Assembly (NCBI GenBank): GCA_019637265.1
Contig: JAHBVY010000004.1
Span: 434,001-498,000, forward strand
From: Polyangiaceae bacterium
Lineage (GTDB): Bacteria; Myxococcota_A; Polyangia; Polyangiales; Polyangiaceae
Direction of reading: 5' to 3'
DNA: 64,000 bases
Made by a program: the position numbers and the translations under genes. Below the pieces are notes generated by a model. That model saw only the letters and a list, made by a program, of their open reading frames with translations, was not told the DNA's origin and searched no databases. Of this stretch, positions 1 through 64,000 are shown in pieces (within the stretch, counting starts at the first letter, position 1; each line of letters opens with the position of its first letter).

Positions 1-1
1 G

Positions 2-763
2 GTCCGAAACTCGGTGACTCACGGGGTGGCCAGCGACGCGCGCGGGGAGATTTGGATCCAGGGTGAGCGCATCGGAGGCTGGCTGCGGCTCACGGTGGAG
101 GACGACGGCGCGGGGCTCGACGTGACGCGCCTACGTCAGGTCGCGGGCGCTCCCGAGGGCGCTCCGGGGCATCCAGCGGGCTCCAAGCGGGGCGCGCGAG
201 GGTCGCGCCCCCCGTCAGAGGAGCTGGCCTTCGCCTCAGGAATTTCCACCAGGAAATATGCCGATCTGTTCGCGGGGCGCGGGGTGGGGCTCGCCATGGC
301 GGAGGCGAGCCTGACGCGCCTCGGGGGGACGCTGCACCTCACGAGCCGAGCGCCGCGCGGCGCGCGCGCCATCGTGGAGGTGCCGGCGGAGAGCGGCTTG
401 CTCGACGTGCTGTGGGTGGGGCTGGATGAGCTGCGCTTCGCGCTGCCGGTGATGTACGCGCGCCGCGTGGTGCGTCACGCGGAGCGGCTCGCCGCGGTGA
501 GCCTCGCGACCTGCCTCGGCGCGCCCGCGCCGCGCAGCCCGCTGCGCGCCGCGGTGGAGCTCGAGGTCACCGGGCGGAGGCCGGTGTACGTGGCGGTCAC
601 CGCGGTGGAGCCGGCGGAGACGGTCAACGTGCACCCGGTGCCGCCGCGCGTCGCGCGGCGCGGGCCTTACGCGGGCGCTGCGCTGCGTCGCGGCGGTCAG
701 CTGGCGCTGGTGCTGCACGGCCCCGCCACGGCGCTGCGCGCTCAGGGGTACACGACGCCTTGA
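2..763 (+). CDS. cheA: CheA-type chemotaxis histidine kinase, 3' part
   Basis: The gene enters from outside the window and the frame is open from base 2. The first visible residues, VRNSVTHG, are the N box of a CheA kinase (LVRNAxDHG in the family). The rest of the ATP-binding domain follows: the G1 box EDDGAGLD, the FASGIST segment (FxPGFST in relatives) and the G2 box GRGVGL. The last ~120 residues form the CheW-like coupling domain. CheA phosphorylates CheY-type regulators when receptors are unliganded. The Hpt and dimerisation domains lie upstream and cannot be seen. A family A palindrome (242-257) falls on the GIST codons. Neighbouring che genes are not in view, so the signalling pathway cannot be named. 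Confidence 0.9.
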   Translation, partial: VRNSVTHGVASDARGEIWIQGERIGGWLRLTVEDDGAGLDVTRLRQVAGAPEGAPGHPAGSKRGARGSRPPSEELAFASGISTRKYADLFAGRGVGLAMAEASLTRLGGTLHLTSRAPRGARAIVEVPAESGLLDVLWVGLDELRFALPVMYARRVVRHAERLAAVSLATCLGAPAPRSPLRAAVELEVTGRRPVYVAVTAVEPAETVNVHPVPPRVARRGPYAGAALRRGGQLALVLHGPATALRAQGYTTP

Positions 764-908
764 GCGCCGCGCGGGGTCGTGCGGCTCGAGACCAACCCCC
801 AACCCCCGACCCGCTTCATCCAGCTGCACTCGACCCCTGTACTTCGACCCCTGCCGTTCACCACTCAGAGACACCTCGCGCGGTTGGTGCTAGCTGCGGT
901 GCGCTGCG

Positions 909-1415
909 ATGCACTCAATGCTCTTGCCGCGTCTCGAGGTGTGCGTCTCATCGCTCACGTTGGATGACCACCCGGCGGTGCTGGAGATCGCGCGGGGCGC
1001 CGAGGTCACGCTGGACCCAGGCTCGCTCTCCGCGCCGCACGCGCTGATCTGGGTGGCGCGGAGCACTGACGAGGCGGTGCTCGGCTTCTTGCTGGCTTGG
1101 GAGCTGGCAGGCGAGCTCGAGGTGGTGGACCTGGTCACGCGCGCCTCGGCTCGGCGTCGCGGTGTGGCGCGGGCGCTCTTGGGGGCGCTGCTCGGGCGGG
1201 CGCGAGCGCGCCGAACGCCGCTCATCGCCCTGGAGGTGCGCCGCTCGAATCATCCGGCGATCGGGCTCTATCGGTCGAGCGGGTTTTGTGTCATCGGGGT
1301 GCGGCGCGACTACTACTCGGCGCCCCGTGAGGACGCGCTGTTGATGCAGCTCCACCTGGATCCGGACACCGGCGAGGTGCGAGCGTGCGAAGACGAACCT
1401 GAGCTCGATCGCTGA
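909..1415 (+). CDS. rimI: GNAT N-acetyltransferase, RimI-like
   Basis: A 168-residue GNAT-fold protein. The acetyl-CoA loop is visible as RRRGVARALLGALL near residue 80, followed by the EVRRSNHPAIGLYRSSGF segment typical of RimI, which acetylates the N-terminal alanine of ribosomal protein S18 and related substrates. The ATG at 909 gives a protein of usual RimI length. It ends 2 bases before pyrK, so it is probably the first gene of the pyrK-pyrD unit. Many GNAT enzymes share this signature, so the exact substrate is inferred. Confidence 0.75.
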   Translation: MHSMLLPRLEVCVSSLTLDDHPAVLEIARGAEVTLDPGSLSAPHALIWVARSTDEAVLGFLLAWELAGELEVVDLVTRASARRRGVARALLGALLGRARARRTPLIALEVRRSNHPAIGLYRSSGFCVIGVRRDYYSAPREDALLMQLHLDPDTGEVRACEDEPELDR

Positions 1416-1417
1416 CC

Positions 1418-2236
1418 ATGTCTCACCCCGACCTCACCCCGCTCGCCCCGCGCCGGCAGATCACCGCGAACCTCGCGCGGCGCGACAGCATGGGCCCGGC
1501 TTACCACGTGCTCACCTTCGACGTGCCGGAGGGGGTCGACGCGCGGCCCGGTCAGTTCACGATGGTGCGCGGCGCGGAGTGGGGTGACGCCCCGCTGTTG
1601 CCGCGCCCCATGAGCTACCTCTCGGGCGGCCGCCGCCCGTCGATTTTGATCAAGGTGGTCGGGGACGGCACGACGCGCATGGCGCGCGCGGTGCCGGGTG
1701 AGCCGTTCCACTTGCTGGGCCCGCTCGGCAACACCTGGCCCGAAGTCACTGAGGGCAAGCGCCCGGTGCTGGTCGCGGGCGGCGTCGGGGTGGCGCCGCT
1801 GCTCTACCTGGCGCGCAGCTTGGCGCCCCATGGTGTGCGACCGATCGCGCTCTACGGCGGACGTAGTGAGCGCGACTTACCGATGCACGAGGAGCTCGCC
1901 GAGGTGTGCGATCTCCACGTCACCACGGAGGATGGTTCGCGCGGCGAACGAGGGCGCGTCACCCAGCTGCTGCCGGACCTGCTGAGCGGTGACGTGGAGG
2001 TGTTCACCTGTGGGCCTGACCGGATGATGGCGGCGGTCGCGGCGCTGTGTGCCCCGCGTGAGGTGCGCTGCATCGCCTCGCTGGAGACGCCCATGGCCTG
2101 CGGTTACGGCGTGTGCCTGGGCTGCCCCGTGAAGCGCGCGGAGGGTGGCTACTTGTACGCGTGCATGGATGGCCCTTGCATCGACGCGGCGAGCATCGAC
2201 TGGGGTGACGGCGCTGCGGCGGGAGGTGCGGCGTGA
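1418..2236 (+). CDS. pyrK: Dihydroorotate dehydrogenase B, electron transfer subunit
   Basis: PyrK passes electrons from the FMN subunit PyrD to NAD+ in pyrimidine synthesis. The 272 residues show the FAD-binding RPMSYLSGG segment, the nucleotide-binding VAGGVGVAPLLYLARSL segment, and a C-terminal 2Fe-2S site with cysteines spaced as CGYGVCLGC...CMDGPC. It overlaps pyrD by 4 bases (GTGA), the standard coupled arrangement for a type 1B heterotetramer. The preceding gene ends 2 bases upstream. Length and motifs are normal. Confidence 0.95.
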   Translation: MSHPDLTPLAPRRQITANLARRDSMGPAYHVLTFDVPEGVDARPGQFTMVRGAEWGDAPLLPRPMSYLSGGRRPSILIKVVGDGTTRMARAVPGEPFHLLGPLGNTWPEVTEGKRPVLVAGGVGVAPLLYLARSLAPHGVRPIALYGGRSERDLPMHEELAEVCDLHVTTEDGSRGERGRVTQLLPDLLSGDVEVFTCGPDRMMAAVAALCAPREVRCIASLETPMACGYGVCLGCPVKRAEGGYLYACMDGPCIDAASIDWGDGAAAGGAA

Positions 2237-3150
2237 ACCAAGAGGTGACCCTCGGCGGCTTGACGCTGAAGAACCCGGTGCTCACCGCCTCGGGGACCTT
2301 CGGCTATGGCCTGGAGTACGACAGCTTCTTCGACGTGGCGGAGCTCGGCGGCATTTGCACCAAGGGCCTCAGCCTCGCGCCGCGTCACGGCAACCCGCCG
2401 GAGCGGATCTGCGAGACGCCCGCCGGCATGCTGAACGCCATCGGCCTCGCCAACGTGGGCGTGGAGTATTTCTGCGAGCACAAGCTCCCCACCTTGCGCG
2501 AGCGTGGGGTGACGGTGGTCGCCAACATCTTCGCCAGCTCGGTGGAAGATTTCGTGAAGATCACCGAGCGCCTCGAGCGCTCACCGGGCGTCGCCGCGAT
2601 CGAGCTGAACGTCAGCTGCCCTAACGTGAGTCAAGGCGGCATCGAGTTCGGGCGTGATCCGGCGCTCTGCGCGCAAGTGACGGCGGCGTGCAAGGCTGTC
2701 ACACAGCTGCCCATCTGGGTGAAGATGAGCCCGGAGGCGGGTGACATCGTGGCGGTGGCCAAGGCCTGCGAAGAGGCCGGCGCCGATGCTGTCACCGCGA
2801 TCAACACCATCCGGGGGATGTCGATCGATCCGAGCACTGGCCGCGTGCGGCTCGCCAACCGCACCGGCGGCTTGAGCGGGCCGGCGCTGCGGCCCATCGC
2901 GCTGCGCATCGTGTGGGATTTGGTGGGCGCGCTGCGCATCCCGGTGATCGGTATCGGCGGCGTGTTCAGCGCGGAGGACGCGCTCCAGTTCCTGCTCGCC
3001 GGCGCGAGCGCGGTGCAGGTGGGCACCGCGAGCTTCTCAGATCCCACCGCAGCGAGTAAGGTCCGCCAAGGGATCGCGGCGTACTGCGCTGCACACCAGC
3101 TCACCGTCTCCGAGCTCATCGGGCGGGGGCGCCCCGATTCGAGGAGGTGA
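2233..3150 (+). CDS. pyrD: Dihydroorotate dehydrogenase B, catalytic FMN subunit
   Basis: The 305-residue catalytic subunit oxidises dihydroorotate to orotate in the cytosol. The class 1B N terminus is clear (LGGLTLKNPVLTASGTFGYG), with the substrate-binding ELNVSCPNVSQGG segment, the lysine-bearing VKMSPE segment, and the phosphate-binding IPVIGIGGVFSAEDALQFLLAGASAVQVGT end. The GTG start lies inside the end of pyrK, implying translational coupling. The next gene starts 1 base after its stop, behind GAGGAGG formed by the pyrD 3' end. Confidence 0.96.
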   Translation: MNQEVTLGGLTLKNPVLTASGTFGYGLEYDSFFDVAELGGICTKGLSLAPRHGNPPERICETPAGMLNAIGLANVGVEYFCEHKLPTLRERGVTVVANIFASSVEDFVKITERLERSPGVAAIELNVSCPNVSQGGIEFGRDPALCAQVTAACKAVTQLPIWVKMSPEAGDIVAVAKACEEAGADAVTAINTIRGMSIDPSTGRVRLANRTGGLSGPALRPIALRIVWDLVGALRIPVIGIGGVFSAEDALQFLLAGASAVQVGTASFSDPTAASKVRQGIAAYCAAHQLTVSELIGRGRPDSRR

Positions 3151-3151
3151 C

Positions 3152-3880
3152 GTGGAGGCTCTCAGCCTGGCTCTGCAGACGGAAGCGCTCCGGAAGGTGC
3201 TTCACTCCATCCGCGCGGGTGAGCGAGGGGTGGTGATCTTCGACTTGGACGGCACGCTGTTCGACAACCGCCCGCGCACCTTGGCCATCTTGAACCAAGC
3301 GGCTGACGGCTGGGCTGCGCGTGACCCAGAGGCGGCGCGCGCGGTGCGCTCGCTCCGCTTCACAGAGCTCGGTTACTTGGCGTCGGAGACGCTCGAGCAA
3401 GTGGGGGTGGACCGCACCCTGATCGAAGAGGCGGTGCAGCTGTGGCGGGAGCGCTTCTTCACGGATGACATCCTGAGCCATGACGTGCCGCTCGCCGGCG
3501 CGGTGTCGTTCGCGAAGGCTTGCTACGAGGCGGGGGCGAACCTGGCCTACCTCACGGGGCGCGACCTGCCGAACATGGCGCTCGGCACCTTCCGCAGCCT
3601 GAGGGACGCTGGCTTCCCCATCGGGCTGCCGGGGACGGAGCTCGTCTTGAAGCCGGACTTCGAGACGCCCGATCTCACCTTCAAGCGCGACATCACCCCG
3701 GAGATCACGCGGCTCGGGCGCGTCGCGGCGACCTTCGACAACGAGCCCGGCAACTGCAACGCCTTCGCGGAGATGTTCCCCGAGGGGCATCACTTCATGA
3801 TGCTCACGCAGTACGCCCCGAACCCACCGCCGCTCAAAGACGGCGTGGCGGTCATTCAAGATTTCCGCATGGAATCATGA
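3152..3880 (+). CDS. HAD-superfamily phosphatase
   Basis: A 242-residue haloacid-dehalogenase-fold hydrolase. Motif I is IFDLDGTLFDN near residue 30, motif II is the LTGRDLP segment, and motif IV is probably ATFDNEPGN. The large helical cap between motifs I and II resembles phosphoglycolate-phosphatase-like subfamilies, but the substrate is not evident. The GTG start has GAGGAGG 6 bases upstream. Its ATGA end overlaps the following lipoprotein start by 4 bases. A family A palindrome (3861-3876) covers the final codons. Close spacing with pyrKD suggests a nucleotide-related substrate; that is inference. Confidence 0.8.
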   Translation: MEALSLALQTEALRKVLHSIRAGERGVVIFDLDGTLFDNRPRTLAILNQAADGWAARDPEAARAVRSLRFTELGYLASETLEQVGVDRTLIEEAVQLWRERFFTDDILSHDVPLAGAVSFAKACYEAGANLAYLTGRDLPNMALGTFRSLRDAGFPIGLPGTELVLKPDFETPDLTFKRDITPEITRLGRVAATFDNEPGNCNAFAEMFPEGHHFMMLTQYAPNPPPLKDGVAVIQDFRMES

Positions 3881-5268
3881 GCGGTCGCGGCTTCGCTGGA
3901 GCCGCCGAGGGCGCGCGCGACCCATGGGGGCCTGGCTCCGCCAAGCAGCGTAGATTTCCTTGTGGAAATTCCCAGGAGAAAATCACAGCCATCCTGACGC
4001 TGGGCCTCCTGGGTCTCGTCGCGGGCTGCGACGACCCCACGCCGGAGCCCACCAGCAAGGAGAAGAGCCCCAACGCCAGCATCCAGCCGACGCCGCTCGG
4101 CTCGGGCGTGCTCGCGCTGCCCACCGCGCCGCCGCGCTTCGATGGCGGGGTGGTGGGGATCCCGGTGGACTCCGCTGGGCGGCTCACGGTGGCGGACGCG
4201 GGGCTCCCGCCGGCCACGCCGCTCCGGCCGGAGGAGCCGCTCTCCATGGACGGCGTGGGCACGCGGGACACCAGCGGGCTCAGCCTGACGGCGGAGTTTC
4301 GTTGGGATGCGCCGCCGAAGCCGCCGGCGGGCGTCGCGGCCAACACCGAGGCGGCGCAGGAGCTGCGGAAGCGCCTGAGCCCGGTGATGAACGTGGAGCT
4401 GGCGAGCGTCGGGCGCATGCGCCTCTCTTGGGAGAGCGCGGTGTTCCCGTTTCCTCCCGGAACCGAGCTGCGCTCCCGGTTGGACCGCACGGGCCACGTG
4501 CTCGTGTGGCCGAGCCGCGGTGCCTACCGCTCGGTGGCGCCGGGTGGGCTCCGCGCGCTGTTCGCGGAGCGGCGCGGTGACGTGACGCCGCTGGTGCACG
4601 CGGAGGTGAAGGTGCGCGGCAAGGGCTCGGCGTTCGGCTTCGAGACGGAGCGCCAGGAGCTGCGCTCGGGCTTTGGGGTGCTCAGCCTGGAGCAGGCGAA
4701 GGTGCCGGCGAGCGGGCCCGCGGGGCTGCTTTTGTGCCGCGCGCTGGTGGAGCTGGTGGGGGTGGAGCCAACCAGTCAGGCTTGCGCACCGAATCTCGTC
4801 CCGGTGAACGCCGAGTTCCGCTGGCAGCCCAAGGGGGGCATCACCTGGGCGGTGACCGAGCTCACCCGTCGTACGGATTTGCGCGTCGAGGAGCTCCGGG
4901 TGCCGCCCGGCGGCGCGGAGGCGAAGCCGGGTGAGTTCCCGCCCGGGACCACCGGCATCTTGCTGAGCCCGGCGGAGCTCGCGAGCCTCCGCCGCGCGCC
5001 GTCGGCGAACGTCACACCGGAGCCGGGCGCGCCGGGCGAGGGGCTCCGCGCCGTGAACCACGAGGATGGCCTGCGCTACCTGATGGTGGATGGCGTGCCG
5101 GCGGCGTGGGTGCCCGCGGGCGGCAGCGTGTACTTGCTCGGCCTGAGCCAGAGCCACTATCACGTCAGCTGGCGTGACTTCCTGGGCGGCCACGTGACCC
5201 CTGAAGTGAGGCAGACGGTGCCTGGCGCGGTCTCCCTGGGCGAACCAGCGGATGCCGGCGCACCCTAG
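3877..5268 (+). CDS. Predicted lipoprotein of unknown function
   Basis: 463 residues. A hydrophobic segment and lipobox (LGLLGLVAGC) put the lipidated cysteine near residue 51, which leaves an unusually long 34-residue leader before the hydrophobic stretch. The start is set by the ATGA overlap with the HAD gene. I see no in-frame ATG, GTG or TTG nearer the signal sequence. The leader DNA holds two adjacent family A palindromes (3954-3984). After the lipobox comes a Pro/Thr/Ser-rich linker, then a beta-rich region with no motif I recognise. It is probably anchored in the envelope. Confidence 0.7.
   Translation: MSGRGFAGAAEGARDPWGPGSAKQRRFPCGNSQEKITAILTLGLLGLVAGCDDPTPEPTSKEKSPNASIQPTPLGSGVLALPTAPPRFDGGVVGIPVDSAGRLTVADAGLPPATPLRPEEPLSMDGVGTRDTSGLSLTAEFRWDAPPKPPAGVAANTEAAQELRKRLSPVMNVELASVGRMRLSWESAVFPFPPGTELRSRLDRTGHVLVWPSRGAYRSVAPGGLRALFAERRGDVTPLVHAEVKVRGKGSAFGFETERQELRSGFGVLSLEQAKVPASGPAGLLLCRALVELVGVEPTSQACAPNLVPVNAEFRWQPKGGITWAVTELTRRTDLRVEELRVPPGGAEAKPGEFPPGTTGILLSPAELASLRRAPSANVTPEPGAPGEGLRAVNHEDGLRYLMVDGVPAAWVPAGGSVYLLGLSQSHYHVSWRDFLGGHVTPEVRQTVPGAVSLGEPADAGAP
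3954..3984. repeat. Family A palindrome, two adjacent copies
   Basis: A perfect hyphenated palindrome ATTTCC-TTGT-GGAAAT at 3954-3969 is followed at once by a degenerate copy ATTCCC-AGGA-GAAAAT. Both lie in the leader-coding part of the lipoprotein gene. They belong to the dispersed family described in the findings. Confidence 0.6.
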
Positions 5269-5321
5269 AAGCGCAGTACCTAGAAGTGCCCTTAGAAGCC
5301 CGGTGCACCCTAGAAGCGCTA
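5257..5321. repeat. TAGAAG micro-repeat cluster between convergent genes
   Basis: Four copies of TAGAAG start at 5266, 5281, 5293 and 5311. The first and last sit in near-identical 18-base blocks (GGYGCACCCTAGAAGCGC). The first TAG is the stop of the upstream lipoprotein, and the stop of the opposing gene (CTA at 5319) lies against the last copy. The cluster fills the convergent gap. Confidence 0.6.
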
Positions 5322-5906
5322 GTCCGCCACGTAGTCTTCGGGGCCGAAGCGCACGTCGGCGAGGCCATCGGTGGCCGCGCTGTCTTGCAGCGCCGCGAGG
5401 GCGATCTCCACGACGTCGAAGCGCGTGCTGAGCAGCAGGTAGTCTTCACCGCGCACCTCGGGCAGCGCCGCGAGGCGCTCTTCGACGCGCTCACGATCGG
5501 CGGGGTCGAGGTACAGCTCGGAGCTGGGCCCGGGGTGCTCCGCGCCGTCGAACAGCGCGTCGTAGACGGCGCCGATGGGGCTCAGCGAGAGGAACGCCGC
5601 GCGCGAGCAGAGCCGCCAGCTTTGGTCGTCGTCGCTCGGCAGGATCCAGAAGCCGTCCACCCGCGCGCGCAGCACCTCCCCGAAGTAGGCGCCCACGCTG
5701 CGCGTGATGAGCGGCACCAGCTCGGGGCGCTCCTGCACCGCGGCGCGCGACAGCTGAAGGTAGTGGTCGACCAGCGGCAGGGTGTCCGACGTTTGGTCGG
5801 GTAGGAGGCCCACTGCGCCGTGAACGAAGCGCGCCCCAGCCAGGGCGAGCTCGACGATGCGCTCTGGTGCGCCGAGCAGCGCTTCCTCGTCTTCGGTGGC
5901 GCTCAT
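5319..5906 (-). CDS. Conserved-looking protein of unknown function
   Basis: 195 residues from the ATG at 5906. A longer frame reaches 6002, but its first 32 residues are low-complexity and look noncoding. The body is acidic and helical (EEALLGAPERIVELALAGARFVHG and YFGEVLRARVDGFWIL are typical stretches) with no signal peptide or membrane segment. I do not recognise a family. It converges with the 3877 lipoprotein gene and diverges from the metallophosphatase at 6165. Confidence 0.6.
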   Translation of the reverse strand: MSATEDEEALLGAPERIVELALAGARFVHGAVGLLPDQTSDTLPLVDHYLQLSRAAVQERPELVPLITRSVGAYFGEVLRARVDGFWILPSDDDQSWRLCSRAAFLSLSPIGAVYDALFDGAEHPGPSSELYLDPADRERVEERLAALPEVRGEDYLLLSTRFDVVEIALAALQDSAATDGLADVRFGPEDYVAD

Positions 5907-5992
5907 CGCCGCCTTCGTAGCAGAAAGCGGACGCCGGGCGGCTGTTGGGAGGCGCTTCGCAGCGGGAGGGCGCGAAGCCGGCGCCGCCCAGC

Positions 5993-6015
5993 GACCTGCC
6001 AAACCCCCCGATCCC
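5993..6015 (-). repeat. Family B G-rich element
   Basis: Read on the minus strand this is GGGATCGGGGGGTTTGGCAG followed by GTCGCTGGG. It lies in the gap between divergent genes and shares its GGTCGCTG flank with the copy at 60351. Confidence 0.55.
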
Positions 6016-6164
6016 TACTTTCCATCGGGCCCGCTCGGTCGCGCGGCTCGGACACTTCGTGCTTGCAGCGACGCGGCGGCCAGCGGATAGAACCGAGCGG
6101 CGGAAAGTTCCGAGACGTCACCTCTTGGGGGGCGCCCGGTGCTAGGCTGGCGGCTCCCTCTCGA

Positions 6165-6902
6165 ATGCGCATCGGCATCTTCAGCGACACCCACGCCAAC
6201 TATGAGGCGCTCAGCGCCGTGCTCGAGGCTTACAAGCATGAGCGCGTGGAGGAGTACTATTGCCTCGGGGACACCGTGGGCTACGGGGGCTCGCCCAACG
6301 AGTGCTCGAACCTCGTGCGGGAGATCGCCAAGGCCACCATCCTCGGCAACCACGACGCGGCGGTCGCGGGGCGCATGGACTACTCGTACTACTACGAGGC
6401 CGCGCGCCAGGCGCTGGACACCCACGCCTCCATGCTCTCGGACGAGAACAAGGAGTGGCTTCGGAACCTGCCGTACTCGGTGCAGCTGAACGAGATCGGG
6501 GTGCACCTCTGCCATGGGTCGCCGGTGCGGCTCGAGGAGTTCGAGTACATCTTTGCGCCGGAGCAGGCGCGGGAGTGCCTGCCCATCTATGACGATCTCG
6601 GTCACATCACGCTGATCGGCCACTCACACCTGTGCAAGGTGTTCGCGCTCACCACCACCACGGTGGAGGAGCTGCCCCCGGTGGATTTCGAGCTGCGCCC
6701 TGACCGAAAGTACATCGTCAGCGTCGGCTCCGTGGGCCAGCCGCGCGACTACGACAACCGCGCCAGCTTCACCGTGTACGACACGGACCGGAAGCGCTTC
6801 GAGTTCAAGCGCATCGAGTACGACATCGAGACCGCGGCGGACAAGGTGCTACGCGCCAAGCTCGAGCGCAACTTCGCGCACCGCCTGTTCATCGGTGTGT
6901 AG
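6165..6902 (+). CDS. Calcineurin-like metallophosphoesterase (YfcE/MJ0936 type)
   Basis: 245 residues. The dimetal motifs appear in order: FSDTH near residue 8, GDTVGYG near 36, ILGNHD near 59, CHGSP near 110 and IGHSHL near 148. It is a cytosolic phosphodiesterase or phosphatase of small single-domain type. The ATG at 6165 begins the conserved MRIGIFSD; the frame is open much further upstream, but that part has no family resemblance. The substrate cannot be read from sequence. An 11-base repeat CCTGTTCATCG covers the stop region and recurs twice downstream. Confidence 0.85.
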   Translation: MRIGIFSDTHANYEALSAVLEAYKHERVEEYYCLGDTVGYGGSPNECSNLVREIAKATILGNHDAAVAGRMDYSYYYEAARQALDTHASMLSDENKEWLRNLPYSVQLNEIGVHLCHGSPVRLEEFEYIFAPEQARECLPIYDDLGHITLIGHSHLCKVFALTTTTVEELPPVDFELRPDRKYIVSVGSVGQPRDYDNRASFTVYDTDRKRFEFKRIEYDIETAADKVLRAKLERNFAHRLFIGV

Positions 6903-7036
6903 GCGCCTGTTCATCGAGCTTTCGAGCTGCCCCGCGGGGTGCTCGTCTGCCTCGTCCTGTCACCTGACGACCTGTTCATCGGCACGCGCGCCGTCTCGCG
7001 CGCCGCGCGGTTGTCAGCACAGCTGCCTGACGATTG

Positions 7037-7795
7037 TCAGGGATCGTGACTGCTTCGCAGCGTGGCCTTGCTCTGGCCGGCTGCGCGCGGCAGGGAGCGC
7101 CAGCCGTCCCACACCTCGCAGTGAGCCGGCGTGCGCCCGATGCACAGCGGACGGATCGCGAGCAGGCCCACGACGAAGCCGCCCAGGTGCGCGAAGAACG
7201 CGACGTCCGAGCTGCCCACCCCCACCAGCTGCGCGAGCGCGGGCATCAGGTTCTGAAACAGGAACCAGAACCCGAGCACGAGCCAAGCCGGCGCGTAGAA
7301 GGTGAGCCCCACCAGGAGCCACAGGGGCGGCACCAGGTTCAGCATCAGCACCTTGGCGCGCGGGTAGAGCACCAGGTACGCGCCGAGCAGCCCCGCGATG
7401 GCGCCGGACGCGCCGCCGAGCGGCACCTGACTCGTGGGGTAAATGATGAGGTGCGCCGCCACGCCAGCGACGCCGCTCGCGAAGTAGAGCAAGAGGTAAC
7501 GGAAGGGGCCGAGCGCGTCCTCGATGTTGTCACCGAAGATGTAGAGGAAGAGCAGGTTGCCACCCAGGTGCGCGAGGTCCCAGTGAGTGAACAGCGAGGT
7601 CAGGACCGTGATGCCGTCCCTCGCTGGATCCTCGATGAAGCGCGCCGGCACCACCCCCAGCGCCTGCCCAACCCCCTCCACCCCCGCCCAGGAGAGCCCA
7701 CGGCTCGCCAAAAAAGCTAATATATTCAATAAGATGAGCGTGTACGTCAGGTACGGGACGCGGCGCGTGGGGTTCTGGTCCCGGATCGGCAGCAT
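7037..7795 (-). CDS. Rhomboid-family intramembrane serine protease
   Basis: 252 residues, about six membrane helices. The catalytic serine lies in GGASGAIAG (Ser130) and the partner histidine in FFAHLGGF (His203). The HWDLAHLGGNLLFLYIFGDNIE segment matches the family's first conserved loop. Rhomboids cut single-pass membrane proteins within the membrane; the substrate here is unknown. The gene diverges from the 7890 lipoprotein and converges with the metallophosphatase. A short AT-rich patch near 7710-7735 just encodes the first membrane helix. Confidence 0.93.
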   Translation of the reverse strand: MLPIRDQNPTRRVPYLTYTLILLNILAFLASRGLSWAGVEGVGQALGVVPARFIEDPARDGITVLTSLFTHWDLAHLGGNLLFLYIFGDNIEDALGPFRYLLLYFASGVAGVAAHLIIYPTSQVPLGGASGAIAGLLGAYLVLYPRAKVLMLNLVPPLWLLVGLTFYAPAWLVLGFWFLFQNLMPALAQLVGVGSSDVAFFAHLGGFVVGLLAIRPLCIGRTPAHCEVWDGWRSLPRAAGQSKATLRSSHDP

Positions 7796-7889
7796 GCGAT
7801 CTCTGATCGTAGGGCTCCGAGGCCAGCTTGGCGAGGGGTGCGCATCACCCGGAGGGTGGTGTTACACCGGGCTCGATGGCAGGTGAGGC

Positions 7890-8411
7890 GTGATGCCGTG
7901 GTTCCGTGTCGGGTGGCCTCGAGCTGCGGGGCTCGCGTGGGTGCTCGGCGGCTTGGCGCTCGCGTGCGGTGGGCCTCGCTTCGACGGTCGGGTGTACACC
8001 AGCTCGGACCTGAGCTTCCAAGTGGACGGCGTGCCGGCTGGGTGGCGCGAGATCGAGGCGAGTCACGGCTTGGTCAGCTTTCGTGACGATGCCCGCTCGG
8101 CGACCCTCGCCGTCTCCGGGCGCTGCGGTCAAGACGGCGACGACGTGCCGCTCACGGCGCTCACCCACCACCTGTTCCTCCAGTTCACCGAGCGAAGCAT
8201 GCTGAGCCAGCGCGAGCTGGAGCTGGATGGCCGCGCCGCGCTGCGCACCGAGATCGAGGCGAAGCTCGACGGCGTGGCCAAGCGCTTCGTGGTGTACGTG
8301 CTGAAGAAGAACGGGTGTGTTTACGATTTCGTGCACATCGGCCCGCCGGGCACCGAGGCATCGGCTGAGTTCGAGCGCTTCGTCGCGAGCTTCCGGACCT
8401 TGTCACCGTGA
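7890..8411 (+). CDS. Small predicted lipoprotein coupled to an MlaE-like permease
   Basis: 173 residues. A type II signal peptide ends in LGGLALACGG, so the protein is probably lipid-anchored. The mature part (DLSFQVDGVPAGWREIEASHG..., one later cysteine pair) has no motif I can name. Its end overlaps the next gene by 4 bases (GTGA), which implies co-translation with the permease. A role in envelope lipid handling is inferred only from that coupling. Confidence 0.7.
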   Translation: MMPWFRVGWPRAAGLAWVLGGLALACGGPRFDGRVYTSSDLSFQVDGVPAGWREIEASHGLVSFRDDARSATLAVSGRCGQDGDDVPLTALTHHLFLQFTERSMLSQRELELDGRAALRTEIEAKLDGVAKRFVVYVLKKNGCVYDFVHIGPPGTEASAEFERFVASFRTLSP

Positions 8412-9250
8412 TGGGCGCAGCGGACACCGAGCCCCCGAGCCGGCGCTCTTACGCGCCGCCGCCGCCCAAGCCGACGGTGGTGCTGCGCCTGCGCACCTTC
8501 GGCTTCATTGGGCACCTGGGTCAGGTGGCGACGATGACGGCGGGCACGCTGCGCGCGCTCTTCAAGCGGCCGTTCGAGCTGCGTGAGTTCATCCACCAGC
8601 TGGACAGCCTGGGCGTCGCTTCCGTGGGGATCGTGGTGGTGACCAGCGTGTTCATCGGCATGGTGATGAGCGTGCAGTTCGCCTTCGGTCTGCAGAAGTT
8701 CGGCGGCATGGAGTACACGGGCCGCGTGGTGGGGCTCAGCTTCTCGCGTGAGCTCGCGCCCACCCTCACCGCGGTGATCGTCGGCGGGCGCATCGGCGCG
8801 GGGATGGCGGCGGAGCTGGGGTCGATGGCGGTGACGGAGCAGCTCGACGCGGTGCGCGCGCTCGGCGCCGACCCACTGAAGAAGCTGGTGCTGCCGCGGC
8901 TGCTCGCCTCCATCATCGTGATGCCGGTGCTCGCGGCGATGGCCTTGGTCCTGGGGTTCGGCGGCGCGATGCTGATCACCGACTTGGAGTTCAACATCCC
9001 CGCTGACTTCTTCCTGAGGAGCGCGCTCGGCACTGTAGGGATGAAGGACTTCTTGAGCGGGATGTTCAAGACGCCGTTCTTCGGCGCCATCATCGCGTTG
9101 GTGGGGTGCCATTTCGGCATGACCACGCGCGGCGGCACCGCGGGCGTGGGGGACAGCACCACGCGCACGGTGGTGGTGATCTCGATCTCGATCCTGATCG
9201 CGGACTTCTTCCTCACCAAGGTGGCGATCTTGATCTGGCCCGCGTTCTGA
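8408..9250 (+). CDS. MlaE-family ABC lipid-transport permease
   Basis: 280 residues with five or six membrane helices. The family signature is plain: SRELAPTLTAVIVGGRIGAGMAAELGSM followed by VTEQLDAVRALGADPLKKLVLPR. MlaE permeases move phospholipid or sterol-like lipids between membranes together with an MlaF ATPase and an MCE protein. No MlaF or MCE gene is adjacent; the next gene is a MerR regulator more than 200 bases away, so the partners must be elsewhere or further off. About 35 N-terminal residues are polar and Pro-rich. Confidence 0.9.
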   Translation: MMGAADTEPPSRRSYAPPPPKPTVVLRLRTFGFIGHLGQVATMTAGTLRALFKRPFELREFIHQLDSLGVASVGIVVVTSVFIGMVMSVQFAFGLQKFGGMEYTGRVVGLSFSRELAPTLTAVIVGGRIGAGMAAELGSMAVTEQLDAVRALGADPLKKLVLPRLLASIIVMPVLAAMALVLGFGGAMLITDLEFNIPADFFLRSALGTVGMKDFLSGMFKTPFFGAIIALVGCHFGMTTRGGTAGVGDSTTRTVVVISISILIADFFLTKVAILIWPAF

Positions 9251-9256
9251 CGCTTC

Positions 9257-9295
9257 GGGAAGGGGGGACGGGTTTGGGGGTTGGACGGCACCGCG
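9257..9295 (+). repeat. Family B element with canonical G-quadruplex motif
   Basis: Four G runs (9257-9259, 9262-9267, 9270-9272, 9276-9280) have loops of 2, 2 and 3 bases, followed by the shared tail TTGGACGGCACCGCG. It lies in the gap between the MlaE-like gene and the MerR gene. Confidence 0.6.
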
Positions 9296-9489
9296 CCGCG
9301 CCCTATGCGCGACGCGGCCGATAGTGCGCGACGCGGCTGGCAGCAGGTGGCGTTGGGTTTGTCAGGGTACCCTGCGACAGGCGGCATGGCTGAGCGGCGG
9401 TGCCTGCGCCTTCAAGCTCACGCGCTGGACGAGGCGGCGCGGGTCGTTTCCGTGCTAGGCTTGGGGGGTCCTTTCAGTCTTTGGAAGCC

Positions 9490-10077
9490 ATGAGCGGGTC
9501 GAACGAGCGGAGCGCGGGTCTGTCAGCGGCCGGCGCGCCGCCCGCCGATGCAGACAGCAGCGCTGACCGTCGTCCAGCAGCGCCTGGGCGGCGCGGTGGT
9601 CTGCTCACCACCGGGGACATGGCGCGGCTCTCGCACAACACGCTGCGCACGGTGCGCTTCTACGAAGAGACGGGCATTTTGCGGCCCGTTCAGCGCACGG
9701 ACGGGGGGCACCGGCTGTTCGCGCGGAGCGAACTCGTCAAGCTCGAGCTGGTGAGCGAGCTGCGCGCGGCGGGCTTCTCGCTCGAGGAGATCCGTGAGCT
9801 GCTCGAGTCGAAGCAGCGCGCGTGCGACGGCGCGGGCGCCTCGCGTGACGTGTTGGGGCGCCTGGGCGGGCAGATCGAGCGCATGAGCCAGCGCATCGAC
9901 ATCCTGACCAAGCTGCGCGACGACCTGGTCGCCGCGCAAGAAATCCTGAGCCGCTGCCAAAGCTGCACGGAAAATCGCCTCTACCCGGATGGCTGCAGCC
10001 ACTGCCGCGTGATGACGGAGGCCTCGGCGCTCCCGAAGACGGTGTGCGTGCTGTGGCGCGTCCCGTGTGAGTCATGA
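9490..10077 (+). CDS. MerR-family transcriptional regulator
   Basis: 195 residues. A flexible N terminus of ~35 residues precedes the winged helix (LLTTGDMARLSHNTLRTVRFYEETGIL then RTDGGHRLFARSELVKLELV) and a long dimerisation helix. The C terminus holds a cysteine cluster, CQSCTENRLYPDGCSHC, that could bind a metal or Fe-S centre. MerR proteins activate promoters with long spacers. The inducer is unknown; the cysteines make a metal or redox signal plausible. The ATG at 9490 is chosen; upstream codons look noncoding. Confidence 0.88.
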   Translation: MSGSNERSAGLSAAGAPPADADSSADRRPAAPGRRGGLLTTGDMARLSHNTLRTVRFYEETGILRPVQRTDGGHRLFARSELVKLELVSELRAAGFSLEEIRELLESKQRACDGAGASRDVLGRLGGQIERMSQRIDILTKLRDDLVAAQEILSRCQSCTENRLYPDGCSHCRVMTEASALPKTVCVLWRVPCES

Positions 10078-10277
10078 TGCGGCGCGTCAGGCGGCTGCGT
10101 GGTGTCCGGTCGAGCGCTCGGCCTGACGCTCGCGGCCCGCTTCGCGCGCCGGATGCACGGAAGGGCTCGACGACGCCGCGAAGCCGGGCAACGCTCGGGA
10201 GTCAGTGACTGGTGAACGCAAGGGGGGCGCGTCCTGGGCCGCGCTCGCTTGCGAGCGTATCGAAGGACACGATCACG

Positions 10278-10736
10278 ATGACCACACGAGCCCTTTGGCG
10301 ACCCGATCGGCGGGCGTTCACGGTCCATGAGGTGGACCAACTCATCCCGGTGCTCACCACCAAGGTGAGCGAGCTCTTGATCGCGCGGAGCGAGATCGAG
10401 CGAGCGATGGCGGAGCTCTCCGAGCACCTGGGGCACGAACCGCGCACGCTCGAGGCGGAGCCCGGCGACAGCGCCATGGCGCTCCGCATCAAGCGCGAGC
10501 TCAAGGGCGCGATGAAGAGCTACGAGCAGGGCTGGAACGAGATCGAGCGGCTCGGCGCGGTGGTGAAGGATCCGCGCATCGGCCTCTTGGACTTCTACGG
10601 CCACCTGAACGGGCGCTGGGTGTGGCTGTGTTGGCGCTACGGTGAGGACTCGCTCGGCTACTACCACGACCTCGACGCCGGCTACTCGAGCCGCAAGCCG
10701 CTGGGGCGCCAAGAGCGCGCGCTGCTCCTCAACTGA
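10278..10736 (+). CDS. DUF2203 family protein
   Basis: 152 residues from the ATG at 10278. The family pattern is visible: FTVHEVDQLIPVLTTKVSELL at the start, a helical middle, then VVKDPRIGLLDFYGHLNGRWVWLCWRYGEDSLGYYHDLDAGYSSRKPL. DUF2203 proteins are small cytosolic proteins of unknown function. The gene ends 3 bases before folE, so the two are probably co-transcribed. Confidence 0.85.
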   Translation: MTTRALWRPDRRAFTVHEVDQLIPVLTTKVSELLIARSEIERAMAELSEHLGHEPRTLEAEPGDSAMALRIKRELKGAMKSYEQGWNEIERLGAVVKDPRIGLLDFYGHLNGRWVWLCWRYGEDSLGYYHDLDAGYSSRKPLGRQERALLLN

Positions 10737-10739
10737 GCC

Positions 10740-11336
10740 ATGAGCGTCGATCTCGAGCGCGCGAGCCGCGCCATCGCCGAGTTTTTGAGCGCGCTGGGCC
10801 ACGACCCGAGCAGGGAGCCCGAGCTCGAGGGCACTCCGGAGCGCGTCGCGCGCGCCTTCGCGGAGGAGCTTTTGGCCGGCGCCGCGGTGGACCTGGGCGC
10901 GCTGGTGCGGGAGTCGCTGAGCGCCGCATTGACAATTTCCGTGCGGCAACCCGTGGTGGTGAAGGGGCTCCGGGTGGTGACGGTGTGCCCGCACCACCTG
11001 ATGCCCGCGCTGGGTGAGGCGAGCGTCGCTTACCTGCCCGGGGAGCACTTGATCGGCATCGGCGCCGTGGCGCGTGTGGTGCGAGCCGCCGCCGCGCGGC
11101 TCACCCTACAAGAGCAGATCGGCCCCGAGGTGTTGGGGGCGCTCGTGGAGCACGCCCAGGTGGAGCTCGCCGCCTGCCGCATCACCCTCCGCCACAGTTG
11201 CCTGTCGGCGCGCGGCGCGCGGGAGCACGCCGCCGAGGTGGAGACCTGGTGCGTGCGCGGGGGCCGCTCCATGCCTCGGGCGAGCATCGGCTCGGATGAC
11301 CGCGCCGTGCAGGCGCTGCTGCAGACCCTGCGCTAG
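10740..11336 (+). CDS. folE: GTP cyclohydrolase I
   Basis: 198 residues. It converts GTP to dihydroneopterin triphosphate, the first step to folate and tetrahydrobiopterin. Zinc ligands are seen as VCPHHLMPA (Cys83, His86; CEHH is the commoner form) and RHSCLSARG (Cys154). The substrate region GEASVAYLPGEHLIGI is normal. The QEQI segment after it matches the QER(L/M)T helix loosely, so this is a somewhat divergent member. It follows the DUF2203 gene by 3 bases. Confidence 0.93.
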   Translation: MSVDLERASRAIAEFLSALGHDPSREPELEGTPERVARAFAEELLAGAAVDLGALVRESLSAALTISVRQPVVVKGLRVVTVCPHHLMPALGEASVAYLPGEHLIGIGAVARVVRAAAARLTLQEQIGPEVLGALVEHAQVELAACRITLRHSCLSARGAREHAAEVETWCVRGGRSMPRASIGSDDRAVQALLQTLR

Positions 11337-11361
11337 CGGCCCCAACCGGCTCAAAAAGCTA

Positions 11362-11445
11362 AGCGGCCCACCACACCCGCTTCCCTCTACCGTTGCTCCC
11401 TTCCGGGCCTGGCGGGGTTCGAGGTGCGCTGTTGGCGGGCCACGG
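11362..11445 (-). ncRNA. ffs: Signal recognition particle RNA, bacterial small type (4.5S)
   Basis: On the minus strand the conserved apical domain reads CCAGGCCCGGAAGGGAGCAA, with its GGAA tetraloop and the asymmetric internal loop that binds Ffh. The ends pair: GGCCCGCCA near 11441 with TGGTGGGCC near 11365, one wobble pair. A short T run (11352-11356 on this strand) lies just downstream. The exact ends are estimates. It is transcribed against folE and away from the 11533 gene. Confidence 0.92.
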
Positions 11446-11532
11446 GTGGGGTACAACGAGGCGCCCTGTCTGTCCAGTCGGCGTGGCGTGGTTTTCGCCC
11501 GGCGCGCCCGGTTTGCGGTACCCTCGTGGATC

Positions 11533-12939
11533 ATGACGCGCAAGCCTCCCGCCGATGCAGGCCCTTCGGCTGGCGGCGGGTCGCTGGACGATCTGTTCGG
11601 CTCAGGCTCCTTCGAGGAGGATCCGTGGGGCGACGCAGGCCCGGGCAGGGCGCCGATGAGCTCCAACCTGGAGCTGGGCGACAGCGACCCGGGAGGCTCC
11701 ACCGCCGATCCGTTCGCGACCTATGGGAGCGGCAACCTCGACTTCGACGCCCTCGATGAGAGCGCCGCCCCGCTCCCGGTGGACGCGCTCCAAGTGGACA
11801 CGCTCACCTCCGATCTCCCGCCGCCCCCCGGGCGAGCGGCGCGTCCCCGCGGTGTCGAGTCGGCGCTCAGGGTGGCGCAGGCGCGCGAGCTGCCGAGCCC
11901 TGATACCCCGCGCGGTGAGGAGCTCCCCATCGACGCGCTCGTCGCGCACGAGGTCTCCGAGTATGGCGAGGCGCCGAGCGGCTGGCTGACGGCGCCGCTC
12001 TACGCGGCTCGCGTCTTCACGCGCCGGCTCGAGCTGCGCCGCGAGCAGCAGCGATTAGCAGCGCAGCTGACGGTAGCCGAGCGCCGGCGTGATGAGGCGC
12101 TGGCGGAGTTCGCCCTGGCGCTACGCCCGGCGATCGAGGCAGAGCGCACCAGCGCCGCGCTGCTCGCGGAGGTGCAGCGGCTGGAGGGCTCGAGCGGCGA
12201 AGCGCGCGAGGCGACGCGCGCCTTGAAGCAGGAGTTCGAGCAGAAGTGCGGCGTGCTCGATCAGGCGGACTTCGATCTCCAGCTCACCCTGGGAGGCCTC
12301 ACGGAGCAGGTCGCTGGCTTCGAGCAAGCGGCTACGATCGCGCGCGAAGCGCACCGCCGCGCGACGGCGAAGCTGCAGCGCGCGCAGATCGAGCTCCGCT
12401 CCCTGCATGAGGTCGCGGCGCGGGAGCAGGCGTCAGGTCAACTGACGGAGGCGACGGCGGAGCGCATCGCGACCTTCGAGCGCGCTCAGGTCCAGCTCGC
12501 GCCCGATGTTCAAACGACGCGCGACGAGCTGGTGGAGCGTGAGCGGCCGCTCCGCGCGTGCCTCTCGGAGGTGGCGGCGGTGGAGAAGCAGCGCGGCGCG
12601 CTGGCGCGGCAGCGCCGTGAGCTGGAGGCTGCTTACAAAGAGCAGCTCGCGCAGCGAGGTCAGAGCACGGACGCCGCGAACGCCGAGCTGCAGCGCGCCC
12701 TCACCACCGTGGGGAGGGAGCTGCTCCGGCGCCCCGGCACGGTGTCGATCGGTGAGCGCGAGGTGGCCCCGGTCGCCGAGCGCGTGTCGCGGGTGGTGCA
12801 GGCAGCGCAGGCGCTCGAGCTGATGGTTCGCGCCGAGCAGAGCTACGACGCGGAGGCGGTCCGCCGCGGGGTGCGCGCGGTGGGCACGGCGATCGCGCTG
12901 GTGGTGCTGCTGCTGATCGCGCGCGTGGCGATCGCGTGA
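11533..12939 (+). CDS. Coiled-coil protein with C-terminal membrane anchor
   Basis: 468 residues. The first ~155 are acidic, Gly/Pro/Ser-rich and probably disordered (LDDLFGSGSFEEDPWGD). About residues 175-400 are Ala/Glu/Arg-rich heptads predicted to form a long coiled coil. The end, TAIALVVLLLIARVAIA, is a single membrane helix, so the protein may be tail-anchored with its bulk in the cytosol. I do not recognise a family. The ATG at 11533 follows the SRP RNA region; the open frame further upstream is unrelated. Confidence 0.7.
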   Translation: MTRKPPADAGPSAGGGSLDDLFGSGSFEEDPWGDAGPGRAPMSSNLELGDSDPGGSTADPFATYGSGNLDFDALDESAAPLPVDALQVDTLTSDLPPPPGRAARPRGVESALRVAQARELPSPDTPRGEELPIDALVAHEVSEYGEAPSGWLTAPLYAARVFTRRLELRREQQRLAAQLTVAERRRDEALAEFALALRPAIEAERTSAALLAEVQRLEGSSGEAREATRALKQEFEQKCGVLDQADFDLQLTLGGLTEQVAGFEQAATIAREAHRRATAKLQRAQIELRSLHEVAAREQASGQLTEATAERIATFERAQVQLAPDVQTTRDELVERERPLRACLSEVAAVEKQRGALARQRRELEAAYKEQLAQRGQSTDAANAELQRALTTVGRELLRRPGTVSIGEREVAPVAERVSRVVQAAQALELMVRAEQSYDAEAVRRGVRAVGTAIALVVLLLIARVAIA

Positions 12940-12940
12940 T

Positions 12941-12971
12941 GGGGTTCGAGGGGTTAGACGGCACCGCGCTG
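12941..12971 (+). repeat. Family B element
   Basis: GGGG-TTCGA-GGGG then TTAGACGGCACCGCGCTG. The tail matches those at 9281, 33034 and 40661 almost exactly. It begins right after a stop codon, between two plus-strand genes. Confidence 0.6.
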
Positions 12972-13045
12972 TGACTGCCTGCGAGCCAGCGCCCTGGGTC
13001 GCACCGATTTGGGTGCGGTGTGGGGCTCTGTGCTAAGGCGCGGAC

Positions 13046-14146
13046 GTGCGCTGGCTGTGGGTTTTTGGCGTTGGGGGCTTGAGCGCTGGGATCGCGGCGT
13101 TGACCTTCGTCGTGCCCCGGGTGACCCCCGCTTCAGCGGCGCATGGCTCCCAGATCATCCCGGCAGCTTCCAGCGGGGAACCGGGGCGCTCGGTGGAGGC
13201 GCCGCGCGACGAAGGTGCACTGCCAAACCCCCCAACCCACACGCCTGTTCAGGCGTCTGGGACGGAGGCCGTACCACAGGCGGTGCCACCCGCGGAGGCG
13301 CTTGCAGCACCACCAGCCGAGCAGCCTGTCAGCTGGCCTGACATGCCTGACTTCAACCAGACCGACCCGGAGCTCAAGGTGCCGGGCGGTGGTTGGTCGC
13401 ACTGTGGTCCGGTCGCCGTCTCCAACAGCCTGGTGTGGCTGAGCCAGCAAGGTTACCCGCGGCTGCTCCCCGAGCTGCCGGAGCAAGCGCCGGGCGCCGA
13501 CGCGGCGGCGCTGCGCCGTCAGCAGATCGATCTGATCCGCACCATCAGCGCCGAGCCCTACATGGGCACCAGTCGCTGGAGCGGCACCGGCCCCGCTGGG
13601 ATCCTCCGCGGCCTGCATCGCTACGTGCGGCGGAGCGGCTACCAGTACCGGCGCCTCGAGTACCAAGGCTGGCGTGGTCACCAGCGCGCGTTCCGCACCG
13701 GGGTGCGCCGGCCGGAGCTGAGCTGGATCCGCGGGGCGCTGGAGGAGGGTGGCGTCGCCTTCATCCATGTCGGCTGGTACACCCCAGTTCCACGCACCGA
13801 GGCGCTGAAGCGCGGTGGGGGTCACTGGCTCACGGTGGTGAGCGTCGGGAAGGATGAGCGCGGCGCGCCCGACCCGAACGCGCTGGTGCTGCACGACCCC
13901 GCGCCCTACGCCGGCGACGAGCCCGCTCGGGTGTTCGTGCAGGCGCGGGAGCTGACGTCAGGTTGGCTGCTCGATCGCGGCACCAAGAGCGAGCCGAACC
14001 CCTCGTTGCCAGCCAAGGGCTACCTGTCGCTCGAAGGCGGCATGCACATCAAAGACGAGGGCAACCTCGCGGTGATGGACGGCGCCATCATCATGGTGCT
14101 GGAGCCGCCGAGCGTGCGCCCCAAGCCGGTCAACGTGCCGCACTAG
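13046..14146 (+). CDS. Secreted protein with C39/papain-like peptidase fold
   Basis: 366 residues with an N-terminal hydrophobic segment (signal peptide or anchor). Residues 30-110 form a Pro/Ala-rich linker. The catalytic domain shows GGWSHCGPVAVSNSLVWL (Cys120), a hallmark of C39-like cysteine peptidases, and RGGGHWLTVVSV (His260) followed by LHDPAP. The fold and residues suggest a peptidase or transglutaminase-like enzyme outside the cytoplasm; activity is inferred. A family B element (13221-13240) encodes LPNPP within the linker. The GTG start is the first in the frame. Confidence 0.75.
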   Translation: MRWLWVFGVGGLSAGIAALTFVVPRVTPASAAHGSQIIPAASSGEPGRSVEAPRDEGALPNPPTHTPVQASGTEAVPQAVPPAEALAAPPAEQPVSWPDMPDFNQTDPELKVPGGGWSHCGPVAVSNSLVWLSQQGYPRLLPELPEQAPGADAAALRRQQIDLIRTISAEPYMGTSRWSGTGPAGILRGLHRYVRRSGYQYRRLEYQGWRGHQRAFRTGVRRPELSWIRGALEEGGVAFIHVGWYTPVPRTEALKRGGGHWLTVVSVGKDERGAPDPNALVLHDPAPYAGDEPARVFVQARELTSGWLLDRGTKSEPNPSLPAKGYLSLEGGMHIKDEGNLAVMDGAIIMVLEPPSVRPKPVNVPH

Positions 14147-14197
14147 TCGCCCAGGCTGACGGTGCTTGCAGTCCATGACACTGACTGGCAGACGCCG

Positions 14198-15175
14198 CTA
14201 GCGCTGCAAGAAGGCGCTCAGCGCCTCCAGCAGCACCTCCGGCGCGTCCACCTGGGGGAAATGGCTCACCCCGGGGATGCGCACGAAGTCAGCCTCCGGT
14301 ACCACGCGCCGGAGCGCGTCGCCGTGCGCCGGCTCCACGATGGGGTCACGATCGGAGTACACGAGGAGCAGCGGCACCGGGAACGGCAGCCCGCGCCGTG
14401 AGCGCGCCTCGAGCTCGCTCAGCAGCTCCTGGAAGCCGCGCGGATCGAGCGCCTCCGCCAAGTAGCCGATGAACGCGCGCGCGCCGCGCTCACTCGTGAG
14501 GGGCTCGCCGTAGGCGCGCGCTTCCTCGAGGGACTTCAGGCTCTCGTCAGCGTAGTGGACGTTACGGTGCGCCCAGCGCTCCGGCGCGCGGCGGATGAAG
14601 GCGGACAGCCCACGCTGGATCCCAGGTACCCGCAGCGCCTGGTGCAGCGCGCGGAGGCGCAGGTTGGGGCGCGCGGGCGAGTGCAGGTTCACCAGGTGCC
14701 CGAACAGGGTGTGGTCGCGCAGCGCCGCCTTCATGCACAGGTAGCCGCCGAGTGAGTTGCCCACCGCGTCGCAGCCGCGGATCCCCACCGCGTCGACGAA
14801 GGCTTGGAGCCACGCCGCCAAGGAGTCCGCGCTGAAGTCGGGGCTCGCGTCGTCGCTCAGCCGAGTGCGTCCGGCGCCGGGCAGATCCGGCGCGAGCACC
14901 TCGAAGCGCTCCGCCAGCTGCGGGATGATGTAGCGGAACGAGTAGGAGCTGGTCATCAGCCCATGGACGAGCAAGAGCGGCGGCCCGCTCCCGGCGCGCT
15001 TCAGGAACACGCGGTGCTCACCGAAGCCGGGCACCGCGAGCGGCACCTCTTCGGAGGGCAAGCTGAAGTAGTCGTGGGGCCGCCGGGGCTCGGCGGGCAG
15101 CTGCTCGAAGCGACCCTGCTGGAAGGGGGTGCGGCTCATGACGGCCATGCTCGGCGCGCCCTGACGCATTTGCAA
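14198..15175 (-). CDS. Alpha/beta-fold hydrolase
   Basis: Up to 325 residues. Oxyanion loop LLLVHGLMTSS, nucleophile elbow VGNSLGGYL, acid in VYSDRDPIVEP and histidine in GVSHFPQVDAPE give a complete catalytic triad. It resembles haloalkane-dehalogenase and epoxide-hydrolase-like esterases; the substrate is not evident. The start is uncertain among ATGs at 15175, 15169, 15148 and 15139; none has a strong ribosome site, and a GAGG lies before 15169. It converges with the 13046 gene. Confidence 0.85.
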   Translation of the reverse strand: MQMRQGAPSMAVMSRTPFQQGRFEQLPAEPRRPHDYFSLPSEEVPLAVPGFGEHRVFLKRAGSGPPLLLVHGLMTSSYSFRYIIPQLAERFEVLAPDLPGAGRTRLSDDASPDFSADSLAAWLQAFVDAVGIRGCDAVGNSLGGYLCMKAALRDHTLFGHLVNLHSPARPNLRLRALHQALRVPGIQRGLSAFIRRAPERWAHRNVHYADESLKSLEEARAYGEPLTSERGARAFIGYLAEALDPRGFQELLSELEARSRRGLPFPVPLLLVYSDRDPIVEPAHGDALRRVVPEADFVRIPGVSHFPQVDAPEVLLEALSAFLQR

Positions 15176-15291
15176 CTAGCCTCGACGCCCCGCTGCACAG
15201 GCAACGGCTCCGGTGGGATGTGCGCCGCCGCGACGTCAGCGTGACGTGGGAGCGTGGTGGCGTGGGTTGCCGCGCGTGATAGCGTCGCGCC

Positions 15292-16194
15292 GTGTCCAAC
15301 CAGCGTTCGCTAGCGGGTGGCGCGCGGCTGCGTCAGCTGTCGAAGCGCCTGCTCGCGCAGATCGGCCACACCAGCCACCGTTACCGGCTGCTCGAGCCGG
15401 GCGACCGCGTGATGGTGGCGGTGAGCGGCGGGAAGGACTCGATGTCCCTGCTGCACCTGCTCCATGAGCTGCGGGCGAAGGCGCCGTTCCCGTTCTCGCT
15501 GATCGCGGTCAACCTGGACCAGGGTCAGCCTGGTTTCCCTGTAGAAACGCTGCCGCGCTACTTCGAGGAGCGCGGCTTCGAGCACCGCATCGTGAAGGAG
15601 GACACCTACTCGATCGTGAAGGAGAAGGTGCCGGAGGGGCGCACCACCTGCTCCCTGTGCTCTCGCCTGCGTCGCGGGGTGCTCTACAACGTGGCGGAGG
15701 AGCTCGGCTGCACCAAGATAGCGTTGGGCCATCACCGGGAGGACACCACCGAGACGCTGCTCTTGAACCTGCTCTACAGCGGGCAAATCAAGGCGATGCC
15801 GCCGCGGCTCCGGTCGGATGATGGGCGCAACGTGGTGATCCGCCCGCTCATCGAGTGCGCGGAGGCGGACATCGCCGAGCTCGCGCGCCTCATGGCCTTC
15901 CCCATCATCCCCTGCAACCTCTGCGGCTCCCAGGCGAACCTGAAGCGGCAGCGGGTGAAGGATCTGATCGCCGAGCTGACGGCAGAGAACCCGAACGTCC
16001 CCGGGAACCTGCTCGCGAGCCTCTCCAACGTGCGCCCCAGCCACCTGATGGACCCGCACCTCAGCGGGGCCGAGCCAGCGTCGCCTGGCGGCTCTGATGC
16101 CTTGGGTTGGGAGGCTCGACCGATGGCGCCTGCCGCCGCTGCGCCCAGCGGCTCTCAGCTCATCGCGATCACCGCCCTGGCGCGTCGCGGCTGA
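15292..16194 (+). CDS. ttcA: tRNA 2-thiocytidine synthetase TtcA
   Basis: 300 residues. TtcA thiolates cytidine 32 of tRNA using a 4Fe-4S cluster. The PP-loop VAVSGGKDSMSLL (Ser45-Ser50), the CSLC pair (Cys120, Cys123) and PCNLCGSQ (Cys208, Cys211) are all in place. The last ~45 residues are Ala/Pro/Ser-rich and beyond the family core. A family A copy (15533-15548) encodes GFPVET. The GTG at 15292 gives the usual short N-terminal extension. Confidence 0.93.
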   Translation: MSNQRSLAGGARLRQLSKRLLAQIGHTSHRYRLLEPGDRVMVAVSGGKDSMSLLHLLHELRAKAPFPFSLIAVNLDQGQPGFPVETLPRYFEERGFEHRIVKEDTYSIVKEKVPEGRTTCSLCSRLRRGVLYNVAEELGCTKIALGHHREDTTETLLLNLLYSGQIKAMPPRLRSDDGRNVVIRPLIECAEADIAELARLMAFPIIPCNLCGSQANLKRQRVKDLIAELTAENPNVPGNLLASLSNVRPSHLMDPHLSGAEPASPGGSDALGWEARPMAPAAAAPSGSQLIAITALARRG

Positions 16195-16294
16195 AGCCAA
16201 CCCCCCGATCCTCTAGCCTGCTAGCTCGTCTGAAGCGGGCGAGGTCGCCGCGGAGCTGAGGCGAACGGATCGCTGTCTGAATTCTCGCGTGGAA

Positions 16295-16900
16295 TCACCC
16301 AGCTTGACGCTCGAGGTTGGCGCCGCGGGTGCTGGCGACCTGCGCGTCCCATTGACACAGGAAGGTCGCGGTGGAGCCGTGGTCGTCGACGAACACGTCC
16401 TCCATCAGGCTCCAGGCGGACTGACTGTGTTGGCGCAGCAGCGCCTCGATGGCGCCCGTCCACGCGTCGCTGGAGATGTCGCTCTGAGTGACGCAGGGCG
16501 TCTTCAGGTGCAGCCTCCCCGACACGTGCTCCAGCCGTTCGAAGTGGAATTCGTAGCCTTGGGTGAGCTCGATCAGCGCGCTGATGGTGTGCTCCATCGC
16601 CTGCTCGGGCGCGGGGTCTTCAGTCGGCGCGAACAGCGTCTCCACCACGCGCGCCCCCAGCTCACGCGCCAAGGGGACGCCGGCTACCGCGGCGACGGCG
16701 TCGATCACGTCCTCCACCGCTTGCGCGTCGACCCACGCTGGAATCTCAGCATGACTTACTATCGCGCGGCTCCCTCGCGGCAGTCGCGGGAGCACCAACT
16801 CCCACACACTCTGCTCCAGGGGCGCGCCGAACGCGTCCTCGTAGTGCCCCTGCAAGCAGGTGCGGAACGCTTCCATGACTCGCCCACGCAGCTTCGACAT
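16295..16900 (-). CDS. Protein of unknown function
   Basis: 201 residues, soluble, no signal peptide. It starts MSKLRGRVMEAFRTCLQGHYEDAFG and ends in a region with two cysteines (KTPCVTQSD, FLCQWDAQV). The size and helical start recall small myxobacterial sensor-like proteins, but I cannot place it in a family. It converges with ttcA. A degenerate family A palindrome (16281-16296) touches its stop codon. Confidence 0.6.
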   Translation of the reverse strand: MSKLRGRVMEAFRTCLQGHYEDAFGAPLEQSVWELVLPRLPRGSRAIVSHAEIPAWVDAQAVEDVIDAVAAVAGVPLARELGARVVETLFAPTEDPAPEQAMEHTISALIELTQGYEFHFERLEHVSGRLHLKTPCVTQSDISSDAWTGAIEALLRQHSQSAWSLMEDVFVDDHGSTATFLCQWDAQVASTRGANLERQAG

Positions 16901-17308
16901 GCCGCGCCCTGAGCACTGCTCGTGCCAATCGAGCAGAGCGTGGCGACGTGGCTCCTCCCCGCACTTACCTCACCCTACCTTTCACCCGTGCAAGGTCACA
17001 CGCCCACCCCCGTCGCCCGCAAGCTGCTCCACTGTCGGCTCGACTCTGCATCGGCTTGGCGCCGCGTCCGCTCGCACTGCATCCCTCGCGGCGACGCGGG
17101 TCGCGCGCGCCCGCGGGAACGCAGGGCGTCACGGAGTGGCTCGTGACGACTCCCCTCACCGGCGTGCCCTGTCGGGTGTCCGCTCGCACTGCATCCCTCG
17201 CGGCGACGCACCGCCGTCGGTTGCGGCGTCGTGACGCCAGCTCGCAAAGCCATGAAGACCGCGTGGCAACGCGGCACCCACCCACCGTCGTGTTACGGTG
17301 CTCCCGCG
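16901..17308. repeat. Gene-free stretch with a 32-base direct repeat
   Basis: No convincing gene lies here. A perfect 32-base direct repeat occurs at 17066-17097 and 17178-17209, 112 bases apart (it begins GTCCGCTCGCACTGCATCCC and ends CGGCGACGC). A GC-rich inverted repeat lies between the copies. The right end should hold the promoter of the cytochrome gene, but I see no clear -35/-10 pair. Confidence 0.65.
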
Positions 17309-17695
17309 ATGCCTCGGTTCCCGCTGATCCTGCTCTTCTCGTTTTTTTTGGGGTTTGGCGGCTGCCGCGAGAAGCCGTGGCCCGAGGGGCCACCTCAATC
17401 GCAAGATGAGCAGCTCGCTGAGTCGGTGTGGGTGAGCCGCTGCGCCGAGTGCCACGGACGCACCGGGCGCGGTGATGGCCCTGGCGCGGCGGCCCTCAAG
17501 CAGAAGCCGCCCGATTTCAGCGATCCTGAATGGCAGCGCATCGAAGACGACGACGCGGAGCTGGAGGCGGTCATCCTGCTGGGTGGCCCACCGCTCGGGT
17601 ACTCCCCGGAGATGCCGGCGAACCCCGACTTGGCGAAGACGCCCGCCGTAGGCCCGCTCTTGGTGAAGAAGATCCGCTCACTGGAGCGCAAGTAA
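17309..17695 (+). CDS. Small c-type cytochrome lipoprotein
   Basis: 128 residues. The signal peptide ends in LGFGGC, a lipobox, so it is probably membrane-anchored on the outer face. The haem site is CAECH near residue 43. A methionine in YSPEMPANP near residue 101 is a likely axial ligand. The size and the GRGDGPGAAALKQKPPDF segment fit class I electron carriers. The donor and acceptor are unknown. The stop is followed at once by a perfect family A palindrome. Confidence 0.85.
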   Translation: MPRFPLILLFSFFLGFGGCREKPWPEGPPQSQDEQLAESVWVSRCAECHGRTGRGDGPGAAALKQKPPDFSDPEWQRIEDDDAELEAVILLGGPPLGYSPEMPANPDLAKTPAVGPLLVKKIRSLERK

Positions 17696-17711
17696 GTTTC
17701 CATAAGGAAAC
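17696..17711. repeat. Family A palindrome, perfect copy
   Basis: GTTTCC-ATAA-GGAAAC starts directly after the cytochrome stop codon. The stem is too short and lacks a T run, so it is not a convincing terminator on its own. Confidence 0.6.
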
Positions 17712-17762
17712 ACACGCCTGCACCGCGGAGGCTCAGTCATCGCCGAGCTACCGCGGGCACTC

Positions 17763-17875
17763 AGGTAGGGGCGGGTTTCAAACCCGCCCTCATTCCCGTA
17801 AGGAAAATATCTAGCCCGCGCTCAGGTAGACCGTAGGGGGGGTCAAACCCGCCCGCTCATTCCCGTGAGGAAACA
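17763..17875. repeat. Tandem composite of family C and family A palindromes
   Basis: Two imperfect units of ~65 bases lie between convergent genes. Each has CTCAGGTAG, then a GTAGGGG-type palindrome (17769-17789, arms GGGCGGGTTT/AAACCCGCCC; degenerate at 17833-17854), then a family A palindrome (17792-17807 and 17859-17874). The first stem is strong enough to act as a bidirectional transcription end. Confidence 0.7.
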
Positions 17876-17876
17876 A

Positions 17877-18230
17877 CTACCCCACGTTCAGCTGGGCCTC
17901 GAGCCGCGCGTCGAGGTCGCTGACGCCGAGCACGCCCGCCACCCGCGTCAGGTACTCGCGCTCCTCCGGGGCGACCGTCCCGTCGGCGCAGGCGGCCTCC
18001 ACCAGGTGCTGGAACGCCTCCTCCTGGGCGGCGGCGGGCAGGCTGAGGATCGCCACGGAGGCCTCGTCCGCCGAAATGATCGGGAAAATGACCTCCCGCT
18101 CCTCGAGGGGGATGCCGAACTTGAGCAGCATCTTCGTGATGAACGCCTCCTCGGCGTCGTCCAGGTCATCGTCGGCGACGACGATCCCTGCGATCAGCTG
18201 ACACACACGCCTGCGCTCTGCCTCGTCCAT
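17877..18230 (-). CDS. TerB-like (tellurite-resistance-type) protein
   Basis: 117 residues, all helical and acidic. DEAERRRVCQLIAGIVVADDDLDDAEEAFI and ACADGTVAPEEREYLTRVAGVLGVS are the two TerB-type repeats, with a D-G-x-V/I-x-x-x-E pattern that can bind metal. TerB proteins are scaffold-like cytosolic proteins; no other ter gene is nearby, so a tellurite role is not supported. The ATG at 18230 has GGAGA just upstream and is preferred to the longer frame. Confidence 0.75.
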   Translation of the reverse strand: MDEAERRRVCQLIAGIVVADDDLDDAEEAFITKMLLKFGIPLEEREVIFPIISADEASVAILSLPAAAQEEAFQHLVEAACADGTVAPEEREYLTRVAGVLGVSDLDARLEAQLNVG

Positions 18231-18841
18231 GGTCTCTCCTTGCGGGAATACTAGCGAAAGCTGGGCCGAGCACCCCTGGTTCCTGCCCCTGTCGGCCAAA
18301 GTGACGCGCCGAGGCGAGCGATCCCTCGAGGGCCTGGGTGGTGACTCTTCGAATACATACGGAAAATTCGGCCCGCGGCGTCGAGGAGCGTCGGCGCTCG
18401 ACGGGTCCGTCGAGCGGCTCGGCGGATCCCACGGCAGCAGAGGAGTGCGCTGGGTGGCGACCCAAGGCGGCGCCGCGGGTCAGCTACAGGTTGGCTGACC
18501 GGCTCGTGCTTCGGCGCTCCGCCGCCGCGTACCCGCCCCAAGGCGCTCCGCCCCAAGCCGGGCTCATAGCCATTTTTGCCTGGTTTTCACGTCGTCATCG
18601 AGGCTGCCCTGCGCCCCACCGAGCGCCACCAGGGGCAAGTGTTCCCACGTTGGGATACGGATCCGCGTGCTTCCGCATGCGATTCCGGGCCCTGGATCGG
18701 CTGCTCCAGCCGTCCATTTCGGCCGTCGAACGGGGGCCGAACCAGCTGCCGAACCAGGTCGCCAGCAGCCCGAACGAGACAATCGTAAAGTAAGTTAGGT
18801 TTTTGATTTGCCTTGGGGGTGGTTAGCGGGTTAGCTTCACG
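18231..18841. other. Gene-free intergenic region
   Basis: About 610 bases between the TerB-like gene and the MarR gene, which diverge. Short open frames on both strands have arginine-rich, unstructured translations and look noncoding. The end nearest the MarR gene turns AT-rich (around 18780-18830) and probably holds its promoter. I found no RNA gene, and no repeat beyond weak half-palindromes. Confidence 0.5.
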
Positions 18842-19321
18842 GTGTTGGCACGCAATAAGACTGAACGTGGCGCTAAAACGCGTCGGGAAAGCAACCTAGG
18901 GCGACTCTTTGCGCTAGTCACTCGTGACTTCCAGCGGCGTATGCTGCAGAAGCTCGCGGAGCGCGGGTTCGACGATCTGCGGGTGTCCCACACCACGCTG
19001 TTCGCGAACCTCGATCCGTCGGGCTCACGCCTGGTGGAGATCGCGGGTCGCGCAGGGATCACCAAGCAGTCGATGGCGGCGATCGCGGACGACCTGGAGG
19101 GGTTGGGCTACATCCATCGTGGCCCAGATCCTCGGGACGGTCGTGCTCGCCTCATCTGGCTGACGGATCGGGGGCGCCAGGCTGTGGCGCGCATCGATCC
19201 GATCGCCCAAGAGATCATCAAAGAGTACGGTCAGGCTTCAGGGCTCCCTCGGGTGCTCCGCCTGTCCCGTGACTTGGCGAAGGTCGTGGCCGATCTCGAG
19301 CTAGAACCAGCGCAAGACTGA
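18842..19321 (+). CDS. MarR-family transcriptional regulator
   Basis: 159 residues. The winged helix is clear: LVEIAGRAGITKQSMAAIADDLEGLGYIHRGPDPRDGRARLIWLTDRGRQAV, with the D-R-D/R wing motif. MarR dimers usually repress adjacent genes and release DNA on binding small molecules. The next gene, an envelope protein 8 bases downstream, is a probable co-transcribed target. The GTG at 18842 is the first start; the basic N terminus (RNKTERGAKTRR) is slightly long for the family. Confidence 0.9.
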   Translation: MLARNKTERGAKTRRESNLGRLFALVTRDFQRRMLQKLAERGFDDLRVSHTTLFANLDPSGSRLVEIAGRAGITKQSMAAIADDLEGLGYIHRGPDPRDGRARLIWLTDRGRQAVARIDPIAQEIIKEYGQASGLPRVLRLSRDLAKVVADLELEPAQD

Positions 19322-19329
19322 CCATCCCC

Positions 19330-20091
19330 ATGGGGTGGGTTGGCGGTGTGATCCGTCAGGGGTGTTTAGCACTCCTGGCGGGGGTCTCCGCTTGCCTTCC
19401 CTACGCGGTCCCCCCTGCGCACTTGAGCGCAGGGGTGGGGCCGGCGAGTGGTACAATCACCGACTCGAGGGGTGGTGTCTCGCCTGGAGCACCACACTAC
19501 ACTCTGCGCGGTGGGGTTCACCCACTGGGCGCGGTCGAGCACCTGACGGGTCGCTCGGTGGACGTGGGTGTGGGCTATCAGCTTGAGCGCTCGACTGGCG
19601 GCGATGGCGGAGGGGTGCCGGTGCACGGCCCCTACGTCGCGTTGGACGCCTACTTGCTCCCGGCAAGTCCGCCGGAGCGCTCGCTCCGTGCGGGCGCTCG
19701 GGTCACGGGAGATTTTTTGTTCGGAGCGGGGGAGTTCGGCGGCGGCGGGATGCTCGCGGCGCTGGTCGAGTGGGTGTTCTATGGGGAGGGCAGTTACGCG
19801 AGTGACGGCGGTGACTCGTTCGCGGCCGGGGTGCACTCGGGCGAGCTGGCGATCGGTGCTTTCCTTGGGGTCACGCACCGCGTGATCGGCGAGCAGAGTT
19901 ACCAAGGGGGCGTGCTGGGGGTGAGCTTGCGGGTGCCGCTGCTCCTGGGGGTGATCTGCTGCGGGTGGCCTGAAGACTGGGGTGGGAGCTCAGGTTCGTC
20001 GTCGGGCTCGAGCTCGGACGATGATGAGCCGCCCAGGCGGACTCCGGCGCGTCCCAAGCCGGGTCGCACCCCGGCGCGCCCGACCCAGTAG
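19330..20091 (+). CDS. Envelope protein of unknown function
   Basis: 253 residues. An N-terminal hydrophobic segment ends at LLAGVSACLP, so it is either a lipoprotein or a secreted protein. The body is Gly-rich with alternating hydrophobic residues (VDVGVGYQLER, YVALDAYLLPA, GELAIGAFLGVTHRVIG), as in small beta-barrels. The C terminus is a Ser/Gly/Asp run followed by a basic Pro-rich repeat (RRTPARPKPGRTPARP). It lies 8 bases after the MarR gene and may be controlled by it. Confidence 0.65.
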   Translation: MGWVGGVIRQGCLALLAGVSACLPYAVPPAHLSAGVGPASGTITDSRGGVSPGAPHYTLRGGVHPLGAVEHLTGRSVDVGVGYQLERSTGGDGGGVPVHGPYVALDAYLLPASPPERSLRAGARVTGDFLFGAGEFGGGGMLAALVEWVFYGEGSYASDGGDSFAAGVHSGELAIGAFLGVTHRVIGEQSYQGGVLGVSLRVPLLLGVICCGWPEDWGGSSGSSSGSSSDDDEPPRRTPARPKPGRTPARPTQ

Positions 20092-20215
20092 TTTTCCGCG
20101 CTCAGCGAGCGCCATACGCCGCGCGGTGCGCGCGGCGGTGGGCTGCCGGTTGGAATCATCGCGCGCCGCGGCTATCCTCCTGGCCCCCCGTTCGGTTTTG
20201 GCTGAGGAGTCGTCT

Positions 20216-21331
20216 ATGCGGTCGTTGGTCGTTGGTTGTGCAGTGGGCATGTTGTGCCTGGTTGGGTGTGGCTCCTCGGCGGAGGAGGGCCCCGGTGGTC
20301 AGGGCGGCAGCGCAGGTGAGGGCGGCTCGCAGGCGGGGAGCGCGGGCGGTGGTCAGGGCGGCACCAGCGGTGGTGGCCAGGGCGGCGCCGCGGGCACGGC
20401 GGGCGGCGGCAGCGGTGGGACCTTCACGGGGGAGACGTTCAGCCTCACGGTGGGTCCGCTGGCGGTGGTCCCGGGGCGCGAGAACACGCAGTGCGTGGTG
20501 CAGCGGCTGAGCAACCCCACGCCAATCCACGTGGGAATGATCCGCAACGTCATCTCCAGCTCGTCGCACCACTTGATCGTCTACAAGACGAACGACACCG
20601 AGGAGCGCACCACGCCCTTCGACTGCACGCCCTTCTTGGAGACGCTGAACCCCGAGGCCGGCGCGCCCTTGATGGTCACGCAAAAGTACGAGGATGAGCT
20701 GCGGCTGCCGGAGGGCGTGGCGTTCACGCTCGACGCGCACCAGATGATCCGCATCGAGCTCCACTACATCAACACCACGACGGCGGACGTGGACGTCACC
20801 GCGACCACCAGCTTCCACACGATGAACACGGAGGACTTCCAGCACGAGGCGGACTTCCTCTTCATCGGCAGCCCTGACATCAGCATCCCGCCGCGGTCTC
20901 AAGCGACGCTGGGGCCGCTCTTCTTCAAGCTTCCGGCGGGCTATGCGGACGTGAACTTCTTCGCCATCACCGGGCACACCCATCAGTATGGCCGCAACGT
21001 GACGGTGGAGCGCACGGCGGGCCGCGATGCTCAGGGCGAGTCGGTGTACAACGTGCCGGGTTGGCGCTGGGATGAGCCGGAGACGGTGCAGCACGATCCG
21101 CCCTTCAAGGTCCCGGACGGCGGTGGCTTCAACTTCACCTGTCAGTGGAACAACACCAGCGACCAAACGGTGCGCTTCGGTGAGAGCGCCAACCAGGAGA
21201 TGTGCTTCTTCTGGAGCTACTACTACCCAAGCCAGGGCGCGAAGGTGTGCGTGGTGAGCCAGGAGTACGGGGTGACGGAGTGCTGCCCCGGCGGCCCGCT
21301 GTGCGGCCTGATCGACGACTTCCTGCGTTGA
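20216..21331 (+). CDS. Copper type II ascorbate-dependent monooxygenase-like lipoprotein
   Basis: 371 residues. The lipobox LVGCGS is followed by a ~50-residue Gly/Ser/Gln linker. The rest matches the two-domain copper monooxygenase fold of PHM and dopamine beta-hydroxylase. Candidate CuH ligands are His118, His119 (SSSHHLIVYKT) and His183 (IELHYIN). Candidate CuM ligands are His254, His256 (GHTHQYG) and Met329 (NQEMCFF). The spacing is almost that of PHM. It is likely an extracytoplasmic hydroxylase or copper protein; the substrate is unknown. The ATG has GAGGAG upstream. Confidence 0.85.
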   Translation: MRSLVVGCAVGMLCLVGCGSSAEEGPGGQGGSAGEGGSQAGSAGGGQGGTSGGGQGGAAGTAGGGSGGTFTGETFSLTVGPLAVVPGRENTQCVVQRLSNPTPIHVGMIRNVISSSSHHLIVYKTNDTEERTTPFDCTPFLETLNPEAGAPLMVTQKYEDELRLPEGVAFTLDAHQMIRIELHYINTTTADVDVTATTSFHTMNTEDFQHEADFLFIGSPDISIPPRSQATLGPLFFKLPAGYADVNFFAITGHTHQYGRNVTVERTAGRDAQGESVYNVPGWRWDEPETVQHDPPFKVPDGGGFNFTCQWNNTSDQTVRFGESANQEMCFFWSYYYPSQGAKVCVVSQEYGVTECCPGGPLCGLIDDFLR

Positions 21332-21336
21332 GGCGG

Positions 21337-22842
21337 CTAGGGCGCCAGCGTGAGGCGCCGTAGCGCCTTCTGGCGCTTGGGGTTGGGCAAGTGACCCAGG
21401 GCGCCGAATTCCTTGCGGTAATCGCTGTAGCGCCCGCCGGCGCGCACCGCCCGCGCTAGCGCCTCACCCTCCTCGGCGCCGTTCTGAGCCAGTACGCTCT
21501 CCACCCACGCCCACTTGGGGCTGGTGGAGCGCACGTCGGCGCGGCCACGGAGGCCGGCTCGTAGTCGCTCGAGGCGCGCCGCCACGACGTCCACCCCGGC
21601 GAACGGCACACCGTCGAGCGGCGTGTTGCGCTTGGGGCACAGGGGAGCGATGCCGAGCGCGATGGGGATCTGCCGGGAGAGCTCGGTGACGAAGGCGACG
21701 CACTCGTCGATGTCAGCGTCCGTTTCCGTGGGGAGACCCAAGATCAAGTACAGTTTGAGCCGGTCGTAGCCGTAGCGGCGCGCGCGCTCTGCGGCGTACT
21801 CGTAGTGCCGCTCGCGGCCGCGGCGCTCGATCATGTCGCGCAGGCGCTCGCTCGCGCCGTCGAGCGCCGTGGTGAGCGTGCGGTAGCCGACGCGGCGCAG
21901 CGCCGCGACGAACTCCTCCTTCAGCCGATCGGGCCGCAGGCTGCTGAGCCCCACCTCCGCACCGCGGTCCGCCAGCGTGTTCACGATGTCGATGATGCGC
22001 GGGTGATCACTCACCGCCGCGCCCACCAACCCCACTCGGCGCGCGTCCTCGGGGATGGTGCTCAGGATGGTCTCTTGAGGCACCAGCCGCATGCCGCCGT
22101 TGGTGGAGCGCCGCATGACGCAGTATTGGCAGCTCCGAGAGCAGCCGCGCTCGGTCTCGATCAAGAACATGTTCGAGAGCTCGGTGTGCGGCGTGCGGAT
22201 CGCGCTGTGCGCGGGCAAGAGCTCGTTGCTGCATGCTGCAATTTTCCGCAGCGCTTCCCCGTGGTGCTCCCCCACGGTGATGCTCGGGTGCTCGGCCAGC
22301 CGCGCGCGCGCCTCGCGGTGGCTGCTCGCCCCCGCGATCGTCTCGATGGCCCAGGGGACGATCTCCTCGGCTTCGCCCATCACCACCGCGTCAGCGAACG
22401 GGAGCAGCGGGCAGGGATTGGAGAAAGTCAGCGGGCCGCCGCATAAAACGAATGGATCGCGATCGTTACGATCGCGCCAAAAAATAGGGATCTTGGCGGC
22501 GTCGAGCATGCGCACCAGGCCCGCCAGCTCCAGCTCGTAAGCCACACTGAAGGCCAAGATGGGAAAATCTGAGAGGCCCCGCAGCCCTTCGTAGCTCACC
22601 ACCGGCTCGATCCCGGTGAGCCCCGCGCGGTCACCGCCATCCGGGAGGAACAGGCGCTCGCACATCATGTCCGGCGTCTCCTGCAGCAGCCGGTAGATGC
22701 GCTGAAACCCCAGCGAGCTCATCCCCACGTGGTAGGGCGAGGGGTAGCAGAGCCCGACGCGGATCGGCGCTTGCTTGGGGATGCGGCCGACCTCGTCGGC
22801 GAGTCGCTGACGGATCAGCTTGAGGGTCGCGTTGGAAGCCAA
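21337..22842 (-). CDS. B12-binding-domain radical SAM protein
   Basis: 501 residues. The N-terminal region (VGLCYPSPYHVGMSSLGFQ... to GEAEEIVPW) is of cobalamin-binding-domain type. The radical SAM cluster is CSRSCQYC near residues 234-241, followed by a barrel with LYLILGLPTETDADI. It belongs to the broad B12-dependent radical SAM group, whose members methylate or rearrange unreactive carbons. The substrate is unknown. It converges with the copper protein gene and diverges from the 23087 gene. A degenerate family A copy lies at 21407-21422. Confidence 0.88.
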   Translation of the reverse strand: MASNATLKLIRQRLADEVGRIPKQAPIRVGLCYPSPYHVGMSSLGFQRIYRLLQETPDMMCERLFLPDGGDRAGLTGIEPVVSYEGLRGLSDFPILAFSVAYELELAGLVRMLDAAKIPIFWRDRNDRDPFVLCGGPLTFSNPCPLLPFADAVVMGEAEEIVPWAIETIAGASSHREARARLAEHPSITVGEHHGEALRKIAACSNELLPAHSAIRTPHTELSNMFLIETERGCSRSCQYCVMRRSTNGGMRLVPQETILSTIPEDARRVGLVGAAVSDHPRIIDIVNTLADRGAEVGLSSLRPDRLKEEFVAALRRVGYRTLTTALDGASERLRDMIERRGRERHYEYAAERARRYGYDRLKLYLILGLPTETDADIDECVAFVTELSRQIPIALGIAPLCPKRNTPLDGVPFAGVDVVAARLERLRAGLRGRADVRSTSPKWAWVESVLAQNGAEEGEALARAVRAGGRYSDYRKEFGALGHLPNPKRQKALRRLTLAP

Positions 22843-23086
22843 GGACCTGAACTATAGCGCGCGCCGGCTTCAGCGCGTCTTTCTCCGCTGTTTTGTAGGT
22901 GCTGCGCGCGTGTTTTACGCAGCGCATCAAGGCGGCTCGCGATCCTCGGCGCCTCATGCGGGCGGCGCCGAACCAGCGCCGCACTTCGTGCGCTCGGCGG
23001 CAGCGTCACCGCGCTTCAGGGCGCTGCGACATCGTGGAGTTGGCTTTGCGCGACAAGCCTCCGGCGCCGTGGCCTATACTCCGGAG

Positions 23087-24331
23087 ATGGCAGCCCCAGG
23101 TCACGGTGAGTCCGAGCTGATCTACGACTGGAACGAGATCGCCCGTAAGGGCCGGGTGATCCCCAAGGGGATCGAGTTCTTCGACGAGACGCTGCGCGAC
23201 GGCCTCCAGAACCCGTCAGTCAAAGATCCTGACATCGAGGACAAGCTGCGGCTGATCCACCTGATGGACGGCCTCGGGATCCACGCGGCGGACATCGGGC
23301 TACCCGGCAGCTCGAAGCGCGCCTTCGATGACTGCTTGCGGATTTGTCAAGAGGTGGTGCAGAGCAAGCTCAGCATCAAGCTGGCGTGCGCGGGGCGCAC
23401 CGTCGCGAGCGACATCACGCCCATGGTGGAGCTGTCTCAGCGCGCGGGCGTCCCCATCGAGGTGTATGCCTTCGTCGGCTCGAGCCCGATCCGCGCCTTG
23501 GCGGAGGAGTGGGATCTCGAGCGCATCAAGCGCTTCACCGCGGAGGCGGTCGATGTCGGCGTGAAGAACGGGCTCTCCGTCTGCTACGTGACGGAGGACA
23601 CCACGCGCGCGCGCCCCGAGGTGCTGGCGGAGCTTTTCCGCGTGGCGGTGGACCACGGCGCGGCTTCGCTGTGCTTGTGTGACACGGTGGGTCACGCCAC
23701 GCCGGACGGCGTGCGCAACCTGATCACCTTCACGCGCTCGCTGGTGAGCGCCATGGGTTGTCAGGTGCGCATCGACTGGCACGGCCACAACGATCGCGGC
23801 CTGGGCCTGGTGAACGCGATCTACGCGCTCGAGGTGGGGGCCGATCGCGTGCACGGCACCGCCTTGGGTATCGGCGAGCGCGTGGGCAACGCGCCGATGG
23901 AGCTCATCCTGCTCAACCTCAAGTTGCTCGGCCTGCTCGAGGGTCAAGATCTCACGAACCTGCTCGAGTACTGTCAGCTGACGGGTAAGGCAGTGGGCTT
24001 TCCTATCCCCATCAACTACCCGCTGGTAGGGGACGACGCGTTCCGCACCGCGACCGGCGTGCACGCCGCGGCCATCATCAAGGCGCAGCAGAAGGGCGAC
24101 GACTGGCTCGCCGATCGCATCTACTCCGGGGTGCCGGCCGGCATGTTCGGGCGCCAGCAGGAGATCTGCATCGGCTACATGTCCGGTGCCTCGAACGTGA
24201 ACTACTGGCTGAGGCAGCGTGACATCGAGCCGACGGAGGCCTTGGTGAAGGGGATCCTGGCGCGCGCCAAGGAGTCCAAGCACATCCTCACGGAGGATGA
24301 GGTCCTCAGCGTGATCCACGGTCAGGCCTGA
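23087..24331 (+). CDS. LeuA/HMG-CoA-lyase-like carboxyltransferase-superfamily enzyme
   Basis: 414 residues. The TIM-barrel signature is complete: FFDETLRDGLQNP near residue 32, WHGHNDRGLGLVNAIYALEVGADRVHGT with the metal-binding HGHN, and GIGERVGNAP. These fit the isopropylmalate, homocitrate and citramalate synthase group. It is too short for the LeuA regulatory domain, so leucine feedback is unlikely. The exact acceptor acid cannot be read. The ATG at 23087 begins just after GGAG. A small inverted repeat CCTGAA/TTCAGG (24327-24344) spans the stop. Confidence 0.85.
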   Translation: MAAPGHGESELIYDWNEIARKGRVIPKGIEFFDETLRDGLQNPSVKDPDIEDKLRLIHLMDGLGIHAADIGLPGSSKRAFDDCLRICQEVVQSKLSIKLACAGRTVASDITPMVELSQRAGVPIEVYAFVGSSPIRALAEEWDLERIKRFTAEAVDVGVKNGLSVCYVTEDTTRARPEVLAELFRVAVDHGAASLCLCDTVGHATPDGVRNLITFTRSLVSAMGCQVRIDWHGHNDRGLGLVNAIYALEVGADRVHGTALGIGERVGNAPMELILLNLKLLGLLEGQDLTNLLEYCQLTGKAVGFPIPINYPLVGDDAFRTATGVHAAAIIKAQQKGDDWLADRIYSGVPAGMFGRQQEICIGYMSGASNVNYWLRQRDIEPTEALVKGILARAKESKHILTEDEVLSVIHGQA

Positions 24332-24344
24332 AGACCTTTTCAGG
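24327..24344 (+). terminator. Possible terminator hairpin
   Basis: CCTGAA-GACCTT-TTCAGG overlaps the stop codon of the 23087 gene. The stem is only six pairs and no T run follows, so termination is a weak inference. Confidence 0.25.
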
Positions 24345-24577
24345 ACTGAGCCGCGCCTCGAACGGCGGACGGTCGGTGGGCCTGGGGCGAGCAGATCGCT
24401 TTTGGGGGGGGTTGGGTTCCATCGCGCGGCGCGTCGAGCCACCAGCCAGGCGCGGCGCGCGTTGGGACGGTGCGTCATTTCCCATCAGCGCAAGGCGGGT
24501 GACGGCGCTCGGTTGCGTCAGTTAGTCTCGGTGCTCTAGACGGGGCGCGTGCCCTCGTGCGTCTTCAGGAGGAGTCG

Positions 24578-25813
24578 ATGACACCCTATCAGACCACCAA
24601 CCATTTCCTGGAACAGGGCTTCGCGTTGCTCGAGATGGAGCCGAGGTACAAGGCGCTCCTGATGACGCCGAGCCGCGAGCTCCGGGTGGAGCTCGCGATC
24701 GAGATGGATGACGGGTCCATCGGGAACTACATCGGCTACCGCGTGCAGCACGACAACGCGCGTGGCCCTTACAAAGGTGGCCTGCGTTACCACCCCGAGG
24801 TGGACATCGACGAGGTGCGCGCGCTGGCGTCGCTGATGACCTGGAAGACGGCGCTCATCGGTGTGCCCTATGGCGGGGCGAAGGGCGGCATCCAGGTGGA
24901 TCCTTCGCAGCTGAGCCCACGGGAGCTCGAGCGGCTCACGCGGCGCTTCACCGAGCAGATTGGTGAGTTCATCGGACCAGCCATCGACATCCCGGCGCCG
25001 GACATGAACACCAACGCCCAGGTGATGAGCTGGATCTTCGATCAATACAGCCGCCGCTACGGGTACAGCCCAGGCGTGGTCACGGGGAAGCCGGTGGGGC
25101 TGCATGGCAGCCTGGGGCGCGACGCGGCGACCGGGCGAGGCTGCCTGTTCGCCATCCGGGAGACGCTGAGCGCTCGCGGCGAGCAGCTGAACAAGGCCTC
25201 CTTCGTGATCCAAGGCTTCGGCAACGTGGGCAGCTGGTTCGCCCGCCTGGTGCACGAGGCGGGCGGCCGCGTGGTGGCGGTGAGCGACGTGCACGGCGGC
25301 ATCGCGAATCCCGAAGGCCTCGATGTCCCCGCGCTGATGCGCTACGTCGCGGAGACGAAGCGCGTCGGGGGTTTCCCTGGGGCAAAAGACATCTCCAACG
25401 CCGAGCTGCTGACCACGCCCTGCGACGTGCTGGTGCCGGCGGCGCTGGGTCACGTGATCACCGCGGAGAACGCCGGGCAGATCAACGCTCGCTACGTGCT
25501 GGAGGCCGCCAACGGCCCCTGCACCGCCCAGGGGGACGCCGTGCTGAACAGCCGTGGCATCGTCTGCATCCCTGACATCTTCGCGAACGCTGGCGGCGTC
25601 ACCGTGAGCTACTTCGAGTGGGTGCAGAACACCCAGAACCTGCGCTGGACGGAGGCGGAGGTGAACCAGCGGCTCGAGGAGCACATGGTGAGCGCGCACG
25701 CTGCGATCGTGAAGGCGATGGAAGACTACGGCGGCTGCTCGATGCGCGCCGCGGCGTTCGCCCTCGCCGTCCAGCGCGTGAAGGAGGCGACGGACTTGCG
25801 TGGCCTCGGCTGA
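24578..25813 (+). CDS. gdhA: Glu/Leu/Phe/Val dehydrogenase (glutamate dehydrogenase type)
   Basis: 411 residues. It interconverts an amino acid and its 2-oxo acid with NAD(P)H; glutamate is most likely. GPYKGGLRYHP (Lys66), MTWKTALIGVPYGGAKGG (Lys90 and catalytic Lys102) and the Rossmann loop IQGFGNVGSW are present. The length fits the ~410-residue hexameric class. The ATG at 24578 is fixed by GGAGGAG 5 bases upstream, better than the earlier in-frame GTG. A degenerate family A copy (25371-25386) encodes GGFPGAK. The DUF4846 gene overlaps its end. Confidence 0.93.
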   Translation: MTPYQTTNHFLEQGFALLEMEPRYKALLMTPSRELRVELAIEMDDGSIGNYIGYRVQHDNARGPYKGGLRYHPEVDIDEVRALASLMTWKTALIGVPYGGAKGGIQVDPSQLSPRELERLTRRFTEQIGEFIGPAIDIPAPDMNTNAQVMSWIFDQYSRRYGYSPGVVTGKPVGLHGSLGRDAATGRGCLFAIRETLSARGEQLNKASFVIQGFGNVGSWFARLVHEAGGRVVAVSDVHGGIANPEGLDVPALMRYVAETKRVGGFPGAKDISNAELLTTPCDVLVPAALGHVITAENAGQINARYVLEAANGPCTAQGDAVLNSRGIVCIPDIFANAGGVTVSYFEWVQNTQNLRWTEAEVNQRLEEHMVSAHAAIVKAMEDYGGCSMRAAAFALAVQRVKEATDLRGLG

Positions 25814-26918
25814 GGTCGTGTGCGCTGGAGCGACCGCCGGTCGCTGGACCGTCAGTCTGGTTCACCGTCACGGCACCCCTCGTGGGTGCCCGGGCGGCGT
25901 GCTGGTGCTCTTGGTGTGGGCGCTCGGGTGCACCCCGAGCGCTCCCAGCGCGGAGCCTTCGGGTGCGTCTTCGGCGCCTCGCGAGGAGCTGGGCGCTGAA
26001 GCGCCGCGCGGCGACTCTCCGGGGGACGTTCAGGGGGCGTCGAACGGTGCGCCCAATCCTCAGGTAGCGCCGAGCAGTGACACCGCAGCGGGACCAACCC
26101 CCCAACCCGTGAGATGGGACGTAGGCGCCTACCCCTGGGTGGCGGCGGGGCTCGTCAGTGTGCCTGCAGAAGGCTTGGAGCAGCGCATCACCGCGCCGCC
26201 AGGCTTCTCCCGAGTGGCGCTCGAGCCCGCGACGTTCGGCGCCTGGCTGCGCGGCTTGCCGGTGGAGCCGGAGGGGACGCCGGTCAGGAGCTACGCGGGT
26301 GACACTATCCGCTCGGCGAGCTCGGTGGCGGCGGTGGTGGCGCTGGACGTGGGCAAGGCGGATTTGCAGCAGTGCGCGGACGCCATCATGCGGCTCCACG
26401 CGGAGTGGCGCTGGTCGACCGGCGCGCGCGAGCACCGCTATCGCTCGGCGAGCGGGCTGAGCTTGGAATTTTCCAGGTGGCAACGCGGCGAGCGCCTGGT
26501 GGCGGAGGGGCCCAAGCTCTCGTGGGTGCCGAGCGGTCGGGCGCGCGCGGCGGACCACGCGACGCTGAGGAGCTTCTTGGACGCGGTGTTCGCGTGGACG
26601 AACACCGTGGCGCTGGGGCGTCAGGCGAAGGCGGTGAGCTTCGATGAGCTGCGCCCGGGTGATTTCGTGGTGCAGGGGGGCAACCCGGGGCACGCGGTGC
26701 TCGTGTTGGATGAGGCGCGCGCCGTGGATGGGCGGCGCGCGCTGCTGCTCGGTCAGAGCTACATGCCGGCGCAGAGCTTCCATGTGCTCCGCGCGCCGGC
26801 GCAGCACCGCCTGGAAGGCGCGCACCCCGGTTGGTTCGCGGTGGCCGCGGATGAGGTGCTGCAGACGCCGTTCTGGCCCCAGCCGTTTCGGTGGAGTGAG
26901 CTCCGGCGCCTCGACTGA
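25800..26918 (+). CDS. DUF4846 lipoprotein
   Basis: 372 residues. A hydrophobic run ends in LLVWALGC, a lipobox near residue 44, then a ~55-residue Pro/Ser/Ala linker. The DUF4846 pattern follows: PPGFSRVALEPATFGAWLRGLP, the QQCADAIMRLHAEW segment, and DFVVQGGNPGHAVLVLDEA...LLLGQSYMPAQSFHVL. The family's function is unknown. Family B DNA (26091-26110) lies in the linker. The GTG at 25800 overlaps gdhA by 14 bases; a second GTG at 25818 is equally possible. Confidence 0.85.
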   Translation: MASAEVVCAGATAGRWTVSLVHRHGTPRGCPGGVLVLLVWALGCTPSAPSAEPSGASSAPREELGAEAPRGDSPGDVQGASNGAPNPQVAPSSDTAAGPTPQPVRWDVGAYPWVAAGLVSVPAEGLEQRITAPPGFSRVALEPATFGAWLRGLPVEPEGTPVRSYAGDTIRSASSVAAVVALDVGKADLQQCADAIMRLHAEWRWSTGAREHRYRSASGLSLEFSRWQRGERLVAEGPKLSWVPSGRARAADHATLRSFLDAVFAWTNTVALGRQAKAVSFDELRPGDFVVQGGNPGHAVLVLDEARAVDGRRALLLGQSYMPAQSFHVLRAPAQHRLEGAHPGWFAVAADEVLQTPFWPQPFRWSELRRLD

Positions 26919-27069
26919 ACGCTCACTTGGCGTCGGTGAGGCCGCTGGGGTCCAACTGATGTCAGCTGAGATGACCTTTGGCGGTACCAAGGCTTCGGAG
27001 GCGGGGCCCCAGCGCGCCGAGGTGGCCCTCACGGGCGCAGCTTGGGCGGTGTGGTAGTAGCCGGTCCTG

Positions 27070-28737
27070 ATGAGCGGCGAGCAACCGAAGGGGCGAGCAC
27101 GGACGCGCGGGGCGTGGGCAGGCAGGCGAGCGGGGGCCGCGGAGCCCGCGGGGAAGGCGGAACCCGCTCCCAGGGTGCGGTCGGCGGCGGCGCTGCTCGC
27201 CTCGGCGGAGCGTGAGGCGCAGGCGCTGCGCGCAGCGAATAAAAAGCCGCGCGGAAAAGAGCGCAGCGAAGCGATCCAATCAGTGGAGGTGACTCAGGCG
27301 CGCTCGGCGCGGCCGCCTCGGCGCGTGCGGGGCGCTGAAGAAACGCGTTCGGCGCAGCGGGAGCCAGCTGAAGCGGCGCCTCGGCGCGTGCGGGGCGCTG
27401 AAGAAACGCGCTCGGCGCAGCGGGAGCCAGCTGAAGCGGCGCCTCGGCGCGCGCGGGGTAAGCAGTTCCTCTCACCGGAGTTCGCGCCCAACCTGATGGC
27501 GGAGGAGCTGGGGCTCACGCAGAGGCCGCTCGCGCCGCCGCCGCTCACGCGCCGCGCGCTGAGTCACGTGGGTGGCGAGGTGGAGCTCAGTGGGGATGAG
27601 GCGCTGGGCGAGGTGCTCCGGCGCGCGCTCCAGGTGACCTCGGAGGAGGACGAGGTGCGGGCGCACGTGCACGGCTTCCACAGCTACCCTGCGCGGCTCC
27701 ACCCCGTCACCGCGCGGATTTTGGTGCAGGAGCTGGCAGGCGCTGGGCGGCGGGTGCTCGATCCGTTTTGCGGCAGCGGCACCGTGGCGGTGGAGGCGCG
27801 CCTGGCTGGGGCGCGGGTGGGCGGCTCGGACGCGAACCCCTTCGCGGTGGAGCTCGCGCGCCTCAAGACGGGCGGCGTGGTCGAGGGCCTGGTGGAGGCC
27901 GCGACGCGCGTCACCGAGCAAGCCGAAGAGCGCCGCGAGCGCAAGGCGGGCCCCACGGAACGCTACGGGGAGGTCGATCGAGAGCTGTTCGACGTGCACG
28001 TGCTGCTCGAGCTCGACGGCTTGAAGGCGGCGATCCAGAAGGAGCCGGAGCCGCTCACGCAGCGCGCTTTGTCATTGGTGCTGACGTCCCTGCTCACCAA
28101 GGTGAGCCGCAGCCCCGGCGACACCCGGCGCGCCACGATGAAGCGCCGCTTGGCCTCGGGCTTCACCATCCAGAGCTTCCAGGCGAAGGCGGAGGAGCTG
28201 GCGGAGCGCCTCCAGGCCTTTCAGGAGCAGCTCCCGCGCGGCGCCTTCAAGCCGCACCTGGAGGTGAGCGACGCGCGGCGCCTCGACTACGTGCGCACCG
28301 GCACCATCGACTTGGTCGTCAGCTCACCGCCCTATCCGGGAGTGTACGACTACGTGCGCCACCACGAGACGCGGATGCGCTGGCTCGGGCTCGAGACGGC
28401 GGGCTTCGCGCGCTCGGAGATCGGCGCTCAGCGCCGCGCGAAGGGGCAAGACTTCGCGCGCGCCGCCGGCGGGTGGGATCGTGAGATGGCGCCGTGCCTG
28501 TATGAGCTCGCGCGGGGCCTCGCGCCGCGCGGCGTGGTGGTGCTGGTGGTGGCGGACACGGTGCTGGGGGAGCGCGCGTGGTACGCGGATCGGGCGCTGG
28601 CGCAGCTGGCGCCCAAGGTGGGGCTGCGGCAGGTGGCGGTGGCGTCGCAGCGCCGCCCGCTGTTCCTGCGCGGCGCCGAACAGGCGTTCGCGAAGCGCCC
28701 GCGGCGCGAGCATTTGTTGGCGCTGGCCCCAGTGTAG
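27070..28737 (+). CDS. Solitary DNA N4/N6 methyltransferase with long basic N-terminal tail
   Basis: 555 residues. The catalytic part has HGFHSYPARLHP, the SAM-binding motif VLDPFCGSGTVAVEA (Asp231) and the catalytic motif SSPPYPGVYDY (418-422). The S-P-P-Y form is typical of N4-cytosine methylation, and the ~180-residue gap between motifs could carry target recognition. Residues 1-135 are Arg/Ala/Glu-rich and disordered, with a 21-residue unit repeated twice (DNA 27316-27378 and 27379-27441). No restriction gene is adjacent. RNA or another target cannot be excluded. Confidence 0.8.
   Translation: MSGEQPKGRARTRGAWAGRRAGAAEPAGKAEPAPRVRSAAALLASAEREAQALRAANKKPRGKERSEAIQSVEVTQARSARPPRRVRGAEETRSAQREPAEAAPRRVRGAEETRSAQREPAEAAPRRARGKQFLSPEFAPNLMAEELGLTQRPLAPPPLTRRALSHVGGEVELSGDEALGEVLRRALQVTSEEDEVRAHVHGFHSYPARLHPVTARILVQELAGAGRRVLDPFCGSGTVAVEARLAGARVGGSDANPFAVELARLKTGGVVEGLVEAATRVTEQAEERRERKAGPTERYGEVDRELFDVHVLLELDGLKAAIQKEPEPLTQRALSLVLTSLLTKVSRSPGDTRRATMKRRLASGFTIQSFQAKAEELAERLQAFQEQLPRGAFKPHLEVSDARRLDYVRTGTIDLVVSSPPYPGVYDYVRHHETRMRWLGLETAGFARSEIGAQRRAKGQDFARAAGGWDREMAPCLYELARGLAPRGVVVLVVADTVLGERAWYADRALAQLAPKVGLRQVAVASQRRPLFLRGAEQAFAKRPRREHLLALAPV
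27316..27441 (+). repeat. 63-base tandem duplication inside the methyltransferase gene
   Basis: Two nearly identical 63-base units encode the 21-residue block PRRVRGAEETRSAQREPAEA plus Ala. A third partial unit (PRRARG) follows. It lengthens the basic tail in frame. Confidence 0.9.
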
Positions 28738-28756
28738 GATTTCACGCAGCTGTATC

Positions 28757-28851
28757 AGGCAGTGAGGCTGATGAATAAGAGGGCGGGTTTGAAACCCGCC
28801 CCTACGTGGGTCATGGCTCCGTGCGAACCTGGTAGGCAGTGAGGCTGATGA
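28757..28851. repeat. Family C palindrome flanked by 18-base direct repeats
   Basis: AGGCAGTGAGGCTGATGA occurs at 28757-28774 and 28834-28851. Between them is the palindrome GGGCGGGTTT-G-AAACCCGCCC (28781-28801), followed by CTAC. It lies between convergent genes and could end transcription in both directions. Confidence 0.8.
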
Positions 28852-28869
28852 GCTGCGATGTCCGCGGAT

Positions 28870-30630
28870 CTACGGCTGCGCGTGGCAGCGGTGTGGCTGT
28901 GCTGGGTCGTGGCTGCCCTTTTGGCTCAGCCGCTCGAAGAGCACCGTGGGTCCCATGTGATTGGAGAAGCCCTCGGTCCACACGTCACCAGAGGGGCCGG
29001 CGTCCAGGCGCCCGAAGGGCACGTAGCGCTCCTTGAGCACCGGCCACTGCGCCTCTTTCAGCCAGGGGCTCAAGAGGTCGTGCGACACGCCGATGACCAC
29101 GTCGTAGTGCTCGGCGCGCAGGCGCTCGCCGTAGCCGAGGGCGTGGCGTGACTGGGAGACGTCTTCTGCCGCCATCACGCGATCCTTCGGGAGCTCGCTG
29201 CCTTCCATGAAGCACACCATGCCGCGCCCCAGGTACACGCGTTCGCCGCATGCCTGACGCGCGGCGACGAGCTCACACAGCTGCGCTCCGTAGCGGTAGT
29301 CCGCGGCGGTGGGGAGCCGCTTTTTGGGGGACCACAGCGCGAAGGTGCACAGCGTGAGCGCGGCGGCGTGCGCCGCGCGTCGCCAAGCCTCGCCGCGAGA
29401 GAGCCCATCGATGAGCAGCGGCGCGCCGAGCGCGGTGTACAGGAAGAGCAGCGCCGTGAGGTTGTTCGGGCCACCCAGGGTCTTGAACAGCGCGACCAGC
29501 GCGAGCGGGGTGTAGCAAAGCGTGGGCAGGCACAGCCGGATGTAATTGCCTGGCGGAAAATAAAGCGCCGGAGCGTTCGCCTGCTCTGCGCCTGCGAGAG
29601 CTCCAGCGTTCGAGATGGTGCGGCTCGGTGGGCGGGGTCGGTCGTGCTCCGCTTCGCGCTCATCGCCTGACCGAGCCTTGTCGGGTGGCAACGGCTTGGC
29701 CGCGGGAGGCTTCGGCCGCCAAAACAGCCGCAGCAGCACCAAGAGCAGCATCGGGTACACCAAGATCCCGAGGCCGGAGCTGAGGTCCCGCGTCTTGAAG
29801 CCCTGAAAGCCCGCGGCGCTCGGGATCTCCCACACCCACGCGATGAAGTGGGGGCCGTGCAGCAGGCGCAGCGCGCCGAGCAGGCAACCGGCGCCGAGGC
29901 CCGTCGCCAGGATGAGGCGCAGGCGCTCGCCCCGGTGGAGCGAAGGCGCGAAGAGGCAGCTTGTCATCAGGCTCGCCGTCACCGCCACGGCGCCGGTCTG
30001 CTTGAACCAAAGGCTGACGGCGGGCAGCGTGAAGCAGACGATCAGGCGCTTGGCTGGCGTGAGGCGCGGGAGCGCCGCGCAGGCGACGCTCGCGAGGCAG
30101 AGGCAGGTGAGCTCGAGGTTCGTGGGGTGGAGTGAGTCGGCGATCGGGCTCATCAGCGCCGCCAACGCCAGCACGGCCGCGAGCACGCCGAGCTCGAACG
30201 GGCTCACCCGCCGCGCGTCACCTCGCGCGGCGCGCTCACCGAGCAGCACCTGGCGCCCCACCCAACAGCCAGCGAGCACCGCCAGCCAGAACCACAGCTG
30301 CGCGAGCCACTTGTGCGCGAGGTAGCTGCGCTCGAGGCCAAGCGGTGAGAGCAGCGCCCAGCCGAGCGCCGGCCCGCCGGGTGAGTAAATCCAGGAGTTG
30401 GCGTCGCTCGGCGGACCGTAGGCGCCGAGCCCGAGCTCCAAGCGGAGCACCATGCTCAGGTAGTAGTCGTCCGGCCAATACATGAGGTCGTAGGGGAACC
30501 TCAGGCGCCTCACGACTTGGAGCAGGGTGGCTCCCAGCTTCCAGCCGAGCGCGCAGGTCAGCGCGCTGAAGCTGAGCCAGACCAGCGCACGGCCTACGCG
30601 GCTCTGCTGGGTGTTGGGCTGCGCCGCCAC
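28870..30630 (-). CDS. Polytopic membrane protein, GT-C glycosyltransferase-like
   Basis: 586 residues, about ten membrane helices. An early luminal loop holds PDDYYLSMVLRLELG, consistent with the acidic site of GT-C enzymes that use lipid-linked sugars, but no exact family signature is seen. A ~60-residue charged Pro-rich insert separates two helix blocks near residues 307-365. A family A copy (29545-29560) encodes FPPGN at its end. The C-terminal ~130 residues are soluble. It may act in cell-surface glycan synthesis; this is inferred from the fold. Confidence 0.7.
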   Translation of the reverse strand: MAAQPNTQQSRVGRALVWLSFSALTCALGWKLGATLLQVVRRLRFPYDLMYWPDDYYLSMVLRLELGLGAYGPPSDANSWIYSPGGPALGWALLSPLGLERSYLAHKWLAQLWFWLAVLAGCWVGRQVLLGERAARGDARRVSPFELGVLAAVLALAALMSPIADSLHPTNLELTCLCLASVACAALPRLTPAKRLIVCFTLPAVSLWFKQTGAVAVTASLMTSCLFAPSLHRGERLRLILATGLGAGCLLGALRLLHGPHFIAWVWEIPSAAGFQGFKTRDLSSGLGILVYPMLLLVLLRLFWRPKPPAAKPLPPDKARSGDEREAEHDRPRPPSRTISNAGALAGAEQANAPALYFPPGNYIRLCLPTLCYTPLALVALFKTLGGPNNLTALLFLYTALGAPLLIDGLSRGEAWRRAAHAAALTLCTFALWSPKKRLPTAADYRYGAQLCELVAARQACGERVYLGRGMVCFMEGSELPKDRVMAAEDVSQSRHALGYGERLRAEHYDVVIGVSHDLLSPWLKEAQWPVLKERYVPFGRLDAGPSGDVWTEGFSNHMGPTVLFERLSQKGSHDPAQPHRCHAQP

Positions 30631-30734
30631 GGCGCCACTATCGCACGCTCGCGGCGCTCAGGTGAAAGCTCGAACGCGCCCGCGAGGCGCTCAGCAGTGC
30701 GCTGGCTGCGATGCCGCGCGCTCCTTGGAGCTCC

Positions 30735-32840
<2,106 letters not shown>

Positions 32841-33033
32841 CGCAAGCGGTGTAGGGCGGCTCTTCGGGCGTGGCAATCCGCCGCGTTCGCCAGCGTCAGG
32901 TCAGTCGTAGCCGCAGCTGAGCCGCTGGGTGGGGGGCTCGATCGGGGGGTTAGACAGGCAGTCGCTGCTCGGCGTCGTGAGCAGCGATTGCCGCCGATCC
33001 TCTGCCCCATCGCACCCAAGTGACGCGCTAGCT

Positions 33034-33071
33034 CGCAGCGCGGTGCCGTCCAACCCCCAAGCCCAAAACCG
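33034..33071 (-). repeat. Family B element
   Basis: Minus-strand reading: CGGTTTTGGGCTTGGGGG then TTGGACGGCACCGCGCTGCG. It lies in the 274-base gap between the YyaL-type gene and the zinc-ribbon gene. A shorter relative (GGGGGGTTAGACAGGCAG) lies at 32943-32960 on the plus strand. Confidence 0.6.
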
Positions 33072-33114
33072 TCAGGGTACCTGTGAAAGTGCGCCGCGGC
33101 GCTTCGCGGGCCCC

Positions 33115-33387
33115 TCAGTGCCAGGCGGCGGCGGCTTTCACCGGTTGATTCGTGCGGTCGTGCTCGGCGATCAGCTCTTCCGCCTTGGGGACGCAGCTGA
33201 CGCAGGCGGGGAAGCGCGAGCCGTGGTCGCACTGGATGATGCGCGCGGTGCCGAGCGCGGTGAACTCTTCAGGATCCATGTGCCGCCCGCAGGCGATGCA
33301 GTGGATGTGCTGGTGCTCGTGGTGGTGAGCGGTGGGCTTCAGCGCCTTGCGCTGGCGCTTGGTGAGTTGCTTCGCCTTCTTGGCCAT
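33115..33387 (-). CDS. Small zinc-ribbon-like protein
   Basis: 90 residues. A basic N terminus (MAKKAKQLTKRQRKALK) and a His-rich run (HHHEHQHIH) precede CIAC and, 30 residues later, CDHGSRFPACVSC. The paired CxxC motifs should bind zinc. It is small and cytosolic, perhaps nucleic-acid binding. No named family is recognised. Confidence 0.65.
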   Translation of the reverse strand: MAKKAKQLTKRQRKALKPTAHHHEHQHIHCIACGRHMDPEEFTALGTARIIQCDHGSRFPACVSCVPKAEELIAEHDRTNQPVKAAAAWH

Positions 33388-33457
33388 GGCGGATCATCAT
33401 GCGCCGCGGCGCGCGTCCTGGCCAGTTCTTGCGGTGATCTGGGGCATGCCTATAGAA

Positions 33458-33483
33458 GGGCAGGCACGGGGGCCTGCCCCTAC
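33458..33483. repeat. Family C palindrome supplying a stop codon
   Basis: GGGCAGGC-N6-GCCTGCCC then CTAC. On the minus strand the GTAG end supplies the TAG stop of the 33480-33767 gene. Confidence 0.65.
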
Positions 33484-33767
33484 TTCGCGCGGGTCATCGG
33501 CACCTCGGCGTCGCCGACGTGGACGGTGCACTTACCAGCCAGGCCTCCCCAGGCGCCGCCCCAGCCGAGCGCGCTGCGGATCTCCACCGGCTCACCACCC
33601 AGCTCCGCCGTGGCCGTCAGCTTGCCGTGCCCGATCCACGACCAAGAGCGCTCCGCGATCACCTCGCCGTCCCACTCGATCGCGAAACCCTTGGTCAGCT
33701 CGTTCCGGACCACCGCGACCCGGTGCCCCTGGTGCTCCCCTTCCCAACGTGTCGACAGGATCCCCAT
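33480..33767 (-). CDS. Small protein of unknown function
   Basis: 95 residues from the ATG at 33767, beta-rich (STRWEGEHQGHRVAVVRNELTKGFAIEWDGEVIAERSWSWIG). No signal peptide or known motif. The pattern recalls short beta-sandwich domains. Its stop codon is the TAG of a family C palindrome. The ribosome site is weak and the open frame continues upstream into the yaeQ end, so the start is uncertain. Confidence 0.5.
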   Translation of the reverse strand: MGILSTRWEGEHQGHRVAVVRNELTKGFAIEWDGEVIAERSWSWIGHGKLTATAELGGEPVEIRSALGWGGAWGGLAGKCTVHVGDAEVPMTRAK

Positions 33768-33895
33768 GCGCCGAGAGTACAAGAATTCCCCGGCGCGCGC
33801 AGCCTGAACGCTCTTGGAGGCGCCTCCCCACACCAGCTCTTCAGCGCCTCCCGCGACGGAGGGAGCCGCCCTCCAAACCCCGCTGAGGTGGCCAC

Positions 33896-34441
33896 CTAGC
33901 CCAGCGTGTGCTGCTCGAGCGCTGATTCGATCACCTGTCCATTCACCGTGATGTAGAGGCGGCCGTCGGAGCGCACCAGCTCCAGGTCGAAGCTGCGGCT
34001 CAGGTGGGGCTCCAGGGTGCTCAAGAGCTGAGGGTCGAGGTGCCACACACAGATCGTCTCGGCGCGGTGGATGGCGGTTAGATCACCCAGCTGACGACTC
34101 AGCTGCTCTAGGGTGAGGTGGGTGTAGAGGAGCACGCGCGGCGTCGCCTTGCTCGCCTTGTGTAGGCGCTCCGCGGACGGTCCCCCCACGTCGACCCAGG
34201 CGAGGCGCGCGCCCGTCATATCCCATATAGAAACAGGTGGCTCGTCGGCGTCGGAGAGCCCACCCTTGCTGAAGGCGCTGCCTGGCTCGTAGGAGAGGGC
34301 GTAGGCCAAGAGGCGCGTCAGCAGGTAGCGCGCGCTCTCGGAGGGGTGCCGCGCCAAGCGAAGCTCGAGCTGCTCGTACACGCCGCGGTCCACGTCCGAG
34401 AGCGTGAGGTTCACACGGTGGAGGGTCGCGGGGAGGGCCAT
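33896..34441 (-). CDS. yaeQ: YaeQ family protein
   Basis: 181 residues, exactly the usual YaeQ length. The pattern MALPATLHRVNLTLSDVDRGVYEQLELRLARHPSES, then RLLAYALSYEP, FSKGGLSDADEPPVSIWDMTG and WVDVGGPSAERLHKASK is characteristic. YaeQ has a PD-(D/E)XK-like fold; its role is unsettled. The ATG at 34441 is set by that alignment; the frame is open further upstream but low-complexity. Confidence 0.9.
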   Translation of the reverse strand: MALPATLHRVNLTLSDVDRGVYEQLELRLARHPSESARYLLTRLLAYALSYEPGSAFSKGGLSDADEPPVSIWDMTGARLAWVDVGGPSAERLHKASKATPRVLLYTHLTLEQLSRQLGDLTAIHRAETICVWHLDPQLLSTLEPHLSRSFDLELVRSDGRLYITVNGQVIESALEQHTLG

Positions 34442-34553
34442 GGCTTGGGATCTCGTGACAAAGGGGCGGCGCTCGCCGCCCAAGTGCGACATGGGCGCGC
34501 GGGTGACGCTAGCAGGTGCTGCGAGTCGGCGCGGAGCTGTGTAGAGTCCCGGC

Positions 34554-36266
34554 GTGCCGGACCCTGTCGATCCCGAGCCGACGACTGACGAGCCCGTGGA
34601 GGGTGAGTCGGCGCTTGCCGGGCCCTCCGTGCTGCCGCCTCCTGCGGCTCCCAAGCTGGGGCTCGCGGATCTCACGATTGGTCTGGGTACCTTACTGGTT
34701 GGCGTCGCCTATGGGCTCTTGCACCCGCTGTCGCAGCACGTCGCCGCGCCCATCTGGTTTTGGATCGCACTGCCGGTGTTGGCGCTCATCGTCTCGCTGA
34801 CCGCGGCGCGGCAAGGCATCCCGCGGGTTTGGTTCGGGTTCGGCGTGTCGTTGCTGCTACCGTTAGGGCTCGCGATCTACGATCACGCGCGCGAGCTGGA
34901 GGCGATCCAGATCCTCGACGATCAAGCGCTGGCGATGGTCGCGCTGTGGCAAGCCTCGGCCGACGCGCGCGGCGTGTTGGTGATCGGCGCGGGGGTGTCG
35001 CTCATCACCGCCGTGGGCATCGAGCTGGTCTTGCTCCGTCATCAGCCGCGGCCGCCGGCGCCCTGCGGCGCGCAGGCCTGGGTCGCGCTGGTGGCGTGGG
35101 CAGCCGCGCTGACGTTCGGTCGAGTGCAGCTGGAGATGACCTGGCTGCTCGAGGACACCCTCGCGGTGGTCGGCATCGCGTGCCTGGCGCTCTTGGTGCG
35201 CGCCGGCTCGAGTCTCTCGCTCGCGGTGTGGGCCCCGCTGGTGCTCGTGGTGCTGGTGTGGGTGCGGGTGGACGCGACGGTCGCGATTCAGAATGGAATC
35301 GACGCGCTGTATGAGCCAGGGCTCGAGGGTGGGCTCGAGCGCGCGCGGCGTGATCGCCTGGTGGTGCTCGACGCGGCGGCCTCGGTGTCGGCGGTGCTCC
35401 TGCTTTTGTGGTCGCTCCGCGCGCGGTTGATGGAGCTGCTCCGGCGCCGCCGCCGGCTCGTGATCTTGGCGGCGGGGTGGGTGGGGCTGTTCGCGGCGGA
35501 GCGTTACATCAATCACGCCGTCGCTGAGCGCGATGGGTTAAAGAGGCTGATCGCGACGGAGGGGCGCGCGGCGCCGAGCGCCCCCTTACGTGGCTACGGG
35601 TGGCTCCCCAAGGCGCCCGTGTTGGTGCTCAGGTCGAGCGGCTCCAGCTGGGCGGAGCCGCCGCGCTATGAGGAGGTGCCGCTCACCGATCAGCTCACGG
35701 CGCTCTCCCGGCGGCCGGCGGGGCTCCCGATGCTGCCGGGGCCGGAGCGCACACTCGTCAGCCCACCGCCCGGTGTGCTGGTGGTGGCGCCGCGTGATCT
35801 CACCCTGCGGGCGCTCCGGGAGCAGCTGGGTGCCGCGGGCGAGTCGCCGCTCGCGCTCCTCCTGCGCGACGCGCGGGTCACTCGTAAGGATGATTTGGCG
35901 CTCGCCGCGAGCTCACGCGCGGTCTCGGTTCGCTTCACCGGGGCCGTGAGCGCGCTACCGAAGGCCGAGGTGCCACGTTACCTGGTGGATATTGAAGGCG
36001 GCGTGGTGGTGGGTCCGCTGGGCGGCGAGGGCACACCCCCGCGCCTCTTGCGCGACGCGTGGCGCTCGTTCCACTGCGCCGCCACCACAGCCGAAGGCCT
36101 CGCGGACCGCGCTTGCGAGGTCGTGGTGGGCGCCCCCAGCGACTGGACTTTGAGCCAGTTGATGCAGCCCCTCGCCGAGCTCCTGCACCCCGAAGACTCA
36201 CCCGAAGCGGTGATGTTCCTCCTCACCGAGGACATGGCGGGCGTCAGTCAGGCAGTGGCGCCGTAG
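34554..36266 (+). CDS. Membrane protein of unknown function
   Basis: 570 residues. A Pro/Glu-rich start is followed by about eight membrane helices up to residue ~330, then a soluble C-terminal domain. The last part (VVVGAPSDWTLSQLMQPLAELLHPEDSPEAVMFLLTED) resembles the periplasmic ExbD-like fold, suggesting a sensor or energiser role outside; that is weak inference. It diverges from yaeQ. No motif with catalytic residues is seen. Confidence 0.65.
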   Translation: MPDPVDPEPTTDEPVEGESALAGPSVLPPPAAPKLGLADLTIGLGTLLVGVAYGLLHPLSQHVAAPIWFWIALPVLALIVSLTAARQGIPRVWFGFGVSLLLPLGLAIYDHARELEAIQILDDQALAMVALWQASADARGVLVIGAGVSLITAVGIELVLLRHQPRPPAPCGAQAWVALVAWAAALTFGRVQLEMTWLLEDTLAVVGIACLALLVRAGSSLSLAVWAPLVLVVLVWVRVDATVAIQNGIDALYEPGLEGGLERARRDRLVVLDAAASVSAVLLLLWSLRARLMELLRRRRRLVILAAGWVGLFAAERYINHAVAERDGLKRLIATEGRAAPSAPLRGYGWLPKAPVLVLRSSGSSWAEPPRYEEVPLTDQLTALSRRPAGLPMLPGPERTLVSPPPGVLVVAPRDLTLRALREQLGAAGESPLALLLRDARVTRKDDLALAASSRAVSVRFTGAVSALPKAEVPRYLVDIEGGVVVGPLGGEGTPPRLLRDAWRSFHCAATTAEGLADRACEVVVGAPSDWTLSQLMQPLAELLHPEDSPEAVMFLLTEDMAGVSQAVAP

Positions 36267-36375
36267 TTGCGCAGCGCTTCGCCCCCACGCCCAACTCGAT
36301 CACACTGCTCTGGAGGTGGCGCGGGTGAAGGCCGCGCGCTGGTGAGCCGATCGCGCGCCGCTCGAGAGGGCGCCG

Positions 36376-38154
36376 TCACGGCTCCCTGCGGAACAGCCAC
36401 CAGGTGCCTTCGCGCGCTACGAGGCGGATGCTCGGGTCCGCCGCGAAGACGACGCTTGGGTCGATGGTGTGGCGCACCAGGAAGGTGTCGAACCAGGCGC
36501 CGTGCTCTAGCACTTGAAAGCGGTCAGGACGCCACTCTAAAAAGTAAGGGAGCCTGGGGGGGTCGTGGGGCGAGCCCTCGCGATAACGGATGGGGTAGAG
36601 GCCCCAGCGCACGAAGTGGAAGTACAGCGCGCCGCCGCGCTCCGCCTGAACCCAAGCGGGGAGGTGGATGAAGGGCGTCGTCGAGCGCTGCGTGCCGGTG
36701 TGATCGTAGATCAAGTAGAGGAGCTTGGGCTGCGGTGGCAGGTGCTGCTGCATCGCGTAAAAGTCTTGATTCAGCGCCTCGAAGCGCCGCCACTCCACGG
36801 CGACTTGGTACGCCTGACGCCCCGCGCTGAGGCTCAAGCACAGCGCGAGCACGAGCGGCACCAGGGGTAGCCGCGGCAGGCCAGGCAGCAGCGCGAGGCC
36901 CAGCGCCGCGAGGGTGAGCGCCTCCCGCGGGTAGACGAAGAACCAACTGCCCCAGGTGAGCGGCAGGCAAACATAGAGCAACCCAATGACGCCGCACATC
37001 AACGCCAGCGCGTAGTGCGCCCGGCGCTTCAATGCATCAGGGCGCTCCGGATGAGTCAGGGTTGTAGAGGTATTCGGTGGTTGGGGCGCCCCTACGTCAC
37101 GCTGACCTTCGGTCTCTGGGGGGTGGACGAGGGGTGGGTTGGACGGCACCGCCTTGGACGGCAGCGGCGAGTCACAGTCTCTTTCGGTCTCTGCGGGGTG
37201 CTCATGACGAGTCGTGCCGGTGGAACGCGTGGCTGGCTCCGAGCGACTGCGGCGCGCGTGGCGGATGAAGGCGCTACCAACCCCCAAACCCAACGCGAGG
37301 AGCGTGAAGGTGAGCCCGAGCTGCTGCTCGTGGGCTCCCGCTGTGCCCTTGAAGCCGCCGAACAGGTGGAGCGGCACTTCCTGCAAGCGCGATGGCTCGA
37401 AGGTGAGCGTGAGGTCATCCCCCAGGCCGTGGTCGCGCGTGAACCAGAAGCCGAGGAAGAGCACCGCGCTCGGGAGCAGCGCGAGCGCCGTCGCCAGCTG
37501 TGCGCGGCGCGTCGCACTACTTTTCCACGAAAAAACGAGCAGGAGCAGCGCGCCGCCGGCGGCGAAGGGGTAGCGGTAGACGTGGGTGAGCAGCGTGAAA
37601 GTCAGTAAAACTGCCAATAACACGGCGCGGCGCCGGATGGCCTTGGGCTCGCTCGCCTGGAGCGTGAGCAGCGTGGCGCCGAGGCTCCCCAAGAAGCAGC
37701 CGAGCGCCGCCACGTGACTGATGAAGCCCCAGTGAGTGAGCGTGGAGTAGAACAGGCCCAGCGCCAGCAAGGCGCCGACGCGGCGCTTACCGAGGCCGCG
37801 CAGCAGCAGCGCGAGGCCCGCCGGCAGCAGGCAGAGCATCAAGACGCTCGCGAGCTTCACCGCGACGTGGATCGGCAGCACCAGGCTGAGCGCGGCGCCC
37901 AGCAGGTAGTGCGTCATGTAGGGCGCGCGCAGCGGGTCGATCTGAAATTGCTCGCGGAAGCCGAAGGCGTCATCGAAATAGTGGCGCAGGATGGAGGTGT
38001 TTGCCGCGTGGAAAGGCATGTCCGTCACCGGCGGGTAACGGACCAGGCTCTGCGGGTAGAACGCCACGTAGCCGAAGAGCAGCGCGAGCGAGAGCAGCCC
38101 CAGGCGCTCCAGGTGGCGACGCTGCCACCACCGCGGCTCTCCGCTAGGTGCCAC
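36376..38154 (-). CDS. Polytopic membrane protein, glycosyltransferase-like
   Basis: 592 residues, ten or more helices. An early loop PPVTDMPFHAANTSILRHYF has acidic and His residues in the position used by GT-C enzymes. A ~75-residue hydrophilic insert (about 310-385) splits the helices and contains two family B elements (37131-37153, 37275-37292). The soluble end has FHFVRWGLYPIRYREG. It overlaps the next upstream gene by 11 bases (its GTG start lies within it), so both are probably made together. Confidence 0.65.
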   Translation of the reverse strand: MAPSGEPRWWQRRHLERLGLLSLALLFGYVAFYPQSLVRYPPVTDMPFHAANTSILRHYFDDAFGFREQFQIDPLRAPYMTHYLLGAALSLVLPIHVAVKLASVLMLCLLPAGLALLLRGLGKRRVGALLALGLFYSTLTHWGFISHVAALGCFLGSLGATLLTLQASEPKAIRRRAVLLAVLLTFTLLTHVYRYPFAAGGALLLLVFSWKSSATRRAQLATALALLPSAVLFLGFWFTRDHGLGDDLTLTFEPSRLQEVPLHLFGGFKGTAGAHEQQLGLTFTLLALGLGVGSAFIRHARRSRSEPATRSTGTTRHEHPAETERDCDSPLPSKAVPSNPPLVHPPETEGQRDVGAPQPPNTSTTLTHPERPDALKRRAHYALALMCGVIGLLYVCLPLTWGSWFFVYPREALTLAALGLALLPGLPRLPLVPLVLALCLSLSAGRQAYQVAVEWRRFEALNQDFYAMQQHLPPQPKLLYLIYDHTGTQRSTTPFIHLPAWVQAERGGALYFHFVRWGLYPIRYREGSPHDPPRLPYFLEWRPDRFQVLEHGAWFDTFLVRHTIDPSVVFAADPSIRLVAREGTWWLFRREP

Positions 38155-40057
38155 CCGGCAGCTCCACCCGCTCGCCCACCTCTGGTAAGCTGAACTCCCT
38201 GAAGTGCCCTGGCGTCCCCGCTACGCGCGGCGGCTGCCAGGCGACGAAGTGGAAGTGCCCGCGCCGCACCTCGCGCTGGAAGTTCACCTCGACCACCGTC
38301 GGCACGCCACGCTCGTCAATTTCTCTGACGATGAGCAGCATCCAGGTGAGCTGCAGTCCCTCACCCGGCTTCATGGGGTACTGCGTGCCGCGGTAGGTGC
38401 CGTCGAAGGGGTCGTTGTAAAGTCCGTGCGGAAACGTCAGCACCAGACGCGTGGGCGACTCGCGCTCCACGATGAGGGGGCCGCGCCCGGCGTGCAGCAT
38501 GCGCAGGTGCCTGGGCACCGGCTCGCCGCGGGTGGCGCGCAGCCCCAGCGTGCTCGCCACGTAGAAATAAGACGGGCCGCCGAGCAGCACCAGGTGCTCC
38601 GCGTGGTCCGGGTGACTCCGCATGATGGCCTCACCCACCTGCGTGAGCTCATCGCCGAAGCGGTGCATGATGAGGCTCCGCTGCGGCGCCGTCATCGGCG
38701 CGAGCACCCCATGGACGAACAAGAGCATCGCCAGGATGAGCGCAGCGCCTCCCCGGGTGGTTACGCTAGCTGACGCCGCTGCGCTCACGGTGTCAGTCGC
38801 GTCATCGGTCATGGCAGTTGACGAACTAGCGCTCACCGCGCCTCCCGCCGCCGCGAGGCATCGCTCCACCGCGATGGCTATCAGCGCGAAGCCGCCTAGC
38901 CCGGTGAAGAACAGCAGGCGATCTTGCGGTAGCGCGGCGCAGGCAGGCAGCGTGGAGAGCGCCATGCCGGCGAGCCAGAACCGCGCCGTGCGGTCACGCA
39001 GGCCCGCGCGAAAGTAATAAAAACTGACTAACAAGGCGATCCACGCGACGGCCGCGGCGCCGATCGAGGTGGGCGTGCTGAGCCGCCACCAAGCTTCGGA
39101 GTCCACCCCGAAGAGCTGCGCGCTGATGAGCGCCGGCCAGCGCCAGAACAGCTCGAGCGCGAAGCGCTGAGTGTCGCGCAGCGGATCGAGGTGAAAGTCC
39201 GTGCCGTAGGTGCCGAACCCCAAGCGCCGGTACATGAAGAGCCACAGCGCCGTCACCAGCAGGCTCGGTAGCAGCACCAGCGCGCGGGTGAGCCAGCGCC
39301 GGAGCCCAGCCTTCGCCGCCGCGCCGGCGTCGAGGAAGCACGCGTGCGCCACCAAGTAGCCGAGCGCGCCCACCGCGTACTCCCCCGCCAACAGGCCGAG
39401 CGCGAGGCAGATCGGCGCCAGCACGCCAGCTAGCCAGCGAACCGGACGACTTGCGCCCGCGGGTCGTCGCCACACGTCGTGCGCCCACAGCGTCAGCACC
39501 CCGAACAAGGTGGCCATGATGGCGTTGCGGTTCGCGAGCCAACTCACGGGGTGCGCGTGGGCGTCGTCCCAGGCGTAGAGCAGCGCCGCCAGCGCGGCGA
39601 GCCAGGTTACTGAGTGGAGGCGCCGGTAGACGCGCGTCACCGCGAAGATGAGGAGCACGTACCACCCGATGCTGTGGAGGTGCGCGAGCCACGGCTGGTC
39701 AGGGAAATAGCGATAGTCGATGAAGTGGGTGAGCGAAGCGAGCGGCCGAAAGAAGGCGACCTTGTAGTCTTGCAGGGTGAACCACGGCACGGTGCCGAAG
39801 TCCTTCAGGCCGTAGATGCTGCCGACGTTGCCGTCGATGTAGTTGAACAGGTTCACCCGCCACGGCAGCTGGATGGCGCCGCCCTTCACCGCGGTGAGGT
39901 GGTAAAAGTCCTCCGTGCGGAGCCCCGTGAACACGGAGGGCAGCACCCAGAGCGCGCCGGTGAGCGCCCCGAGCGCCATCAGGCGCCGCGCGCTCAGCTT
40001 CCCCAGGCCGTGGAGCAGCGCGCTCAGCGCCGCGAGCCAGCGTGGGGTGGGCGGCAT
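38144..40057 (-). CDS. Polytopic membrane protein, PMT/GT-C-like
   Basis: 637 residues from the ATG at 40057. About ten helices, with a first outer loop containing RTEDFYHLTAVKGG and a later DDAHAHPVSWLANRNAIMATLFG. This layout is common in bacterial dolichol-mannose-type mannosyltransferase relatives. The C-terminal ~170 residues are soluble. With the overlapping 36376 gene it may form a surface-glycan assembly pair. The assignment rests on topology rather than on an exact motif. Confidence 0.65.
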   Translation of the reverse strand: MPPTPRWLAALSALLHGLGKLSARRLMALGALTGALWVLPSVFTGLRTEDFYHLTAVKGGAIQLPWRVNLFNYIDGNVGSIYGLKDFGTVPWFTLQDYKVAFFRPLASLTHFIDYRYFPDQPWLAHLHSIGWYVLLIFAVTRVYRRLHSVTWLAALAALLYAWDDAHAHPVSWLANRNAIMATLFGVLTLWAHDVWRRPAGASRPVRWLAGVLAPICLALGLLAGEYAVGALGYLVAHACFLDAGAAAKAGLRRWLTRALVLLPSLLVTALWLFMYRRLGFGTYGTDFHLDPLRDTQRFALELFWRWPALISAQLFGVDSEAWWRLSTPTSIGAAAVAWIALLVSFYYFRAGLRDRTARFWLAGMALSTLPACAALPQDRLLFFTGLGGFALIAIAVERCLAAAGGAVSASSSTAMTDDATDTVSAAASASVTTRGGAALILAMLLFVHGVLAPMTAPQRSLIMHRFGDELTQVGEAIMRSHPDHAEHLVLLGGPSYFYVASTLGLRATRGEPVPRHLRMLHAGRGPLIVERESPTRLVLTFPHGLYNDPFDGTYRGTQYPMKPGEGLQLTWMLLIVREIDERGVPTVVEVNFQREVRRGHFHFVAWQPPRVAGTPGHFREFSLPEVGERVELPGGT

Positions 40058-40103
40058 ATCGAGACCACTACCCGAAAGCTGAGGCGCCGTGTACCGTCGC
40101 CCT

Positions 40104-40646
40104 ATGAAGATCGAGACGGCGACCATCGCTCGGCTTCGGGACGCCTTGATTCAGCGCGGGCGGCGACGGACGGAGGTGGTCTCCAGCGCCGAAGAGGTGC
40201 TGACGCGGGAGGGGCTCTTGAGCCCGGCGGAGAACGAAGCCATCCGCGGCGTGTCGCCGATGGCGGAGGTCATGTACCTGGTGATGGCCGCGGATGGGCG
40301 CGTCGCCGACGCCGAGGTGGACGCGCTGCGCGGCGCGGTGCGGCGCCTCACCGGGGACCTGCTGCAAGATGGCACCGTGCGCGTGATGCTCGAGCGCTTC
40401 CAAGTGAAGCTCGATGAAGAGGGTCACAGCGCGCGGCTCGCGCACCTGGCGGCGCAGCTCACGGACGTGGAGGAGGCGGAGGGCGCCTTCGCCTTGGCGG
40501 CGGCGGTCGCGTTGGCTGACGATCGCGTGGCGCCGGAGGAGAGCGCGCTGATGCGAGAGCTCGCCAGCGCCTTCAGCATCTCGGAAGAGCGAGTGCGCGC
40601 CATCCTGGAGCAACTCGACGCCGATCGCGCTGCTTCTGATTCGTGA
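40104..40646 (+). CDS. TerB-like protein
   Basis: 180 residues. Two helical repeats carry the TerB pattern: MAEVMYLVMAADGRVADAEVDALRGAVRRLTGDLL and FALAAAVALADDRVAPEESALMRELASAFSIS. It is the second TerB-like gene of the window but is not adjacent to other ter genes. The ATG at 40104 is preferred over a GTG 15 bases upstream. It diverges from the 38144 gene after only 46 bases and converges with the phosphotransferase-like gene. Confidence 0.75.
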   Translation: MKIETATIARLRDALIQRGRRRTEVVSSAEEVLTREGLLSPAENEAIRGVSPMAEVMYLVMAADGRVADAEVDALRGAVRRLTGDLLQDGTVRVMLERFQVKLDEEGHSARLAHLAAQLTDVEEAEGAFALAAAVALADDRVAPEESALMRELASAFSISEERVRAILEQLDADRAASDS

Positions 40647-40649
40647 TCA

Positions 40650-40680
40650 GGGTTTTGGGGGGTTGGACGGCACCGCGCTG
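40650..40680 (+). repeat. Family B element
   Basis: GGGTTTTGGGGG then GGTTGGACGGCACCGCGCTG, the longest version of the shared tail. It fills the gap between two convergent genes. Confidence 0.65.
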
Positions 40681-40715
40681 TAGAGCGGCGCTCACCTTGC
40701 GGTCGCATTCACTGA

Positions 40716-43238
40716 CTAAGCCTGCCGCGCCTCCCAACGCGTGACGCCCCACCACGTGAGCGCCGCCGCCAAGAGCCCGGTCATGCTGAACGGCAGATCG
40801 CTGATCACGCGGAGCGCCGTCCAGTAGCTCCCGTGGCAGAAGTAGAGCTGCAGCAAGAGCGCCACCCAGCGCGCGAGGTACATCACCACCAAGGCGGGGA
40901 GCAGCGCGCGCCGCACGTCATGGCCCAGGCGACTGACGAAGGCCACCAGCACGATCAGCTCCGCCAGGATGTACTTCCAGCTGATGGCGGCGGCGACCAC
41001 GGCGAGCGGAGGATTCGGGTCGCGGAACGCGCCAGCGGTGAGGTCGAGCCCGGTGAAGTTGAGGTTGCCCTGGATCGCCATGCGCTGGACGAACAGCAGC
41101 CCGAACACGAAGGCAGCGGCGAGCAGCAGGTCATAGCCACCTGGAGCGTGGCGCTCCACCTCGAAGCGGGTGCCGTGGGGCGCTGAGTCGCGCGCCTCCT
41201 CGCGCCGCGCGCGCCAAGCATCACCAGCTGCTTCCGCGAGGATCAAGGTGGGGACGAGGCCGAGCCACTCGCGGTCGCGCGACACCCAGGCGAAGGCGGC
41301 CAGCGCCGACAGGGTGGCGAGCTGCATGCGCCCGCGGGAGGCCAGCACCAGCGCGAGCAGCGGGAACAGGAGGATGGCCGCGCGACCCACTTGATGCGGC
41401 ACGTAGCGCCTCAGCACCAGGCACAGCGCGACGCCGAGCACCCCGAAGAGCAGCGCGCGCAGTGAGCCGAGCTGCTTTCCGTGCGGATCCACCCGGGTGG
41501 AGGCGGCCCAAACGCCGAGCGCGGTGAGCGCCGCCAGGAGCGACCCCAGCCCCTCGCGCGCCACCCAAGCAGGCAGGTGTCCTTCCTTTTGCGTGCCAGG
41601 GATCACGAGCAGCGCGAGCGCCAGGAGCACGAGCCCGAGGCGCGCCGGATTGAGCGCGGGCGGCCCCGCGCGTAGCCGACTCCAGCCGCTCGAGCGCCGC
41701 TCCGGCCGCCCGATGGGGCCGAGCACGCAGAACACGATGGAGATCACCAACACCGCCACGAAGGCGTGGGGGTGCGTGTTCGACGGGTAGCTCACCAGGA
41801 GCACCCCCGGCACCAACAGCGGCGCCACGCTCCCGAGCCTGAGCGCCCAACGCGCCGCCAAGAGCGGCCGCGCCAGGGTCGAGAGCGCGATCAGGTTGAG
41901 CGCGATGAACAGCGCGACGCGCACCGTGTTGGGCCATTGCCCTGGCAGCCGCTCCACCTGAAACACCAAGAACGTCGCCACCGTGAGCAAGAGCGCCGCT
42001 CCCGGGAGCACGCGCCAGAACCCCAAAGCGCTCCCACCTCCTCGCGCCGCGAACCACGCGAGGCCCAGCGCCGCGAGCAGCATGGCGATGAACACCGACA
42101 GCGATCGCGCCGACGTGATCCCCGCGCGCTCCACCTCGGCGTCCACGAAGCGCGTGATCTCGGCCGCGGCCTCCAGGCGCTGGCTCGGCGCCGCGCCGGT
42201 GTGCGCGCACAGCGCGTGGCTCCCCTGCACCTGCCGTAGGCGCGCGTCGCCGAACTTGGCGCGCCCGAAGGCGTAGCCGCGCTCGGCGTCCTCACACGCG
42301 ATCGCCGCGCGCTTTGCCTCGGGCACCGCGAGCCAAGCGGCGATCAGGTGCCCCCGGCTCTCGCGTGGCGCCGCCACCCCGAGCAGGGCCGCGAACGTCC
42401 CTGGCAAGTCGACTTGATCCAGCTGCCGCTCGAGCTTCACCCCGGGAGCGATGCCAGGGCCATACGCGTAGATGGGCGAGCGACGCTGGAGCGGCGTGTC
42501 CGCTCCGTGGGTCCCCGTGTCCGTCGCGCCGTGGTCGCTCGTCACGATCACGGTCCACTCGGGGCCTACCTCGCCGAGCAGCTCGCTCAGCTGACGGTCG
42601 TAGTCCAGCATGTGCGCGCGGTAGCGCTCCGAGTGGATCCCGTAGACGTGCCCTTGGTGATCGGGCGTGACGAAGTGCGAAATCAGTACGTTTGGCTGAC
42701 GCGCCAGCAGCTCACGCGTGTCGCGGAACGTCTGCGGGTTGAAGTCGACGTCCATCGCGACGCCGGCTGGGTCCGGCCGGAGCTCGTGGAAGCTGGGCCC
42801 GAACATCTGACCCCAGGCGGGGTCGCCCACCGCCATCAAGGTGAGGCCCGCCTCGCGCGCGTTGGCGAGCCAGGAGTTCACGCGCGGCTCGGCCGGGTTC
42901 AGGTTGCGCACCGCCTGCTCTAGCTGACCGCGCTGCCCGGTGGCGTACGAGAGCACCGCGCTAGTGGTCATGGACACCCGGCCTGCCCAAATCTCACCGC
43001 TGGTGTGGCGGCGCATCGCCTCGCTGAAGCGCGGCATCCGCTCGGGATCGGTCGCCACGTCGTAGCGGAGCCCGTCCACGATCACGAACAGCAGGTGCTT
43101 CGTCAGGGGCGCTGATAATTTGGGCTGGTAGCTCGTCGCGGGCGGCTCCTCGGGTTGGAGCAGCACGCCGATCACCCCGTAGCTCGATCCGGCGATCAAG
43201 AGCAGGCACAAGAGCAGGACTGAAGCGGGCTTCGACAC
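40716..43238 (-). CDS. Alkaline-phosphatase-fold membrane protein like GPI ethanolamine-phosphate transferases
   Basis: 840 residues. An N-terminal helix leads to a periplasmic alkaline-phosphatase-superfamily domain: FVIVDGLRYD (Asp55), nucleophile region SMTTSAVLSYATG (Thr91 or Thr92), TPDHQGHVYG (Asp193, His197) and VTSDHGATDTGTHGADTP (Asp235, His236, His244). Then come ten or more helices (about 380-840). The SDHG...G-x-HG-x-x-TP signature and layout match PIG-N/PIG-O-type ethanolamine-phosphate transferases. It probably modifies a lipid-linked glycan on the outer face; the acceptor is inferred. Confidence 0.82.
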   Translation of the reverse strand: MSKPASVLLLCLLLIAGSSYGVIGVLLQPEEPPATSYQPKLSAPLTKHLLFVIVDGLRYDVATDPERMPRFSEAMRRHTSGEIWAGRVSMTTSAVLSYATGQRGQLEQAVRNLNPAEPRVNSWLANAREAGLTLMAVGDPAWGQMFGPSFHELRPDPAGVAMDVDFNPQTFRDTRELLARQPNVLISHFVTPDHQGHVYGIHSERYRAHMLDYDRQLSELLGEVGPEWTVIVTSDHGATDTGTHGADTPLQRRSPIYAYGPGIAPGVKLERQLDQVDLPGTFAALLGVAAPRESRGHLIAAWLAVPEAKRAAIACEDAERGYAFGRAKFGDARLRQVQGSHALCAHTGAAPSQRLEAAAEITRFVDAEVERAGITSARSLSVFIAMLLAALGLAWFAARGGGSALGFWRVLPGAALLLTVATFLVFQVERLPGQWPNTVRVALFIALNLIALSTLARPLLAARWALRLGSVAPLLVPGVLLVSYPSNTHPHAFVAVLVISIVFCVLGPIGRPERRSSGWSRLRAGPPALNPARLGLVLLALALLVIPGTQKEGHLPAWVAREGLGSLLAALTALGVWAASTRVDPHGKQLGSLRALLFGVLGVALCLVLRRYVPHQVGRAAILLFPLLALVLASRGRMQLATLSALAAFAWVSRDREWLGLVPTLILAEAAGDAWRARREEARDSAPHGTRFEVERHAPGGYDLLLAAAFVFGLLFVQRMAIQGNLNFTGLDLTAGAFRDPNPPLAVVAAAISWKYILAELIVLVAFVSRLGHDVRRALLPALVVMYLARWVALLLQLYFCHGSYWTALRVISDLPFSMTGLLAAALTWWGVTRWEARQA

Positions 43239-43400
43239 GGCAAGCAGGCGGTATGGAGCCCGCGTCTAGCCTGCCGTTCGCGTTTCCACCAGATGGTGCT
43301 CTAGTCTCGGTGGGGGGTTGGCTCGAGCCGGGGTCACACGGGTGTCGCTCGCGGGTGACGCGGTGTGGCTTGGTTGCGCCACCCAGCTCCGCGCGTGGTT

Positions 43401-43425
43401 CCCCAACCCCCAAAACCCGAGACCC
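43401..43425 (-). repeat. Family B element with canonical G-quadruplex motif
   Basis: On the minus strand: GGG-TCTC-GGG-TTTT-GGGGG-TT-GGGG. The four runs have loops of 4, 4 and 2 bases. Confidence 0.6.
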
Positions 43426-43616
43426 TGAACGGACCTTCGGGGTCTGCCGTGGGGCTGAGGTGATAGCCCCAGCTCCGTGCTCGCCATGTGATGGGGGACA
43501 CCCAGCTGACGAAGTAGGTGGCGCGCCCGGCGCTCCCGCTGAGGCGTCGGGAGGCTACCGACAGGGATGTCATACCGCGGCGCCGCTGACGCACGCTTCG
43601 GCCCTGACTATACGCT

Positions 43617-43631
43617 TGGCCCATGCCTTGC
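43617..43631 (+). promoter_or_regulatory. Sigma-54-type promoter candidate
   Basis: TGGCCC-ATGCC-TTGC matches TGGCAC-N5-TTGC with one change and exact spacing, 43 bases before the ATG of the first beta-propeller gene. Sigma-54 promoters are common in myxobacteria. No enhancer site was identified. Confidence 0.4.
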
Positions 43632-43674
43632 AATGAGCGGCGCTCGGTGTGCGGAAACCTTGGGAGGGTATAAC

Positions 43675-45294
43675 ATGGCAGTCAAACTGACCCCATCACG
43701 ACTTGGGCTGGCAGCCCTCATCGGGGCGTGCCTCACGGTGGGCGCGAGCTGCGGCGCGACGGGCGATGACGCAGGCAACGAAGATGGCTTCGGCGGCTTC
43801 GGCGGCAGCAACGTCGCGGGTACCGGCGGCTTTGGTGGCAACGGTGGCAGCGGCGGCAGTGGCGGCAGCGGCGGTGACCCGCCGGAGGAAGAGCGCGAGG
43901 GCAGCTTCCGCGCGCCGGTCGCGACCACGCGCTACGTGTGGTCGGCCAACACGGAGAGCGGGCGCGTCGCGCTGATCGACGCGGAGCGGCTCGACGTGCG
44001 GGTGGTGGAGGCTGGGTTCCAGCCGACGGTGATCGCCGCGGTGTCGCGCCCGGGGGACGACCGAGACGTGGCGGTGGTGCTCAACTCGGGCAGCTGGGAC
44101 GCCACGGTGCTCACGGCGACGCCCGACCTGGTGGAGGCGGAGACGAGCAAGATCCACCCCGGCGCGAACGCCTGGGCGCTCAGCCCGACTGGGCGTTGGG
44201 TGGTGGCCTGGAGTGATTTCCGCGAGGTAATGAATCCGGATCCGGTGGAGGGCTACCAAGATCTCACCCTGCTGGATTTGGACAGCTCACCGCCCAAGGC
44301 CACGCGCCTGTCGGTCGGCTTCCGGCCCACGCGGCTCAGCTTCGCGGAGGATGAGTCCGAGCTGTACGTGGTGACCGAGCCGGGGATCTCGGTGGTGGAG
44401 CTGGGGGACGCGCCGGGCGTGGCGGGGCTCTTGGCGCTGCCCACGGGCGCGGTGGGGCCGCTTGGGCGCGACGTCACCGTCACGCCGAGCGGTGAGTATG
44501 CGCTGGTGCGCCAAGAGGGCGAGGAGACGATCGACATCTTGCCGCTCTCAGGGGCTCCGGGCGTCACCCTGGAGCTCGGCGCGCCGGTGACGGATCTCGA
44601 CATGACCGAGGACGGCGCCCGCGGGATCGCGGCGCTGCGCGCCACGTCGGAGGTCGTGGTGTTCGAGCTGAGCCGCGTGCTGGCGAACCCCACGGACTTC
44701 CACCGCATCGCGCTCGAGGGCGCCGCGGTGGGCAGCGTCTCGCTGCCGGCGACGCCGCGTCGCGCCATGGTTTACAGCACCGCGCTCCAGAGCGACAAAC
44801 TGACGATTTTGGATCTGACGCTGACGCTCAACTACTTGAGCCACCGCACCGTCGAGCTCAAGGCGCCCATCTTCGCGGCGCTGGGGACGGACGACGCGGA
44901 GTACGGCGTCGCGCTGATGTCGCCGCCGCAGGGGAGCCAGAAGGCGGGCGCGTTCGCGGTGGTGCCGCTCGCCGCCACCACCGCGCCGCGCATCGTGGCG
45001 ACGGACGCGCCAGTGCATCAAGTCGCGCTCGCGCCGGACGGCACGCGCGCCGTGGTCACGACGCGCGACGACGCGTTCAAGCGCTACGGCGTCCACCTGG
45101 CGCGCATGCCAAGCCTCCAGGTCGATCACCTGACGCTCGCCAGCGCGCCGCTCTCCGTCGGCGTGGTGCCCTCCGCGGGGCGCGCCTTCGTGTCACAGCA
45201 GCACCCTGAGGGGCGCATCACCTTCATCGACCTCGACACCGGCAGCGCGCGAACGCTCACCGGCTTCGAGCTCGGCTCACGGGTGGTGCAGTGA
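43675..45294 (+). CDS. Beta-propeller lipoprotein, first of operon
   Basis: 539 residues. The lipobox TVGASC is followed by a Gly/Phe/Ser linker (about 30-65), then repeated four-strand blades (SANTESGRVALIDAERLDVRVVEAG, VVLNSGSW, ALSPTGRWVVAWSD, FAEDESELYVVTEPG, VALAPDGTRAVVTTRDD), as in YVTN/WD-type propellers. It probably sits on the outer membrane as a binding scaffold. The ATG has GGGAGG upstream. It overlaps the next gene by 4 bases (GTGATG). A near-match to family A lies at 44216-44231. Confidence 0.8.
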   Translation: MAVKLTPSRLGLAALIGACLTVGASCGATGDDAGNEDGFGGFGGSNVAGTGGFGGNGGSGGSGGSGGDPPEEEREGSFRAPVATTRYVWSANTESGRVALIDAERLDVRVVEAGFQPTVIAAVSRPGDDRDVAVVLNSGSWDATVLTATPDLVEAETSKIHPGANAWALSPTGRWVVAWSDFREVMNPDPVEGYQDLTLLDLDSSPPKATRLSVGFRPTRLSFAEDESELYVVTEPGISVVELGDAPGVAGLLALPTGAVGPLGRDVTVTPSGEYALVRQEGEETIDILPLSGAPGVTLELGAPVTDLDMTEDGARGIAALRATSEVVVFELSRVLANPTDFHRIALEGAAVGSVSLPATPRRAMVYSTALQSDKLTILDLTLTLNYLSHRTVELKAPIFAALGTDDAEYGVALMSPPQGSQKAGAFAVVPLAATTAPRIVATDAPVHQVALAPDGTRAVVTTRDDAFKRYGVHLARMPSLQVDHLTLASAPLSVGVVPSAGRAFVSQQHPEGRITFIDLDTGSARTLTGFELGSRVVQ

Positions 45295-46925
45295 TGAGGT
45301 CGCAGCGTGTTGGGCTCAGCGTGGCGGGAGCCGCGCTATTGGGAGTCGCGCTGCTCGGCGGCGCGACGGGTTGCGGTGACGCCCTGTGCGCGGCGCTGGA
45401 CTGTGACGACCGGGACCCCAAGTGGGAGGCGAGCTTCGACTCCCACGACTACCCACCCAAGGCAGTGGGGCTGACGAGCTCGGTGGCGGTGTACGATCGC
45501 CCGCTCGATCGTGTGTTGATGCTCACCTCCCCCAGCAGTCAGGAGATCGTCTCGACCAGCGTCGGCGTGGGGCAGAACCTGGCGCAGCTGGTGCCCAGCG
45601 CGGACAAGCGCACGCTGTATGCCTTGAGCCGCGGCGTGCACCCTCGGCGCCACCCGGACGACGAGCGCCCGAGCCTCACCCTCATCGACGGGGAGCGGCC
45701 CAAGCGGATCGCGCGGTACGAGCTGACCGATCCGCTCGGCGGAATCGCGGTCGATCCGCTGGGGGAGTGGGTGGTGCTGTATGACGCCGGCGGCGTGGTG
45801 GTGAACCCGAACGAGCTCATCCTGGTGCCGGTGTCGGAGCCAGAGCGGGCGCCCATCGAGAAGACGATCCGCAGCTTCGGCGGGCGGCCGCAGCGGCTCA
45901 CCTTCACGAGCGAGCTCACGCTGCCGTCTGGTCCGCCTCGGCGCCTGCTGGTGGTGGAGACGGAGCAGAACATCACCCTGGTGGATCTCGCCTTCCCGGA
46001 GCGCTCGGAGGTCACCATCGAGCTGCCGCGCGTGAACGCGAGCTACACCACCGGCCCCGCGCAGATCGCGTTCCACGACGGGGACCCGGAAGATCCGAAT
46101 GACGCGCGCATCGCGGTGCTCATGAACAGCCAGCCTGAGGTGGTGATCGTGGAGCTTGGCCCGTCGGGCGATCCGGAGCTCGACTACCGCGCGCGGGTCA
46201 ACGTGGCGGAGGTCGGCGGGATCCCGAGCGCGCTCGACTTCGTGATGACCGACGGCGGGCTACGGCTGGCGGCGCTGGTCCCGAACCGGAGGCACGCGGC
46301 GCTGATCGATCTCGACACCACCGTGGTGGAGCACGTGGCGCTCCCTCGGCCTTACGGCAAGCTCTCGCGCGTCACGGACGCCGTGACGGAGCGCCCCAAC
46401 GTGGCGGACGTTGCCCTCCTCTGGGGTGAGTCTTCAAACTTCGCATTTTGGTCACTCGGGCAGACCACGGGCAAGCCTTACCGCAGCGTGGAGGAGTACG
46501 GCATCGACATCCGCGTCACCCAGGTGAAGGACATCCCGGGGCAAGACCACGGCCACCAGAAGATCTTGGAGGGGAGCGACGCGAGTCAGTTCTACGTCCT
46601 CGATCTGGACCAGCGCACCAGCTACCCCATGCTCACCAACAGCCAGGGTTTCTCCCTGACCGTGGCGCCGGATGGCCGCCGCGCCTGGGCGGTGCGCACC
46701 GGCACCCCCGACTTGGCGCAGGTCGACTTGAGCACGCTGCACCCCACCTCGCTCACCCTGGAGCGCGATGTCACGCAGGTGTTCGACATCGCGCGCAGCG
46801 ACGGCGGCCGCGCGCTGATCGTGCTGCACGCCGTGGGCAACCTGGGCGCTACATGGCTCGACGGGTTGCGCCCGGACAGCGCCTACACCGCCTTCTACCC
46901 CGCCCTCTACCTGGGAGATCTGTGA
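45291..46925 (+). CDS. Beta-propeller lipoprotein, second of operon
   Basis: 544 residues. The signal peptide ends in LLGGATGC, and the mature start CGDALCAALDCDDRD is cysteine-rich, so disulfides are possible. Blade-like repeats follow (LTLIDGERPKRIARYELTDPLGGIAVDPLGEWVVLYD, ALIDLDTTVVEHVALP, SLTVAPDGRRAWAVRTG). It is the same general design as the preceding protein but not a close duplicate. It overlaps its neighbours by 4 bases and 1 base, so all three are co-translated. Confidence 0.8.
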   Translation: MMRSQRVGLSVAGAALLGVALLGGATGCGDALCAALDCDDRDPKWEASFDSHDYPPKAVGLTSSVAVYDRPLDRVLMLTSPSSQEIVSTSVGVGQNLAQLVPSADKRTLYALSRGVHPRRHPDDERPSLTLIDGERPKRIARYELTDPLGGIAVDPLGEWVVLYDAGGVVVNPNELILVPVSEPERAPIEKTIRSFGGRPQRLTFTSELTLPSGPPRRLLVVETEQNITLVDLAFPERSEVTIELPRVNASYTTGPAQIAFHDGDPEDPNDARIAVLMNSQPEVVIVELGPSGDPELDYRARVNVAEVGGIPSALDFVMTDGGLRLAALVPNRRHAALIDLDTTVVEHVALPRPYGKLSRVTDAVTERPNVADVALLWGESSNFAFWSLGQTTGKPYRSVEEYGIDIRVTQVKDIPGQDHGHQKILEGSDASQFYVLDLDQRTSYPMLTNSQGFSLTVAPDGRRAWAVRTGTPDLAQVDLSTLHPTSLTLERDVTQVFDIARSDGGRALIVLHAVGNLGATWLDGLRPDSAYTAFYPALYLGDL

Positions 46926-47890
46926 TGGCTCGCCCCACCTCACGCGCCCTGAGCGCGCTGCTCGCGCTGACCTGCGGCGTCTCGATCGTTGCCCTGACTA
47001 CCTCGGTGCTGGCGCAGCCGGCCAATCCGGACGCGCCGAAGGCGGAGCCCGATGAGGCGCCCGAAGCGAATGAAGCGCCCAAGGAGCTGTCCGACAAGCT
47101 GTCCGAGGAGCTCACGCTCTCCGACGACGAACCGGAGGACCCTCCCTTCCGCCTGGGCGCATCGAAGCCGGAGCGCGAGGCGCCCGCGAAGGAGCCGCCG
47201 CCGCGCGAGGAAGCACCACGTGACGCCGCGCCCCGCGACGCCGGGCCGCCGCGACCCGACGAGACCGGCCTCGGCAAGCACCAGAAGCACATCCAGCTCT
47301 CGCTCGGCGCGCGCTCGATGGCGATCAGCAGCGACGGCTACGACCTGTTCTCGGACACGCGCGCCCTCGACCAAGCGAGCCTCGGTGGCTCACACGCGCT
47401 GTTCTTTTCGGGGCCTTGGTCCGTCGCAGGCGCGCTGGGGGTGGACCTGGGTGGGAGCTCGGCGCGCGTCCGTGGGCAGGAGGCCGCGCTCGCCACGGCG
47501 CGCTTCTCGCTGGGGCCCGAGGTGCGGTACCACCTGTTGCCGCGGCTCTATTTCCACGGAAGAATCGCGGCGACGCTCACCAGGACGTCATTTGAGCTGA
47601 CTGATGGCGCCGCCGGCGCGATCCTCAGTGACGCGAACTACCGCGGGGGCTTCGACGTGATGCTCGGCGGCGCCTTCGAGGTGCTGGGCAGCGAGAGCGG
47701 CGCCGATCGCAAGCCGCGCGGCTGGGTGGTGGCGGAGCTTGGCTACGGATGGGCCGGGGCGCACTCGGTGTCGCTCGCGCCGGAGGGCGATGAGGAGTCC
47801 AACGCCCCAGCGCGCGTGGCCCCGCTGGACCTGCCGGATGTGGCGCTCCGCGGCGTGACCGCGAAGCTGGCGGTGGCGATCAGCTTCTGA
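46925..47890 (+). CDS. Outer-membrane beta-barrel protein, third of operon
   Basis: 321 residues. A cleavable signal peptide ends at VLAQPA. About residues 20-115 are Pro/Glu/Asp-rich and likely periplasmic or surface-exposed. The rest consists of alternating strands (IQLSLGARSMAIS, WSVAGALGVDLGG, RLYFHGRIAATLTRTSFEL, RGGFDVMLGGAFEVLG) ending AKLAVAISF, whose terminal Phe is typical of outer-membrane barrels. The ATG overlaps the previous stop by one base. It may seat the two propeller lipoproteins at the surface; that is inference. Confidence 0.78.
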   Translation: MARPTSRALSALLALTCGVSIVALTTSVLAQPANPDAPKAEPDEAPEANEAPKELSDKLSEELTLSDDEPEDPPFRLGASKPEREAPAKEPPPREEAPRDAAPRDAGPPRPDETGLGKHQKHIQLSLGARSMAISSDGYDLFSDTRALDQASLGGSHALFFSGPWSVAGALGVDLGGSSARVRGQEAALATARFSLGPEVRYHLLPRLYFHGRIAATLTRTSFELTDGAAGAILSDANYRGGFDVMLGGAFEVLGSESGADRKPRGWVVAELGYGWAGAHSVSLAPEGDEESNAPARVAPLDLPDVALRGVTAKLAVAISF

Positions 47891-47904
47891 GGCGTGGGGC
47901 TGGG

Positions 47905-48032
47905 GGGCGGGCGGCCACGGGGGGCCGCCCCTACTGGCTCTGTGGTTGTGCGGTGGGCGGGCGGCCACGAGGGGGCCGCCCCTACTGGCTCTGTGGTTGT
48001 GCGGTGGGCGGGCGGTGACGGTGGGCCCCTAC
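47905..48032. repeat. Family C palindrome in tandem (period 50-51 bases)
   Basis: Two full units and one partial unit of GGGCGGGCGGCCACG...CCGCCCCTACT followed by GGCTCTGTGGTTGTGCGGT start at 47905, 47955 and 48006. The last CCCCTAC supplies the TAG stop of the opposing gene. It lies between convergent genes and can form strong hairpins. Confidence 0.8.
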
Positions 48033-48697
48033 TGCGGCCGCGCGGGGGCGAGGGGGATGTGCACCCGCACCACGCGGAGCCCTTGCTCGCTGGGAGCCAG
48101 CTCGAGGGCGAAGCCGCGCGCGGGGTACTCCCACAGCTCGCGCTCGCTCTCCTGCGCCGTCTGCTCCGGCTCGCGCAGCGGGCGGAGCCTCGCCTGGGGC
48201 TCACCGAGGGTGCGCAGGACCTCCGGAGCCGCGGTCAGGAGCCTCAGCCCCGCCACCTCTCCCGCGTACCCCTGGAATACGGTTTTTCCACCCGGAATCA
48301 CGACCTCGCGCTCACCCGCGGCGTGCAGCACCAGCCGCTCCACCCGCCCGTGGCTGAGGCCCAGCTCCACGCCACGCTCCGGGTAAAGGCAGCGATCCTC
48401 CTCCAAGGGGCAAGCGCCGAGCCGCCGAACGGCCTCGGCGCGCGTATCGCCCAAGCGCACTCCCAGGACCGACGGATCCTCGACAACCACGCCGCCCGCT
48501 GAGGGCGCCGGGTGGGCCTCGCCGCCTCCCGAGCCCGTCGGCTGATGGATCCCTGGCGGCTTCTTTTTTTGGGGGTTTGGCAGCGCGCTGGGGGCCGGCG
48601 CCGTCATGCTCGGCGCGGCAGGTGCCTCCGCCGCGCCCCCCACCCCCTCGCAGCCCCCGAGCACCGCCAGGAACAAACAGTAAGTGAGCCTGGTCAC
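48029..48697 (-). CDS. Predicted lipoprotein coupled to the L,D-transpeptidase
   Basis: 222 residues from a GTG at 48697 that overlaps the transpeptidase stop (GTGA). The lipobox is LAVLGGC. A Pro/Ala-rich linker contains ALPNPQKKKP, encoded by a family B element (48564-48590). The mature part has two cysteines (GACPLEEDRCLYPERG) and beta-rich strands. A family A copy (48284-48299) encodes IPGGKT. The function is unknown; the coupling suggests an accessory to peptidoglycan crosslinking. Confidence 0.7.
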   Translation of the reverse strand: MTRLTYCLFLAVLGGCEGVGGAAEAPAAPSMTAPAPSALPNPQKKKPPGIHQPTGSGGGEAHPAPSAGGVVVEDPSVLGVRLGDTRAEAVRRLGACPLEEDRCLYPERGVELGLSHGRVERLVLHAAGEREVVIPGGKTVFQGYAGEVAGLRLLTAAPEVLRTLGEPQARLRPLREPEQTAQESERELWEYPARGFALELAPSEQGLRVVRVHIPLAPARPQ

Positions 48698-50229
48698 CCC
48701 TCGACCAACACGAAGGTCCCACCGCCCATGCCGTAAGCTTGGGTGGTGCCCCAGGTTGGCTCTGCTTCGGGCGCCGTGAAGCGGAACACGCGCTCGGCGT
48801 CGATCGGCGACAGGTTCACGCACCCTCCAGATTTGGTCTCGCCGAAGTCTTCGTGCCAGTAGCTCGCGTGCATGGCGTAGGGGCGCTTGAAGTATTGCGT
48901 CCAGGGGACGTCAGCTATCCAGAACTTCCGCGGCTCGCCCATCTCCGTGGTCATGGTGCTCACCTGACTCTTGGACTCCACCCAGTAGCGCCCGTAGGGC
49001 GTGGCGCCGTCCTTGCCTGGGCTCATCAAGGTGGTGAACACCGGGCGGTCGCCTTCATACAGCGTGAGGGTGCCGCGGTTCACGCGGACGTGCACCCAGC
49101 GCTCACCGGGCGCGCGCCGCGCTTCGCGCGGCACCTCCGCGCGGCGCTCCGCGAGGTTGGCGTCGGCGCTCGCGATGTAGACGCCCGGTGTGGTCGTCTC
49201 CAGGTAGCGCGCGCCGTCTTGCCTGCGCTCTTGGCCCGTGAGCGCCACCCACGAGCGGAGCGGCCAGGTCTCACCGGTGTCCACCAAGCGGTCGCCCTGC
49301 AGCTGGTACTTCGGGCGCGGCCGCTTGCGCATCCAGGCGATGGGCAGTTGAACATCCTTGCCTAGCTCCACCCCTTGGAAAGTAGAGCGCCGGAAGCGGA
49401 GCAGCCCCTTGGCGGGGACCACCGTCAGGTTGGTTGACAGCACCCACACCTCGCCGTGCGCCTCGAAGGCCCGCGTGTAGGCGATCATCGAGCCGAAGGG
49501 GACCTGCTTGAAGTAGAGGTGCGGCTTGTTTCCCCACGGAGACGGCGCGTGCCCACCGTCTCGCAGGAACTCCGGGATGGGGCCGTTCGGCTCGATGGGC
49601 GCTTGCTCCGTCAGCTCGTCGTGCCCCACCTCCCAGCCGCGCAGCTTGCGGTGCTCCCGCGGCCCGGTTCGCCAGCGGTTCTCCTCCGGCGTGGGCACGC
49701 GCGTGAGCATGGGCGCGCCCAGCGAGAAGGCGTAGTGGTAAGGGAAGGGCCCTTTCGCTGGCTCGGTGTAGCGGCTCGCGACGATGAACGGGTGGCTCAT
49801 GTCCATCGTGTTGCGGCGGTCGGTGCAGGCGTAGCCGTTCAAGACCGGTACGTAAGACTGACAACGACCGAGCCCGGAGCGCACCGGGGCGCCCAAGGCC
49901 TCGACGCTGTCGCCGATGCGGATCCCGCCGAGCGGCAGCGAGCGCGAGTCGGGCTTGGGGTGGATCCACGAGCCCCAGGTGAGGGAGCCGACGCGCCCGT
50001 GCTCGCCAGCCTCCGGGAGCGGCCCCGGGTAGCCGGGCCCGAACGGATCCGCGGGCTCTGGTTCGATGAGCTCACCTGACGAATGGGTGGCTGCGCGTTC
50101 AGTGCCTTCGGCGTCGGCGTCAGACCGCTCGCCTGGCGCGCTCGCGGGGGTGAGCGCGTGGTGAGCGCCCGGCTCGGCGCCACACGCCGTGAGCACGAGC
50201 AAGGAGCCGAAGGCGACCGCGCGGAGCAT
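48694..50229 (-). CDS. L,D-transpeptidase (YkuD) lipoprotein
   Basis: 511 residues. The lipobox LLVLTACG anchors it. The C-terminal YkuD domain carries HASYWHEDFGETKSGGCVNLSP with the catalytic cysteine at ~470. These enzymes make 3-3 peptidoglycan crosslinks or attach proteins to the wall. The ~300-residue region before it (WVHVRVNRGTLTLYEGDRPVFTTLMSPGKDG is the start of the YkuD domain) has no motif I recognise. The ATG at 50229 fits the signal peptide. A family A copy (49528-49543) is in the gene. Confidence 0.88.
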   Translation of the reverse strand: MLRAVAFGSLLVLTACGAEPGAHHALTPASAPGERSDADAEGTERAATHSSGELIEPEPADPFGPGYPGPLPEAGEHGRVGSLTWGSWIHPKPDSRSLPLGGIRIGDSVEALGAPVRSGLGRCQSYVPVLNGYACTDRRNTMDMSHPFIVASRYTEPAKGPFPYHYAFSLGAPMLTRVPTPEENRWRTGPREHRKLRGWEVGHDELTEQAPIEPNGPIPEFLRDGGHAPSPWGNKPHLYFKQVPFGSMIAYTRAFEAHGEVWVLSTNLTVVPAKGLLRFRRSTFQGVELGKDVQLPIAWMRKRPRPKYQLQGDRLVDTGETWPLRSWVALTGQERRQDGARYLETTTPGVYIASADANLAERRAEVPREARRAPGERWVHVRVNRGTLTLYEGDRPVFTTLMSPGKDGATPYGRYWVESKSQVSTMTTEMGEPRKFWIADVPWTQYFKRPYAMHASYWHEDFGETKSGGCVNLSPIDAERVFRFTAPEAEPTWGTTQAYGMGGGTFVLVEG

Positions 50230-50283
50230 GGCGCATTCTGCCAACAAGGGGGCCACGCTGGCCCAGATTGCTAAGCTGTTTGC

Positions 50284-51672
50284 GTGCGAGCGGGCGCGTT
50301 CTTCAGGGGGACTTCGGTGCGTGCCCGGGCGCGGCGTGGCGCGCTCCGGAGGACTGCCGTGCGAGCGCTGGTTTGTCGCGGCGCGCTCTTCAAGGGGGTT
50401 TGGGGGTTTGGCATCGCGCCACTCGCCGCTCTGTCGCTGGGGTGCCGTGAAGTGCCCCGTGAGTCGCCCGTGGGTGATGCCGGTCCAACGCCGAGCGGCG
50501 TCCCTGCCGTGAGCGCGAGCGGCGCGGAGCCGGCGCCTGGTGATGGGGGGCTCGCAGGGGGAGGGCCGCTGGGTGACGCGCAGCCTTCGAGGGACGCGGG
50601 CACGGAGCGCGATCCATCGCGGGTGGTGCTGCTGTTCGGCGGTGACATCAACCTGGGGCGCGGCACGGGGCAGCGCATCTTGCGTGATCCGGAGTACGCC
50701 CCGCTGCGCTTCCTGAAGCCGGTCTTCGACTCCGCCGACCTCCGAGTGATGAACCTCGAGAGTCAGCTCTCGGATCAGGGCGGGGAGACGCAGTCGAAGC
50801 ACAACTCGCTGGTGTTCACGGGGCCGCCGGGCGGCGCCGAGGTGCTGAAGGCGGCGGGGGTAGAGTGGGTGTCGCTCGCCAATAACCACGCGTGGGATTA
50901 CGGAAAATCCGCGCTCTTCGAGACGTTTACGAACCTGGAGCGAGCGGGGGTGGGGTACGTCGGCGCGAGCCGTGAGCCAGGCAGCCAGGCTTACGAACCG
51001 GCGCGCACCGTGGTGCGTGGGCTCCCCATCGCCTTGTTCTCGGTGACCCACATCTGGAATCAGGGCCCGATCAACGAGCACCCGGGGAGGCTGCACGTGG
51101 CCTGGGCGGAGTTCAGCAAGCTGGCGCCGCGCATCGCGGCGGCCAAGGCGCGCGGTGAGCTGGTGATCCTGCTCTACCACGGCGGCGCCGAGTACGTGGA
51201 CGCGCCCATGACCTGGACGCGGGACTTCGTGCGCGCGTCGATGAAGGCGGGCGTGGACGCCTTCATTGGGCACCACCCGCACGTGCCGCAGGGGGTGGGC
51301 TTCGCAGGAACTCGCCCGGTCTTCTACAGCCTTGGCAACCTGGTGTTCCCGATGCACAAGGATCACCCCGCGACCGGGACCGGCTTCCTCGCGCGGCTGA
51401 GCTACCAGCTCACGGGCGGCGCGCCCGAGCTCGCCAGCGTGGAGGCGTGCCCCTACTTCATCTTGGGGCACGTGCCGAAGCCCTTCGACGACGCCGCGGC
51501 GCCGGCTCGCTACGCGGCGCTGCGTCAGCGCCTGAACCTCACCTCACGCGCGGTGGGTGGCAGCGTGGTGGGCGAGCCGGGTGAAGACGGCTGCTTGCCA
51601 TTGAGCCCACCAGAGCGCTCCGGGCCTGGCGCGCCGCTCGGCTGGACGGCGCCGCGGAGGGCCGCGCCATGA
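50284..51672 (+). CDS. CapA-family (PGA synthesis type) lipoprotein
   Basis: 462 residues. The N terminus is very basic (RARARRGALRRT) before a hydrophobic run ending in LSLGC. The calcineurin-like CapA domain shows LLFGGDINLGRG, VMNLESQLSDQG, VSLANNHAWDYG, ILLYHGGAEY and FIGHHPHVPQGV. Relatives act in poly-gamma-glutamate capsule or other extracellular polymer synthesis. A family B element (50394-50415) encodes part of the signal sequence. It overlaps the SUMF1-fold gene by 4 bases (ATGA). Confidence 0.85.
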   Translation: MRAGAFFRGTSVRARARRGALRRTAVRALVCRGALFKGVWGFGIAPLAALSLGCREVPRESPVGDAGPTPSGVPAVSASGAEPAPGDGGLAGGGPLGDAQPSRDAGTERDPSRVVLLFGGDINLGRGTGQRILRDPEYAPLRFLKPVFDSADLRVMNLESQLSDQGGETQSKHNSLVFTGPPGGAEVLKAAGVEWVSLANNHAWDYGKSALFETFTNLERAGVGYVGASREPGSQAYEPARTVVRGLPIALFSVTHIWNQGPINEHPGRLHVAWAEFSKLAPRIAAAKARGELVILLYHGGAEYVDAPMTWTRDFVRASMKAGVDAFIGHHPHVPQGVGFAGTRPVFYSLGNLVFPMHKDHPATGTGFLARLSYQLTGGAPELASVEACPYFILGHVPKPFDDAAAPARYAALRQRLNLTSRAVGGSVVGEPGEDGCLPLSPPERSGPGAPLGWTAPRRAAP

Positions 51673-52757
51673 GGTGTGACGAAGGCACGCGAGCGACGAG
51701 CGGCGCCAGGCGTGTGCGGCGCCTCGGCCTAGTTAGTGAGCTTAGCTGCCTGGCGGCGCTGGTGTTGCTCACGGCGGGTGGCTGTCAGCGTGGTCAAACG
51801 GACGAACCAGTGGGCGCGGCGCCGCCCAGCGCGATCCCAAACCCTGGCGCGGCTCAGGCCCCTGGTGCATCGAGCGGAGCAGTCAATGGCGCTAACGAGC
51901 GGGTGAGCGGCGCGGCCGGCGCACCCAGCGGTGAGCCGAGCTGCCCTGGGGGCCGGAGCCCGGTGCGCGGCGAGTGCCCGGCGTGGTGTCCGGAGGGGAT
52001 GGTGTTCATCCCGGCCACGGGCGAGGCGGGCTTCCAGATGGGGCGCGGCGCGCCGGGCAGCGACGACCAGGCGCACCAGGTGGTGCTGAGCGAGCCGTTC
52101 TGCATGGATCAGACCGAGGTCACCGTGCGCGCTTACCGCGCCTGCGTGGAGGCTGGGAAGTGCAGCGAGCCGCAGCTCCGGGACATCAACGCGAACTATC
52201 GGAGCGAGTACGACCGCGCGGATCACCCGGTGAACATGGTGAACTGGACCCAGGCCACCGAATACTGCAATTCCGTGGGGAAACATTTGCCGACCGAGGC
52301 GCAGTGGGAGTACGCCGCGAGCCGCGGTGACGGGCGAAAGTTCCCTTGGGGGAATGATCCGGAGCCCAGCTGCGACAGCGGTCACGCCGACTTCACCCCG
52401 AACGGCTCGCCGCAGACCAACCCCGCGGGGGACGTCGGCTGCCACGGCGGCGGGACCAGCCCGGTGAAGGCGCACCCCAACGGTAAGGTGAGCTGGCCAG
52501 CGGGGGACCTCTACGACATGGGCGGCAACGTGTGGGAGTGGACGTCGGATTGTTACCTGCCGTACCCGAGCGGCACGGTGATGGACCCCGCGCCGAAGCA
52601 CCACCCGAACCTCAAAGACAGTTGCTATGTCTATTCGCTGCGCGGCGGCGGCTGGAACCGTAGCGTGACGGCGCTCCGCACCTACGGGCGCGCCGCGAGC
52701 AAGATCACCTACCGCGTGCCCGCGCTCGGCTTCCGCTGCGCGAGCAGGCTCCAATAG
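51669..52757 (+). CDS. SUMF1/FGE-fold lipoprotein lacking the catalytic cysteine pair
   Basis: 362 residues. The lipobox LLTAGGC is followed by a Pro/Ala/Gly linker. The formylglycine-generating-enzyme fold is unmistakable: FCMDQTEVTVRAYRACVEAG, HPVNMVNWTQATEYCNSVGKHLPTEAQWEYAAS, DMGGNVWEWTSDCY, RGGGWNRSVTALRTYGRAAS and LGFRCAS. The redox cysteine pair of true FGE after RGG is replaced here by WNRSVTALR, so it probably does not oxidise sulfatases and may be structural or binding. A family A copy (52269-52284) is within the conserved block. Confidence 0.88.
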   Translation: MRCDEGTRATSGARRVRRLGLVSELSCLAALVLLTAGGCQRGQTDEPVGAAPPSAIPNPGAAQAPGASSGAVNGANERVSGAAGAPSGEPSCPGGRSPVRGECPAWCPEGMVFIPATGEAGFQMGRGAPGSDDQAHQVVLSEPFCMDQTEVTVRAYRACVEAGKCSEPQLRDINANYRSEYDRADHPVNMVNWTQATEYCNSVGKHLPTEAQWEYAASRGDGRKFPWGNDPEPSCDSGHADFTPNGSPQTNPAGDVGCHGGGTSPVKAHPNGKVSWPAGDLYDMGGNVWEWTSDCYLPYPSGTVMDPAPKHHPNLKDSCYVYSLRGGGWNRSVTALRTYGRAASKITYRVPALGFRCASRLQ

Positions 52758-52772
52758 AGGGGGGAGCTTGGG

Positions 52773-54254
52773 GTGGCGGGGATGATGGGTCGTGGGGAGC
52801 TGGCCATGCTGGCGCGGGTGGCGGCGCAGGGTCCGGGGAAGATGGCGCAGGGGCTCCTCAGGCGCACCGAGCGCCTCGCGCCGGAGGCGCTCGGTGCGCT
52901 TCAGCTCATGCGCGCCAGCGAGCTGGTGCAGCACGCGGTGGCGAAGGTGCCGTACTATCGAGAGCATTTCCCCCAGGATTTACCGCAGCGCTTCGACATG
53001 GCGACGTGGCGAGCGCTGCCGCTCCTCACCCGTGAGGCGGTGCGTGAGGAGCGCGCGGCGCTGCAGAGCAGCGCGCCGCCGCTGGGTCACCTGGGCCAAG
53101 GCGAGGCGCACAGCTCGGGCTCCACCGGGCGCCACGTCACGGTCAGCCAAGATCGCGCGGCGCTGGGCGTGAACTCGGCGCTCTCGGAGCGCGGCCATGC
53201 GTGGCATGGGCGCGACACCCGCCTGCGCTGCGCGGTCATCCGCGCGGAGATAGACGGCATGCGGCGGCCCGGGCTCAGCTGGGGGGCGGGCGGCGGCGGG
53301 CTGCACCTGCTCGACATCCACACCCCGGTGCGCGAGCAGCTCGAGTGGCTGCTCGAGCGTGCGCCTGACTACCTGAGCACCTACGCCACCAACGCGAGCG
53401 CGCTGATCGAGGAGGCGGCGCGCGCGGGGGTGCGCTGGCCGGGGCTCCGTCAGGTGATGACCTTCGGTGAGGTGCTGGCGCCCGAGGCGCGAGCGCGCTG
53501 CCTCGAGGTGTGGGGCGTGCCGCTGGTGGATGGCTACTCGTCGGTGGAGCTCGGGCACTTGGCGCAGGAGTGCCCGCTTCACAGCCTCTCCGTACCGGAT
53601 GGCTCGCTGGCGCCGCACGTCACCGCGCCGTCAGAGTCCGCGCACCGCGCGCCGGTGGACTCTGCGCGTAGCCAGATAGCGCCGTTGAGCGCCACGCCGC
53701 GTTATCACGTGGCAGCGGAGCAGGTGCTCTTCGAGGTGCTGAGGGAGGATGGCAGCGCCTGTGCGCCGGGGGAGACGGGGCGCGTGGTGGTGACCTCGCT
53801 GCACAACTTCGTGATGCCGCTCATCCGTTATGAGCTGGGCGACTATGCCACGCTGGGTGAGCCCTGCGAGTGTGGCCGCGGGCTGCCGGTGCTGACGCGC
53901 GTCGATGGACGCGCGCGAGGCCTGCTCCGGCTGCGCTCGGGCGACGTGCTGTGGCCGCGCTTCGCCTCCAATATCCTCGGCCGGGAGCTGCCGATCCGGC
54001 AGTTTCGGATGGTGCAGACGGGCTACGTCGAGTTCCGCTTGGAGCTGGTGTCAGTGCCTCTGACAGATCGCCAAGTGGCGAGGCTCCGCAGCTTGGTGCT
54101 CAGCGTGCTGAAGCGGCACCTGGGTGAAGAGCCCCAGCTCGAGCTCGCCTATCGCACGTCCATCCCGCGGAGCGCGGGCGGCAAATTCGAGGACTTCATC
54201 AGCGAGGTCGCGGAACCAAGAGCGGCCCGCCCCAAGCCTCGCACTCCAGGTTGA
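52773..54254 (+). CDS. PaaK/CapK-like adenylate-forming enzyme
   Basis: 493 residues. The ATP-binding loop is AHSSGSTGRHVTVS. TFGEVLAPEARARCLEVWGVPLVDGYSSVELGHLAQEC and RYELGDYATLGEPCECGRGLPVL match phenylacetate-CoA-ligase relatives often found with capsule genes. It should activate a carboxylic acid; the acid is unknown. It starts 15 bases after the SUMF1-fold gene. Its last 56 bases overlap the opposing lipoprotein gene. A family A copy lies at 52966-52981. Confidence 0.85.
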   Translation: MAGMMGRGELAMLARVAAQGPGKMAQGLLRRTERLAPEALGALQLMRASELVQHAVAKVPYYREHFPQDLPQRFDMATWRALPLLTREAVREERAALQSSAPPLGHLGQGEAHSSGSTGRHVTVSQDRAALGVNSALSERGHAWHGRDTRLRCAVIRAEIDGMRRPGLSWGAGGGGLHLLDIHTPVREQLEWLLERAPDYLSTYATNASALIEEAARAGVRWPGLRQVMTFGEVLAPEARARCLEVWGVPLVDGYSSVELGHLAQECPLHSLSVPDGSLAPHVTAPSESAHRAPVDSARSQIAPLSATPRYHVAAEQVLFEVLREDGSACAPGETGRVVVTSLHNFVMPLIRYELGDYATLGEPCECGRGLPVLTRVDGRARGLLRLRSGDVLWPRFASNILGRELPIRQFRMVQTGYVEFRLELVSVPLTDRQVARLRSLVLSVLKRHLGEEPQLELAYRTSIPRSAGGKFEDFISEVAEPRAARPKPRTPG

Positions 54255-55065
54255 CGATGGGGTTGGTGGGGGGCTCGTAGATGTTCAAGTGGAGCTCGCG
54301 GATGCTGCCACAAGCCTCCCTGACCTCCGCTGAGAAATACTCCAGCTCGACGTTGGGGTTGGGGAGGTGCGGCGTCAGATCGACCGCGAAGCTGTCTTTG
54401 TCCACCACCACGGGGGCCACGATGTCCCCCCAGTCTTCAGTCTGTGGATCGTACCAACCGGCGTAGAGGGTCACCTCCACGATCTCCATCTTGCTCGCCT
54501 GGAAATGCACCGTCACCGTGTTGGTGTCCTGATCGAGGATGGCGGTGTCGAGGAACTCGCTGCACCCCATGTACGGCACGGGGCAGGGCTCACAGCGGTG
54601 GTTCGCCCAGTCCCGCCACTCGGGGTCGTCACCGCCCGTCCCGGCGACACCACCAGCACCCGCTGCGCCGCCCGTCCCCGCTGCGCCGCCCGCACCTGCG
54701 GTTCCGCCAGTGCTCGTGTTGCAGATCAGCTCGGGCGTGCCGCCGGTGCCCCCGGTCCCGGCGATGCCGCCGACGCCACCCGCTGCGCCGGTGCCACCGA
54801 CACCTCCGCTACCGCCGACCCCTCCGGCCGCGCCGACCCCTCCGGCCGCGCCAGTGCCGCCCACGGCACCCGTTGCGCCGGTGCCACCGACCCCCGCGGT
54901 GCTGGACCCCGCGGTGCCACCTTCGCCAGCAGCGGCATCCACACCCGCGTCCGCCCCGGGTTGCCGCTTCTTCTTGGAGTCTTCATCCGAGCAAGCGCTG
55001 GTGGCGACCACCACACCGAGCGCAAGACACACAGCGACTGAAGGCGTCGTGACCGAGGTACGCAT
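54199..55065 (-). CDS. Gly/Ala-rich lipoprotein of unknown function
   Basis: 288 residues from the ATG at 55065. The lipobox VVATSAC is followed by a ~110-residue Gly/Ala/Thr repeat linker, then a ~140-residue domain starting WANHRCEPCPVPYMGCSEFLD, with cysteines likely in disulfides and a beta-rich end (EIVEVTLYAGWYDPQTEDWGDIVAPVVVD). No family is recognised. The final 56 bases overlap the 3' end of the PaaK-like gene on the other strand. No clear ribosome site is seen. Confidence 0.72.
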   Translation of the reverse strand: MRTSVTTPSVAVCLALGVVVATSACSDEDSKKKRQPGADAGVDAAAGEGGTAGSSTAGVGGTGATGAVGGTGAAGGVGAAGGVGGSGGVGGTGAAGGVGGIAGTGGTGGTPELICNTSTGGTAGAGGAAGTGGAAGAGGVAGTGGDDPEWRDWANHRCEPCPVPYMGCSEFLDTAILDQDTNTVTVHFQASKMEIVEVTLYAGWYDPQTEDWGDIVAPVVVDKDSFAVDLTPHLPNPNVELEYFSAEVREACGSIRELHLNIYEPPTNPIVNLECEAWGGPLLVPRPR

Positions 55066-55176
55066 GGTGGGGAGCGTAGCGTCAGCGGACGCGTGAGTAC
55101 AGCGCTCTCTGGTGCTCGTCACGCGGCAAGCCAGCGCCGGTCACCCCAAGCCTCCCCAGCGCCGGAGTGGTGCGCT

Positions 55177-55200
55177 GCCAAACCCCCAAAACCCCCGAGG
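55177..55200 (-). repeat. Family B element
   Basis: Minus strand: CCTCGGGGGTTTTGGGGG then TTTGGCA. It lies in the gap upstream of the Gly/Ala-rich lipoprotein gene. Confidence 0.6.
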
Positions 55201-55222
55201 GATTGGCCCCGGATCCATGACG

Positions 55223-55348
55223 AATTCCTATGTGGATTCGCGTAGTTAGGTCGCCCGCGGCGCTGAGCGCATCCCTACATGGGCTCACGCGTTCAGGGCT
55301 TCAGCGCGTCGCGGCCTCGCGTGCCCGCCGCATTTCTACGTGGATTCG
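55223..55348. repeat. Two related family A palindromes in an intergenic region
   Basis: AATTCC-TATGT-GGATTC (55223-55239) and ATTTC-TACGT-GGATTC (55333-55348) share the right half and lie ~110 bases apart in the 289-base gap before alkB's 3' end. The spacer is five bases rather than four. Confidence 0.5.
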
Positions 55349-55354
55349 GCCCCC

Positions 55355-56032
55355 TCACCCCGCGCGGCGCAGCGTGAGGTTGTAGCGGAAGGCGCCGGTG
55401 ACGGGGTGCACGCCCTCCTTCAGCGGGAGCACGCCGTGGTAGCGCAGGCGATCGACGCCGCCCCACACCACCACGTCGCCGTGGTAGAGCGGTACGCGAA
55501 TCTGACGATCGCCGCGGGCGTGCCCGCCGAACAGGAAGGTCGCGGGGAGGCCGAGGGAGATGGAGACGATGGGCGCGTCGAGCGAGGCTTCGTCTCGGTC
55601 CTGATGCAGCGAGAGGCGCGCGCCGGGCTCGTAGCGGTTGATGAGGCAGGCGTCGGGGGTGAAGTCGCCGAGCGAGGCGGCGCGTGAGGCAGCCTGAGCC
55701 AGGGCGAGGCAGCTCGGTGGCATGGGGGGCCAGCGCTTGTTCGTCAGTGGATCGAACGGGGTGTAGCGGTAGCCCTTCGGATCGGAGGTCCAGCCGAGCG
55801 GGCCGCAGCTAGTCATGGAGACTGACATCGTGAGCCCGCCAGGGGTTTGCAGGTGGCGGAAGGGGGCCGCCGCCTGAGCCTCGTGGATCGCCGCGAGCAG
55901 ATCGGGAGCCGACGGGAGCGCGAAGCCGCGCAGCACGAACGCCTGCTCGCCCAGCGGCTCCAGGGTGCCGCTCGCTGGGGCGCCTTCGATCACCTCCGGC
56001 TCGAACAGCAGGAGGGGGGGCTCGCGGGACAT
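55355..56032 (-). CDS. alkB: AlkB-type DNA oxidative demethylase
   Basis: 225 residues. AlkB uses Fe(II) and 2-oxoglutarate to remove 1-methyladenine and 3-methylcytosine from DNA. Iron ligands are His143 and Asp145 (LHQDRDE) and His199 (RLRYHGV). The 2-oxoglutarate arginines are in FRYNLTLRR. The substrate-site segment GYRYTPFDPLTNKRWPPMP is normal. It diverges from the 56146 lipoprotein gene. No Ada-type box was identified upstream. Confidence 0.95.
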   Translation of the reverse strand: MSREPPLLLFEPEVIEGAPASGTLEPLGEQAFVLRGFALPSAPDLLAAIHEAQAAAPFRHLQTPGGLTMSVSMTSCGPLGWTSDPKGYRYTPFDPLTNKRWPPMPPSCLALAQAASRAASLGDFTPDACLINRYEPGARLSLHQDRDEASLDAPIVSISLGLPATFLFGGHARGDRQIRVPLYHGDVVVWGGVDRLRYHGVLPLKEGVHPVTGAFRYNLTLRRAG

Positions 56033-56145
56033 GCCTTCGTTTCCCCCTCGGGGTGGCCCCGGTCAAGGCGCCGGACAGCGCGATTTTCCATCGCGACGCA
56101 AACGCGAGTGGTGTGGAGCGGGGGGAGTCAGAGTACGCTCGGGCC

Positions 56146-56835
56146 ATGCGAGCGGCTTGGCTTGGGTTGGTGGGAGCGTGTGTGGTGGTCGTCGGCTGCG
56201 GCGGGAGGACGCTCGGCTTGGATGAAGAGGGTGTCGCGGGCGCCTCGGGGTCCGGAGGGAGCGGCGGCTCCGCGGCGAGCAGCGGCTCCGGCGGCTCGGG
56301 GGGTGGCTTCGGTGGCTCCGCGGCGAGCTCGACGGGTGGCTCCACCTCGGGCGGCTTCGGCGGCTCGGGGGCGATGGGCGGCTCGGCTGCGAGCGGCGGC
56401 AACTCCATGGGTGGCTCTGGCGCTGGCGGTTCGGGGGCAACGGCGGGCTTTGGTGGTGCTGGCGCAGGTGGCTCGGGGGCGATGGGTGGCTCGGGGGCGA
56501 TGGGTGGCTCGGGTGCCTTCGGTGGCGCCGGGGGCATGCCGAATGAGTGCACGAGCGGTGGCTTCGGTAGCTGCGAGGACTGTCAGCAGCGAGCGTTCGA
56601 TTGGGGCGGTTGCTGTGAGGAGCCTGCGACCCAGTGCGTCAACAACTGGGAGTGCCTGGACCTGCTCGACTGCCTGCAAGGGTGTTGGGATCAAGACTGC
56701 TACGAGGTTTGCTTCAACCGCTACCCCGGCGCGTTCGGCCACTACCTGGATTTGGTGGACTGCGCGTTCGGCACCAGTCCTTCGCAACCCGGCGCCTGTG
56801 GGACGGTGTGCGACGCCTGGTTGGTGGGCAACTGA
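56146..56835 (+). CDS. Gly/Ser-rich cysteine-containing lipoprotein
   Basis: 229 residues from the ATG at 56146. The lipobox VVVVGCGG is followed by ~105 residues of Gly/Ser/Ala repeats (GGSGAMGGSGAMGG). The C-terminal ~95 residues hold about a dozen cysteines (CEDCQQRAFDWGGCCEEPATQCVNNWECLDLLDCLQGC), probably paired in disulfides. This design is common on myxobacterial surfaces. The function is unknown. It lies 56 bases before ugd. Confidence 0.78.
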   Translation: MRAAWLGLVGACVVVVGCGGRTLGLDEEGVAGASGSGGSGGSAASSGSGGSGGGFGGSAASSTGGSTSGGFGGSGAMGGSAASGGNSMGGSGAGGSGATAGFGGAGAGGSGAMGGSGAMGGSGAFGGAGGMPNECTSGGFGSCEDCQQRAFDWGGCCEEPATQCVNNWECLDLLDCLQGCWDQDCYEVCFNRYPGAFGHYLDLVDCAFGTSPSQPGACGTVCDAWLVGN

Positions 56836-56891
56836 TCTCGTGCGGCGGCCTGACGCGTCGCGCGTGAGCGCGGCTGTGGTAAGGAGCCCCC

Positions 56892-58217
56892 GTGAAGATC
56901 GCGGTCATTGGTTCGGGCTACGTCGGCCTGGTGGCAGGGGCTTGCTTCGCGGAGGCGGGCACCGAGGTGGTCTGCGTGGACGTGGACGAGGCCAAGCTCG
57001 AGAAGCTGCGGCGCGGGGACGTGCCCTTCTTCGAGCCGGGCTTGTCCGAGATGGTGCGCCGCAACTGGCCAGATAGGCTGACGTTCAGCTCGAACCTGGA
57101 GGAGTCAATCCAGGGCTGTCAGGCGGTGTTCATCGCGGTGGGCACGCCGCCTCAGGAAGACGGCTCAGCTGACTTGACTCACGTGCTCGGCGTGGCGCGG
57201 GACGTGGCACGGCTCGCCAAGCACCGCCTCACCTTGGTGCTCAAGAGCACGGTGCCGGTGGGCACCAATAAGAAGGTGCGCCAGGTGGTGGCGGAGGTGG
57301 GGGAGCACGCGCTGCCCGTCGTCAGCAACCCGGAGTTCTTGAAGGAGGGCGACGCCATCAGCGACTTCGCCAAGCCGGACCGCATCGTCATTGGCACGGA
57401 CGATGATGAGGCCTTCGAGACGCTGCAGCGCCTCTACGCGCCGTTCAACCGCCAGCGCGATCGCCTGCAGCGGATGAGCCCGGAGAGCGCCGAGATCGTG
57501 AAGTATGCGTCCAACGCGCTGCTCGCCACCAAGATCAGCTTCATGAACGAAATAGCCAAGCTGTGCGACGTGGCGGGCGGCGACGTGGAGGACGTGCGCA
57601 TCGCGGTGGGCTCGGACCGCCGCATCGGCTTCCCGTTCCTCTACCCGGGGCTCGGCTTCGGCGGCAGCTGTTTCCCCAAGGATACACGCGCCCTGGTGCG
57701 CACCGGGGACGAGCTGGGCGCGCCCATGGGCGTGGTGCGAGCGGCGATGCTCGCCAACGCGGAGCCAGTGAAGGACCTCCTGCGCGTGATGGAGGAGAGC
57801 CTCGGCGGCCTCTCGGGCAAGACGATCGCGGTGTGGGGTCTCAGCTTCAAGCCCAAGACGGACGACGTGCGTGAGGCGCCAGCGCTCGACCTCATCACGG
57901 AGCTCACCCGTCGCGGCGCCAGCGTGCGCGCGGCGGATCCTCAGGCGCTCGCCACCGCGAAGGAGAGCCTCGAGCATCGCGGCGCTTCAAAGGGTGTGCT
58001 CCTGACGAGTGACCTGTACGAGGCGGCGAGCGGCGCCGACGCGCTGGTGGTGGCCACGGAGTGGGGTCAGTTCCGCTCACCGAACACGGAGCGCCTGGCG
58101 CAGGTGATGCGCGGCCGCCTGGTGTTCGACGGGCGCAACTGCCTGGTGCCGGAGTCGTTCGTGGACGCGGGGTTCCGTTACAAGGGCATCGGGCGGCCTT
58201 GGCGCGCACCGGCGTGA
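56892..58217 (+). CDS. ugd: UDP-glucose 6-dehydrogenase
   Basis: 441 residues. It oxidises UDP-glucose to UDP-glucuronate for surface polysaccharides. MKIAVIGSGYVGLVAGACFAEAG is the NAD-binding start, STVPVGTN and NPEFLKEGDAISDF are family segments, and GFGGSCFPKDT holds the catalytic Cys260. The C-terminal domain (KTIAVWGLSFKPKTDDVREAPA) is complete. The methyltransferase gene follows after 16 bases, so they may be co-transcribed. Confidence 0.96.
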   Translation: MKIAVIGSGYVGLVAGACFAEAGTEVVCVDVDEAKLEKLRRGDVPFFEPGLSEMVRRNWPDRLTFSSNLEESIQGCQAVFIAVGTPPQEDGSADLTHVLGVARDVARLAKHRLTLVLKSTVPVGTNKKVRQVVAEVGEHALPVVSNPEFLKEGDAISDFAKPDRIVIGTDDDEAFETLQRLYAPFNRQRDRLQRMSPESAEIVKYASNALLATKISFMNEIAKLCDVAGGDVEDVRIAVGSDRRIGFPFLYPGLGFGGSCFPKDTRALVRTGDELGAPMGVVRAAMLANAEPVKDLLRVMEESLGGLSGKTIAVWGLSFKPKTDDVREAPALDLITELTRRGASVRAADPQALATAKESLEHRGASKGVLLTSDLYEAASGADALVVATEWGQFRSPNTERLAQVMRGRLVFDGRNCLVPESFVDAGFRYKGIGRPWRAPA

Positions 58218-58233
58218 GCAGTCAGAGCCCGTC

Positions 58234-59109
58234 GTGAGCGGGAGTCATTGGGATCGCTACCGCGAGCACTGGGCGCGGCTCGGCCCGCCGCTGCGCCCGC
58301 CGCCCGTCGTGGTGCGCGCCTACCGGCGACTGCTGCGTGGCGCGATGGATCGTGGAGCGCCGGAGCGTCCAGAGCAGGCGCTTCCGAGCCGAGAGCTGGC
58401 GAGTCGCTCGGAGCAGGCGTCGCGAGCGCCGCGGAGCGCAGCGCTGGTGCGCCCCACCTTGCTCTATGGCGTGACGCCGGAGCTGGCAGCGCTGCGTGAG
58501 TCGCTCATCGCGCTCGATGGGAGCGCGGGGATGATCGAGGGGGTTTGGCAAGGCGATACGGAGGCTCGCTCCGCGCGACACGGTGACTGGCTGAGCCCGC
58601 CGTTCGTGCCTATGACCTTTGGAGCAGCGCTCGGTGATGGCGCCTTGAACGTCGTGCCAGGCAGCGCCGCGCGGCGCGTGCTCCTCACTCAGCTGGAGCG
58701 GCTCCTGGTGCCAGGCGGCCGCGCGGTGTTCCGCGTGTTCGTGCGCCCCGTGGCGCCCGAAACGCTCGCCGCCGTGCTGGAGACAGCCGCGGAGAACCAG
58801 AGCTTCCACGCCTTCAAGTGGCGCGTCGCAATGGCGCTCGCGAGTGAGGCGCTGGGAGAGGTCGCCGTGAGCCGCCTGTACGAGGTGTTGAGGCGCGCCG
58901 AAGTGCAGGGTCACCTGCGCTGCTTCGATCCGGAGGCGGTGACGACGCTCGCCGCCTACCGCGGCTCGAGCGACGTCTACGGTTTCCCCACGGAATCAGA
59001 GCTCGCCGCCGAGCTGCCGCGGGGCCTCACCGCGCGTTGGCTCCGGGTGCGCGGCTATGAGCTCGCCGAGCGTTGCCCCTTGTGGGTGATTTGCAAAGCG
59101 GGCGCGTAG
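58234..59109 (+). CDS. Predicted class I SAM-dependent methyltransferase
   Basis: 291 residues. The central part LLYGVTPELAALRESLIALDGSAGMIEGVW and the PMTFGAALGDGALNVVP...LLVPGGRAVFRVF block follow the Rossmann methyltransferase pattern (motifs I, post I, IV and V). The first ~70 residues are Arg/Pro-rich. The substrate is unknown; proximity to ugd suggests a glycan or lipid, which is inference. A family A copy (58982-58997) encodes GFPTES. Confidence 0.75.
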   Translation: MSGSHWDRYREHWARLGPPLRPPPVVVRAYRRLLRGAMDRGAPERPEQALPSRELASRSEQASRAPRSAALVRPTLLYGVTPELAALRESLIALDGSAGMIEGVWQGDTEARSARHGDWLSPPFVPMTFGAALGDGALNVVPGSAARRVLLTQLERLLVPGGRAVFRVFVRPVAPETLAAVLETAAENQSFHAFKWRVAMALASEALGEVAVSRLYEVLRRAEVQGHLRCFDPEAVTTLAAYRGSSDVYGFPTESELAAELPRGLTARWLRVRGYELAERCPLWVICKAGA

Positions 59110-59112
59110 CTA

Positions 59113-59133
59113 TGCCAAACCCCCAAAAACCCT
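59113..59133 (-). repeat. Family B element
   Basis: Minus strand: AGGGTTTTTGGGGGTTTGGC then A. It lies in the 61-base gap between convergent genes. Confidence 0.6.
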
Positions 59134-59170
59134 GGCGGCGGCTAGTCCGTCGGCGACTGGTGCAGGAGCC

Positions 59171-60226
59171 TCAGCGGCCTAGCAGGCGGCTGGCGCGGCG
59201 CATGAGCGGTGGGGAGATCAGGGCGGCGATGAGGTGGGTGGCGAGGAGCCAGCTCAGGGTGGCGGCGGTGATGGCCGAGGTGCCGAAGGTCAGGGGAGCG
59301 AACGGTGCCAGCAGGGAGAGGGCGGTGGCGTCGCGCGTCCCGACGCCGCCGGGGGTGAGCGGCAGCGCGGCGACCAGCATCAAGAGGGGGATGTAGGCGA
59401 GGGCGTCTGCGGGCGGCACCCACACCCCAAAGAACGAGAAGGACAGCCAAGTGCCGAGGTAGAGCGCGGCGACGTGAGGTAACCTGACGAGGATGGCCAG
59501 GAGGTGCCCGGAGACGCCGATCTCCACCAGCGGGCGCGTCGCCTGGAAGCGCTCGAGCAGCCCCTGACCGAAGCGCAGGAGCGCGGCGTAGAGCACGCCG
59601 AGGGTCAGTGAAACGCCTAGAATCGGCGCGAGCCAAGCGGGCGGCTCATCGCTCATGACCAGCGCCACCACCCCGAGCAACACCAGCCCCGCCAAGTTGG
59701 TGCCGTACACGAGCAGCGTCGCTCCGGCCACGCGCCACAGCGGCGCGCGGTAGCGCTTGGCCAGGTAGTAAGTGAGCCAGGCTTGCCCCAGGTTGTGGTT
59801 CAGCATCGAGGGCAGGTAGCTCGCGCCGCGGATCACGAAGAACTCACGGAAGCTGACGGGACACACCGTGCGGCGATAGATGTACGAGGTGGCGATGCAG
59901 TCGAGCGCCAAGTTCGTCAGCAGAGCGACCAAGGCGAAGCCGAAGAACGCCGCGTGGTTCGTGTGCTCCAGCGCGCCCGCGAGCTCGGAGAAGCTGGTGC
60001 GCCGGAGCACCCACCCGAGGAGCGCCGCGCCCAGCAAGAAGGGCAGCACCCGCCGCCACAGCGGGGGCTTGGGCGGGGTGGGCTCGGTGCCGAGGGTCGA
60101 GAGGGCGTCAGGGTCCCTGGCTAGCGCGTCAGGGCTCGCGTCGCTCGCGTCGGGGGCGTTGGCGTCCAAAGCGCGGGCGCCGGTGGCGCTCGGTGGCGCG
60201 TCTGTCTCTGGGGTGGTTGGTGCCAT
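59171..60226 (-). CDS. UPF0104/LPG-synthase-TM-like membrane protein
   Basis: 351 residues. A Pro/Asp/Ala-rich start of ~55 residues precedes eight helices. The family pattern is seen in LPSMLNHNLGQAWLTYYLAKRY and, near the end, LPLTPGGVGTRDA. Relatives include the flippase-like membrane half of lysylphosphatidylglycerol synthase and glycolipid-linked AglD proteins. The catalytic half is absent, so a lipid-flipping or glycolipid role is likely. It diverges from the porin gene and converges with the methyltransferase. Confidence 0.85.
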   Translation of the reverse strand: MAPTTPETDAPPSATGARALDANAPDASDASPDALARDPDALSTLGTEPTPPKPPLWRRVLPFLLGAALLGWVLRRTSFSELAGALEHTNHAAFFGFALVALLTNLALDCIATSYIYRRTVCPVSFREFFVIRGASYLPSMLNHNLGQAWLTYYLAKRYRAPLWRVAGATLLVYGTNLAGLVLLGVVALVMSDEPPAWLAPILGVSLTLGVLYAALLRFGQGLLERFQATRPLVEIGVSGHLLAILVRLPHVAALYLGTWLSFSFFGVWVPPADALAYIPLLMLVAALPLTPGGVGTRDATALSLLAPFAPLTFGTSAITAATLSWLLATHLIAALISPPLMRRASRLLGR

Positions 60227-60350
60227 CTTGCCACCTCAGGCAGCAGCGCGACCTCAGCACAGCTGGCGCGTCAGGGCTAGACCGCCGCGCTGGTGGTGGT
60301 CAGCGTCGAGATGGTCCGTCTCGTGTCGCCCGGCGCTGCACGCAGCGACC

Positions 60351-60406
60351 TGCCAAACCCCCAAAAACCCAGAACCCGAGAGCCCGAGACCCGGAGTCGG
60401 GTCTCG
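60351..60406 (-). promoter_or_regulatory. Family B G-quadruplex motif plus 8-base-pair palindrome upstream of the porin gene
   Basis: On the minus strand five G runs (60392-60358) are separated by loops of 4-5 bases, a canonical quadruplex motif. The palindrome CGAGACCC-GGAGTC-GGGTCTCG (60385-60, ending 60406) overlaps its edge. It lies between divergent genes, 64 bases before the porin ATG, where an operator would sit. Confidence 0.5.
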
Positions 60407-60469
60407 AGAAAACGCGCCGGGCGGCCGGTCGCGCTTCAAGGCGCGTCGGAGTTTGGGTACGGTGGGCCG

Positions 60470-62131
60470 ATGTTACGACGGACCGTGGTCTCAGCGCTGG
60501 GCTGTGGGTTGATGCTGGGTGGGCTCTCGACGCACAGCGCGTCCGCCTTCGCGGAGCCCTGGTCCGATCCGGATCCGCGCGCGGGTCAAGAGCGCACCGA
60601 GTTCGGTGACTACGGCTTCAAGCTCGGCGCGGAGTATCGCACCGTGGGGATCTACATGAACCCCATCGACCTCTCCGGGGTGAAGAGCCGCCGCGCGTCG
60701 TGGGCGGAGCACCGCGCGCGGTTGGACGCGGCGGTGGACTACCGCGAGAAGGTGCGCTTCGTGCTCTCGATGGACGTGCTGGACGGCACGCTGTGGGGCG
60801 ACAACGGCACCTTCGGTGGCGACCCGAGCCCGCAGAGCGGCACCACCGTCGCCGCGGGGATACCCAACTCGGCGCGCGTCGGCATCGGCTTCCGCGGTGG
60901 TGAAGACGAGCTCGACCCCGACAATTACGGCTACGTGCTGCAGAGCAACGACCTGGCGCTGGTACGCCATGCTTACGGTGAGCTGAACTTACCGTTTGGT
61001 CTCGTGCGCATTGGGCGTCAGCCGACGACCGACGGCATGAACGTGCTGGTGAGCAGCGGGCGCACCATGGCCAACCGTTTCGGCTACGAGAACCGCGGCG
61101 ACACGATTGACCGCGTGCTGTTCGCGACCAAGCCCTTCGAGGGTTTCAAGCCAGAGCAGCAGCGCGATCGCTCGCAAGATCGCGGCTTCTTCCTGATCAC
61201 GCTGTACGACCGCGTGGTGGGCAAGGAGCCTCACCTGTTCGCCGATGACATGCACGGCGTGGGGGTGGTGGCGCGCTACCTGGCGCCCGAGCCGAGCAAG
61301 CGCCGCGGCTTCGAGATCCAAGGCAACTACAACCACCGTTGGAGCGGCACCTACGACACCAACGTGAACATCTTCGGGGCGCGCGCGATCGCCCAGCTCG
61401 ACAAGCTGACGGCTGGCTTCGAGGGGAACTGGCTCACCGGTCGCACGCTGGAGATCAGCGAGGCGCTGGCCCTCATCAACACCGACCCCGTGGTGCGGCA
61501 GCGCATCAACCAGTGGGGCGCGCGCGGCGTGGTGCGTTGGGATGAGCCCACCTGGGCCGCTTACCTGGAGGTGGACTACGCCTCGGGCGATCGCGATCCG
61601 AACCCGGGCAGTGATCTCACCCAGCTGGTGTTCGCGGAGGACACCAACGTGGGCCTGTTGATGTTCAAGCGCATCCTGCACTTCGAGAGCGCGCGCAGCG
61701 CGGCGGTGGGCGTGGAGCTGCTCAAGCGGCTGGGCGCGAGCACCTTCCCGGCGGAGCGCACCGATTCGGAGGGCTCGTTCACCAACGCGCTCGCGCTGTT
61801 CCCGCAGTTCGATTTCAAGCCGAAGGACAACCTCTTGTTCCGCGGCGGCGTGCTCATGGCGTGGGCGCCGGGCGGCCTGGTGGACCCGATTCAGTCGCTG
61901 CGCTTCCGTGATGGCGTCGAGGTGGAGGATGATCTGGTGAACTTCCACGGCGGCCCGCCAGGGAACTTCTACGGCGTGGAGCTCGACGGGCGCTTCCAGT
62001 GGCGCTTCGAGGATCACTTCTACTTCGACCTGGAGGGCGCCATCCTCTTCCCGGGGGACGCGCTCCAAGACGAGAACGGTCAGGCGGCGCGCAGCGTGCT
62101 GGTGCAGGGTCGCACCACGTTCTTGTTCTAA
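60470..62131 (+). CDS. Outer-membrane porin-like beta-barrel
   Basis: 553 residues. A signal peptide ends near SASAFAEP. The body consists of amphipathic strands with tight turns (FGDYGFKLGAEYRTVGIYMNP, VRFVLSMDVLDG, LVRHAYGELNLPFGLVRIGRQP, AAYLEVDYASGD, FYFDLEGAILFPGD) and ends VQGRTTFLF with terminal Phe. It resembles alginate-export or large-channel porins but lacks a diagnostic motif. It overlaps the opposing GspC-like gene by 4 bases. The ATG at 60470 is chosen by the signal peptide. Confidence 0.8.
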   Translation: MLRRTVVSALGCGLMLGGLSTHSASAFAEPWSDPDPRAGQERTEFGDYGFKLGAEYRTVGIYMNPIDLSGVKSRRASWAEHRARLDAAVDYREKVRFVLSMDVLDGTLWGDNGTFGGDPSPQSGTTVAAGIPNSARVGIGFRGGEDELDPDNYGYVLQSNDLALVRHAYGELNLPFGLVRIGRQPTTDGMNVLVSSGRTMANRFGYENRGDTIDRVLFATKPFEGFKPEQQRDRSQDRGFFLITLYDRVVGKEPHLFADDMHGVGVVARYLAPEPSKRRGFEIQGNYNHRWSGTYDTNVNIFGARAIAQLDKLTAGFEGNWLTGRTLEISEALALINTDPVVRQRINQWGARGVVRWDEPTWAAYLEVDYASGDRDPNPGSDLTQLVFAEDTNVGLLMFKRILHFESARSAAVGVELLKRLGASTFPAERTDSEGSFTNALALFPQFDFKPKDNLLFRGGVLMAWAPGGLVDPIQSLRFRDGVEVEDDLVNFHGGPPGNFYGVELDGRFQWRFEDHFYFDLEGAILFPGDALQDENGQAARSVLVQGRTTFLF

Positions 62132-63132
62132 GAGCCCAGCACGAGCTCCAGGGTGAAGCGCTCGCCGGCGCGCTCCACCAGCACGCCGTAGGTGCGCGCG
62201 TCGTAGCGCTCCTCGCTCAGCCACTTGCGCAGCCAACCGAGCAGCTCGTCACGGCGCGGGGTGGGGTGCTCGTCCACCGCGAGGATGAGGTCGCCGTCGC
62301 GCAGGCCCAGGCGCCACAGCAGGCTATCTTCCTTGATGCCGCGGAGCGCCACCCCACGCGCAGCGTCCTCGAGCTTCACGGCGCTGAGCAGCGCCTCACC
62401 CCGCGCGCGGATGGCCTTCACCGCGAAGCCCTCCACGTGCGTCAAGGTCGGGTTATCTACGCGAATTCCTTCAGCTATTTCGAGCGGCACCCCGCCCGCG
62501 GCGAGCCCTGGATCGGGCACGGCCACCTCCGGGGCAGGGCGCCCCTCCGCGCCGCCATCCACCAGCTCGAGCGCGCGGCCCTTGGGCGACTCCTGCGCGG
62601 CGCGCGCGCCATGGTGGATCCCCACGGAACAGACCCCCGCTCCGGAGGAGAACCACACGCGGTCCCACTCGATGCGGCTCACCCGGTAGCCGCCGACGGT
62701 GTCACCCACCTCCTTGATTTCCGCGCGGCTTTGCTCGTCCACCGCGATGCTCGCCGTGGAGCCCTCCGCGCCTTGCGTGATGAGCCGCACCACCAGGCCA
62801 CCGCAGGGGCCGCGTGGGCGGTTGCCAGCGGCCTTGTGCGGGGCGGCGCTGCGCGGCATGGGCTCGGCGGTGGGCAGGTCGCGCGCGGCGGGCGCGGGTG
62901 TGGGCGGCGGCGCGGAGGGTGGCACCACGACGTGGAGCTGATCTCCCGAGACCACGTAGCTGTGACTGGGGCTCGGGACGGAGATGCCGGTGGCGTCGAT
63001 GGAGCTCAGGGGCGCTGACGGCTCCTCGGGCGCTTCCCCTTCACGGCTGGCCAGGTAGCCGATGAGCAAGAGCAGCGGCACTCCCGCGAGGGCGGCCCAA
63101 CGCACGGCGCGGTCGAAGCGATTGTCAGCCAT
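62128..63132 (-). CDS. GspC-like protein (type II secretion inner-membrane PDZ type)
   Basis: 334 residues from the ATG at 63132. A short cytoplasmic start and one helix (WAALAGVPLLLLIGYLA) precede a Pro-rich linker. The homology region CGGLVVRLITQGAEGSTASIAVDEQSRAEIKEVGDTVGGYRVSRIEWDRVWFSS matches GspC, and the end (LRGIKEDSLLWRLGLRDGDLILAVDEHP) is a PDZ domain. GspC links inner membrane and secretin in type II secretion. No other gsp gene is in view, so the assignment rests on domain order. Confidence 0.78.
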   Translation of the reverse strand: MADNRFDRAVRWAALAGVPLLLLIGYLASREGEAPEEPSAPLSSIDATGISVPSPSHSYVVSGDQLHVVVPPSAPPPTPAPAARDLPTAEPMPRSAAPHKAAGNRPRGPCGGLVVRLITQGAEGSTASIAVDEQSRAEIKEVGDTVGGYRVSRIEWDRVWFSSGAGVCSVGIHHGARAAQESPKGRALELVDGGAEGRPAPEVAVPDPGLAAGGVPLEIAEGIRVDNPTLTHVEGFAVKAIRARGEALLSAVKLEDAARGVALRGIKEDSLLWRLGLRDGDLILAVDEHPTPRRDELLGWLRKWLSEERYDARTYGVLVERAGERFTLELVLGS

Positions 63133-63190
63133 GGCGGGCGCTTCGCTTAGCGTAGCCGACCTGCCGCCGCCGCGCCGCTTGGAGCGCCTC

Positions 63191-63206
63191 GCCAAACCCC
63201 CTGCCC
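63191..63206 (-). repeat. Family B element, short
   Basis: Minus strand: GGGCAGGGGGTTTGGC. It lies in the gap between the divergent GspC-like and pseudokinase genes. Confidence 0.4.
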
Positions 63207-63295
63207 TCCCACCTCGCGCGTGTCGAGGTCGTGCTTCGGGGCTGTGCCTGTGCTCCCTGAGTTGAGCCTTCGCGTGGGTTGTGTAGCCTGAGCCC

Positions 63296-64000
63296 GTGAG
63301 TGAGCTCCTGAAGCCGGGCGCGGTGGTGTCGGCGCGCTACCGCATCGACGCCGTCGACCCGCAGGCGCGAGAGTACGCTGGGGTCGACCTGAGCAGCGGT
63401 GAGCCGGTGCTCTTGGTGGAGGTCGGCCGCGCGGAGGCGGAGGCGATTCGGCCCGCGGTGGGCCTCTGTGGTCCTGATTTGCTCGAGCTCTTGGGGCTCG
63501 AGGCGTTGGGGGGCCGGGAGCTCGCTATTTGCCGCGTGGCAAATGGTGCGTCGCTGGCGGACGCGGTGAGTGAGCAGGGGCTGCTCGACCCGGTGACCGC
63601 GATTCAGACGCTGCTGCCGATTTTCACTACGGCAAGTCACCTGCATCGGAGCCTCGCGGTGCACGGCTCGATCGCGCCGGAGACCATCCGGCTCGATCCG
63701 CGGCCGCGCCTGGCGTTTCACCCGGGGCGCCCTGGGCCCTCTGCCTTCCGTTCTCCGGAGCGCAATGATGGCGGCGCTTGCTCGGCGCGCGACGACGCCT
63801 GGGCGCTCTCGGCGTGCCTCTATTACGCGCTCGTGGGTGAGCCCCCGGCGCGCTCCGGGATCGGTGCGCCGGATGAGCTCATCATCGCGGGCATCAGTGA
63901 TCAGCGGCTGCGCGCGGCGCTGTTCCAGGGCTTGGCCACGGCGCGGGTGCAGCGCGTAGCGAGCGCCGAGCCACTGCGCGCGGCGCTGCGTGAGTGGTGG
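63296..64000 (+). CDS. Degenerate Ser/Thr kinase-like protein, 5' part
   Basis: The frame runs from a GTG at 63296 to the window edge (235 codons, no stop). The start GAVVSARYRIDAVDPQAREYAGVDLSSGEPVLLVEV aligns with a kinase N lobe but lacks the Gly-rich loop and the Lys. HLHRSLAVHGSIAPETIRLD occupies the catalytic loop without HRD, and the DFG position reads FHP. ARDDAWALSACLYYALVGEPP keeps the structural Asp of the C lobe. It is therefore a predicted pseudokinase. Its C-terminal part lies outside. Confidence 0.78.
   Translation, partial: MSELLKPGAVVSARYRIDAVDPQAREYAGVDLSSGEPVLLVEVGRAEAEAIRPAVGLCGPDLLELLGLEALGGRELAICRVANGASLADAVSEQGLLDPVTAIQTLLPIFTTASHLHRSLAVHGSIAPETIRLDPRPRLAFHPGRPGPSAFRSPERNDGGACSARDDAWALSACLYYALVGEPPARSGIGAPDELIIAGISDQRLRAALFQGLATARVQRVASAEPLRAALREWW

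Follow-up and report, generated by a model that had tools for sequence, protein, structure and literature searches.

The gene located at positions 40716-43238 (minus strand) of the window, i.e., the 64,000-nucleotide stretch of Polyangiaceae DNA analyzed in the current work, on balance encodes a bacterial protein that is distantly homologous to the GPI ethanolamine-phosphate transferases PIG-N, PIG-O and PIG-G (yeast Mcd4, Gpi13 and Gpi7) and would act as a periplasmic head-group phosphotransferase. The window corresponds to G000:C16:434001-498000 of a 5.7-Mb genome present in 21 contigs (completeness 98.5). The gene constitutes a single open frame specifying an 840-aa protein from a GTG start, with a G+C content at third codon positions of 0.90, and its assignment as a phosphatase-superfamily membrane protein gene is based on the open frame, its translation, its orthologues, a match to Pfam family PF01663 and a structural model. 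Considering that orthologues are found in relatives and that all seven catalytic and metal positions are invariant among them, the frame was confirmed to be a genuine gene rather than a chance occurrence.

PF01663 is the sole Pfam family scoring above cut-off in the protein (E 3.6e-14, 53.5 bits versus a cut-off of 23), and is matched by 11 of 11 orthologues. Hydropathy analysis indicated one segment at residue 7 and 11 segments from residue 380 onward, while the AlphaFold2 model generated from 11 aligned rows (pLDDT 86.7, pTM 0.85) is composed of a helix at residues 2-26, an alpha/beta domain at residues 48-286, helices at residues 307-372, and then a membrane bundle of about 14 helices (as compared to the 11 hydropathy segments). 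Three regions, all on the minus strand, were delineated: an N-terminal membrane helix (residues 2-26; 43161-43235) placed by model secondary structure and hydropathy, a catalytic domain (residues 44-305; 42324-43109) delimited by the part of the model (residues 45-305) that structurally matches Xac NPP, and a polytopic membrane domain (residues 377-839; 40722-42110) defined by the models and by invariant charged residues. The preliminary description of this DNA had proposed a phosphatase-superfamily domain fused to a long helix bundle, an arrangement which is borne out by the PF01663 match, the hydropathy profile and the model, and the motifs it had read from the sequence (DGLRYD, DHQGH and SDHG-N6-HG-N2-TP) are present letter for letter in the translation.

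Each of these motifs contributes predicted active-site residues. The first metal ligand is predicted to be D55 of the D55-GLRYD motif (43059-43076), and the nucleophile T91 (42966-42968); both are conserved in 10 of 10 covering rows and are aligned to Xac NPP, T91 being paired with a threonine of that enzyme. The remaining predicted metal ligands, invariant in 11 of 11 rows, are D193 and H197 of the D193-HQGH197 motif (42648-42662), together with D235, H236 and H244 of the S234-DHG-N6-HG-N2-TP motif (42492-42539), for which a spacing table was also compiled. Alignment of the family profile with Xac NPP (PDB 2gsn) brought all seven catalytic positions into register with those of the latter, which we take to be D54, T90, D210, H214, D257, H258 and H363. 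As judged from the aligned residues, the two-metal site and threonine nucleophile typical of the alkaline phosphatase superfamily would therefore be present. The gap from DHG to the last metal histidine (H244) is just six residues, and the same short spacing occurs in PIG-N, PIG-O and PIG-G.

The catalytic domain belongs to the alkaline phosphatase superfamily, and more specifically to its PF01663 branch. Its model was matched best by Xac NPP in a VIA comparison (Z 28.0, rmsd 2.4, 251 aligned residues), followed by other NPPs, PafA and sulfatases with Z values of about 24 to 27. The Foldseek list obtained for the model includes LtaS and related periplasmic domains, with YejM periplasmic domains and the inner-membrane protein 6v8q ranking high, and five proteins of phosphatase or sulfatase type make up the matches obtained from a viral library at E<=0.001. 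PIG-N, PIG-O and PIG-G are absent from these structure match lists, an absence from lists which does not amount to proof, and no solved structure of the three was encountered among the PDB sequences matched by the bacterial profiles.

The relationship to the GPI transferases was evaluated using reconstructed, non-curated human PIG-N, PIG-O and PIG-G sequences checked with Pfam, which clearly recognized the PIG-N tail (144.4 bits) and PIG-G (101.8 bits). The reconstructed PIG-O sequence reached 19.5 bits with PF19316, below the cut-off of 27, so that this model may be ill suited to judging PIG-O-like proteins. Against these reconstructed sequences the window-family profile obtained scores of 104.6 bits for PIG-G, 103.8 bits for PIG-O and 70.7 bits for PIG-N, whereas the best PDB protein, Xac NPP, was assigned 54.3 bits; PIG-G and PIG-O thus score approximately twice as high, in bits, as any PDB protein. 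BLASTP of the 840-aa protein returned the same order (79.3 bits for PIG-G, 70.1 for PIG-O and 54.7 for PIG-N). A wider bacterial profile of 12 rows scored higher still with the reconstructed sequences (PIG-N 128.0, PIG-O 151.1 and PIG-G 182.6 bits), and the best PDB protein for the corresponding 13-row profile was found at 56.9 bits. In the reverse direction, a PIG profile searched against the source genome retrieved the 40716-43238 gene as the single strong match (79.4 bits, the next being at 21.1), and across the phylum it produced matches in 22 of 377 genomes at E<=1e-15. Other bacterial proteins with a long tail scored up to 138 bits with the PIG profile, and those with a short tail up to 90 bits. 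As other bacterial proteins outscore the window protein, the link to the PIG proteins is one to a broad bacterial group. By sequence, the nearest known relatives of the catalytic domain are PIG-N, PIG-O and PIG-G, and the profile scores support distant homology as the basis of this resemblance. Phosphatase-fold membrane proteins of a second bacterial group were also observed in several families of the phylum (L059, L091, L092, L095, L096 and L098; ORFs of 547-619 aa); they are characterized by a DHGHxxxGGHG motif and by only 4-5 helices following the catalytic domain.

The polytopic domain was analyzed separately. When modelled alone it was again predicted with good scores (pLDDT 86.8, pTM 0.89), and residues E429, R654, K755 and R790 are invariant in 21 of 21 rows. 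No Foldseek match was obtained for this model at E<=0.001, and its best VIA match (Z 5.3, rmsd 4.3, 148 aligned residues) falls below the helical-bundle noise level of the tool. The window protein does not match the Pfam families PF19316 (PIGO_PIGG) and PF04987 (PigN), and neither family yielded anything above cut-off in the 39 genomes searched with each. Profile comparisons identified a membrane-domain motif, GNLNFTGLDLTAGAFRDP (residues 724-741; 41016-41069, minus strand), which matches wider bacterial families and, through these, PIG-G and PIG-O.

For this work, and for comparisons of the wider profile with the PIG proteins, row L053, which is out of frame in its C-terminal half, was excluded from the wider profile; it was retained in the A2 alignment (the 13-row profile) and, with its catalytic domain only, in the tree. 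The hhalign comparison of the window-family membrane profile with that of the wider bacterial long-tail proteins gave a score of 75.1 (E 9.2e-9, 205 columns), as compared to a mean of 18.3 and a maximum of 36.3 in 60 shuffles. The wider bacterial families in turn scored 31.4 with the tails of PIG-G and PIG-O (shuffle maximum 22.9), 36.9 with the whole C-terminal halves of these two proteins (shuffle maximum 20.8) and 35.6 with all three PIG proteins (shuffle maximum 24.3), none of 100 shuffles being as high in any of these comparisons. The best-matching motif reads NNIATVDISAGFVG in PIG-G and LNFTGLDLTAGAFRD in the window protein, and is located in both roughly 100 to 130 residues before the C-terminus. 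Direct comparison of the window-family membrane domain with the PIG proteins was not significant, scores as high arising in 21, 48 and 6 of 100 shuffles, and neither was that of the PIG-N tail with the wider families, where 22 of 100 shuffles reached the observed score. In a second shuffle test the wider profile placed PIG-N above all 300 shuffles and PIG-G above all but one, while PIG-O was equalled by 24 of 300; with the window-family profile, shuffles as high numbered 139 of 300 for PIG-O, 26 of 291 for PIG-N and 8 of 298 for PIG-G. The likeness to PIG-N, PIG-O and PIG-G that had been ascribed to the protein is upheld for the catalytic domain by profile scores and by the reverse search, while for the membrane domain it is traced only through bacterial intermediates. 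Homology of the latter domain to PIG-G and PIG-O would thus be indirect and would mostly concern one motif.

Orthologues are unevenly distributed among relatives. A search with the single protein gave matches in 13 of 59 genomes at E<=1e-10, and a full-length or contig-cut orthologue was present in 11 of the 37 genomes searched from the same family, its own genome included. An alignment-based search of the class at the same threshold returned 119 of 289 genomes, most being matched in the catalytic domain only; near-full-length matches, counted by hand, were present in 17 of these 289 genomes, all but one (G285) belonging to the same family, and three genomes (G211, G228 and G270) possess two near-full-length copies each. 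From this patchy distribution we infer that the gene is dispensable within the group. In a tree of 49 catalytic-domain rows the window family forms one clade (100/99) located outside the PIG proteins, a position which makes it unlikely that this family recently acquired the gene from eukaryotes. The deep forks that would place the PIG proteins have weak support (55/76), and the tree contains several long branches.

The genomic surroundings were inspected because the preliminary description had envisaged a gene group, comprising three adjacent membrane glycosyltransferase-like genes, that would build and decorate a lipid-linked surface glycan. The three ORFs do exist (38144-40126, 36376-38154 and 34554-36266), yet none of them was matched to a glycosyltransferase family. 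The first (minus strand) encodes a 660-aa membrane protein that resembles a GT-C enzyme by eye only and is without a family match, and the second (minus strand) a 592-aa membrane protein with a weak PF10131 match (10.3 bits versus a cut-off of 26.4); neither was judged to be part of the system. Of 39 genomes, 25 contain matches to the 38144-40126 protein (16 in G007 and 20 in G045), these many matches per genome indicating a multicopy family without a Pfam family, and in the genus-mate its best match is located on contig C940, while the orthologue of the phosphatase gene resides on C887. Furthermore, a TerB-like gene (40089-40646, plus strand; PF05099, 8.6e-10) is situated between, convergent with 40716-43238, so that the latter and the minus-strand membrane genes do not form one operon.

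Neighbours were compared by matching the window genes to the ORFs of 12 regions and five further loci, and all against all at 11 loci, the window included. No glycosyltransferase-like neighbour recurred at the other loci, several of whose contigs end close to the gene, and the loci compared did not exhibit a conserved gene context pointing to a substrate. The neighbours that recur in the genus-mate contig L015 are the TerB-like gene, kept beside the orthologue with 59% identity, and a fragment of the 43567-45294 gene, and the FGE-domain gene 51669-52757 has matches in L018 and L020 at some kilobases from the orthologue. The glycan gene cluster was therefore rejected as unsupported, given that the membrane neighbours are not conserved, that an opposite-strand TerB-like gene intervenes and that the nearest of them belongs to a multicopy family. 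Elsewhere in the window, a PGA_cap capsule-synthesis-type gene is directly followed by the FGE-sulfatase-domain gene with an overlap of a few bases (50284-52757), and a YaeQ-family gene is present at 33896-34675 (PF07152, 1e-44).

Several known systems share features with the window protein, and the principal alternative readings can be weighed against them. With PIG-N, PIG-O and PIG-G it has in common the catalytic-domain sequence, including the motifs DxLRxD, GDxxW, DHxGH and DHG-N6-HG, the domain order, in which a single helix precedes the catalytic domain and many follow it (from hydropathy and model, the sidedness being presumptive), and, via bacterial intermediates, one membrane-domain motif; it differs in being bacterial, in having no PF19316 or PF04987 match and in that no GPI pathway is indicated. 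Xac NPP and ENPP1-7 resemble it in fold and catalytic positions, and the protein might accordingly be an NPP-type phosphodiesterase tethered to the membrane, which would hydrolyse nucleotides or the head groups of phospholipids on the periplasmic side, its helix bundle serving as an anchor or lipid-access device. This reading, which we regard as unlikely, draws on Xac NPP being the best match both in structure and among PDB sequences, and on PF01663 being alone above the Pfam cut-off. In NPPs a long insert precedes the last metal histidine, and a polytopic C-terminal domain is missing. In Xac NPP about 100 residues separate DHG from that histidine, and this insert is missing from the window protein; NPPs also score lower than the PIG proteins against the window-family profile, with PIG-G and PIG-O at about twice the bits of Xac NPP, and the conservation of the polytopic domain, along with its invariant charged residues, points to a role beyond anchoring.

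The protein could instead be a phosphotransferase that employs the same chemistry but supplies a surface polymer with another head group, such as phosphoglycerol taken from phosphatidylglycerol or cardiolipin, in the manner of LtaS and OpgB. The presence of LtaS and related domains in the Foldseek list agrees with this, as do the large size of the wider bacterial group and the fact that the analysis linked no residue of the window protein to specificity. EptA, LtaS and OpgB have an alkaline-phosphatase fold facing the periplasm or outside, as proposed for the window protein, and carry their membrane helices N-terminal to the catalytic domain. The window protein departs from this order, having one helix before and 11 hydropathy segments after that domain, and its sequence similarity is to the PIG proteins and not to LtaS, LtaS-type proteins being absent from the best 60 PDB sequence matches of the family profile; transfer of another head group is thus considered distinctly improbable. 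The high rank of YejM periplasmic domains and 6v8q in the Foldseek list might further evoke a YejM/PbgA-like protein devoid of catalytic activity that acts as a sensor or binds lipids, a notion hardly credible in view of the seven catalytic and metal positions being kept in every covering row.

For the favored reading, in which the protein is related by homology to the GPI ethanolamine-phosphate transferases, it can be proposed that T91 mediates transfer in two steps at the periplasmic face. The N-terminal helix would hold the alkaline-phosphatase-fold domain, presumably of the zinc type, on the periplasmic face of the membrane. T91 would then attack the phosphodiester of a phospholipid head group, the most plausible donor being phosphatidylethanolamine, to form a covalent phospho-head-group intermediate. 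This group would next be passed, in a transferase rather than a hydrolase reaction, to a hydroxyl group on a membrane-bound acceptor, which would probably be a glycolipid, while the lipid substrates may be held by the C-terminal bundle, which carries the invariant charged residues.

A bolder reading, which we deem quite unlikely, is that bacteria possessed the full GPI-transferase architecture earlier than eukaryotes or independently of them, and that Polyangia put phosphoethanolamine on an inositol- or mannose-bearing periplasmic glycolipid as a counterpart of the GPI core. It is compatible with the occurrence of inositol-1-phosphate synthase in the source genome and in 31 of the 39 genomes searched, and of the PF03901 mannosyltransferase in 4 of 39. 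The latter family (PIG-B/ALG-type) scored above cut-off in the relatives G009, G012, G021 and G041 and in 0 of 14 control genomes; no PF03901 member was retrieved from the source genome, so that, despite the synthase, a full GPI pathway is not indicated there.

In people, PIG-N, PIG-O and PIG-G are linked to disease, and they are also studied as antifungal targets. A bacterial homologue as compact as this one (840 residues) could open a route to the structure and mechanism of these enzymes. No description of a bacterial PIG-N, PIG-O or PIG-G homologue was found in the literature covered, which was mostly open-access, and GPI-anchor synthesis is presented as Asgard-derived in a portion of PMC12872458. 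The existence of bacterial proteins of PIG architecture makes the origin of the ethanolamine-phosphate step worth testing with a proper tree, and suggests that the design of the PIG-N, PIG-O and PIG-G enzymes is not confined to eukaryotes.
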